Positions 1 to 41,322 of a DNA stretch of 41,322 nt are shown piece after piece. The notes below the pieces were generated by a model. The model saw only the letters and a list, made by a program, of their open reading frames with translations. It was not told the origin of the DNA and did no database searches. The translations under genes and the position numbers were made by a program. This stretch comes from Candidatus Pacearchaeota archaeon. Its GTDB lineage: Archaea; Nanobdellota; Nanobdellia; Pacearchaeales; GW2011-AR1. The first letter of the stretch is position 1; each line of letters begins with the position of its first letter. The stretch lies in NCBI GenBank assembly GCA_017609915.1, contig JAFCDA010000007.1, forward strand, positions 1 to 41,322, read 5' to 3'.

Positions 1-181
1 ATAACAGCAGAAACTGCTTGCCTTAATTTAATTGTTTTAAATTCCCCTTTTTCTTGTTCCATTTATTTTAATTAATCTTTTTGATTTTTAAGAATATATG
101 TTGTGGATTATTAAGGATTTTATAAGCTTTATTAAATGATATAATAACCTTTAAAAATCACTTATTATTAACATATTTAAT

Positions 182-193
182 GCCTCCGTGCGA
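182..193 (+). repeat. Direct repeat of tRNA-Ser 5' end (GCCTCCGTGCGA), second copy at 279-290
   Basis: atgcctccgtgcga occurs at 180-193 and 277-290. Confidence 0.85.
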
Positions 194-278
194 TACAGAA
201 AATAAAATTTTCTGTCTCTTCAAAACCCATAAAAGATTTTGAAGACAATGGCATCCATTGTCGCACGAGTTGGTAGAT

Positions 279-358
279 GCCTCCGTGCGACAATGGTACT
301 CGAGCTGGCTTGAGACCAGTGCCCTTTGGGCTTCCCGGTTCGATTCCGGGCGGGGGCG
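279..358 (+). tRNA. tRNA-Ser (anticodon TGA), class II with long variable arm
   Basis: Acceptor GCCTCCG/CGGGGGC (one G-U), short D arm CGA..TCG, anticodon arm GCTGG-CTTGAGA-CCAGT with TGA anticodon, variable arm GCCC-TTT-GGGC, T arm CCCGG-TTCGATT-CCGGG, discriminator G. Confidence 0.9.
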
Positions 359-415
359 TTTTTTATTACAATAAACTTTAAAAATCACTTAAACCTACTG
401 ATTTCATTCTGTTAT

Positions 416-453
416 GGGGCTGTAGTAAAATGGGAAGATTGTCTGCTCTTGAA
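416..453 (+). other. tRNA-Ala-like 5' half (possible tRNA remnant)
   Basis: GGGGCTGTAG-TAAAATGGGAAGATTGTCTGCTCTTGAAC resembles the typical tRNA-Ala 5' half GGGGCTGTAGCTCAGCTGGGAGAGCGCCTGCTTTGCA; no closing anticodon stem or 3' half follows. Confidence 0.35.
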
Positions 454-467
454 CTACAAAATATAAA

Positions 468-1460
468 ATGACAAAACAAATAAAGTTTCTAAGATTAAAG
501 AATATTACAGATACTTCAAGATTTTTAGGTTACTTGCATAAGATTTATATGAAAAGAAAAACTGGGAAAAAGTTTAAAAAATTAAATTTAAATCATATAA
601 AATTTTCAAAGGGATTAGATTTAGATGTTCTTGGAATAGAATTTACTAATGTTTGTGATTTAAACTGTATATGGTGTCCATTAGATAGAATAAGAAAAGG
701 ATTTATGAAAATTGAATTATTAAAAAAAATCTTAAAAGATGTTGTTAAAAAGGAAAATAAAATAAAAAATATAGCTCTTCATCATGGAGGAGAAACTACA
801 TTACATCCAAAATTAAAAGAGATGCTTGATTTAATAAGGGAATATAAGATTAAGAATCCAAATTTTCCAAAAATTTCATTGTTAACAAATGCTAATCAAT
901 TAACAAAGGAAAAATCAAAAGCAATAATAGATTCAAAAGTTGTTGATTGGATGAGATTTAGTATAGATGGGGGAAATAAAGAAGATTTTGAGCATATAAG
1001 AAAAGGAGCAAAATGGGAAAGAGTTCTTGGAAATGTTCATAATTTTTTAAATATAAATAAAGGGATAAGTACATCTATATTTACAATATTAAAGGATAAG
1101 AAAAAATTTAGTAAAGAGTTTTTGAAGTTAGTTAGTAGGGTTGACGAACATAAAGTAGTATTTCCTCATGAATGGAGGGGGGAAATAAAAATAGAAAAAA
1201 ATAAATATAAAATTAATACAGCCTTATCAAAAAGGGAAGTTGGAGGATGTTCAAGGGCCTTTGGTAGTATGGATGTTTTGTGGGATGGAAGAATTGTTCC
1301 TTGTTGTACTGATTTAAATGGTGAGGGGGTTATTGGAAATATAAATGAAAATTCATTATTAGAAGTATTCAAGGGAAGGAGGAGAATATTTATATTAGAT
1401 AAAATGAAAAGAGGAAGAAGGTTTGAAATAAATTCCTGTAAAAATTGTCGTGAGGTATAA
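468..1460 (+). CDS. Radical SAM/SPASM domain protein
   Basis: CDLNCIWCP CxxxCxxC motif, GGE motif, C-terminal cysteine cluster (GGCSRAFG..VPCCTDLNG..CKNC). Confidence 0.9.
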   Translation: MTKQIKFLRLKNITDTSRFLGYLHKIYMKRKTGKKFKKLNLNHIKFSKGLDLDVLGIEFTNVCDLNCIWCPLDRIRKGFMKIELLKKILKDVVKKENKIKNIALHHGGETTLHPKLKEMLDLIREYKIKNPNFPKISLLTNANQLTKEKSKAIIDSKVVDWMRFSIDGGNKEDFEHIRKGAKWERVLGNVHNFLNINKGISTSIFTILKDKKKFSKEFLKLVSRVDEHKVVFPHEWRGEIKIEKNKYKINTALSKREVGGCSRAFGSMDVLWDGRIVPCCTDLNGEGVIGNINENSLLEVFKGRRRIFILDKMKRGRRFEINSCKNCREV

Positions 1461-2085
1461 AATGGTATATTTTGTTAAATTTATAAGAAAAGTATTAAAT
1501 CTTTTAAATAAAAAACCGACATTAAAAGAATATCCTAATAATTTTAAAGATTACAAAATAGGTAAGAACATATGTATAGGCAAACATACTTATGGAAAAC
1601 CAATTATTTTAAGTTGGGATCATACAGCAAAATTAAAAATAGGTAATTTTTGCTCTATTTCAGATAATGTTGTTATAATTTTGGGTGGTGATAGAGATCA
1701 TAAATATTATAATGTTTCAACCTACCCTTTTCATATTTTTTTAAAAGAATTTAAATACCTCCAAGAAGAGTCTCCCCCAATAAAAAAAGATGTTATTATT
1801 GGAAATGATGTATGGATTGGGTATGGTGCTACAATTCTCTCTGGAGTAAAAATAGGGGATGGTGCAATAATCGGGGCTAAAGCAGTAGTGTCAAAATCTG
1901 TTGGGCCATATTCAATTGTTGTTGGTAATCCTGGAAAAGTTATAAAAAAAAGATTTGATGGTGAGACTATTAAAAAATTATTAAAAATTAAATGGTGGAA
2001 TTTTGATTTAAAAAAAATCAAATCAAATATACCTCTTCTTTTAGACAAGGATATATCTGCATTTATTAAAAACCAAGAATGTTAA
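1450..2085 (+). CDS. Left-handed beta-helix (hexapeptide repeat) acyltransferase, CatB/WbbJ-like
   Basis: Hexapeptide repeats ending IIGNDVWIGYGATILSGVKIGDGAIIGAKAVVSKSVGPYSIVVGNPGKVI. Confidence 0.9.
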   Translation: MRYKMVYFVKFIRKVLNLLNKKPTLKEYPNNFKDYKIGKNICIGKHTYGKPIILSWDHTAKLKIGNFCSISDNVVIILGGDRDHKYYNVSTYPFHIFLKEFKYLQEESPPIKKDVIIGNDVWIGYGATILSGVKIGDGAIIGAKAVVSKSVGPYSIVVGNPGKVIKKRFDGETIKKLLKIKWWNFDLKKIKSNIPLLLDKDISAFIKNQEC

Positions 2086-2146
2086 GGTCTTCTTCTTTAA
2101 TTAAATTTTTAGAAGTATTTAAATAATATTTTCCCTAAAATAATAC

Positions 2147-2719
2147 ATGGAAACAAAGAAGTGGGCAGTTTTAATAGTCATGATAGTAATGGTTGCAACT
2201 GTTTTTCTTTTGGCAAATAATGCTAAAGAAACTAAGGAATATATAACTCCTCCAGAAGATGTAATAACTGGTAGCATAGTTTATGATGAACCACTTACAT
2301 TAGAACAATTAAAAAAAGGTATAAACTTAAGTGGGGGGTGGAATGCTTTTAGATGGACAGATGAATTATCTGGTCCAATTTCTGCTCAAGAAGCTTTAAA
2401 ATCACTAGCAGATAACTATTTTTATATTTATGATTATTCTTCTAAAAAATTTTTCTTTAATCCTTATCAAAAATTAGCAGACTATAAAGATCAAAGATAT
2501 TATAAAGATAGAACTTTTGATAAATTAGAACCTGGAAAAAAATATGCTATATACATGGTAAAGGATAAGGTACAGTTACAATATGAGGTTCCTGAACCTG
2601 AAGGAGAAATTGAAGAATTAAAAGAAGAAAAAGGTTTACTAAATAATGTTTGGTTTTGGATAATTTTAATTATAATCATACTTCTATTGTATAAGAAGAA
2701 AATTTGGAAACTGAAATAA
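2147..2719 (+). CDS. Membrane-anchored exported protein of unknown function
   Basis: N-terminal hydrophobic signal, C-terminal TM anchor NNVWFWIILIIIILLLYKKK. Confidence 0.6.
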   Translation: METKKWAVLIVMIVMVATVFLLANNAKETKEYITPPEDVITGSIVYDEPLTLEQLKKGINLSGGWNAFRWTDELSGPISAQEALKSLADNYFYIYDYSSKKFFFNPYQKLADYKDQRYYKDRTFDKLEPGKKYAIYMVKDKVQLQYEVPEPEGEIEELKEEKGLLNNVWFWIILIIIILLLYKKKIWKLK

Positions 2720-2815
2720 AGAAGACATATTTTTATAAATAGTATATAATATCTAATACACATGCTTAATTTAGAACTGATACATAGTCCTTTCTAAAAA
2801 AATATTTTAACTAAA

Positions 2816-3553
2816 ATGATAAAGATATTTATAGAAAATCAAATTGCAAAAAGAACTGTGTTAGGAAGATTGCTCATGTTTTCTAATGAAGTTTTAACAC
2901 TTACTAAATTTTATTTAGGCTTTAATACATTTAGCACACTTAATCTTCAATTTACTAATTCTTGTAATTTAAATTGTAAATGGTGTGGATTAAAAAGAGG
3001 AAAAGATATAATGAGTGAAAAAACCCTAATTAAAACACTTGAAAAGATTAAAAAATATCATATAAAAAACTTAAACCTATGGTCTGGTGGAGAAATATTA
3101 ATGCATCCAAATATAATTAATCTTTTAAAAATAATAAAAAGATATAAAAATTACAAAATTACTTTACTGACAAATGGTATGTTGTTGACTCCAAGTTTAA
3201 GTAAAAAGATAATTGAACTAAATGTTCTTGACCAAATGATGTTTAGTATTGATGGTGGTTCTGGAAAAGAATGTGAAAGATTAAGATCTGGAGTAAAATG
3301 GAAAGAAATCCCCTCTGTTGTGCATATTGATGGAACAACAAGACCTCAAACAGTTAGGAAAAAAGACAATCCAAGATATCACAAATTAATAAAAGAATTT
3401 GAAAAAATAAAAGGAACTCCAGTTTTATTAAACACTTCTTTTAATGATAAAGGAGAACCAATTGTTTGTTCTCCTCAAGATTCTTTAAAATCATTTAAAA
3501 AAACTAATTTAGATTATTTAGCAAGGGGTAATTTTTTAGTAAAGAAACAGTGA
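2816..3553 (+). CDS. Chimeric ORF: radical SAM N-terminal half joined to carbamoyltransferase (NodU/CmcH family) C-terminal tail
   Basis: NSCNLNCKWCGLKR..SGGE radical SAM motifs up to KWKEI, then PSVVHIDGTTRPQTV..TPVLLNTSFNDKGEPIVCSPQDSLKSF..ARGNFLVKK, typical of the carbamoyltransferase C-terminus. Seam near nt 3310. Confidence 0.8.
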   Translation: MIKIFIENQIAKRTVLGRLLMFSNEVLTLTKFYLGFNTFSTLNLQFTNSCNLNCKWCGLKRGKDIMSEKTLIKTLEKIKKYHIKNLNLWSGGEILMHPNIINLLKIIKRYKNYKITLLTNGMLLTPSLSKKIIELNVLDQMMFSIDGGSGKECERLRSGVKWKEIPSVVHIDGTTRPQTVRKKDNPRYHKLIKEFEKIKGTPVLLNTSFNDKGEPIVCSPQDSLKSFKKTNLDYLARGNFLVKKQ

Positions 3554-3616
3554 AAGATATTTTATTTATCTTGAATTTCTAGAAAACTTTAAAAATAATG
3601 ATATATACATGTATAT

Positions 3617-3910
3617 ATGAATAAAAAAGGCATTGTATTGGACCTAACAGGATTTTATGTATTTGAGTCAGTTCCAACTAAATTTGGAAATGGTGCTCAT
3701 GTATTGATTTCTAAAAAATATATTGAAAAAAGAATTAAAATTATTGTTGGAAAACCAACTAAAGTTAGAAATAATAAGATAGAAATTGATTTTTTTGGTA
3801 ATGAAATTTTAGAAAGAATTCCTAGTAAATTTGGGACAGGATTTCATATTATTGTTCCTAAGGAACATATTGGAAAGAAAATTAAATTAATTGTAAGGAG
3901 TGGAAGATGA
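3617..3910 (+). CDS. Small protein with two tandem DUF2080-like modules
   Basis: Internal duplication FGNGAHVLISKKYIEKRIKIIVGK / FGTGFHIIVPKEHIGKKIKLIVRS. Confidence 0.6.
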   Translation: MNKKGIVLDLTGFYVFESVPTKFGNGAHVLISKKYIEKRIKIIVGKPTKVRNNKIEIDFFGNEILERIPSKFGTGFHIIVPKEHIGKKIKLIVRSGR

Positions 3911-6447
3911 AAAAAGAAAAACTATTATTGATATTAATTTTGTTAGTAATTTTATGTGTGATATTTTTGCCAATCACCAGTGCACAACCTACTATAAATT
4001 TTACATTACCAACCCCATCAAATGGAACAACAGTAAATTCTGATTCAATTTATGTTAATCTAACAGGACAAGGAGGAGAACATTATTCATTTGTAGATTT
4101 TGATAATGATAATGTTTTATGGATGAGGATGGATTATATTAATCAATCAAATGGTGTTGGAGCACTAGTTTATGATAATTCTAGTTATGCTAATAATGCA
4201 ACTGCTAAGGGAGATGCTAATCAAACACCAGATGGTAAATTTGGAAAAGCATATGTTTTTGATGGAACTACTGATTTCATCACAATACTAGATCATACTT
4301 CTTTAGATTTGAATACAAGTTTTACTATTTCTATTTGGATTAAGCCTGGAGCAGATATGGGCGCTGGAAGTGGTGATAGGATGATTATTGGAAAAGAATC
4401 TGCTACCCCATGCACTTATGCTTGGTCAGTTTATATGGATGATGGAAAAATAAGACTAAAAGCTGGTTCTATTCCTTGTGGTGCAAGCAGTGCAATATCT
4501 AATGATTTATTGGCCTTAGATGCATGGACTCATGTAGTTGTAATGTATAAAAAATCAACAAGCCAGCAAATATTTTATATAAATGGAACTTATGATAAAA
4601 GTTCTACTTCAAATGTTTATAGTATAAATAAGAATTCTCAAAATGTTACAATAGGAATGAGAACTGGTGGAGGTATGGCTTTTAATGGAACAATAGATGA
4701 TATTATTATTATAAATAGAACATTAGATGCAAATGAAATTTCTTCTTTATATAATTCAACTGCTTCACAGTATTATCATAATTTTACAGATTTAGATGAT
4801 GGGCAACATCATTTTATAGGTTATGTAATAAATGGTTCTGAATTAAATGAATCAGAAAGATATGTGGCTAGTGATGGAAATTCTCCAAATGCGGTAATCG
4901 GACAAAACACTTCTCAAGTTGAATATTCAAGTGAGGGGATAAATATTAACTGGACAGCTACAGATGATAATGGGATTAATTATACAATCCTTAATATAAC
5001 TTATCCAAATAATACAATATTATATAATTCAACTTCAAGTTCTGGAGAGATTAATTTAACAAGCACTGCTAACTTGTCAGTGTTAGGTATTTATAATATT
5101 ACTTTATGGGCAAATGATAGTTCTGGGAATTCAGGTATAACAAGCACTATTTTTAGTGTAAATGATACTATTTATCCTAATATAACTTTAATCTCGCCGG
5201 CAAATGATATATCTTCAACAACTGATGCATATAATTTTACTTTTAATGTTTCAGATAATAATACTATCTCAAATTGTAGTTTAATTTTAGATGGAAACAT
5301 TATTAATACCTTAACTAGTGTAAGTAAAGCTCCTTCAACTATGGGCATGTATAATTCTTCATTAAGTGTTGCAAGTCATACTTGGAGTATAAATTGTACT
5401 GATGTAGCAAACAATGAAGAAAATAGCTCTGAAAGAACATTAACTGTCTCTTCTTCTACTTCTTCGACTCCTTCTACACCAGGAGGAAGTGGCGGGACTT
5501 TTGTTAAAGAATGTGAAACAGATGAGGATTGTAATGAAAGCTATTCATGTTATAATAAACAATGTGTGAAATTATTTGATGTTAAAATAATAAAAGTTGA
5601 TTCTCCAATAGAACAAGAACAATTTTTTAATTTTACTTATTTAGTAAAAGCAATGGCTGAGATTAACAGTGATGTTATTATAGATTTTTGGCTTGAAAAA
5701 AATAAGGAAAAAATAACTTCTGGTTTTGATACTATTTATTTTGGTAGTTTTGAAGAAAGAACAGAAAACTCTCAATTATTTTTGCCAGGAAATATCGATG
5801 ATGGAATTTATGATTTTTATGTTCAAGCAAGTTATGAAAATTATAAAGCAAAAGCTTTAAGAACAATACAAGTAGGGGAAAGTTTTGAAGAACTTCAAGA
5901 AATTAAACCTTTTCCAAAATCAATTTATTATTTAATTATTTTAATTCTTTTAATCTTAATAACAATTATTTTAATTCTTTACATTAAAGCTAGAAAGGAA
6001 TCACACCATAGTTTAATAAGAGGTGTTGGGATTATTGGGTTTAGCTTAATTGGAATTTTATTTTTTGGGCAAAATAATATCACTGGAAATGTTACTGGTT
6101 CTAATTTAATTAAAAATTGGTTTAGTTTTTTATATTTCTTTTTTATTATTGGGATCCTGGGTTTGTTTGTTTTTTTGCATAGAAAAAATACTAAAAAAAT
6201 AAATATAATTAAAATGAAAAATGAATATGGATACTCTAATCTTAAAGATTTAATTAATAAAAAGGTTTATTGTGATGGAGATTATATTGGTAAAGTTAAA
6301 GATGTTATTTTAAATGATTGTAAAATTGAAACTTTAAAAATAAGGCCTTCTAAAAAATCTAAAAGAAAGGGCATTATTTTAAAATATAAACATGTAGATA
6401 ATGTTGGGGATATTGTAATTATAAATAATAAATTATATAAAATTTAA
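3907..6447 (+). CDS. Large surface protein: signal peptide, LamG-like domain, Ig-like regions, TM helices, C-terminal PRC-barrel-like domain
   Basis: Signal MKKEKLLLILILLVILCVIFLPITSAQ; LamG pattern (VFDGTTDFITILDHTSLDLNTSFTISIWIKPG..WTHVVVMY..FNGTIDDIIIINRTLDANEI); TM segments; C-terminal DLINKKVYCDGDYIGKVKDVIL. Confidence 0.8.
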   Translation: MKKEKLLLILILLVILCVIFLPITSAQPTINFTLPTPSNGTTVNSDSIYVNLTGQGGEHYSFVDFDNDNVLWMRMDYINQSNGVGALVYDNSSYANNATAKGDANQTPDGKFGKAYVFDGTTDFITILDHTSLDLNTSFTISIWIKPGADMGAGSGDRMIIGKESATPCTYAWSVYMDDGKIRLKAGSIPCGASSAISNDLLALDAWTHVVVMYKKSTSQQIFYINGTYDKSSTSNVYSINKNSQNVTIGMRTGGGMAFNGTIDDIIIINRTLDANEISSLYNSTASQYYHNFTDLDDGQHHFIGYVINGSELNESERYVASDGNSPNAVIGQNTSQVEYSSEGININWTATDDNGINYTILNITYPNNTILYNSTSSSGEINLTSTANLSVLGIYNITLWANDSSGNSGITSTIFSVNDTIYPNITLISPANDISSTTDAYNFTFNVSDNNTISNCSLILDGNIINTLTSVSKAPSTMGMYNSSLSVASHTWSINCTDVANNEENSSERTLTVSSSTSSTPSTPGGSGGTFVKECETDEDCNESYSCYNKQCVKLFDVKIIKVDSPIEQEQFFNFTYLVKAMAEINSDVIIDFWLEKNKEKITSGFDTIYFGSFEERTENSQLFLPGNIDDGIYDFYVQASYENYKAKALRTIQVGESFEELQEIKPFPKSIYYLIILILLILITIILILYIKARKESHHSLIRGVGIIGFSLIGILFFGQNNITGNVTGSNLIKNWFSFLYFFFIIGILGLFVFLHRKNTKKINIIKMKNEYGYSNLKDLINKKVYCDGDYIGKVKDVILNDCKIETLKIRPSKKSKRKGIILKYKHVDNVGDIVIINNKLYKI

Positions 6448-6487
6448 TTATAAAAACATTTATAAAGGATACTTAATTAATATTAAT

Positions 6488-6928
6488 ATGAAAATTAAAA
6501 AAGGGGATTTAACAACTTTGGTGGTGATGATAGTAATCATTCTCCTTTTAATTTATTTTATTCCAAAGTTTACTGGAGACGCAGTTCAATCAGTTCCTTG
6601 TGTTGATAGTGATGGCGGAAAAATATATACTGTTCAAGGAACTGTTCAGAAAGGAGTTGCAGTTCAAGTTACAGATTATTGTTTAGATGAGACCCAATTA
6701 AGAGAGCACTATTGTTCAGATAATCAATTTAAAGCTCTTGAAGTGGATTATTACAATTGTCCAAATGGGTGTTCAAATGGTGCTTGTGTTCAAACTTCAT
6801 CAAGTCAACCAGGTGGAACATTAGGTGCAGAAAAACCATTTGTAAGTGCAAGTAATGTTTGGTTTTGGGTAATTTTAGCAGTTGTGCTAATAGTTTTATT
6901 CTTAATCATTAAAAAACTTAAGAGATAA
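6488..6928 (+). CDS. Small cysteine-containing exported protein with C-terminal membrane anchor
   Basis: N-terminal TM, CVDSDGG..YCLDE..YYNCPNGCSNGACV, C-terminal NVWFWVILAVVLIVLFLIIKKLKR. Confidence 0.65.
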   Translation: MKIKKGDLTTLVVMIVIILLLIYFIPKFTGDAVQSVPCVDSDGGKIYTVQGTVQKGVAVQVTDYCLDETQLREHYCSDNQFKALEVDYYNCPNGCSNGACVQTSSSQPGGTLGAEKPFVSASNVWFWVILAVVLIVLFLIIKKLKR

Positions 6929-6951
6929 TTTTTATTTTTTTAATATTTACC

Positions 6952-7245
6952 TTATTTAAAAAATTTAGAAACTTTTTCTAAAAATCCTTCCTTAGTTTTT
7001 ATTTCAGAAATAAGAATTGGTTTATTTTCTTCATCAATAACTTTATAGGTTATTTGAGGTTTTTCTTTCATTAAAGGAGCTTTAGCTGCAAGTCTTTTAT
7101 TTGCAATTTCAATTGCTTTATTAATGGAAATTTTTGAATATCCTTGGTTTATTAAAGAAAATCTTAAAGAATCTACAGTATATCCTTTTGAAAGATTTTT
7201 TAGTATATAATCTGCTAGTTGTTGAATATAATTTGTTAGTTGCAT
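6952..7245 (-). CDS. Hypothetical small helical protein
   Basis: Uninterrupted 97-aa ORF in an otherwise empty gap. Confidence 0.5.
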   Translation of the reverse strand: MQLTNYIQQLADYILKNLSKGYTVDSLRFSLINQGYSKISINKAIEIANKRLAAKAPLMKEKPQITYKVIDEENKPILISEIKTKEGFLEKVSKFFK

Positions 7246-7406
7246 AATTTTTAAACAACTTATAAGTTTAAAAATATAGTTGAGATAAGATGTAATATTT
7301 TAAAGATGTTACAAAATATAAATCTTATATGATAATGAAACCCATTCATAATATGCTATATTAAGATATAAAAATCTTTATAATGAAAAAGAACTAATTT
7401 TAAAAA

Positions 7407-8252
7407 ATGAAAAAGCCAATTGTTTCTTTGATTTTAGCTACTTATAATAGTTCTAAATTTTTAGACGAACTCTTAAACTCTTTAAAAAAACAGACTTTTA
7501 AAAATTATGAACTAATAATAATAGATGATTGTAGTCAAGATAATACAAGGGAGATTTTAAAGAAAAGAGGTTATAAGTTTCTTAAAAATGAAAAAAGAAT
7601 GGGTTGTACAAAAACCTTAAACAAAGCGATAACTATTTCTAAAGGAGATTTTATTTTTAGGCTCGATCATGATATGGTTTATGACCCTAATTGTATAAAA
7701 GACATGGTAAAAACCATTACTTCAAATAAAGATGTAGGAATTGCTGGTTCTCGTTCTTATTATTATAAAGACAAAAATAAAATAAGGTCTTTTGGAATAA
7801 ATCTCAATCTTATAACAAGTAAAGTGCAAATTATAGGTAAAGATGAAATAGACAATCATCAATTTGATCATATAAAGAAAATAGATTCTATTAGTGGAGG
7901 AAATATGATGATTAAAAGAGAGGTTTTTAATAAAATAGGGTTATATTCTAAAGATTATTTTCTTTATTATTCAGACTTAGATTTTTGTTACAAAGCTAAA
8001 AATGCAGGATATAAAACTGTTCTTTCTAAAGCTAAAGCTTGGCATAAAAAACAAAAGAAAGACGTACTTAATACAAATCAACTGACTTATCTTTTAAGAG
8101 ATAGATTAACCTTTATGAAAAAAAACTCAAAGAATTATTATTTGTTTTTGATTATTTTCTTGTTTTTTTATATTCCTTATAATATTTTAATAAACCCTAA
8201 ATTTATTAAGGCATTTATTAAGGTATTTTTTAATAAGAGAAAAATGTTTTAG
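7407..8252 (+). CDS. Glycosyltransferase family 2
   Basis: PIVSLILATYNSSKFLDELLNSLKKQTFKNYELIIIDDCSQDNT..FRLDHDMVYDP..SGGNMMIKREVF. Confidence 0.92.
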   Translation: MKKPIVSLILATYNSSKFLDELLNSLKKQTFKNYELIIIDDCSQDNTREILKKRGYKFLKNEKRMGCTKTLNKAITISKGDFIFRLDHDMVYDPNCIKDMVKTITSNKDVGIAGSRSYYYKDKNKIRSFGINLNLITSKVQIIGKDEIDNHQFDHIKKIDSISGGNMMIKREVFNKIGLYSKDYFLYYSDLDFCYKAKNAGYKTVLSKAKAWHKKQKKDVLNTNQLTYLLRDRLTFMKKNSKNYYLFLIIFLFFYIPYNILINPKFIKAFIKVFFNKRKMF

Positions 8253-8368
8253 AATTCTATTTAGGGTTTTTTCATTACCTCTATGAATAATAATGAGGTG
8301 AATATAATGAAAGCTATTCAGATAATAAAGCTTTAAAATTTATAGGTATTGCAGATAAATAAAACAAA

Positions 8369-9838
8369 TTAATACTCAACCATTAATTTCTTATTTTTAT
8401 TATAAAACTTTATAGCATGTTCAAGTTTTTCTTTTGAAATTGCATAAACTGTCATTATTTTATCCCCATTTTTTATTTTTTGATTAGCTTTTTTATGAAG
8501 GTAAATTCCTGATGCTTTATCTTGAGGACAACCTGCAAATTTTGCAAGTTCATTTATTAATTTATTATCATAACTTTTTATTTTTTTATTGGATTTCGCA
8601 TATATTGTGTGAGTGTATTTTCCTGGTTTAAATTTTCTTATTTTTCCTTTTTGTGCTTTTATTATTTGTTCAAATTTTTTAAATGCTTTTCCTGAATCAA
8701 GAATTTCCTGTGCTAATATCTTTCCCTTATTTTTCTTTGCTTTTCCTGCCATTTCTAATAATCTTCCTGCAAGCATAACTGATTTTTCTTCTAAATCTTT
8801 TGGCCCATCTTCTCTTTTTAAAATTTTAATTACATCATTTATTTCTAAAAATGGACCTATTGCATTGCCTATTGGTTCTCTTCCATCTGTTAAAACAACT
8901 TCTAATTTTAAGTCAAATCTTTTTCCTAAACTTATAAATCTTGTTTTTAAATTATTTGCTTGTCTTTTATTTACTTTAGCTGATTTTCCATAAGGAATAT
9001 CTATTAAAACATAATTACTATCTACTGAAATTTTTTTAGAGATAATGCTTGCAAGTAATTGGGTAGTTGAATCTATTTTAACTACTCTTTCTACTTTTAT
9101 TATTTTATCATCAACAGGAGCTAATCCTAAGGCTCCTCCCCAAACTAAACAAGCATTTGTTTTTTTAATTATTTTTTTAATTTCTTTTATTGAAAAATCT
9201 ACTTTTGCTATTGTCTCTATTACATCTACTGTTGCTGCTGCAGTTGTTATTGCTCTTGAAGAAGTTTTTGGCATGACTAATCCTGCTGTAGCACAGATTG
9301 GAACTATTATTGGAGTTGTTCTATTTCCTGCAATTCCTCCAATACAATGTTTGTCAACTACTTTGCCTCTTAATTTAAGGTGTTTGCCTGTTTCTACCAT
9401 AGATTGTATTAAATTTTTAGTTTCATTTAAAGACATGCCCTTGCTGTTTAATGCAGCAATAAAAAATGCAATTTCTGCTTCTCTAAGAGCATTATGTGCA
9501 ATATCTTGAACAATTTCTTGGATTTCTTGTTTATTTAATTCTTCTCCTTTTAGTTTCTTTTTAATTAAATTAATACTTTTTGGACGTTCTGTTATTTCTA
9601 CATCTACAAAATCTCCTTTTTTTAATTTTAAATGATGGATTACAGTATTAGAAACCGCTATTTCATGAGGTTTTATTATATTTGAAATAGTATTAACAAT
9701 TGAAATAATTTTTTTATTTGCTTTTTTCACAGAAATCCTATTATCGATGTGCAAACTCATTTCTTCAGCTGTTTTTTCATGAATCATACATACAGGTCTT
9801 CCTGTTAAGAATTTTAAGATTTTTACTTTTAATTTCAT
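8369..9838 (-). CDS. deoA: AMP phosphorylase (archaeal thymidine phosphorylase-like)
   Basis: KHCIGGIAGNRTTPIIVPICATAGLVMPKTSSRAITTAAATVDVIE, VLTDGREPIGNAIGP; archaeal N-terminal double-psi-barrel extension. Confidence 0.9.
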   Translation of the reverse strand: MKLKVKILKFLTGRPVCMIHEKTAEEMSLHIDNRISVKKANKKIISIVNTISNIIKPHEIAVSNTVIHHLKLKKGDFVDVEITERPKSINLIKKKLKGEELNKQEIQEIVQDIAHNALREAEIAFFIAALNSKGMSLNETKNLIQSMVETGKHLKLRGKVVDKHCIGGIAGNRTTPIIVPICATAGLVMPKTSSRAITTAAATVDVIETIAKVDFSIKEIKKIIKKTNACLVWGGALGLAPVDDKIIKVERVVKIDSTTQLLASIISKKISVDSNYVLIDIPYGKSAKVNKRQANNLKTRFISLGKRFDLKLEVVLTDGREPIGNAIGPFLEINDVIKILKREDGPKDLEEKSVMLAGRLLEMAGKAKKNKGKILAQEILDSGKAFKKFEQIIKAQKGKIRKFKPGKYTHTIYAKSNKKIKSYDNKLINELAKFAGCPQDKASGIYLHKKANQKIKNGDKIMTVYAISKEKLEHAIKFYNKNKKLMVEY

Positions 9839-9967
9839 TTTCCGAAGTTTGATACCTCAAACGAGGAATTGAAAAATTTTAGATTTTTCATTTTGCCTCT
9901 TTTTTTTATTTTTATCTAGATTTTATAAGATATTGATGTACTTAGAAAAGAAAAATAGTTTTTATAT

Positions 9968-11035
9968 TTAACTTATTAGCCCCTTAAGTTTAGATTCTTC
10001 AACTTTTTTGAAAATTATATCCTTACTAAATGTTTTCTTTCTATAAAGTTCTATAACTAAAAGAACATAAGCTAATACTAAAGGTCCTATTATAAGCCCA
10101 AGTACTCCAAATACAAAAAGCCCACCAAGCATACCAATAATAACAATTGCTGAATTTATTTCGGTTTTTCTTGAAACCATTAAGGGTCTAATGAAAACAT
10201 CAATCCAAGAAATTATAACTAAACCATAAATTAGTAATCCAATTCCTGCTCCTGTTCTTCCTGCCATAAATAAATAAATATCTACAGGAAGCCAAACTAA
10301 CCAAGGTCCAATTAAAGGTATTATTCCGACAAACATAGTTAATATAGTTAAGATGAGCGCATTTGGAACACCAAAAATAAAATATCCAATTCCTGCAATT
10401 ATCCCTTGAGCAATTCCAATAATAATTTGTCCTAATAAAACAGAATTTGTTATGTCTTTAAATTGTTTAAAGAATTTTTCTTGTGTTTCTTTTCCTAAAT
10501 GAGACAAGGACCTCATATATTCTACTCCTTTTTTTCCATCTCTTAATGAAAAAAAGAAAACAAAAATTACAATAAATAATTGAAGCATTATTACTGGGAG
10601 ATTTAAAATAAGAGAAGTAAATTTGCTAAGAGAACTAGCAAGCATATTTGAAATAAAACTGTTTAAAGAACCTGCTAGATTTGCTGAAATTTCGGTAGAT
10701 AGAAATGTAGGAAGAATTTCACCTATTGCATTTTCTAAATTAGAGTTTTGTAAAGAAAAATATAAATCAATTGCTTGATTTGCTAATGAGTTAAATATTA
10801 ACCAAATGACTAATAAAATTATTACTATTAATCCTATACATATTAAAAAAGCTGATAAATTCTCACTTTTAAATTTTGATAAAAACCATTTATATATTGG
10901 ATAAAATATATATGCTAATAAGATTCCAAAAAGTATTGACATTGCAACCGGCCTTATAATCATAATTGCTAATATAAAAAGCCCAGCCACAAGTGCGAGA
11001 GTTATTAGATTTTTAAAGTCTTCTTTGTCCAACAT
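9968..11035 (-). CDS. AI-2E family transporter (PerM-like)
   Basis: Multiple TM helices with FFFSLRDGKKG..GIPL-type motifs and FGVLGLIIGPLVLAYV. Confidence 0.88.
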   Translation of the reverse strand: MLDKEDFKNLITLALVAGLFILAIMIIRPVAMSILFGILLAYIFYPIYKWFLSKFKSENLSAFLICIGLIVIILLVIWLIFNSLANQAIDLYFSLQNSNLENAIGEILPTFLSTEISANLAGSLNSFISNMLASSLSKFTSLILNLPVIMLQLFIVIFVFFFSLRDGKKGVEYMRSLSHLGKETQEKFFKQFKDITNSVLLGQIIIGIAQGIIAGIGYFIFGVPNALILTILTMFVGIIPLIGPWLVWLPVDIYLFMAGRTGAGIGLLIYGLVIISWIDVFIRPLMVSRKTEINSAIVIIGMLGGLFVFGVLGLIIGPLVLAYVLLVIELYRKKTFSKDIIFKKVEESKLKGLIS

Positions 11036-11120
11036 GAAATTATATAGGTGGAATTCTTTATAAATGTTGTTTTATCACAGCATTTATGTTAGTTTTAATA
11101 TTAGTTTTATCTGTTTTATT

Positions 11121-11225
11121 TATCTATATCTTTTAAAACTTAAAGTTGTGAAGATAGGTAGTTTAATCTTTGAAGCCTCAAATCTCTGTTAAGCGTCTCT
11201 TTTTATGTTTATAATATATTGATAT
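11121..11225 (-). promoter_or_regulatory. Recurrent leader element copy M (upstream of AI-2E transporter)
   Basis: Minus strand: CAATATATTATAAACATAAAAAGAGACG..AAAGATTAAACTACCTATCTTCACAACTTTAAGTTTTAAAAGATATAG aligns to copy G. Confidence 0.6.
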
Positions 11226-11272
11226 TAAAGTTATTAGATAAGCTTTATAAATTAAAATAAACTTTCTTCTTC

Positions 11273-11929
11273 ATGGATTCATTTATAAAAAAAATTTGGC
11301 AAGGAAATGGAGAAGAAGCACATTATCAATTTACTAGATTTAGTAAAGGAAGATTTGAGGGTAGAGCTGTTTTAAATTTACATAGAACTTCTAAAATTAA
11401 GTTAAAAGGTAGTTTTGAATGGGCTAATGATTTTGTTAATCTTGCTAATGAATCAGGAGATATAAAATTTTCTGGGATTGTGTTAAGTAGGGAAGAATTA
11501 GACTTAGAAAATGAGAAAAAGAAAAAAGCTGTTTTTCAATATGAGGTTTCAGATATTGACTCAGAAAAAATAAATGAAATAAAAGACAAAGCTTATGCTT
11601 TATTATTAAGTGGGCAAGGAGAAGAAATTCTTTTAAAAATTAAGAAAAAACTTCCAAAACCAGGAAAAAGTAAAGATAAGGTTGATGATAAGTTTTGTCA
11701 GCTTGAATTAAATCTAAATCAATGGGATAAAGTTAAAGATGCATTTATGTTTCCTGAATGTAAGAAATACAGAGTATCCCATATATTTGAAATAAATGAA
11801 ATAGTTATCCCGGAAGGAGAAAAAGATTTTGAAAAAGTAAGACTTTCTGCAAAAAGAAAAGGAAAAATTATTAGAAAAATAGAAGTTGATAAACGAGAAA
11901 GTGAAGATGAGAAAGAGTTTGAGGTGTGA
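11273..11929 (+). CDS. Conserved-looking hypothetical protein
   Basis: 218-aa uninterrupted ORF; family not recognised. Confidence 0.55.
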   Translation: MDSFIKKIWQGNGEEAHYQFTRFSKGRFEGRAVLNLHRTSKIKLKGSFEWANDFVNLANESGDIKFSGIVLSREELDLENEKKKKAVFQYEVSDIDSEKINEIKDKAYALLLSGQGEEILLKIKKKLPKPGKSKDKVDDKFCQLELNLNQWDKVKDAFMFPECKKYRVSHIFEINEIVIPEGEKDFEKVRLSAKRKGKIIRKIEVDKRESEDEKEFEV

Positions 11930-11937
11930 GAATGAAA

Positions 11938-12261
11938 CTAGAACTTAAACAATCTTTCATAATCTTTATGATTCATCCAATCAAGGACAACTGCAATTAA
12001 TTAAATTTCTCCAGAATTAGTTAAAGAATAAAGAAGCCTCCAAGAAGAAGGAAGATTATAAATCCAAAGATTATTTATTCCATATTTTTCAATTAACTTT
12101 TTAGGAATAAGTTTCTTTTTAACATTTCTTCCACAATAACAATTTCCTTTTATATCCTTAATTGCTTTTATAAGTGCCTTTTTAGTAGGATCTTTTTCTA
12201 TTAAATTATTAAAAGCATCTTCTAAACTATCATCTACAAATACGATTTTATCTGGTATCAT
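11938..12261 (-). pseudogene. RelE/ParE-like toxin, interrupted by an in-frame TAA (12003-12001) before its C-terminal segment
   Basis: IVFVDDSLEDAFNNL..LWIYNLPSSWRLLYSLTNSGEI-stop-LIAVVLDWMNHKDYERLFKF-stop in the same frame. Confidence 0.75.
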
Positions 12262-12557
12262 ATTTTTATCTCTGCTCTATTTTTAATTTTTTCATAAAAT
12301 TCTGGATTCCAGATGTAAACAACATAACCTTCATTATCATAAGCTATTTTATGGATGCTTTTTAAATATTCCATTATCACCTGAAATGTTTGCCACATAA
12401 CTTTTTTCGGGAGTTTTTTGAAAAGTTCTGTCTTCTTATATTCTCCAGAATTATCATCAATAAACTTTTCGACCATTAAAACAGTCTGAAGTGTAGGACT
12501 TCTAGCTATATCATTATTTTCCATATAACTTTTTTTGCGAAATATTTTTGTTTCCAT
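12258..12557 (-). CDS. Winged-helix antitoxin partner of RelE-like toxin
   Basis: RSPTLQTVLMVEKFIDD..GEYKKTELFKKLPKKVMWQTFQVIMEYL..YVVYIWNPE; ATGA overlap with the downstream toxin. Confidence 0.75.
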   Translation of the reverse strand: METKIFRKKSYMENNDIARSPTLQTVLMVEKFIDDNSGEYKKTELFKKLPKKVMWQTFQVIMEYLKSIHKIAYDNEGYVVYIWNPEFYEKIKNRAEIKI

Positions 12558-12562
12558 TATGA

Positions 12563-12580
12563 TAATATCAATTGATATTA
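12563..12580. promoter_or_regulatory. Perfect 18-bp palindrome, candidate autoregulatory operator of the TA operon
   Basis: TAATATCAATTGATATTA, 6 nt upstream of the antitoxin ATG and just downstream (minus strand) of ATTTAAATA, a TATA-like box. Confidence 0.65.
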
Positions 12581-12754
12581 CTATTTAAATCTTTTGCTAA
12601 TGAATTTCCTCAACTTAAAGAAAAACGCTCAAACCTCTCATATGAATTAATGTTTTGCAGAACTATTGAAGATCTTAATAAATTAATCAAGAAATTTGCA
12701 AAAACAGATGAGGCTATACCCTTGCTGATGTTTTTGTATAAAGAGAAAGAATAA
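12572..12754 (+). CDS. Small hypothetical ORF
   Basis: 60-aa ORF overlapping the palindrome; weak support. Confidence 0.25.
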   Translation: MILLFKSFANEFPQLKEKRSNLSYELMFCRTIEDLNKLIKKFAKTDEAIPLLMFLYKEKE

Positions 12755-12764
12755 ATACTTATTC

Positions 12765-13118
12765 CTACTCATATGGTTTAAAAAATTCTTCATCAACAAA
12801 TTCTACGTCTGCAGATTGACTAGGAGTATATCCTTTTTTAAAATAAATTCCTTTTGAGTAATCTCCAAGAGTGTAACCTGCTTTTTTAATTTCTGCTAAA
12901 TCCCATTTTCCATCAGCATCTAAATCAGTTAATAGAGTGTATCCTAAAGCAGACTTTCCAGCCAAATAATCAGGATGTAAAATAATCGATTGATTTTGAC
13001 TTGGTGTTGGGATAGGATTTTTTTTAACTATCCCCTTATTTGTTTTCTTACAACCTGCAATTGTAAGAGCTCCGACTATTGTTGCTCCAATCATAATGTT
13101 TTTTAGTGTTTCTTTCAT
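12765..13118 (-). CDS. Small lipoprotein
   Basis: Signal with lipobox-like LTIAGC; lysine-rich N-terminus. Confidence 0.6.
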   Translation of the reverse strand: MKETLKNIMIGATIVGALTIAGCKKTNKGIVKKNPIPTPSQNQSIILHPDYLAGKSALGYTLLTDLDADGKWDLAEIKKAGYTLGDYSKGIYFKKGYTPSQSADVEFVDEEFFKPYE

Positions 13119-13179
13119 TTTGTTATTCCCCCTTACATTTTACCTCTAAAATATATAAAAATAGTAATATTTAAATATT

Positions 13180-13200
13180 AGGTTACCCTTAAGGGTACCT
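13180..13200. promoter_or_regulatory. Near-perfect palindrome abutting the TrmB-family gene start, candidate operator
   Basis: AGGTTACCCTTAAGGGTACCT, preceded by TTTAAATA about 25-30 nt before the ATG. Confidence 0.6.
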
Positions 13201-13953
13201 ATGGAAATACTAAAAGAAATAGGTTTATCTGAATCTGAGAAAAAAGTATATTTAGCTTTGTTAGATTTAGGAGATTCCACAAGGGGGAATATTGTAAATG
13301 AATCAGGAGTTACAGGATCCAAAGTTTATGAACTTTTGGAGAAATTACAAGGAAAGGGGCTAATATCTATTTATATTAAAGATAAAATTAAGCACTTTAA
13401 ACCAACCAATCCAAAGCAATTGCTTAATTATTTAGAAGAAAAAAAGACTAAAATGTCTGAAATAGAAGAACAAACTAAGAAAATTATACCAACCTTATTA
13501 TTAAAATATGATTCATCTAAAAAAGAACAGGAAGTAGAATTGATTACAGGATTAAGGGGTTTACAGATTATTTTTAGAGAACAAGTAGAATCCTTAAAAG
13601 GAAATGATGTATGTTATGTTATCGGAGGAACTAAGGGTTCTGATGAAGAAATTGTGCAAGGATTTTTCGAAAAAATCCATTTGATGAGAGAGAAAAAGAA
13701 GATTAAAACTAAAATGTTGTTCAATCTCAGGCAAAAACAAACAACAAGTAAATTATATTCTTCAAAAAAATATCCTCACACCTCAACAAAATATATTGAA
13801 CATTCTTCTCCTGTAGCAATTAATATCTATAAAGATAAAACAATAATAATCATTTTCGGGGAACAAATAACTTCTATTCACATAAAATCTCAAGATGTTG
13901 CAAATAGTTTTATAGAATACTTCAATTTGTTATGGAAACAAGCTAAAAAATAA
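13201..13953 (+). CDS. TrmB family transcriptional regulator
   Basis: N-terminal wHTH LGLSESEKKVYLALLDLGDSTRGNIVNESGVTGSKVYELLEKLQGKGLI-type sequence plus TrmB-like C-terminal domain. Confidence 0.88.
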   Translation: MEILKEIGLSESEKKVYLALLDLGDSTRGNIVNESGVTGSKVYELLEKLQGKGLISIYIKDKIKHFKPTNPKQLLNYLEEKKTKMSEIEEQTKKIIPTLLLKYDSSKKEQEVELITGLRGLQIIFREQVESLKGNDVCYVIGGTKGSDEEIVQGFFEKIHLMREKKKIKTKMLFNLRQKQTTSKLYSSKKYPHTSTKYIEHSSPVAINIYKDKTIIIIFGEQITSIHIKSQDVANSFIEYFNLLWKQAKK

Positions 13954-14177
13954 CCTATCCCTTCCATCTCGACAATATTTATAAATCAAAGCAATCTAGA
14001 TAGAATAATAAGCAATATTGGTAAAACAGGGTCAAAAAAATACCCTTGATTATGCCACAATGTCTTGTCTTCGGCAGGGGCATTAACAAAACCTTTATAA
14101 ACACGTTCTTTCTTGAGTTTTTATAAGATAAATTAAATCTTATTTTTTGATAACAGCTGGTTTTAACTAGCAGGTTC

Positions 14178-14280
14178 AGCATAGAGAGATATACAAATGA
14201 GAAGATTAAGCTACTCTCAACCCTTTCAAAAAGGCTTGACCCAAAGGATAGCTTAATAATTTATAAGATTCCAAAATATA
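14178..14280 (+). promoter_or_regulatory. Recurrent leader element copy A (upstream of uL3)
   Basis: GCATAGAGAGATAT..TGAGAAGATTAAGCTACTCTCA..TTATAAGATTCCAAAATATA; hairpin TGAGA/TCTCA. Confidence 0.65.
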
Positions 14281-14298
14281 AAACACTAAAACACAAAT

Positions 14299-15249
14299 AT
14301 GTCAAAGAAAAGCGGACCAAGACACGGAAGCCTTCAATTTTATCCAAGAGTAAGGGCAAAGAAGATTTTACCTAGAGGTAAGTGGAATTCTCTTTTTAAT
14401 GAAGGTGTTGGATTACTTGGATTTATTGGATATAAAGTAGGGATGAAATCTGCTTTTGTTAAAGACAATACTCCAAATTCATTAACAAAAGGACAAAGAA
14501 TTGTTTTACCTGTAACAATTATTGAATGCCCTACAATAAAGATTTTTTCTATAAGATTTTATAAAGATAATAAGGTGGTTGGAGAAGTTTTAAATGAAAA
14601 TATAGATAAAGAAATGAAGAAAAAAATAAAGCTTCCAAAACAAAAAAACAAGAAAATTGAAGAAATCAAAGAGAAATATGATGATATTAAGGTTATTGTT
14701 TATTCTCAAGTTAAAAAAACAGGTATTAAGAAAAAGCCAGACATTACTGAAATTGGTCTTTCTGGAAGTGTTAGTGAAAAATTAGATTTTGTTGAAAATA
14801 ATTTATCAAAAGAAATTTCTATTAAAGATGTTTTTAATGAAGGAATTGTTGATATTAGGGCAGTTACAAAAGGAAAAGGGACACAAGGACCAACAAAAAG
14901 ATTTGGATTATCTTTAAAGTCACATAAATCTGAAAAAGGAGTTAGAGGACCTGGAAGTGGGGGTTCATGGCATCCTGCAAGAGTTGAATTTATGCAACCT
15001 ATGGCAGGACAAATGGGATTTTTTACAAGAGTTGTTTATAATAATAAAATAATTGATATTAATGACATAAAAGAAAAAGATATTAATCCTTCACAAGGAT
15101 TTAAGTATTTTGGAAAGATTAAAACAGATTATATTATTGTTCATGGAAGTATTCAAGGGCCTGCTAAAAGACAATTATTAATTACTGTTCCTTTAAGAGC
15201 AACTAAAAATCAAACTAAAAAAAGCTATGAGTTATTGGAGATAAGATGA
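14299..15249 (+). CDS. rpl3: Ribosomal protein uL3
   Basis: KSGPRHGSLQFYPRVRAKKILPRG..GTQGPTKRFG..RGPGSGGSWHPARVEFMQPMAGQMGF. Confidence 0.96.
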   Translation: MSKKSGPRHGSLQFYPRVRAKKILPRGKWNSLFNEGVGLLGFIGYKVGMKSAFVKDNTPNSLTKGQRIVLPVTIIECPTIKIFSIRFYKDNKVVGEVLNENIDKEMKKKIKLPKQKNKKIEEIKEKYDDIKVIVYSQVKKTGIKKKPDITEIGLSGSVSEKLDFVENNLSKEISIKDVFNEGIVDIRAVTKGKGTQGPTKRFGLSLKSHKSEKGVRGPGSGGSWHPARVEFMQPMAGQMGFFTRVVYNNKIIDINDIKEKDINPSQGFKYFGKIKTDYIIVHGSIQGPAKRQLLITVPLRATKNQTKKSYELLEIR

Positions 15250-15590
15250 AGATGCAAGGAAAAAAAATGAAAAAATTAGAAGAAATAAATTCTCTTTTAA
15301 AAAGAGGTTTAATAAAAGTTAGATTAATTTATAATGAAGATAGATATAAAAATACCCCTATAGATAATGGCTTTCTTGATATTGTTAAGCAGAGAATGAT
15401 AAGAGTTTTACTTCCCCATCCACGTGCACCAAATATAATCTGTCAATATAGAGCTTTAAAACAAAATCTTACTATCAATAGAGGAGTTTTGTATTTTGAT
15501 GAAAATAAAACAGAGGTTATTCATACTCCTCAGTTAAATAGAGATTATCCTGGTTTTAATGATAAACTAAAACAAGTTGGATTAAAATAA
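15246..15590 (+). CDS. Orphan ORF between uL3 and uL4
   Basis: 114 aa, ATGA overlap with uL3 stop, 4 nt from uL4 start; no family recognised. Confidence 0.7.
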   Translation: MKMQGKKMKKLEEINSLLKRGLIKVRLIYNEDRYKNTPIDNGFLDIVKQRMIRVLLPHPRAPNIICQYRALKQNLTINRGVLYFDENKTEVIHTPQLNRDYPGFNDKLKQVGLK

Positions 15591-15594
15591 CAAA

Positions 15595-16470
15595 ATGAAA
15601 GCACAAATATTAAACATAACAGGAAAGAAAGCAAAAGAAATTGAAACAAACTTATTTGAAGAACCAATAAGAGAAGATATTATTTGTAAAATTGCTGAAG
15701 CTGAAAAATTAAAACAACCTCATTCTTCAAAATATAGGGCAGGTATGAATAGATCTGCTTCTGGAAATGTTACACATAGAAGACATTCTTGGAAATCAGA
15801 TAGAGGAAGAGGACTTTCAAGAGTTCCAAGAAAGATTTTTTGGAGAAGAGGAACTCAATTTTCATGGCAAGGTGCAATTATTCCTTCAGTAAAAGGTGGA
15901 AGAAGAGCACATCCTCCAAAAGGACATGTTAATTTAAAAAAGATAAATAAAAAAGAAATGAAAAAAGCATTATTATCTGCTTTAACATATACAAGCTCTA
16001 TTAATGAAATAAAAAAGAAATATGCTTCATTAAAAAACGAAAAAGTTGAAATTAATTTACCCATAATTCTTGAAGATAAATCATTAGGTTTAAACACAAA
16101 AGATTTTTTCAAATTTTTAGAGAAAATTTTAGGAAATTTATATAATGTTGCTATTCAGAAAAAAGCTATTAGGGCTGGTAAAGGAACACGAAGAGGAAGA
16201 AAATATAAAAAAAATGCAGGGATATTATTTATTATTGGAAAAAATAACAAAAAGAAAATAAAAGGAATTGAAATTATTAACTCTGATAATTTACTTGTTA
16301 GTGATTTAGCTTCAAATGGTGCAAGATTAACAATTTTTACTGAAGAAGCTGTTAATGATTTAGAAAGATTAATTAATAAACCAGTATCTAATAAAACTTC
16401 AAGAGAGAAGAAGAGTAGCTTAAGTGGAAAATCAGATATTAGTAAAAAATCTAAGGAGAAGAAAAAATGA
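15595..16470 (+). CDS. rpl4: Ribosomal protein uL4
   Basis: HRRHSWKSDRGRGLSRVPRKIFWRRGTQFSWQGAIIPSVKGGRRAHPPK. Confidence 0.95.
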   Translation: MKAQILNITGKKAKEIETNLFEEPIREDIICKIAEAEKLKQPHSSKYRAGMNRSASGNVTHRRHSWKSDRGRGLSRVPRKIFWRRGTQFSWQGAIIPSVKGGRRAHPPKGHVNLKKINKKEMKKALLSALTYTSSINEIKKKYASLKNEKVEINLPIILEDKSLGLNTKDFFKFLEKILGNLYNVAIQKKAIRAGKGTRRGRKYKKNAGILFIIGKNNKKKIKGIEIINSDNLLVSDLASNGARLTIFTEEAVNDLERLINKPVSNKTSREKKSSLSGKSDISKKSKEKKK

Positions 16471-16703
16471 AATTAATGACAACTGAAAAAGCAGTAAGAT
16501 TAATTGAACTTAATAATACTTTAGTTATAGAAATAGATAGAAGAGCTTCAAGAACTCAGATTAAAAAAGATTTTGAAGAAATGTTTAATGTTAAAGTAGA
16601 TTCAATAAATATCTTAATAAGGAAAAATAAGAAACTAGCTTATGTTAAATTAAATGAAAAAAATCCTGCGATTGATATTGCAACAAAGGTGGGGATGATA
16701 TAG
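16467..16703 (+). CDS. rpl23: Ribosomal protein uL23
   Basis: TEKAVRLIELNNTLVIEIDRRASRTQIKKDFEEMFNVKVDSINILIRKNKKLAYVKL. Confidence 0.93.
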   Translation: MKLMTTEKAVRLIELNNTLVIEIDRRASRTQIKKDFEEMFNVKVDSINILIRKNKKLAYVKLNEKNPAIDIATKVGMI

Positions 16704-16718
16704 GAGGAATCAATTAAA

Positions 16719-16800
16719 CTAATATCTTATAAGCACAAAGATATGAAGATGATAACTTTATCTATTCATCAACTCAGCTTTAAGATTTATAGGAATATAA
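16719..16800 (+). promoter_or_regulatory. Recurrent leader element copy B (upstream of uL2)
   Basis: AATATCTTATAAGCACAAAG..GATGATAACTTTATCTATTCATC..GCTTTAAGATTTATAGGAATATA. Confidence 0.7.
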
Positions 16801-16809
16801 AAAATTAAA

Positions 16810-17520
16810 ATGGGAAAACGAATAACACAACAAGCTCGAGGAAAAGGAAGTTTAACTTTTAGAGTTAGACCAAAAGCTTACAAATATAAAGTGACATATC
16901 CTTCATTAAGAGCTTCTGGAAAAGGAAAAATAATCAAATTATTTAATTCCCAAGGACATTCTGCTCCTCTTGTTAAAATTAAGATTGGAAAAGAGATTTT
17001 CTTTAATCCTGCAGCATCAGGAATATATGAAGGGCAAGAAATAATGATTAATGAAGAAAGAGAAAATAAAATCCCTGAAATAGGAGATATTTTAAAACTA
17101 AAAGATATTCCTCAAGGAACAAAAGTGTTTAATATTGAAATAGTTCCTGGAGCAGGAGGAAAATATTTGAGAAGTTCAGGATGTTCTGCTTTAATATTAG
17201 TTAAAGATGAGAAGGGTGTTGAAATTATTATTGGTAGAAGAAAAATAAAATTAAATGAAAATGGCAGAGCAACTGTTGGAATTGCTGCTGGAGAAGGAAG
17301 ATTAACAAAACCAATTATTAGAGCAGGGAAAAAACATCATATGATGCTATCTAAAGGAAGAAAATGGCATAGGACTTCACCTGTTAAAGTTAATGCAGTT
17401 GACCATCCTTTTGGTGGTGGAAGAGGAAAAAGAATCAAAAGTAAAATTGCTAAGAGAAATGCCCCTCCTGGAAAAAAAGTAGGGCATCTTAGTCCAAGTA
17501 GAACAGGGAAGAAAAAATAA
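16810..17520 (+). CDS. rpl2: Ribosomal protein uL2
   Basis: GKRITQQARGKGSLTFRV..RKWHRTSPVKVNAVDHPFGGGRGKR. Confidence 0.97.
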   Translation: MGKRITQQARGKGSLTFRVRPKAYKYKVTYPSLRASGKGKIIKLFNSQGHSAPLVKIKIGKEIFFNPAASGIYEGQEIMINEERENKIPEIGDILKLKDIPQGTKVFNIEIVPGAGGKYLRSSGCSALILVKDEKGVEIIIGRRKIKLNENGRATVGIAAGEGRLTKPIIRAGKKHHMMLSKGRKWHRTSPVKVNAVDHPFGGGRGKRIKSKIAKRNAPPGKKVGHLSPSRTGKKK

Positions 17521-17522
17521 AA

Positions 17523-17930
17523 ATGGAAGAAAAATTTAAACTAACAAAGAAAGAATTTAAGTACAGAGGAAAAACTATGGAAGAATTAAATCACATGGAT
17601 ATTCGGGAATTTGCTAGATTACTTAAATCAAATGAAAGAAGAACAGCATTAAGACAATCTGATGAATTACAAAAATTCGTTTTAAAATGTAAAGATAAAG
17701 CTTTGAAAAAAAGACCAATAAAAACTCATTCAAGATACTTGGTAATTGTTCCTCAAATAGTTGGATTAAGAATTAGTGTTTATAATGGAAGAGAATTTGT
17801 TCCTGTTCAAATTGAAAAAGAAATGTTAGGACATAGATTAGGAGAATTTTCTGTTACTAGAAATAAAGTTAAACATGGAGCAGCAGGGGTTGGTGCAACT
17901 CGTTCAAGCTCTTCTCTAAGTGTGAAGTAA
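17523..17930 (+). CDS. rps19: Ribosomal protein uS19
   Basis: RYLVIVPQIVGLRISVYNGREFVPVQIEKEMLGHRLGEFSVTR. Confidence 0.95.
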   Translation: MEEKFKLTKKEFKYRGKTMEELNHMDIREFARLLKSNERRTALRQSDELQKFVLKCKDKALKKRPIKTHSRYLVIVPQIVGLRISVYNGREFVPVQIEKEMLGHRLGEFSVTRNKVKHGAAGVGATRSSSSLSVK

Positions 17931-17931
17931 G

Positions 17932-18606
17932 ATGGAAGAAAATAAACAAGAACAAAAAATAGAAAAGAAAATAGCTGTAGATGTAGCTAAAACAGAAGAA
18001 AAAGTAGAAGAACACAAGATTACTCAAAAACAAGCTGATAAAGAAATTAAACAAGAAGTTAAGGAAGATATTAAAGAAAAAACTGAAACAAATAAACCAG
18101 TATCTCCTAAAATATCAAGTGATGATAAGAGTAACTTAGGTGAAAAAAAAGATATAGATAAAGATGATAAAAAACCAATCAAAAAACCAGAACACAAAGG
18201 CCCAAGAAAAACAGAGGCGATTGTTAATGGGAAAAACTTGCCTATTTCAACAAAATATGCTATTGCTATTTGTAATCTTATAAGAAATAAAGATATTGAT
18301 AAAGCAATTTCTATTATGGAACAAGCTGAAAAAATGAAAATAGCAGTTCCTATGACTGGGGAAATACCTCATAGAAAAGGAAAGATGATGTCTGGAAGAT
18401 ATCCTGTAAAAGCTTCAAAACACTTTGTTTTATTATTAAAAAGTTTAAGAGCAAATGCTTTGATGAATGAATTAGAATTAGAAAAATATAAAATATTTTG
18501 CAAGGCAAATATTGCCTCAAGACCTTATAGGAGATTTGGTAAAGGAAAATTTAAAAGAACTCATGTTGAACTTAAATTAATTAAACGTGTGAGGAAAAAG
18601 AAATAA
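17932..18606 (+). CDS. rpl22: Ribosomal protein uL22 with long charged N-terminal extension
   Basis: NGKNLPISTKYAIAICNLIRNKDIDKAI..MTGEIPHRKGKMMSGRYPVKASKHFVLLLKSLRANA. Confidence 0.93.
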   Translation: MEENKQEQKIEKKIAVDVAKTEEKVEEHKITQKQADKEIKQEVKEDIKEKTETNKPVSPKISSDDKSNLGEKKDIDKDDKKPIKKPEHKGPRKTEAIVNGKNLPISTKYAIAICNLIRNKDIDKAISIMEQAEKMKIAVPMTGEIPHRKGKMMSGRYPVKASKHFVLLLKSLRANALMNELELEKYKIFCKANIASRPYRRFGKGKFKRTHVELKLIKRVRKKK

Positions 18607-18608
18607 AA

Positions 18609-18923
18609 ATGGCAGATAAAAAAACAAATTGCAATGATAAGTTTTGTCCAATACATGGGCATACAAGTCTTAGGGGAAGAACTTTTAAAGGGAAAGTTAT
18701 AAGAAAGTTTCCTAAAAGAGTTTGTATTGAATTTGAAAGAACTATTTATATTAAGAAATACGAAAGATATGCTAAAAGAAAAACAAAACTTCATGCAAGA
18801 TTACCTGAGTGTATGAGCCATGACATTGATATTGGAGATTATATTGAAATTAAAGAATGCAGGCCAATTAGCAAAATAGTTCATTTTATTGTTGTAAAAA
18901 AAATTAGGGGGGGAGAAAAATAA
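18609..18923 (+). CDS. rps17: Ribosomal protein uS17
   Basis: CPIHGHTSLRGRTFKGKVIRKFPKRVCIEFERTIYIKKYERYAKRKTKLHARLPE. Confidence 0.95.
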   Translation: MADKKTNCNDKFCPIHGHTSLRGRTFKGKVIRKFPKRVCIEFERTIYIKKYERYAKRKTKLHARLPECMSHDIDIGDYIEIKECRPISKIVHFIVVKKIRGGEK

Positions 18924-18924
18924 A

Positions 18925-19230
18925 ATGGAAATAAATATTGTAAAAGAATATAAGAGATTTATATATAATTATGATTTTAATAGAGATTTATCTCTAAGAA
19001 CAGATAAACCTCCTCTTGCTAGATGGGCTTATGGAGCTTGTGAAGAATGGGTAAGAGATTTTGAGGAACTTTTCAAAATATGGCTTGAAAAAGATTTTAC
19101 AGGACCTTGTATTGATGAAAAAGGGGTTAAAATTCTTATGAAAAGAACAAAAGAAGATTTGCCTATTATAAAACAAAAATTAAGAACAAAATTTAGTGAT
19201 AATCGAGTTTTAATGGAGGAACTAAAATAA
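18925..19230 (+). CDS. Orphan ORF between uS17 and uL14
   Basis: 101 aa, 1-nt spacing on both sides; family not recognised. Confidence 0.7.
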   Translation: MEINIVKEYKRFIYNYDFNRDLSLRTDKPPLARWAYGACEEWVRDFEELFKIWLEKDFTGPCIDEKGVKILMKRTKEDLPIIKQKLRTKFSDNRVLMEELK

Positions 19231-19231
19231 A

Positions 19232-19633
19232 ATGCAAGGCGTAGGAGCAAAATTAACTCGAGGATTAAATCTTGGAAGCAATGTTTTAGCAAGTGATAAT
19301 AGTGGGGCAAGAATTGTTAGAATTGTTAGTGTAAAAGGTGGAAAAACTAAAAAAGGAAGACAGCAATATGCTAAAATTGGAGATAAAGTAAAAATATCTG
19401 TTAGAAAAGGAAATCCTGAAATGAAAGGGGAAGTTTTTGATGCAGTTGTAATAAGACAAAGAAAACCTTTTAGAAGAAATACAGGACAAAGAGTTGCGTT
19501 TATGGATAATGCAGTTGCATTATTAAAAGATGATAAAGGAAATCCAAAAGGAACTCAAATTAAAGGACCAATAGCAAAAGAAGTTTCTGAAAGATGGAAA
19601 TTCTTAGGTAAAATAACTAAATTTGTTGTATAA
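19232..19633 (+). CDS. rpl14: Ribosomal protein uL14
   Basis: LGSNVLASDNSGARIVRIVSVKG..RVAFMDNAVALLKDDKGNPKGTQIKGPIAKE. Confidence 0.96.
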   Translation: MQGVGAKLTRGLNLGSNVLASDNSGARIVRIVSVKGGKTKKGRQQYAKIGDKVKISVRKGNPEMKGEVFDAVVIRQRKPFRRNTGQRVAFMDNAVALLKDDKGNPKGTQIKGPIAKEVSERWKFLGKITKFVV

Positions 19634-19638
19634 ATAAA

Positions 19639-19896
19639 ATGAAACAAAATAATAATTATCAAAATATTGAGGATCAAATAAGGCAAGAATTGGAAAAAGT
19701 TAGAAACCTAACAGTTGGGTTAAGTTGTTCAGAAGATGTTACTTCTGGAGATAGTAGAAAAGACCGACTTAGAAAGGGGTTAACTAATCTGGGAATCTCT
19801 TTAAGCTTAGCAAAAACTAAAAGTTTGTTACAAAAATTACCAAAAACTTATCATTCACTTACTGAATTAAACGATTTGTATTGGAAATTAATATAG
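19639..19896 (+). CDS. Orphan ORF between uL14 and uL24
   Basis: 85 aa, tightly packed; family not recognised. Confidence 0.6.
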   Translation: MKQNNNYQNIEDQIRQELEKVRNLTVGLSCSEDVTSGDSRKDRLRKGLTNLGISLSLAKTKSLLQKLPKTYHSLTELNDLYWKLI

Positions 19897-19899
19897 AAA

Positions 19900-20424
19900 A
19901 TGAAACAAAAATTTTCAAAACATTGGAAAGCAAGTAGACAACCTCGAAAGCAAAGAAAATACAGAGCTAATGCTCCGCTTCATATTAAAAGAAAATTTTT
20001 ATCTGCAAATTTAAGCAAAGCTCTTAAACAAAAATATGGAAGGAAAAGTTTTCCATTAAAAAAAGAAGATAAAGTAAAAATCATGAAAGGAGAATTTAGA
20101 AAAAAAACTGGAAAAATAAATTCAGTAGATTTAAAAAAATCAAGAGTAAGTATTGAAGGACTTCAAAGAACTAAAAAAGATGGAACCAAAATTAATGTTT
20201 GGTTTAATGCTTCAAATTTACAAATTCAAGAACTAAATTTAGAAGATAAAAAAAGGAAAATGGCTATTGAAAGAAACCGTAAGGAAACCAAGGTTTCCTT
20301 AACAAGTCAACCATCCTTAAAGAGTGAAAATAAATCTAAAGAGAAAACTACTGAGAATAAAAAAACAGATACTGAAATTAAACTTAAGGGGAAAAACAAA
20401 AATGACACACCTGAAAAGAAATAA
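19900..20424 (+). CDS. rpl24: Ribosomal protein uL24 with charged C-terminal extension
   Basis: FSKHWKASRQPRKQRKYRANAPLHIKRKFLSANLSKALKQKYGRKSFPLKKEDKVKIMKGEFRKKTGKI. Confidence 0.94.
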   Translation: MKQKFSKHWKASRQPRKQRKYRANAPLHIKRKFLSANLSKALKQKYGRKSFPLKKEDKVKIMKGEFRKKTGKINSVDLKKSRVSIEGLQRTKKDGTKINVWFNASNLQIQELNLEDKKRKMAIERNRKETKVSLTSQPSLKSENKSKEKTTENKKTDTEIKLKGKNKNDTPEKK

Positions 20425-21058
20425 AATTGGAAAATTTTGGCCTGTTCCAAGAAAAGGAACAAAATACTTAGCTGTACCAAGCCATAATAAAAATAATGCA
20501 ATTTCTTTAGTGGTTGTTATGAGAGATATTCTTAAACTTGTTAAAAATAAAAAGGAATTAAAGAGAATAATAAATGAAAGAAGAATTCAAATCAATCATA
20601 AAAATATTGAGGAAACAAATTATCCTGTTTGCTTATTTGATGTAATTAATTTTCCTGATATTAAAAAGAACTATAGAGCAATGTTATCAACAAGCAAAAA
20701 AATGATTTTTGAAGAAATTCCTGATGAAGAAGCTAAAACAAAAATTTTCAAAGTAATTAGTAAAAAAACTTTATCTAATAAAAAAATGCAATTAAATCTA
20801 ATGCATGGTAAAAATATAATTTCTGATGAAAAAGTCAAAACAGGGGATTCTGTTATTTTAGACCTTAAGGATAATAAAATATTGAAAATAATTTCAATGA
20901 AAGAAGGATCAAATGTGTTTGTAACAAAGGGAAAACATGCTGGACATCAAGGAAAAATACAGGAAATTATGGATAGAGGGGGTAAATCAATTGCTAAAAT
21001 AATTTCAGATGAAGGAAAGGTAAATGTTTGGATTAAAAATATAATTGTAACTGGATAA
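20402..21058 (+). CDS. rps4e: Ribosomal protein eS4
   Basis: MTHLKRNKIGKFWPVPRKGTKYLAVPSH; start placed at 20402 rather than 20324; overlaps uL24 by 23 nt. Confidence 0.93.
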   Translation: MTHLKRNKIGKFWPVPRKGTKYLAVPSHNKNNAISLVVVMRDILKLVKNKKELKRIINERRIQINHKNIEETNYPVCLFDVINFPDIKKNYRAMLSTSKKMIFEEIPDEEAKTKIFKVISKKTLSNKKMQLNLMHGKNIISDEKVKTGDSVILDLKDNKILKIISMKEGSNVFVTKGKHAGHQGKIQEIMDRGGKSIAKIISDEGKVNVWIKNIIVTG

Positions 21059-21059
21059 A

Positions 21060-21710
21060 ATGGAGGCACAACTAACAAAACCAATTGAAAAAGAAAAACC
21101 AATATCTAATAAAAACAAACCTTTAGAAAAGGTTATGATCCAAAAAGGAGAGAATGATAAGAATAGCTCAAGCTCTGAAGAATTAGATATGAAGGTAAAT
21201 GAAATTAAACAAAATATAATGAGAGAAATTGAAATTGAGAAAATAGTGCTTAATTGCGGAGGAATTGGAGATAAACTTGAAAAATCAATAAAATTACTTG
21301 AAATGATAACTAAAAGAAAAATACAGAGATTAAAATCTACTAGAAGAATTCCTGCTTTTGCAATTGCTCCTGGAAAAGAAAGTGGATGTAAAGTTACAAT
21401 AAGAAATAAAGAACAAATTAAAAATTTATTAAAAAGATTTTTTGCAGTTTTAGAAAATGAGATTTCAAATAAAAAAATAACTGAAAATCATTTCTCATTT
21501 GGAATTCCAGAATATATTGAGGTTCCTGGATTAGAATATAATAGGGATGTTGGAATTTTAGGTTTTGAAGTTGATGTTGTTTTCAAAAGAAAAGGGAAGA
21601 GAGTTAAAATAAAAAAAATAAAGAGGGGAAAGTATCCTAAGAAACAACATGTTACAAAACAAGAGATAATTGATTTTTTAAAGATAAATTTTGGAATGGA
21701 GATAATTTAA
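21060..21710 (+). CDS. rpl5: Ribosomal protein uL5 with N-terminal extension
   Basis: [68 protein letters not shown]. Confidence 0.94.
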
Positions 21711-21711
21711 A

Positions 21712-21942
21712 ATGACAGCAAGTGATTGGAGAAAAGCATTGAAACAGTTTAAAAGAAAACCTGTTATTAGAGATAAATATATCAAACATAACAAACCTAA
21801 GGAAAGAACAACAGGGATAGCTAAGAAAAAATGTGAAAAATGTGGAAGATTTGGTGCTATGATAAATAAATATGGTCTAAATTTATGCAGACATTGTTTT
21901 AGAGAAATTGCTGAAGATTTAGGATTTAAAAAATATAGTTAA
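21712..21942 (+). CDS. rps14: Ribosomal protein uS14
   Basis: [36 protein letters not shown] zinc-binding uS14 signature. Confidence 0.94.
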
Positions 21943-21959
21943 AATAAAATGGAAATTAA

Positions 21960-22040
21960 ACTAATTTATAAAATATTACGAGATGAAGATGAGAGAATTA
22001 AGCTACTCATAACAGAACTTAGGGATTTTAATATTATAAA
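21960..22040 (+). promoter_or_regulatory. Recurrent leader element copy C (upstream of uS8)
   Basis: GATGAAGATGAGAGAATTAAGCTACTCATAACAGAACTTAGGGATTTTAATATTATA; hairpin ATGAG/CTCAT. Confidence 0.6.
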
Positions 22041-22063
22041 TAAAAATAGAATAAACAAATAAA

Positions 22064-22435
22064 ATGTCACAAGATATTGTTGCAGATGCATTAAACCAAA
22101 TAATGAATGCCAAAAAGGCAAGAAAAACTAAGGTAGTTATAAAAAAGCATTCAAAACTACTTAGAAATATTTTAGATATAGCTAAGCAATCAGGATTTTT
22201 AGATTATGAAGTTGATGGAAGAGAAATAAAAGTTGAGATTAAAAAATTAAATGAAATTCAGGCAATTAAGCCAAGATATACTGTATCTATTAAAAAGATA
22301 AACCATTATGTGAGGAGATATCTTCCAGCAAAAAATTTTGGATTAGTGATTATTTCTACAAATAAAGGTTTAATGATACATTATGATGCTGAAAAAGAAA
22401 ATCTAGGAGGATGCTTGATAGCTTATATGTTCTAA
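22064..22435 (+). CDS. rps8: Ribosomal protein uS8
   Basis: DIVADALNQIMNAKKARKTKVVIKKHSKLLRNILDIAKQSGFLDYEV..GGCLIAYMF. Confidence 0.95.
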   Translation: MSQDIVADALNQIMNAKKARKTKVVIKKHSKLLRNILDIAKQSGFLDYEVDGREIKVEIKKLNEIQAIKPRYTVSIKKINHYVRRYLPAKNFGLVIISTNKGLMIHYDAEKENLGGCLIAYMF

Positions 22436-22986
22436 TGGCAGAAAAAGAAAAACTAAAAGAAGAAATTGAAATTCCAGAAGGAATTAATGTAAATATTGAA
22501 GATGATGAAATAATTATGAAAAAAGATAGTTCTGAGCTTAAAAGAATATTAAATTCACGAATAAATGTAAAAATAGAAGAAAATAAAATTATTGTTGAAT
22601 CTGGTACAACTAAAAATGAAAAAAAGATTTTTGGAACAACTAAAGCTCATATAAGGAATATGATTAAAGGATTAACTGAGGGATTTAAATATAAACTTCA
22701 GATTTCTACAGTTCATTTCCCAATAACTGTTGAACATGATAAAGCAAATAATCAATTAATTGTTAAGAATTTTTTAGGAGAGAAAAAAGATAGAATAATA
22801 AAATTAATAGAAGGGGTTGATATTAAAATAGATAAAGAATTTATTGAAATTGAATCAATAAATATAGAAAAAGCAGGGCAATGTGCTGCAAATATTGAAA
22901 AAGGAACAAAAGTAAAGAAAAAAGATAGAAGAATTTTCCAAGACGGAATATTTATTATTGAAAAACCAACTAGGAGGTTTTTGTAA
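22435..22986 (+). CDS. rpl6: Ribosomal protein uL6
   Basis: IEIPEGINVNIED..TTKAHIRNMIKGLTEGFKYKLQISTVHFPITV; TAATG overlap with uS8, start placed at 22435. Confidence 0.94.
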   Translation: MAEKEKLKEEIEIPEGINVNIEDDEIIMKKDSSELKRILNSRINVKIEENKIIVESGTTKNEKKIFGTTKAHIRNMIKGLTEGFKYKLQISTVHFPITVEHDKANNQLIVKNFLGEKKDRIIKLIEGVDIKIDKEFIEIESINIEKAGQCAANIEKGTKVKKKDRRIFQDGIFIIEKPTRRFL

Positions 22987-22999
22987 GATGATAATAGAA

Positions 23000-23080
23000 T
23001 TTAAAATATCAATAATAAATAAAATTAAGAAGTATACCTTACTAATCTTCAAGGCTATTAGGAGTTAAGAGATATTGAGG
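23000..23080 (+). promoter_or_regulatory. Recurrent leader element copy D (upstream of eL32, divergent)
   Basis: TAATCTTCAAGGCTATTAGGAGTTAAGAGATAT aligns to copy E TCATCTTCAAAGCTGTTATTAGTTAAAACATAT. Confidence 0.5.
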
Positions 23081-23091
23081 AAAATAATAAA

Positions 23092-23775
23092 ATGGCAAAG
23101 AAAAAACAAAAATTCATGAGAACAGATTTTAGAAAATACTCAAAACTAGGAGTTAGAAGGAAAAATAAACAAAAATATAGGAAAGCTAAAGGTATTGATA
23201 ATAAAATTAGATTAAAGATGAAAGGTCATGTACAGGGTGTTAGTATTGGATTTAGAAGCGATAAAAAAGAAAGAGGATTGATTCAAGGACTAAGTCCTGT
23301 TATAGTTAATAATCTTAAGGAATTAAAAAAGATTAGTAAAGATGAGATTGCAATTATTGCTAAGATTGGTAGTAAAAAAAGAAAAGATCTTTTAGATTAT
23401 GCTATTAAGAACAATATCAAATTATCAATTGATGCAAAAAAGGCTTTAGAAAAAATTGAAAGTAACTTAAAGAAAGTTAAAGATAAAAAAGCTAAAAGAA
23501 ATGCTAGAAAAATTGAGAAAGATAAAAAAGCTAAAAAAGAAGCTGAGAAAAAAGCAAAACAAGAAGCTAAAGAAGCAAAAAAAGAAATTCAAGGAGAAAA
23601 AACTAAAACAGAAACTACTGAAGAAAAAACTACTGAAAAACCAAACGAAAAACCAACTGATATCTCTAAAAAATCTGAAGAAAAACCTACTGAGAGTAAG
23701 AAATTAATGAGTAGAGATACTGAGAAAGATAATAAAAAACAAATTAAATCAAATAATTATGGACGAGGCAATTGA
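23092..23775 (+). CDS. rpl32e: Ribosomal protein eL32 with low-complexity C-terminal extension
   Basis: FMRTDFRKYSKLGVRRKNKQKYRKAKGIDNKIRLKMKGH..IGFRSDKKERGL. Confidence 0.92.
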   Translation: MAKKKQKFMRTDFRKYSKLGVRRKNKQKYRKAKGIDNKIRLKMKGHVQGVSIGFRSDKKERGLIQGLSPVIVNNLKELKKISKDEIAIIAKIGSKKRKDLLDYAIKNNIKLSIDAKKALEKIESNLKKVKDKKAKRNARKIEKDKKAKKEAEKKAKQEAKEAKKEIQGEKTKTETTEEKTTEKPNEKPTDISKKSEEKPTESKKLMSRDTEKDNKKQIKSNNYGRGN

Positions 23776-24041
23776 AAATGAATAATGAAGAATTAATAAC
23801 AACTCAAGAAAGATATCATCAATTAATGCGTGATAAAGATTATAAGGAAGCTTTAGAGTTAAATGCTCAACTTCATAAAGAATTTTCAGATAGATTTTCA
23901 AAATTAGAAGAACCTGAAAGACAAAAATATAAACTAAGAATGACTTCCTTAGATGTAGCTGCTCTTGCTCTTAATGGTTTATTAGGAAAAGATATAAGAT
24001 TGACTGCAAGAAAAATTCAAGGAGAAGCTGGGAGAAACTAA
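23772..24041 (+). CDS. Orphan ORF between eL32 and eL19
   Basis: 89 aa; overlaps the eL32 stop and ends 2 nt before eL19; family not recognised. Confidence 0.65.
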   Translation: MKMNNEELITTQERYHQLMRDKDYKEALELNAQLHKEFSDRFSKLEEPERQKYKLRMTSLDVAALALNGLLGKDIRLTARKIQGEAGRN

Positions 24042-24043
24042 AA

Positions 24044-24574
24044 ATGAACTTATCTAAGAAAAAACAACTCGCATCTAAGGTATTAAAGACTGGAAAGAAA
24101 AGAATTCATTTTAATAGTGAAAATCTTGCTGAAATAAAAGAAGCAATCACAAAACAAGATATTAAAGACTTGTATAAAGAAGGGATAATTACAATTAAAC
24201 CAATTAAAGGAAGAAAAAGGATTAAAAAAAGAAAAACTAAAAGAGGTCCTGGAAAAATCAAAAAGAAAGTTAAGAAAAGAAAACAAACTTATGTTAAAAT
24301 AACTAGAAAATTAAGAGAATATTTAAGACATTTAAAAAAACAAGGAATAATTACTAATGAATTGTTTTTAGAACTAAGAAAAAAAATAAGAATGAGAGAT
24401 TTCAGAAGTAAAGCTCATCTTAAAGAACATTTAGAAGGATTAGAAGAAGTTAATCTTAATCAAATTGTGGTTTCAAAGACAAAACCAAAAACTAAAAAGA
24501 AAATTGTTAAGGCTAAAAAACCAAAAAAAGACATTAAAGAAAAAACCACAAAACCTAAGGAGAAGAAAAAATGA
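24044..24574 (+). CDS. rpl19e: Ribosomal protein eL19
   Basis: LSKKKQLASKVLKTGKKRIHFNSENLAEIKEAITKQDIKDLYKEGIITIKPIKGRKR. Confidence 0.94.
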   Translation: MNLSKKKQLASKVLKTGKKRIHFNSENLAEIKEAITKQDIKDLYKEGIITIKPIKGRKRIKKRKTKRGPGKIKKKVKKRKQTYVKITRKLREYLRHLKKQGIITNELFLELRKKIRMRDFRSKAHLKEHLEGLEEVNLNQIVVSKTKPKTKKKIVKAKKPKKDIKEKTTKPKEKKK

Positions 24575-24765
24575 TAGGAAACTATAGTGAATGTGGTCTT
24601 GCACTTAAATGTACAACCTATGATAGTAGCAATCCTTGTGAAAAGCCTACTCACAGATTCCTAAGAAAACCAAAGTGTTATGTTCCAAAAAAACAAAATT
24701 TCATCCTTGATTTGCCTAGAAAATTTGTTGGGTCCTTTATGGAAATGGGGGAAATGGAGAATTAG
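24571..24765 (+). CDS. Small Cys-containing orphan ORF between eL19 and uL18
   Basis: 64 aa, ATGA overlap with eL19 stop, 4 nt before uL18 start; four cysteines. Confidence 0.6.
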   Translation: MIGNYSECGLALKCTTYDSSNPCEKPTHRFLRKPKCYVPKKQNFILDLPRKFVGSFMEMGEMEN

Positions 24766-24769
24766 AAAA

Positions 24770-25318
24770 ATGAAAAAACAAAGAAAAATAGATAAAAAAC
24801 GGAGAAGACAAGCAAAAACAAATTATAATAAAAGATTGATTTTACTTAAAGGAAAATTTCCAAGATTAGTTATTAGAAAAACAAATAGATACATCATATT
24901 GCAAATAATTGAAAGTAAACATGCTAAAGATAAAGTTCTTTATTCTGTTAATACAAAAGAATTATTAAAATTAGAATGGCCAGAAGAAAGAAAAGGAAGT
25001 TTAAAATCAATAAGTGCGGCATATTTAGGGGGATTATTATTAGGGAAAAAAGCTAAACAATTGAAAGAAAAAATTATATTAGATACAGGACTTATACCAA
25101 ATACAAAAGGTTCAAGGATTTATGCTGCTGTTAAAGGATTAGCAGATTCTGGAATAGAAATAGATTATAATGAAAAGATTATGCCTTCTAAAGAAAGGAT
25201 ACAAGGAGAGCATATTAAATTAGATATCAAACCCATTATAGATAAAATTGGAGTTAAAGTAAAAGACATAAAAGAGGTCAATAACTCTAAAGAATTAAAG
25301 GAGGTTGAAAAACAATAA
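24770..25318 (+). CDS. rpl18: Ribosomal protein uL18
   Basis: RRRQAKTNYNKRLILLKGKFPRLVIRKTNRYIILQII..TKGSRIYAAVKGLADSGIEI; start placed at 24770. Confidence 0.93.
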   Translation: MKKQRKIDKKRRRQAKTNYNKRLILLKGKFPRLVIRKTNRYIILQIIESKHAKDKVLYSVNTKELLKLEWPEERKGSLKSISAAYLGGLLLGKKAKQLKEKIILDTGLIPNTKGSRIYAAVKGLADSGIEIDYNEKIMPSKERIQGEHIKLDIKPIIDKIGVKVKDIKEVNNSKELKEVEKQ

Positions 25319-25320
25319 AA

Positions 25321-26034
25321 ATGGAAAGAAGATTTAATCGACCTAAAAGAAGCAAAGAAGAAATAGCTAAAATCAGAGAAGAAAGAATAAAACAAGAGCA
25401 TGAGAAACATTTGGAATCCTGGATACCTAAAACAAAATTAGGCAAACTTGTCAAAGCAGGAAAAATTAAAAACATAGATGAAGCTCTAAAACATAAAATA
25501 CTTGAACCAGAAATTGTAGATATTTTATTAAAATTAAACTCAGAGATTCTTAATATAGGGCAGGCAAAAGGAAAATTCGGAGGAGGTAAAAGAAGGGCTT
25601 GGAGACAAACTCAGAAAAAAACTGCAGAAGGAAATGTCCCAACTTTTTCATGTATGTGTGTTGTTGGAAATCAAGATGGTTATGTTGGATTAGGTTATGG
25701 AAGAGCAAAAGAAACACTTCCTGCAAGAGCAAAAGCTCTAAGAAAAGCTAAACTTAATATTATGAAAATTAAAAGAGGATGTGCAAGTTTTGATTGTGTT
25801 TGTGAAGAAGCTCATACTGTTCCATTTATTGTTAAAGGAAAGATGGGAAGTTGTAAAGTGAAGTTAATTCCTGCAGCTCAAGGAACAGGATTAGTTATCG
25901 GAGATGAATGCAAGAAAATATTGAAATTAGCTGGAATCAAAGATGTTTATAGTGTTACTAATGGGAAGATTAGAACAACAATAAATTTAGCTAAAGCATG
26001 CATAGATGCTCTAAAGAAAACTATGGAGATGTAA
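25321..26034 (+). CDS. rps5: Ribosomal protein uS5
   Basis: GGGKRRAWRQTQKKTAEGN..FSCMCVVGNQDGYVGLGYGRAKET..PAAQGTGLVIGDECKKILKLAGIKDVYS. Confidence 0.95.
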   Translation: MERRFNRPKRSKEEIAKIREERIKQEHEKHLESWIPKTKLGKLVKAGKIKNIDEALKHKILEPEIVDILLKLNSEILNIGQAKGKFGGGKRRAWRQTQKKTAEGNVPTFSCMCVVGNQDGYVGLGYGRAKETLPARAKALRKAKLNIMKIKRGCASFDCVCEEAHTVPFIVKGKMGSCKVKLIPAAQGTGLVIGDECKKILKLAGIKDVYSVTNGKIRTTINLAKACIDALKKTMEM

Positions 26035-26035
26035 G

Positions 26036-26938
26036 ATGGAAGAAAGAAAATTCATAAACTTAAAGAAAGAAGAATTTGGAATAAAAGAATACATAAAGAG
26101 AAATTTAGGTAAAGGTAAAATTAGTAGATTAGATATTGAATATACTCCTATAGGTGAAAAAATCATTATTTCAACAAGTAAACCTGGATTAGTTATAGGT
26201 AGACGGGGAGAGAAGATACAAGAATTAACAACAATCTTAAAAACCAGATTTAAACTTGAAAACCCTCATATTGAAATAAATGAAATTGCAAACCCTTTGT
26301 TTGACGCTCAATTAGTTGCAGATGAAATTTCAATGGCTTTAGAAAGAATGGGTAATTTGAAATTCAAGGTTATTGCATATCGGAAATTGCAAGAAATTAT
26401 AAATGCTGGTGCATTGGGTTGTGAATTAAGATTATCAGGAAAACTTCCAAGTGAAAGATCAAGAACTTGGAGATTTGCAGAAGGTTATTTAAAAAAAGCA
26501 GGAGAGCCGAGCAAAGAAATTGACAGAGCACAAGCAACAGCATTAACTAAAACAGGAATTATTGGAATAAAAGTAGCAATTATGTCTCCTAATGCAAGAA
26601 TTTATGATAAAATTGATATTGATGAGCAAATAAAAAAGCAAATAAATGAAGAACCTGAAGAAGAAGATTTTATCAAAAAGAAAACCAAAGAAAAATCTGA
26701 AGAAGAAGTTGAAAAAAAACCAAAACCTAAAAAAATAAAAAAACCTATTAAAAACAAGAAAGAAAAGAAAAAACCTAAGAAAGAAACAGATAAAAAAATA
26801 GAAAAGGAAGAAAAAGAATTAGCTAAAGAAATAACTAAAACAGAAGAAAAAGTAGAGAAACATAAGATTACTCAAAAACAAGCTGATAAGGAGATTAAAC
26901 AAGAAGTTAAAGAAGGGGTTAAGGAGTTAAAAAAATAA
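26036..26938 (+). CDS. rps3: Ribosomal protein uS3 with long K/E-rich C-terminal extension
   Basis: ISTSKPGLVIGRRGEKIQELTTILKTRFKLENPHIEINEI..GALGCELRLSGKLPSERSRTWRF. Confidence 0.95.
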   Translation: MEERKFINLKKEEFGIKEYIKRNLGKGKISRLDIEYTPIGEKIIISTSKPGLVIGRRGEKIQELTTILKTRFKLENPHIEINEIANPLFDAQLVADEISMALERMGNLKFKVIAYRKLQEIINAGALGCELRLSGKLPSERSRTWRFAEGYLKKAGEPSKEIDRAQATALTKTGIIGIKVAIMSPNARIYDKIDIDEQIKKQINEEPEEEDFIKKKTKEKSEEEVEKKPKPKKIKKPIKNKKEKKKPKKETDKKIEKEEKELAKEITKTEEKVEKHKITQKQADKEIKQEVKEGVKELKK

Positions 26939-26939
26939 A

Positions 26940-27143
26940 ATGGCAATATTAAAAACAACAGATATTTCAAAGATGTCTAAAAAGGAAATCGAAGGAAAAA
27001 CAAAAGAATTAAAAATGGAATTAATTAAAAATAAAATTAGCTCAGGCAAAGGTGGAAAAATGAAGACTAGAGAAATTAAAAGAACAATTGCAAGATTACT
27101 TACACTCAAAAGATTAAATTCTGGAGAGAACAAGGAAAAATAA
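26940..27143 (+). CDS. rpl29: Ribosomal protein uL29
   Basis: MAILKTTDISKMSKKEIEGKTKELKMELIKNK..TREIKRTIARLLTL. Confidence 0.9.
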   Translation: MAILKTTDISKMSKKEIEGKTKELKMELIKNKISSGKGGKMKTREIKRTIARLLTLKRLNSGENKEK

Positions 27144-27147
27144 AACA

Positions 27148-27447
27148 ATGGATATATGTCCAAAATGTGGATTGCCTTTACAAGCTTGTGTTTGTGAAGA
27201 AATAGCTAAAACAGAGCAAAGAATACATGTCCGAACTGAAAAGAAAAGGTTTGGAAAATTGATAACAATTGCCTCTGGATTTCAAGGTGTGGGCTTGAAA
27301 ACTATTGCAAAAAGTCTTAAACAGACTTTAGCATGTGGAGGAACAATAAAAGACAACACTGTTGAACTCCAAGGAGATCACTCCAAAGCAATTAAACCTG
27401 CTTTGATTAATCTTGGGTTTTCAGAAGATACAATAGAAGTAGCATAA
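27148..27447 (+). CDS. Translation initiation factor aIF1 (SUI1 family)
   Basis: CPKCGLPLQACVCEEI..FGKLITIASGFQ..LKTIAKSLKQTLACGGTIKDNTVELQGDH. Confidence 0.93.
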   Translation: MDICPKCGLPLQACVCEEIAKTEQRIHVRTEKKRFGKLITIASGFQGVGLKTIAKSLKQTLACGGTIKDNTVELQGDHSKAIKPALINLGFSEDTIEVA

Positions 27448-27521
27448 AGGCAAAAATAATTTAAAAATAGAAAGGGATGGTAAAGGTAAATATAAATGTA
27501 AGAATACAAAAAATAACAAAA

Positions 27522-27600
27522 TCAATATCTTATAAGCATAGGGAGAGATGAGATGATTTAGCTATTCATCTTCAAAGCTGTTATTAGTTAAAACATATAA
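27522..27600 (+). promoter_or_regulatory. Recurrent leader element copy E (upstream of uL30)
   Basis: CAATATCTTATAAGCATAGGGAGAGATGAGATGATTTAGCTATTCATCTTCAAAGCTG; hairpin AGATGA-TTTAGCTAT-TCATCT. Confidence 0.7.
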
Positions 27601-27620
27601 AGAAAAATAATATAAACAAA

Positions 27621-28007
27621 ATGGAAAAAAATATTAAAAAACCAGTATCTGAAAAAAAAATAGCAATAATTAGGATATCAGGGATGGTAAAGGTTAGTAG
27701 AGATATAGAGGATACTTTATATAAATTAAGATTAAGAAGAAAATATTCCTGTGTTGTTGTTACTTTAAATGAATCTCTAAAAGGAATGTTGGAAAAAGTA
27801 AAATATTATGTTGCTTATGGTGAAATTGATAAAGAAACTTATGATAAATTATTAAAAGCTCGTGGGAAAAAAGTAAATGGTAAATTAAAACCTTTTTTTA
27901 GATTACATCCTCCAAGAAAAGGAATTAAAAGTAAACTGCAATACCCAAAAGGAGTTTTAGGAAATAATAAAGCTGATATAAATAAATTAATTGTGAGGAT
28001 GTTGTAA
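27621..28007 (+). CDS. rpl30: Ribosomal protein uL30
   Basis: IAIIRISGMVKVSRDIEDTLYKLRLRRKYSCVVV..FFRLHPPRKGIKSKLQYPKGVLGN. Confidence 0.93.
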   Translation: MEKNIKKPVSEKKIAIIRISGMVKVSRDIEDTLYKLRLRRKYSCVVVTLNESLKGMLEKVKYYVAYGEIDKETYDKLLKARGKKVNGKLKPFFRLHPPRKGIKSKLQYPKGVLGNNKADINKLIVRML

Positions 28008-28008
28008 G

Positions 28009-28269
28009 ATGGGAGAAATGAGTAAAAGGCATCTTGCAGAAGAAATCGGAATAAACATCTTAAAAACTGGAGCTGTTTTTTTAAATTCTAAAGTTAGCCC
28101 AAATGATAAATTAAAAGCAGGAGGAAAAATTGCTAAACTTTTAGAATTTGCTGAAAATAATGGTATTGATACCAAAAAGTATAGAGATAATTTAGATGCA
28201 ATGGATATACGCACTGGAGGAGCAATACAATATGCAATTTTTTCGCATGTTTCTATAACTTCAAACTAA
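28009..28269 (+). CDS. Orphan ORF between uL30 and uL15
   Basis: 86 aa; 1-2 nt spacing; family not recognised. Confidence 0.65.
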   Translation: MGEMSKRHLAEEIGINILKTGAVFLNSKVSPNDKLKAGGKIAKLLEFAENNGIDTKKYRDNLDAMDIRTGGAIQYAIFSHVSITSN

Positions 28270-28271
28270 AA

Positions 28272-28754
28272 ATGGTAATGAAAATAAAGAAGAAAAAGAA
28301 AGCAGTAAGGATGAGAGGTTCAAACTCTCATGGCTGGGGCTTTAGAAAAAAACATAAAGGTAGAGGACACAGGGGTGGAACAGGTATGGCAGGAACAGGA
28401 AAAAGAGCAGATCATAAAAAAACTTTAATCAATAAATTATATGGAAACAAATATTTTGGAAAAAGAGATAGGGGAATTACAAGTTTATCTTTGAAAAAAG
28501 ATAGATCAAAAGTTATTAATTTAAGGAAAATTAATGAAAAATTCAAAGGACAATCTGAAATTGATTTAAAAGACTTTAAAATTCTTGGAGATGGAGATAT
28601 TGAAAAAGCAGTTACTATAACTGCAAAAGCTTTTACTAAAAGTGCTAAAGAAAAAATAGAAAAAGCAGGTGGAAAAATTATTGTTCCTGCTAAAAAAGAA
28701 AAGATTGTTAAAGTAAAAGAAAAAACTGAGAAAGAAATAACTGAAAATAAATAA
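28272..28754 (+). CDS. rpl15: Ribosomal protein uL15
   Basis: MRGSNSHGWGFRKKHKGRGHRGGTGMAGTGKRADHK..ILGDGDIEKAVTITAKAFTKSAKEKIEKAGGKII. Confidence 0.94.
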   Translation: MVMKIKKKKKAVRMRGSNSHGWGFRKKHKGRGHRGGTGMAGTGKRADHKKTLINKLYGNKYFGKRDRGITSLSLKKDRSKVINLRKINEKFKGQSEIDLKDFKILGDGDIEKAVTITAKAFTKSAKEKIEKAGGKIIVPAKKEKIVKVKEKTEKEITENK

Positions 28755-28759
28755 AAATA

Positions 28760-28854
28760 TCAATATCTTATAAGTGTAGGAAGATGTATGGATGAGGAAA
28801 TTAAGCTACTCAGATAATTTCTCTTTTATGAGCTTATAAGATTCCAAAATATAA
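28760..28854 (+). promoter_or_regulatory. Recurrent leader element copy F (upstream of secY)
   Basis: CAATATCTTATAAGTGTAGGAAGATG..AAATTAAGCTACTCAG..GCTTATAAGATTCCAAAATATA; terminal inverted pair ATCTTATAAG (28765-28774) / CTTATAAGAT (28833-28842). Confidence 0.7.
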
Positions 28855-28861
28855 TAAAAAA

Positions 28862-30226
28862 ATGGAATTTAAAGACATATTAAAAAACTTGCCAGAAGTG
28901 CAAAGTCCTACTGAAAAGAAATTAAGTTTTAATGTTAAATTAAAATGGACTATAATAATTCTTGTTGCTTTTTTTATTCTTTCTAATATTGCTCTTTATG
29001 GTCTAGCAAATAATGCTATGGAAAGATTTGAATATTTAGCAGTTATTATGGGAACAAGTTTTGGTTCAATTATAAGCTTAGGTATTGGACCAATTGTAAT
29101 GGCTTCTATTATCTTACAATTATTAGTTGGAAGCAAAATTTTAGATATTGATACATCAACTGTTGAAGGGAAGAAATTTTTTGTAGGTTTACAAAAATTA
29201 ATGGTTTTCTTTTTTATATTTTTTGAAGCATTAATATATGTTTTAATGCGAGGACTTGAAGCAATGCCTGGTTATACTGCAATTGTTATAGGGCAATTAA
29301 TACTTGGTGGTTTAGCAATATTATTTATGGATGAGGTTTGCCAAAAATGGGGATTTGGAAGTGGGGTAAGTTTGTTTATTGCAGCAGGAGTAGGTTGGAG
29401 ATTATTTACAGCAGCATTTGGATTTTTAGGTTCAGAAGGACAATTCCAAGCATCAGGAAGAATAATTGCATTATTCATAAGTTTAATGAATGCAGATTCT
29501 CAGGGTGCTATGTTGGCTTTAGCAGCTATTCTTGCAACAGTTATCTTATTTTTAGGGGTTGTATGGGCTCAATCATTAAAAATTGAAATTCCTTTATCTT
29601 ATGATAGAATAAGAGGTTATTCAATGAAATGGCCATTAAAATTCTTTTATGCTTCTGTTATTCCTGTTATTTTAACAGCTGCTTTAATTGCCAATCTGCA
29701 ATTATTTGGTGGATTGCTGCAAAATTGGATGGGAAGACCAACTATCTTAGGTAATGTTGTAAATGGTCAAGCAGTTTCTGGATTTTTGTATTGGGTTGGT
29801 TCAACAAATATTGTTGCAAGAATAATTCAAGGAAGTTGGGAATGGAGATTATTAGGGCAAATATTTGGACATGTTGTATTTTTTATGTTTTTTGCTGCTT
29901 TGTTTTCTGTATTTTGGGTTAAAACATCTGGAATGGATGCTTCAGCTCAAGCTCAAAATATTTTAAAATCAGGATTACAAATTCCTGGATTTAGAAAAGA
30001 TGAAAGAATTTTAGAATCTATATTAAAACGATATGTTATGCCTTTAACAATAATGGGTGGTATGGCTATTGGATTATTAGCTGCATTAGCAGATATTTTA
30101 GGAGCTTTAGTGGCAGGAACTGCATTATTATTAGGGATTATGATTATATTCCAGTTTTATGAAAACATTGCACAACAACATGCAATGGATATGCATCCTG
30201 CAATGAAAAAAATGATGGGTGCTTAG
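28862..30226 (+). CDS. secY: Preprotein translocase subunit SecY
   Basis: Multi-TM protein; LGIGPIVMASIILQLLVGSKIL, GFGSGVSLFIAAGV, EIPLSYDRIRGYSMKWPLKFFYASVIPVIL. Confidence 0.96.
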   Translation: MEFKDILKNLPEVQSPTEKKLSFNVKLKWTIIILVAFFILSNIALYGLANNAMERFEYLAVIMGTSFGSIISLGIGPIVMASIILQLLVGSKILDIDTSTVEGKKFFVGLQKLMVFFFIFFEALIYVLMRGLEAMPGYTAIVIGQLILGGLAILFMDEVCQKWGFGSGVSLFIAAGVGWRLFTAAFGFLGSEGQFQASGRIIALFISLMNADSQGAMLALAAILATVILFLGVVWAQSLKIEIPLSYDRIRGYSMKWPLKFFYASVIPVILTAALIANLQLFGGLLQNWMGRPTILGNVVNGQAVSGFLYWVGSTNIVARIIQGSWEWRLLGQIFGHVVFFMFFAALFSVFWVKTSGMDASAQAQNILKSGLQIPGFRKDERILESILKRYVMPLTIMGGMAIGLLAALADILGALVAGTALLLGIMIIFQFYENIAQQHAMDMHPAMKKMMGA

Positions 30227-30269
30227 ATTTAAAAACTAAACCCTATTATTAAAACCATAAAGAGGGGAA

Positions 30270-30354
30270 ACTAATATTTTATAAGCATAGGGAGAGATAA
30301 AGAGGATAAGTTTAAGTTACTCATCTCCATAACTTTAAGTCTTACAAAATATAG
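30270..30354 (+). promoter_or_regulatory. Recurrent leader element copy G (upstream of DUF106 gene)
   Basis: CTAATATTTTATAAGCATAGGGAGAGATAAAGAGGATAAGTTTAAGTTACTCATCTCCATAACTTTAAGTCTTACAAAATATAG. Confidence 0.7.
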
Positions 30355-30376
30355 ATAAATAATAAAAAACAAAAAA

Positions 30377-30781
30377 ATGCCAATAACAGAATTAATTCAA
30401 GCTAATCCAAGAACAGCAATTATTATTTTATCACTTATAGTTACTTTGTTTATAACAGTTGTTACTTATTTTATGACAGATAGGGTGAGAATGAAAGAAA
30501 TAAAGGACAAGCAAAAAGCCCTTAGGCTTGAGATTAAAGAATTCAAACATGATCCTGCAAAGATAATGGAGCTTAATAAACAAATGATGGAAGATATGCC
30601 TGAGCAATTAAAACATTCTTTTAAACCAATGCTAGTTACAATTATCCCTTTATTAATTCTTCTTGGCTGGTTAAGATCAACTTTTGCAGAGACTACAATT
30701 GCTTCTACATGGATTTGGTGGTATATTGGTTCTTCTATTGTCTTTAGTATGGGGTTAAGAAAGATTTTTGGTTTGCAGTGA
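30377..30781 (+). CDS. DUF106/TMCO1-EMC3-like integral membrane protein (Oxa1 superfamily)
   Basis: TM helix, coiled coil RVRMKEIKDKQKALRLEIKEFKHDPAKIMELNKQMMEDMPEQLKHSFKPMLVTIIP; location after secY. Confidence 0.85.
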   Translation: MPITELIQANPRTAIIILSLIVTLFITVVTYFMTDRVRMKEIKDKQKALRLEIKEFKHDPAKIMELNKQMMEDMPEQLKHSFKPMLVTIIPLLILLGWLRSTFAETTIASTWIWWYIGSSIVFSMGLRKIFGLQ

Positions 30782-30796
30782 AATTGTTTATTTAAT

Positions 30797-31171
30797 TTAT
30801 TTCTTAGAAACTAATAGTAGTAAATACAAATAACCTGCTAATAAAATACCTATACAATCTATTAAAATATCAGAAATTGTGCATGCTCTTCCTATAACAA
30901 ATAACTGATGAATTTCATCACTGATCGCATAAAAAATCGCTAAAACAAGACCTGTAAAAATTAAGTTTTTCTTTTTCCCTTTAATTAAAGAAATAAGTAA
31001 AAAAAAACTAAAAAAGAAAAATGCATAAAAATGATATATAATTGTTTTGTATCCAAAACCTCCTAAAGGAGCACTTTTAAAACTTAAGGAGGATAAATAA
31101 AAAATAACAATTGCAATTAAAATAGTAATTATCCAAGAAATTTTATTATGTTTTTCAAACCAAGATATCAT
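30797..31171 (-). CDS. VanZ-like membrane protein
   Basis: Four TM helices with FYAISDEIHQLFVIGRACTISDILIDCIGILLAGYLY. Confidence 0.8.
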   Translation of the reverse strand: MISWFEKHNKISWIITILIAIVIFYLSSLSFKSAPLGGFGYKTIIYHFYAFFFFSFFLLISLIKGKKKNLIFTGLVLAIFYAISDEIHQLFVIGRACTISDILIDCIGILLAGYLYLLLLVSKK

Positions 31172-31236
31172 TTTACCTTTTTTAATATTGGTATTTGATA
31201 TTTTAGTTATTTAAGGTTTTATGTGATTAATTCCTT

Positions 31237-31320
31237 AGTATCTTATTATATCTTAAGTTATATAAAAGAAGGTGACTTAACATATCATCTGTATCTCTTC
31301 CTATGCTTAGAAGATATTTA
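31237..31320 (-). promoter_or_regulatory. Recurrent leader element copy L (upstream of VanZ-like gene)
   Basis: Minus strand: AATATCTTCTAAGCATAGGAAGAGATACAGATGATATGTTAAGTCACC..AACTTAAGATATAATAAGATA. Confidence 0.6.
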
Positions 31321-31329
31321 TTATGAAAT

Positions 31330-32136
31330 TCATTTAACTTTCTTTAAAAATTCTGGGTAAGAAAGTTTTCCTAATTCTGAGATAATTCCTGTAATATTTT
31401 GTTTTTTTACTAATTCAAATGCAAAATTCTGGATTTTTATTTTTCTTGGGGTTTTTTTCCAAACTTCTTTTAAATTTCTTTTTTCAAGTTGAATTTTTTT
31501 ATTAGAATATTTCCAAGAATCTGATAAAATATAAACTGGAATTTTATTTGTTTTTGCAATTTGTGTAAACATTCCACTTCCTACTTTGTTTATTACTGTT
31601 TTTTTTGTTATTGCATCTGCACCTAATAAAACTAAATCAACATCTTTTGTTCCTTGTGATTTTGTTAAAGCAATTGTTGCTGCAGAATCTACAAACATTG
31701 TTGTTTTAATTCCTGCTTTTTTTAATTCTCTTGCTGTTTTTCTTCCTTGATAAAGTGGGCGAGTTTCTGTATTATAAACTTCAAAATTTTTGCCTTTGTT
31801 TTTTGCATAAATTAAAGCATCAACAACAGTTGAAGAATGACAATGAGTAAAAATCACATAATTGTTTTTAATTAATTTTAAAACTTGTTTGTTAATTGCC
31901 TCTTGATTTCTATCTAATTTTTTTAATAATTCCTTATATGAAATTTTATCTGCTATTTCAAGAGCTTTTTCAAGCATTGGTTCTGTTGGTCTTAATGAAA
32001 GAAGTTTTTTCTTTGATTTTATAGTTGGTATTAATTGATATGCTTGAAAACCTGCTTTTGCTATTTCTCTTGCTCCTTGGATTTTAATAGATTTTATTTT
32101 TTTACTAATTTGATTAAATCTTTTTTGTTTTTGCAT
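31330..32136 (-). CDS. Ribose-1,5-bisphosphate isomerase (eIF2B alpha/beta/delta-related)
   Basis: IKSIKIQGAREIAKAGFQAY..IFTHCHSSTVVDALIYAKNKGKNFEVYNTETRPLYQGRKTARELKKAGI..LLGADAI..NKVGSGMFTQIAKTNKIPVYIL. Confidence 0.87.
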   Translation of the reverse strand: MQKQKRFNQISKKIKSIKIQGAREIAKAGFQAYQLIPTIKSKKKLLSLRPTEPMLEKALEIADKISYKELLKKLDRNQEAINKQVLKLIKNNYVIFTHCHSSTVVDALIYAKNKGKNFEVYNTETRPLYQGRKTARELKKAGIKTTMFVDSAATIALTKSQGTKDVDLVLLGADAITKKTVINKVGSGMFTQIAKTNKIPVYILSDSWKYSNKKIQLEKRNLKEVWKKTPRKIKIQNFAFELVKKQNITGIISELGKLSYPEFLKKVK

Positions 32137-32162
32137 TTTTGTTATTTTATCTGGAATTTGAT

Positions 32163-32228
32163 TAATTTTTAAGTTGTTGAATAACTTAATCTAAGTTAAG
32201 TATCTCTTTATTTTTGATAGGATATTAA
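32163..32228 (-). promoter_or_regulatory. Recurrent leader element copy K (upstream of R15P isomerase)
   Basis: Minus strand: AATATCCTATCAAAAATAAAGAGATACTTAACTTAGATTAAGTTATTCAACAACTTAAAAATT. Confidence 0.5.
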
Positions 32229-32241
32229 TATTTGCCTCTTT

Positions 32242-33102
32242 TTAAAACAAAACAGGAGTTATAAAAACTTCAATTAAGGCTGCAGCAAAGAGCAGTACTA
32301 CAGATAATATGACCAAATTTAAGGAATCTTGAAGGATTATCCAAAACTTTTCTGAATGAATGTCATGCCTTATTACTGCTATACTAATAATTCCTCCTGC
32401 TAAAGCTCCTGCAAAATATGCTCCTATTTCAGGAACCCCATGTATCATATACCTCATTAACCCTAATGGAAGGTTGGCTAAATTTGATTCTGAAAATATT
32501 CCTATAGCTGCACTTATTACACTTGCGTTCCAGGCTAAAATAAATATAGCTCCTGCACCAAAAAGCAGAGAAAACACTAAAGTAAATATTAAAACATAGA
32601 TATTATTTGCAAAAATATTAACTATTTTGTCTTTAGCAGTTAAAAAAGCAGTTGTCTTAGAAACATGTTTTATGCCATATTCAGAAACACATTCTTCAAA
32701 ATATGCTGGTTTGTTTATAATACAATATGTTTCAATTTGGGCCCTAAAATTTTGATTTCCATCTGCAAAAACAATATACCAAAAAGAAAATGCTACAATA
32801 AAACCCATAAACAAAAACATAAAATAAGTAAGTGCTTTTGTATGCTCTTTTAATAATAATTTAAATCCTTTTATCTGTAAATCTTTTTCTTCTTCATTTT
32901 TAATTGCATAATATATAAATGGTATTGAAAACATAACAACAAAAGTAACAACTAAGATTCCTGTGTATTTTGAAAGAACAGGGTCTCCTGAAAATATCCA
33001 TTTAACTAAAAGCAAAGACACTGTTGCATAAAATGCCCCAATAAAAAACATTTCCCATGGGCGCTTTTCTGCTTTCTTTGGATTAACAAGCATTTCTAGC
33101 AT
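32242..33102 (-). CDS. SpoIIM (stage II sporulation protein M)/DUF95-like membrane protein
   Basis: FGAGAIFILAWNASVISAAIGIF..GLMRYMIHGVPEIGAYFAGALAGGIIS. Confidence 0.88.
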   Translation of the reverse strand: MLEMLVNPKKAEKRPWEMFFIGAFYATVSLLLVKWIFSGDPVLSKYTGILVVTFVVMFSIPFIYYAIKNEEEKDLQIKGFKLLLKEHTKALTYFMFLFMGFIVAFSFWYIVFADGNQNFRAQIETYCIINKPAYFEECVSEYGIKHVSKTTAFLTAKDKIVNIFANNIYVLIFTLVFSLLFGAGAIFILAWNASVISAAIGIFSESNLANLPLGLMRYMIHGVPEIGAYFAGALAGGIISIAVIRHDIHSEKFWIILQDSLNLVILSVVLLFAAALIEVFITPVLF

Positions 33103-33121
33103 TTTATTTGTTTTATTTTAA

Positions 33122-33203
33122 ACTAATATCTCTATAAATCTTAAGCCTTGTTATGAGTAGCTTAGATGATTCTCCTCTTCATCTTGATTTATAAGATACT
33201 GAT
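33122..33203 (-). promoter_or_regulatory. Recurrent leader element copy H (upstream of SpoIIM-like gene)
   Basis: Minus strand: CAGTATCTTATAAATCAAGATGAAGAGGAGAATCATCTAAGCTACTCATAACAAGGCTTAAGATTTATAGAGATATTAG. Confidence 0.7.
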
Positions 33204-33356
33204 TATTAATATTTCCTCCTTTTTTATTATGTATATCTAGTTAATTCTTATTTTTAAACATTGCTTAATATAACCTAATAATTGTACATTAAATAAATTT
33301 AAAAAGCAGTTATACTAAATAAAATTGTATAGAAAAGACCTGAATATTTAATAAAA

Positions 33357-33472
33357 CTGATATCTTATAAGCATAGAAAGATATAGATGATAAGATTAAG
33401 CAAAGAGAGTGTTACGGAAGGGATGTGCCCTTGCTAGATAATTAAACTCCTATGCGCTTGTAAAAATACTGA
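33357..33472 (+). promoter_or_regulatory. Recurrent leader element copy I, expanded variant (upstream of zinc-ribbon/methyltransferase)
   Basis: CTGATATCTTATAAGCATAGAAAGATATAGATGATAAGATTAAGC..(AAGGGATGTGCCCTT)..CTATGCGCTTGTAA; closing stem GCATAG/CTATGC. Confidence 0.65.
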
Positions 33473-33484
33473 TAAAACATCAAA

Positions 33485-33637
33485 ATGGTTAAATATATTT
33501 GTATAAATTGTAATTATGGATTTGAAACAGAAAAAGAAAACCCCTTGGAATGCCCTCATTGTGGTACAGATCGTTTTGAAAAAGATAAATCTGCAGAAGA
33601 ACTTTTAGAAGAAATTGGGAGGATATTGGAGGGGTGA
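33485..33637 (+). CDS. 50-aa rubredoxin-like zinc-ribbon protein (absent from supplied ORF list)
   Basis: Translation MVKYICINCNYGFETEKENPLECPHCGTDRFEKDKSAEELLEEIGRILEG; two CxxC knuckles. Confidence 0.8.
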   Translation: MVKYICINCNYGFETEKENPLECPHCGTDRFEKDKSAEELLEEIGRILEG

Positions 33638-33653
33638 TTTTTATACTTTATAC

Positions 33654-34310
33654 ATGAAAAAAATTAAACTAAGAAATGATGGGGGAGCATTTATTTTGCC
33701 TATTAACACTATTTGGAGACTTCCTAAAGATAAAACCTATAACCTCTTAGATATTGGTGCAGCAGAAAATTATTTGAAAGAATTATTACCAGAAAATGTA
33801 AACTATTTTAGTTTAGATGTTGCAGGAAAACAAAATTATATACATAATTTAGATAAATTTCCAATGCCTATTTCTGATGATCAATTTGATATTATAGTTT
33901 GTTTAGAAACATTAGAACATACTATGTATCCACATAAAGTAATGAAAGAACTTTTAAGAATATCAAAGCCAAATGCTTTATTTTTTCTATCTATGCCTAA
34001 TGAATATAATTTTTATTGCAGATTTAATTATTTAATAGGTAAAAAAACAAGTGTTCAAGAACCTTTTATGGTTGTTGAAAAACATAGACATATTCATTTA
34101 CCAAGAGTTAAAGATGTTTTAGATTTTTTTTCAGATTATGTGCATATCAAAGAAACAGATTATAAGTGGTATTCTAGAACTGGTGCCCATGGCACAGGAT
34201 TTAAAAAGAAAGTTTTTCTAATAATAGATAAAATAATAAATAAATTTTCTAAAATTTATCCTGCCCTTTTTACAAGGACAGTTGTGATTAAAGGGATAAA
34301 AAAGAGTTAA
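33654..34310 (+). CDS. Class I SAM-dependent methyltransferase
   Basis: NLLDIGAAENYLKELLPE..DQFDIIVCLETLEHTMYPHKVMKELLRISKPNALFFLSMPN; start placed at 33654. Confidence 0.85.
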   Translation: MKKIKLRNDGGAFILPINTIWRLPKDKTYNLLDIGAAENYLKELLPENVNYFSLDVAGKQNYIHNLDKFPMPISDDQFDIIVCLETLEHTMYPHKVMKELLRISKPNALFFLSMPNEYNFYCRFNYLIGKKTSVQEPFMVVEKHRHIHLPRVKDVLDFFSDYVHIKETDYKWYSRTGAHGTGFKKKVFLIIDKIINKFSKIYPALFTRTVVIKGIKKS

Positions 34311-34336
34311 TAATATAAATAGAACTTAACAAATAT

Positions 34337-34426
34337 CTATATCTTATAAGCATAAGAAGAGATAGAGATGATAAGATTAAGCTTATGAAATCAGATAATA
34401 AGGCTCAAAGATTTATAGAGATATAA
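34337..34426 (+). promoter_or_regulatory. Recurrent leader element copy J (upstream of STT3)
   Basis: TATATCTTATAAGCATAAGAAGAGATAGAGATGATAAGATTAAGCTTATGA..AGATTTATAGAGATATA; hairpin ATAAG/CTTAT. Confidence 0.7.
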
Positions 34427-36426
34427 ATTAAACAAAAAAATGGTTGAAGGAATAGAATTAAATGTTGGAAGCATAGATGTTAGTAATACTGATATTAAAA
34501 AAGATAATGATAAACAAGAAGAAACAATAGAAGAGAATTTTATTGAAGATACTAGAGGGGAAATTAATATAGAACAAACAGAAAAGATTATTAAAGAAAG
34601 AAAAGAGAAAATACTTGGTTTTTTTAAGGCAAAAAACCTTTGGGTTATTATTCTCTTACTAATTGCTGTAATTTTAGGTATTTATCTTAGAAGTATGCCT
34701 ATGCTAGATCATGGAGGAAATCCTGGTTTATGGGATATTACTACAAATACATGGACTTTAGGACCTGATTTAGATCCTTGGTTATTTTTTAGATATACTA
34801 AGACAATTGTTGAGCAAGGAGGTTTACCAGAAGTAGATATGATGAGAAATGTTCCTTTAGGATTTGATACTTCTATAGAAACCCCTCTATTACCCTATAT
34901 GATTGTATGGACTTATTCTTTTTTAAATATTTTTTCAGATGTTAGCGTTATTTATGCAGCTGCTATTTTTCCTGTAATAATGTTCGCACTGACAATAATT
35001 GTTTTTTTTCTTTTTGTCAGAGAAATCTTTATTAGAAAAACTAAGGAGAGTAAGGTTAAAGCTAATATTATTGCATTAATTTCTAGTTTTTTTATGATAG
35101 TTATTCCTGCGTTTTTATCAAGAACAATAGCAGGAATTCCTGAAAAAGAATCTACTGCTTTCTTTTTTATGTTTCTTGCATTTTATTTGTTTTTAAAAGC
35201 ATGGAAATCTGAAAATTTAAAAAAAGCTATAATTTTTGCTATTTTAGCTGGAATTGTTACTGCTTTAATGAGATTAGTTTGGGGCGGGGTTCTTTACTTA
35301 CTCTTAACAATCGCACTTGCTAGCTTTGTTTCATTTATCTTAAATAAAATTCATAAAAAAGAATTTATAGTATATTCTTCCTGGCTTTTTGTTTCATTGA
35401 TATTAATATTTTTCTTTTTTTCAAATAAAATTCCATTAGTAGATTTAATTTTAACAAGTTTAGATACTGCAGTTTGTTTTTTAATTTTTTTAATCTTTTT
35501 AATACATTTTATTATATGGAACACAAAATTATCTAAACTTAAAATACTTGAAAAAATCAAACTTCCTAAAAATATTATTTCAATGATTATTGCATTTATT
35601 TTTATTTTTATTTTGATATCAATTATTTTAGGTCCTAGTTTTATTGTTAGTCAAGTAAATAGAGTACATCAAATAATTTTTAAACCAACTTATGGGAGAT
35701 GGGGAGTAACTGTTGCTGAAAGTAGGCAGCCTTTTTTTACAGAATGGGGGGCAAGTTTTGGTCCGTTTATAAAAAATATTCCTGTGTTTTTTTGGTTATT
35801 TTTTGCTGGTTCTGTTGTTTTATTTAAAAAAATGTTAAATAAAATTAAACAAAAAGATTCTTGGATTTTAACAGGAACCTATTTTTTATTTTTAATAGGA
35901 ATAATATTTTCAAGATATTCTAGCTCAAGTATTTTTAATGGGAGTAGTTTTATTAGCAAGTCTTTTTATTATATTTCTGCTTTAATTTTAATTGGTTCTT
36001 TAATTTATTATTATATAAAATACCATAAAGAAAGAGATAATGGTTTTGAACAAATAGATTATAAATTATTAATTTTGTTTGCATTATTTATTCTTGGTTT
36101 ATTTGGTGCAAGAAGTGCTATAAGATTAATCCTAGTATTAGCTCCTATAACTACAATTTTTGTTGGTTATTTGATTGTAGAATCAATTAGTAGATTTAGA
36201 AAAACAGATGGTGAAATTGGAAAAATTATTTTAGGCACATTAATTATATTAATTTTATTATTAAGTATTTTTGCTTTTTACACATTTTATCAGGGGGTTA
36301 AAGCTCAATCATATGGTATGGTTCCTTCTTCTTATAATCAACAATGGCAAAAAGCAATGAAATGGGTAAGAGAAGAAACACCTAAAGATGCTGTTTTTGG
36401 GCATTGGTGGGATTATGGTTATTGGG

Positions 36427-36478
36427 TGCAAAGTATTGGAGAAAGAGCAACTTGCAAAGTATTGGAGAAAGAGCAACT
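36427..36478 (+). repeat. Exact 26-bp tandem duplication in STT3
   Basis: TGCAAAGTATTGGAGAAAGAGCAACT x2 (36427-36452, 36453-36478). Confidence 0.95.
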
Positions 36479-36635
36479 GTTTTAGATGGAGGTAATGCAA
36501 TTGTATATTGGAATTATTTAATGGGTAGGCATGTGTTAACAGGAGATAATCAAAAAGATGCTTTAGAATTTTTATATAACCATAATACAACTCATTTGTT
36601 GATTGATTCTTCAGATATTGGAAAATATGGTGCTT

Positions 36636-36661
36636 ATTCAAGTATTGGATTCAAGTATTGG
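36636..36661 (+). repeat. Exact 13-bp tandem duplication in STT3
   Basis: ATTCAAGTATTGG x2 (36636-36648, 36649-36661). Confidence 0.95.
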
Positions 36662-37436
36662 CAGTAATGAAGATTATGATAGAATTTCTGGAATTGGTGT
36701 TTTTACTTTAGATGAATCACAAACACAAGAAACACAAGATCAAATCATGTTTGTTTATTCTGGAGGTATTAGTCTTGATGAAGATTTAATAATTAATGAA
36801 AATGGAAAAGAAATTTTGCTTCCAGCAGGAAGTTCAGGAGTTGGTGCTATAATTTTGCCTATTAAAAACACTGGAAATCTAAATGATGTTTCAAAAGCAG
36901 GTCAACCATATATTGTCATAGTATATCAAGGATTACAGCATAAAGTAAATTTAAGATATTTATATGCTGGTGGAGAATTTATTGATTTTGGTTCTGGAAT
37001 TGAAGCTTGTGCCTATATTTTTCCAAGACTTCTTTATCAATCACAAGGGCTTAGTTCAAATCCAATTGGTGCTACTATGTTTATTTCTCCAAGATTAATG
37101 AGAGGTATGTTTTCTCAAGTTTATCTTTTAAATGACCCTTTGAATAATTTCCCTAACTTTAAATTAACTCATTCTGAACCTAATTTTATTATAGATGATT
37201 TGAATCATCAAGGGATGAATTTGCCTGAGATTATATTTTATTCTGGTATTCGAGGACCAATAAAAATCTGGGAAATTGAATATACTGGACAAGAACAAAT
37301 CAAAGAAGAATATTTAGATAAAGATTATTCTAAGTATATAGATTGGAGATTGTGATAGTTTTGTACAGAAAATTTAATCAGAACTCTTTCCCTTTAGATG
37401 ATTTTATTATGAAGTGGGGGTTTTTAAATTTAAGAA

Positions 37437-37814
37437 CTATGCTACTGGTTTTATGTGAATTCTATAAAATCTCCAATCTTTTGACTCCTTTTGGTTAATT
37501 GCCTCTCCAAAAGTTATATTAACATAATCTGCTTTAGGTGTAACCTCCATCATAGTTTTATCTAAACTGCAGCCTCCAGAATGATGATGATAACTTTGGT
37601 AAGTTAAATTAAGTTTACCTTTATTAGGAGCAATAACAACTAATTTTGTTGATGATCTTCCATGTCTTCTAACATTTCTTTCCCAAACATTTACTAAAAT
37701 TTTATTATCACACTTAACATGGCCAATATGTTCGTTAAGAAAGTTTATGCTTCTACTTAATCTCTCTCTTACCGCAGTATTGTTTGTTTTAAAATTTGGA
37801 TCTAAATAACTCAT
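37437..37814 (-). CDS. Hypothetical protein
   Basis: 125-aa uninterrupted ORF. Confidence 0.5.
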   Translation of the reverse strand: MSYLDPNFKTNNTAVRERLSRSINFLNEHIGHVKCDNKILVNVWERNVRRHGRSSTKLVVIAPNKGKLNLTYQSYHHHSGGCSLDKTMMEVTPKADYVNITFGEAINQKESKDWRFYRIHIKPVA

Positions 37815-37880
37815 TAAATTCTTAAGACTTATCAGTTTTTAAAAGTTATTATATTAGAAAATATGCAATAAGAAAAAACA

Positions 37881-38267
37881 CTATTTCTTCTTAAAAGCCC
37901 ATAATAAAGAACCTAAAAAAGCAATTGGAATAGCTACTATAATCCCTGCAAAATAAGCTATGTTTGCATTTAATACACTTTCTCCTAAAATATTTAAGAT
38001 TGAATTTCCTACCCAGATATTTGCAAAAATCGCAACTGCATAAACAATAAACCACTTGATAGCACTTGTTTTAACAGAGGTTTTTGATGAAAAAGTAAAA
38101 TTCCTATTAACTCCAAAATTAAAGACCATTGAAATTCCTGCTGAAATTACTTTTGAAAAAATAAATCCTATTCCAGTATTATAAAATGCATTAAAAAATA
38201 TCCAATCAATCAAGAAGGCCCCAAAACCAACAAAACAAAAAGCTACAAATTTAGAGAATAATTTCAT
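37881..38267 (-). CDS. GtrA-like family membrane protein
   Basis: KFVAFCFVGFGAFLIDWIFFNAF..SKVISAGISMVFNFGVNRNFTFSS. Confidence 0.88.
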   Translation of the reverse strand: MKLFSKFVAFCFVGFGAFLIDWIFFNAFYNTGIGFIFSKVISAGISMVFNFGVNRNFTFSSKTSVKTSAIKWFIVYAVAIFANIWVGNSILNILGESVLNANIAYFAGIIVAIPIAFLGSLLWAFKKK

Positions 38268-39194
38268 TTAAAACAATCCTCCTCTAAAAATAATTAAAGC
38301 TAATAAACAAAGGATTATTTGAAATATAAATATTAAATATGTGACATCTCTTTCATATACTTTTCTTTTGAATTTCTTTAAAATAAGTAAGGATAAATGA
38401 GTCAAACCATAAATCTTATTATGGGGCATTTCTAAACTTCCATCTTTTTGAGGAATAAGAAAAGATTGTTTTTTTAATCTGCCTCTTAATTTTAAAATTA
38501 CTTCAAGAATATAAGGAATAAATATAAAAATTGCTATTTTTTCAAAGTTTCCTAAAATAGCCATAATAGCAATTAATGCACCAATAGCCCATGTTAAAGA
38601 ATCTCCTGGGAAAACCTTTGCATGTGGTTTATTATAGATATAGAAAACTAATAAAGAGACAACCATGCATAATCCAATTAAAGCTAGCCAAGAAGAACCA
38701 CTAACATAAGCTATAAATGATAAAAAACTCAAGATTATGATTCCTTGTCCAGATTCTAAACCCCCAAGTCCTGCTAAAAAATTATAACTAGTTGTTGCTC
38801 CAACAACCCCTAATGGGACTATTAATAAAGGATATAAGATTCCAAATTCTACTGTTCCTAAAAACAACTAATGGAATTGAAGCTAAAAAAGCAAGAAAGA
38901 GTCTAAATCTTGCAGAAATTCCTCCATGTTGCCATCCAAACAAATCATCAACAATACCAAGAAGAGCTAAAATTAATATAACACTTAATAATGCAAATAT
39001 GTCCAAGGTTGTTGTATTGCTCTTTAGAATAAATGTTTTTATTGCAACATAAGATAAAACCCCTAAAACAGATTGAGTTTATGCATTTCTTCCCATAAAA
39101 GCCCAACCCTCTTACATTTTTTTATCCATTTTGGAAGAATTAGAGCAGTTAAGATAAAGCTGATAAGTAGTGGTGTTATTAAGATTATGTCCAT
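38268..39194 (-). pseudogene. GPT/MraY-family GlcNAc-1-phosphate transferase-like gene, broken into fragments
   Basis: N-fragment MDIILITPLLISFILTALILPKWIKKCKRVGLLWEEMHKLN-stop; ORF 39006-38788 (LLGIVDDLFGW); ORF 38867-38268 (VEFGILYPLLIVPLGVVGATTSYNFLAGLGGLE..HAKVFPGDS). Confidence 0.75.
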
Positions 39195-39250
39195 TACTTA
39201 ATATAAAATTTTGGGTTTTTAAGGATTATTAAGGATGGTTATAGTGGATT

Positions 39251-39268
39251 GGGGGTGGGTGGGGTAGG
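39251..39268 (+). other. G-rich tract with G-quadruplex potential
   Basis: GGGGGTGGGTGGGGTAGG in an AT-rich intergenic gap. Confidence 0.5.
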
Positions 39269-39282
39269 TTGTGGAAGAGCTA

Positions 39283-40062
39283 TCAATAAAGTTTCTTGAA
39301 TATAGAAACTTCTAATTTTGGAAATCCTTGATTCCCTCCCTTAGATATTTTTATCTCATATCCTTCTTCTTCAAAGAAGTTTTCAGATTCTAATTGGGCA
39401 ATTGCTCCTTCCACTATTCTCATGGGTTTTTCATATAATGCCAAGATAAAAAAACGAGGGTTCTTATCCTGGGCCTGCCTTCTGCAAAAAGTTATAATTT
39501 CCTCCCAATCATCATCATTGCCAGCGAATTTTGAGGATTTTTGCCAATCATCTACTAACCCATTAAATTCTTCTTCTAATTGTTCTTCCGGATAGCCATT
39601 CACTTTTAATTGTGCTAAATATGCAAGAATAGTTGGGAAAAATTCAGTAGTCGGAAGCTTCGCGATTTTGAGAAGCCTTCTTCCACCAGGCTGGTGTATT
39701 ATCTCTCTTTTTATTTGATATATACGATTTCTATGTCTATCTACTTCTTCATTTTTTTCTATTTTTTTATTATATTCAGATAGTAAAATCCCTGTTCTAA
39801 TAAGATTTATATGTTTATATTTTGGAACTAACATACTTATTTGCATATATTTTGGGTCTGCATTTGCTTGCTGTAAGAATAAAGCCTCTGTTTTATCAGG
39901 AACAAAAGCATACTTTCCCTCATTGTGTTTATCAATTATTATTTGTTTAATTTTTTCAAATCCTGGTTTAGAGTAATCAACTATCCCCTTGCCTGTTAAA
40001 TATATTAAAACCTCTTTTAAAGGCAAATTAGAAATAAAAACTAGAATCTCTTCAATCACCAT
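39283..40062 (-). CDS. Hypothetical protein
   Basis: 259-aa ORF overlapping the upstream gene by 11 nt. Confidence 0.6.
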   Translation of the reverse strand: MVIEEILVFISNLPLKEVLIYLTGKGIVDYSKPGFEKIKQIIIDKHNEGKYAFVPDKTEALFLQQANADPKYMQISMLVPKYKHINLIRTGILLSEYNKKIEKNEEVDRHRNRIYQIKREIIHQPGGRRLLKIAKLPTTEFFPTILAYLAQLKVNGYPEEQLEEEFNGLVDDWQKSSKFAGNDDDWEEIITFCRRQAQDKNPRFFILALYEKPMRIVEGAIAQLESENFFEEEGYEIKISKGGNQGFPKLEVSIFKKLY

Positions 40063-40318
40063 TATTTTCTTCAGGAGATTCTTTTTTTATAAGAAATTCT
40101 GAGATAGCAGTGGGGGTCCCATCCATAATTTCTAAAGAACCCGGGGCAAGTAATGCAAATTTAGCCTCTATAAATCTGTTAGGATTTTCTTTTGATCTAA
40201 TCTTTTCTTTTGAAGGGGTTAAAACATACCCTTCTTCATCTACATCATAATCAAAAGCTCTAAGAAGCAAAACTCTTTCTTTCTCACCCAATTCTTCAAA
40301 TATTATTTCCTGTGTCAT
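40052..40318 (-). CDS. Hypothetical small acidic protein
   Basis: 88-aa ORF, overlaps 39283-40062. Confidence 0.55.
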   Translation of the reverse strand: MTQEIIFEELGEKERVLLLRAFDYDVDEEGYVLTPSKEKIRSKENPNRFIEAKFALLAPGSLEIMDGTPTAISEFLIKKESPEENNGD

Positions 40319-40394
40319 ATTTATTTAATAAAACCCTTTTTTCTAATTTTATAAGGATTATTATATTTAAAAACCTATCTTAAAAATATCTATT

Positions 40395-40856
40395 TTAATC
40401 TTTCTTGAAATAGGAATTTATTATAAAAGCTACAATTGGGCCAATTGCAATAATAACAAAAACAAGAAAAACATATTTTATCCAAGAGTTGCCTTCATTT
40501 ATCAAACCTAAATCATTAATAAAAGTATAAATTCCAATTAAGGCTAAAATTGCTGCTGTAAATGCGATAATTCTATTAAACTCTTTCTGAGCCCCTCTAT
40601 TTTTATAATCAATTAAAAATTCTACTCCTGAATCAGTTAGGTGTACATGACTAATGTTCTCCTGGCTAATATCTTTATTATTCTCATCCTTATATGTTAT
40701 TTTAATAAATTTTCTTATTGCTAAATAGGGTATTACATTCTTGAATTTTCTATCAATTAACATCTTCTTTACTTTTGGGACTATGACTGTTGGCCCCTGG
40801 ATATTATAAAGCGCATTTAAAAATTCTATAACATTATCTATAAATCTTTTACTCAT
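40395..40856 (-). CDS. Hypothetical protein with two C-terminal TM helices
   Basis: 153-aa ORF, hydrophobic IIAFTAAILALIGIYTFI and YVFLVFVIIAIGPIVAFII. Confidence 0.6.
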   Translation of the reverse strand: MSKRFIDNVIEFLNALYNIQGPTVIVPKVKKMLIDRKFKNVIPYLAIRKFIKITYKDENNKDISQENISHVHLTDSGVEFLIDYKNRGAQKEFNRIIAFTAAILALIGIYTFINDLGLINEGNSWIKYVFLVFVIIAIGPIVAFIINSYFKKD

Positions 40857-41263
40857 TTTCTATTCTCCAACTCTGAAATTCTGTCTTCTAATTCTGCAAA
40901 TTTTTTCTCATAAATTTTATCTTTTCTGAGAACATAACCAGAAACTTCTGAAATTCTTTTTCTACATTCATTTAAGCGAGAAATTAAGTAAGGAATTAAA
41001 TTAATAAGATTACTATTTTTAGTTTTTCCACCAATTTTTATAGGGAATACATCAAAATTTAAAAATTTTTTAAATAAGGATATCTGAAGGCCCATATTTT
41101 TAGAAGGAACTGGTTGTTTAATTATTTTTGGAACAATTATCTCCCTAGTTTGTGTAACTATTTTTGGAATCCCTCGCTGTTTTAATTGATTTTGGAAACG
41201 TTTTTCTCTACCTTTTGCCAGTGCTCTTGATTGTTTTATAGAAATAGGTCTTTTCTTTCTCAT
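40853..41263 (-). CDS. Hypothetical basic protein with C-terminal coiled coil
   Basis: 136-aa ORF; ATGA overlap with downstream gene; IYEKKFAELEDRISELENRK. Confidence 0.55.
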   Translation of the reverse strand: MRKKRPISIKQSRALAKGREKRFQNQLKQRGIPKIVTQTREIIVPKIIKQPVPSKNMGLQISLFKKFLNFDVFPIKIGGKTKNSNLINLIPYLISRLNECRKRISEVSGYVLRKDKIYEKKFAELEDRISELENRK

Positions 41264-41322
41264 GGTTTTTTAAGGAATTCCTTCTTTAAAAACAATTTCT
41301 ATACTAGAACACAACTTTCTAA

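Follow-up and report, generated by a model that had tools for sequence, protein, structure and literature searches.

Does this archaeon carry a broken, a switchable or an unusually decoded gene for its oligosaccharyltransferase STT3, or is it the assembled sequence that is at fault? The window, by which we mean the whole stretch of 41,322 nucleotides that was analysed, belongs to a Pacearchaeota-like draft genome of 521319 bases in 27 contigs, with an estimated completeness of 64.65%. Within the window, the STT3 gene is split into three open pieces by two exact tandem duplications, whose junctions enclose a short island.

34440..36485, forward strand: N-terminal part of STT3 (archaeal oligosaccharyltransferase) with the WWDYG motif, an open frame of 681 aa (PF02516)
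36404..36667, forward strand: middle piece of STT3 in a shifted frame, an open frame of 87 codons that relatives match at 72-86%
36603..37355, forward strand: C-terminal part of STT3 in the original frame again, 250 aa, open, matched by relatives
36427..36478, forward strand: exact tandem duplication, two copies of a 26-bp unit (Tandem Repeats Finder, 100%, no microhomology)
36636..36661, forward strand: exact tandem duplication, two copies of a 13-bp unit (Tandem Repeats Finder, 100%, no microhomology)
36453..36648, forward strand: 196-bp island from the second 26-bp copy to the first 13-bp copy, delimited by the coordinates of the two junctions

The N-terminal part scored 63 bits against PF02516, for which the cut-off is 24.5, and its translation contains HWWDYGYW directly upstream of the 26-bp duplication. 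The gene shares with archaeal STT3/AglB (PF02516) the N-terminal membrane domain, the WWDYG motif and the conserved C-terminal part, but differs in that its frame is interrupted twice, and in this assembly only. Most of the full-length STT3 relatives listed have open frames of approximately 900-1000 aa; here, a continuous frame of that length is broken at 36427-36485 and at 36636-36667, while the flanking pieces are still well conserved and carry no further lesion.

The preliminary description of this region had reported the 26-bp and 13-bp duplications, and both are correct to the base: Tandem Repeats Finder returned a period of 26 for the first and of 13 for the second, each with 2.0 copies and a 100% match, and the spacer between them is 157 bp. 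It had also stated that the additional 39 bp restore the register although frame 0 has already ended at 36485, which the sequence bears out. Frame 0 passes through WWDYG, enters QSIGERATCKVLEKEQLF and terminates at the TAG at 36483-36485, whereas the C-terminal part is back in the first frame. The register is thus restored in the DNA, yet because the TAG precedes the second duplication, a ribosome would make no full-length product.

Given the size and base composition of the window, the chance expectation of such an exact duplication is approximately 1e-9 for 26 bp and 0.006 for 13 bp, and the STT3 duplications are not explained by chance. In both of them, and in a third duplication of 11 bp on another contig, the copies are identical and the matching run is exactly one period long, so the junctions are blunt and there is no microhomology. 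A DNA alignment of the window with 14 relatives placed both insertions in the window alone, with a single copy at the 26-bp site in all 13 relatives aligned there and at the 13-bp site in all 14. A motif common to both units (AAGTATTGG) was considered as a shared target and set aside, because the 9-mer recurs across the genome, with 11 occurrences over the two strands.

These properties bear directly on phase variation, in which the 26-bp and 13-bp repeats would be gained and lost by slippage, switching N-glycosylation on and off. STT3 is a surface-modification enzyme, and slippage can remove adjacent exact repeats. However, a phase-variable tract would be multi-copy or flanked by microhomology and kept in relatives, and what we found at each site is two blunt copies only, with no repeat in the aligned relatives. 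Two independent repeats would furthermore need to switch jointly, and the companion deletions described below cannot revert. We therefore regard reversible slippage, which the preliminary description had proposed, as very improbable.

A duplication scan of the whole assembly, together with a frame-change search using the proteins of relatives, identified a total of seven frame-breaking lesions in five genes. Two of these lesions lie 1.5 kb downstream of those in STT3, in a second gene that is also interrupted twice.

38268..39194, reverse strand: glycosyl transferase family 4 gene (polyprenyl-phosphate sugar-phosphate transferase type), broken by two deletions (PF00953, 73.2 bits)
39071..39073, reverse strand: deletion junction, lacking approximately 49 bp that most relatives have (DNA alignment with relatives)
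38864..38866, reverse strand: deletion junction, lacking approximately 35 bp that most relatives have (DNA alignment with relatives)

The corresponding frame changes, at approximately 39070 and 38860, are each backed by 20-21 relative proteins. The two deletions jointly restore the register of the glycosyl transferase, and the island between them measures 208 bp (38865-39072).

The remaining lesions are on other contigs. The sole PCNA gene of the genome (contig C16, 11547-12271), whose N- and C-terminal domains each gave one match in the genome, has a 7-bp deletion at position 11745 in the DNA alignment with relatives; this length, like those of the glycosyl transferase deletions, is measured against other species and not against the same strain. 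On the same contig, 3.8 kb away, the third frame-breaking exact duplication (11 bp, blunt, C16:15525-15546) interrupts a large gene for a cysteine-rich surface protein, for which the best relatives have open frames of approximately 1150 aa, and the 11-bp unit is present as a single copy in the DNA of one relative. Lastly, a gene for a LamG-like surface protein on contig C20 (approximately 7322-7352) has a frame-breaking deletion at 7340 in comparison with its homologues. Each lesion in the assembly lies towards the end of its contig, within the final third: at 36.4-39.1 of 41.3 kb in the contig of the window (C18), at 11.7-15.5 of 18.4 kb in C16 and at 7.3 of 9.2 kb in C20.

Could STT3 and the neighbouring glycosyl transferase nevertheless be true pseudogenes of recent origin in this population, so that a reduced archaeon has lost N-glycosylation? 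The two broken genes near this end of the contig fit one pathway, and the duplicated copies are identical and hence young. A further STT3, which the preliminary description had suggested looking for, was sought across the assembly and none was found, PF02516 being matched once only. Absence also has some precedent among relatives: the N-terminal part was matched in 50 of the 55 genomes searched (that of the window included), leaving five with no match, and among 181 family genomes the C-terminal part was matched in 163, in most cases within open frames of at least approximately 900 aa, leaving 18. However, the family genomes with no match are incomplete drafts, and the C-terminal part is present in every one of the 17 family genomes whose completeness is 90% or higher and whose contamination does not exceed 5%. 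Similar lesions in the sole PCNA gene and in surface-protein genes on other contigs also count against decay of a single pathway. On balance we consider recent inactivation unlikely, and somewhat less likely still the stronger proposition that paired lesions in STT3 and the glycosyl transferase have recently cost a population of this archaeon its N-glycosylation, at a time when the duplications are still perfect. Were the lesions real, N-glycosylation would have been lost in an archaeal family in which nearly all members retain it.

Programmed recoding is a further way in which an interrupted gene could remain functional: the ribosome might bypass from copy 1 to copy 2, or the extra copies might be spliced out as tiny mRNA introns. 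Matched copies would supply matched take-off and landing codons, and the frames on either side are conserved. The bypassing of T4 gene 60 depends on an arrangement of take-off codon, stop and hairpin (PMC8211752). The STT3 duplications resemble the T4 gene 60 and mitochondrial byp elements in having matched sequence that flanks an in-gene insert, but here the arrangement of take-off codon, stop and hairpin is absent, the insert is missing from every aligned relative and is therefore not conserved, and companion deletions are present. Neither site showed a stable RNA structure; the z-scores of +1.2 to +1.5 denote folds less stable than those of most shuffled sequences. Recoding could not, moreover, restore the bases that are missing from the PCNA and glycosyl transferase genes, and it is the least probable of the explanations considered here, to the point of being negligible.

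Of the three options offered in the preliminary description, assembly error was named last and has emerged as the best supported, with a third blunt duplication and four frame-breaking deletions now found in other conserved genes of the same assembly. Because similar blunt duplications and deletions have also struck other conserved genes, among them the sole PCNA gene, it is highly probable that both STT3 duplications are assembly artefacts in a thinly covered part of the draft genome. A broken sole PCNA gene is implausible in a living cell, and this lesion strongly disfavours a literal reading of the sequence. The duplications are real in the sequence file, but most likely not in the organism.

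Our data are consistent with a model in which neighbouring short contigs were joined end to end without proper overlap. Contig ends that had 26, 13 or 11 bp in common would have had these bases written twice, giving a perfect tandem duplication; where the ends did not meet, approximately 7, 35 or 49 bases would be missing, giving a deletion. The 196-bp island between the STT3 junctions may then have been a separate short contig. A single cause of this kind would cover the blunt duplications, the deletions of similar size, the clustering of the lesions, their disregard of essential function and the islands of 196 and 208 bp. Within the organism, STT3 is probably unbroken, and its product would be an ordinary archaeal oligosaccharyltransferase of roughly 950 residues. 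The joining mechanism, the particular assembler step, the thin coverage and the intact cellular gene are what we infer from the assembled sequence. On the other side of the argument, short blunt tandem duplications also arise as real mutations, and two of the broken genes, which plausibly belong to one pathway, lie within 3 kb, a pattern that pathway decay would produce as well.

Unmerged overlaps at contig boundaries are known to give rise to tandem false duplications after scaffolding (PMC8081667). Those homotype duplications are like the present ones in that sequence common to two contig ends is written twice to yield a perfect tandem duplication, but they are approximately one read long with a gap between the copies, whereas the duplications described here are 11-26 bp long with no gap written. 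Many apparent prokaryotic pseudogenes have likewise been attributed to assembly errors and tied to assembler and coverage (PMC11017572). As in that study, conserved genes here seem frameshifted in one draft, an effect that is more frequent at low coverage; the study dealt with bacterial genomes, in contrast to our draft of an uncultured archaeon. Our literature search found no paper on Pacearchaeota together with oligosaccharyltransferase, and none on tandem duplications in misassembled metagenome genomes.

The contigs contain no internal N that would point directly to a scaffold join; N is absent from the assembly except for one contig, every letter of which reads N. Scattered N bases in one relative from the same genome collection indicate that the collection itself does not strip them. 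Named relatives in this collection carry labels such as Candidatus Pacearchaeota or Nanoarchaeota archaeon; none of the relatives is a close strain suitable for comparison, the top DNA match being only 76% identical. No match linked the STT3 region to a phage.

Similar lesions, which in the assembly of the window extend to unrelated essential genes, are rare in the matched parts of relatives. Frame-breaking exact duplications of at least 10 bp numbered three in 518 kb of the genome of the window, whereas 953 kb of six relatives contained none. For all frame changes in matched coding DNA, the counts were seven in 307 kb versus three candidates in 937 kb, where the control consists of parts of the six relatives, whose assembly methods are unknown, and the more sensitive search covered three of them. 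The excess of frame changes corresponds to a P value of approximately 0.003 per lesion, which assumes independent lesions, an assumption violated by their clustering, and of 0.026 by gene. Two of the three candidates in the relatives proved spurious on inspection, leaving one convincing frameshift in their matched regions (L116:8271, relative G006). Possible frame changes at L044:8001, L049:5655 and L066:680, each backed by just one weak match, were left out of the count, and candidates at position 17536 of the window and at L064:10604, L099:13875 and L116:10644 were dismissed as effects of gene overlap or gene fusion. The RNA polymerase B gene of relative G044 (L124/L125), which appears split across two frames at an internal point, was also rejected as a lesion and is probably a natural gene split.

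Frame-broken genes in this draft should consequently be treated with caution, and not be taken as gene loss or switching. More generally, faulty joins can usefully be suspected wherever conserved genes show blunt tandem duplications along with short deletions.

Several minor features were observed along the way. The frameshifted gene at L116:8271 encodes a secreted or membrane protein and has a tandem paralogue. In relative G016 (L098-L107), isolated N bases number in the hundreds and form clusters, which looks like masking of polymorphic sites in that assembly. Lastly, a 68-bp unit is repeated exactly, in approximately 2.5 copies, at L044 7637-7804.
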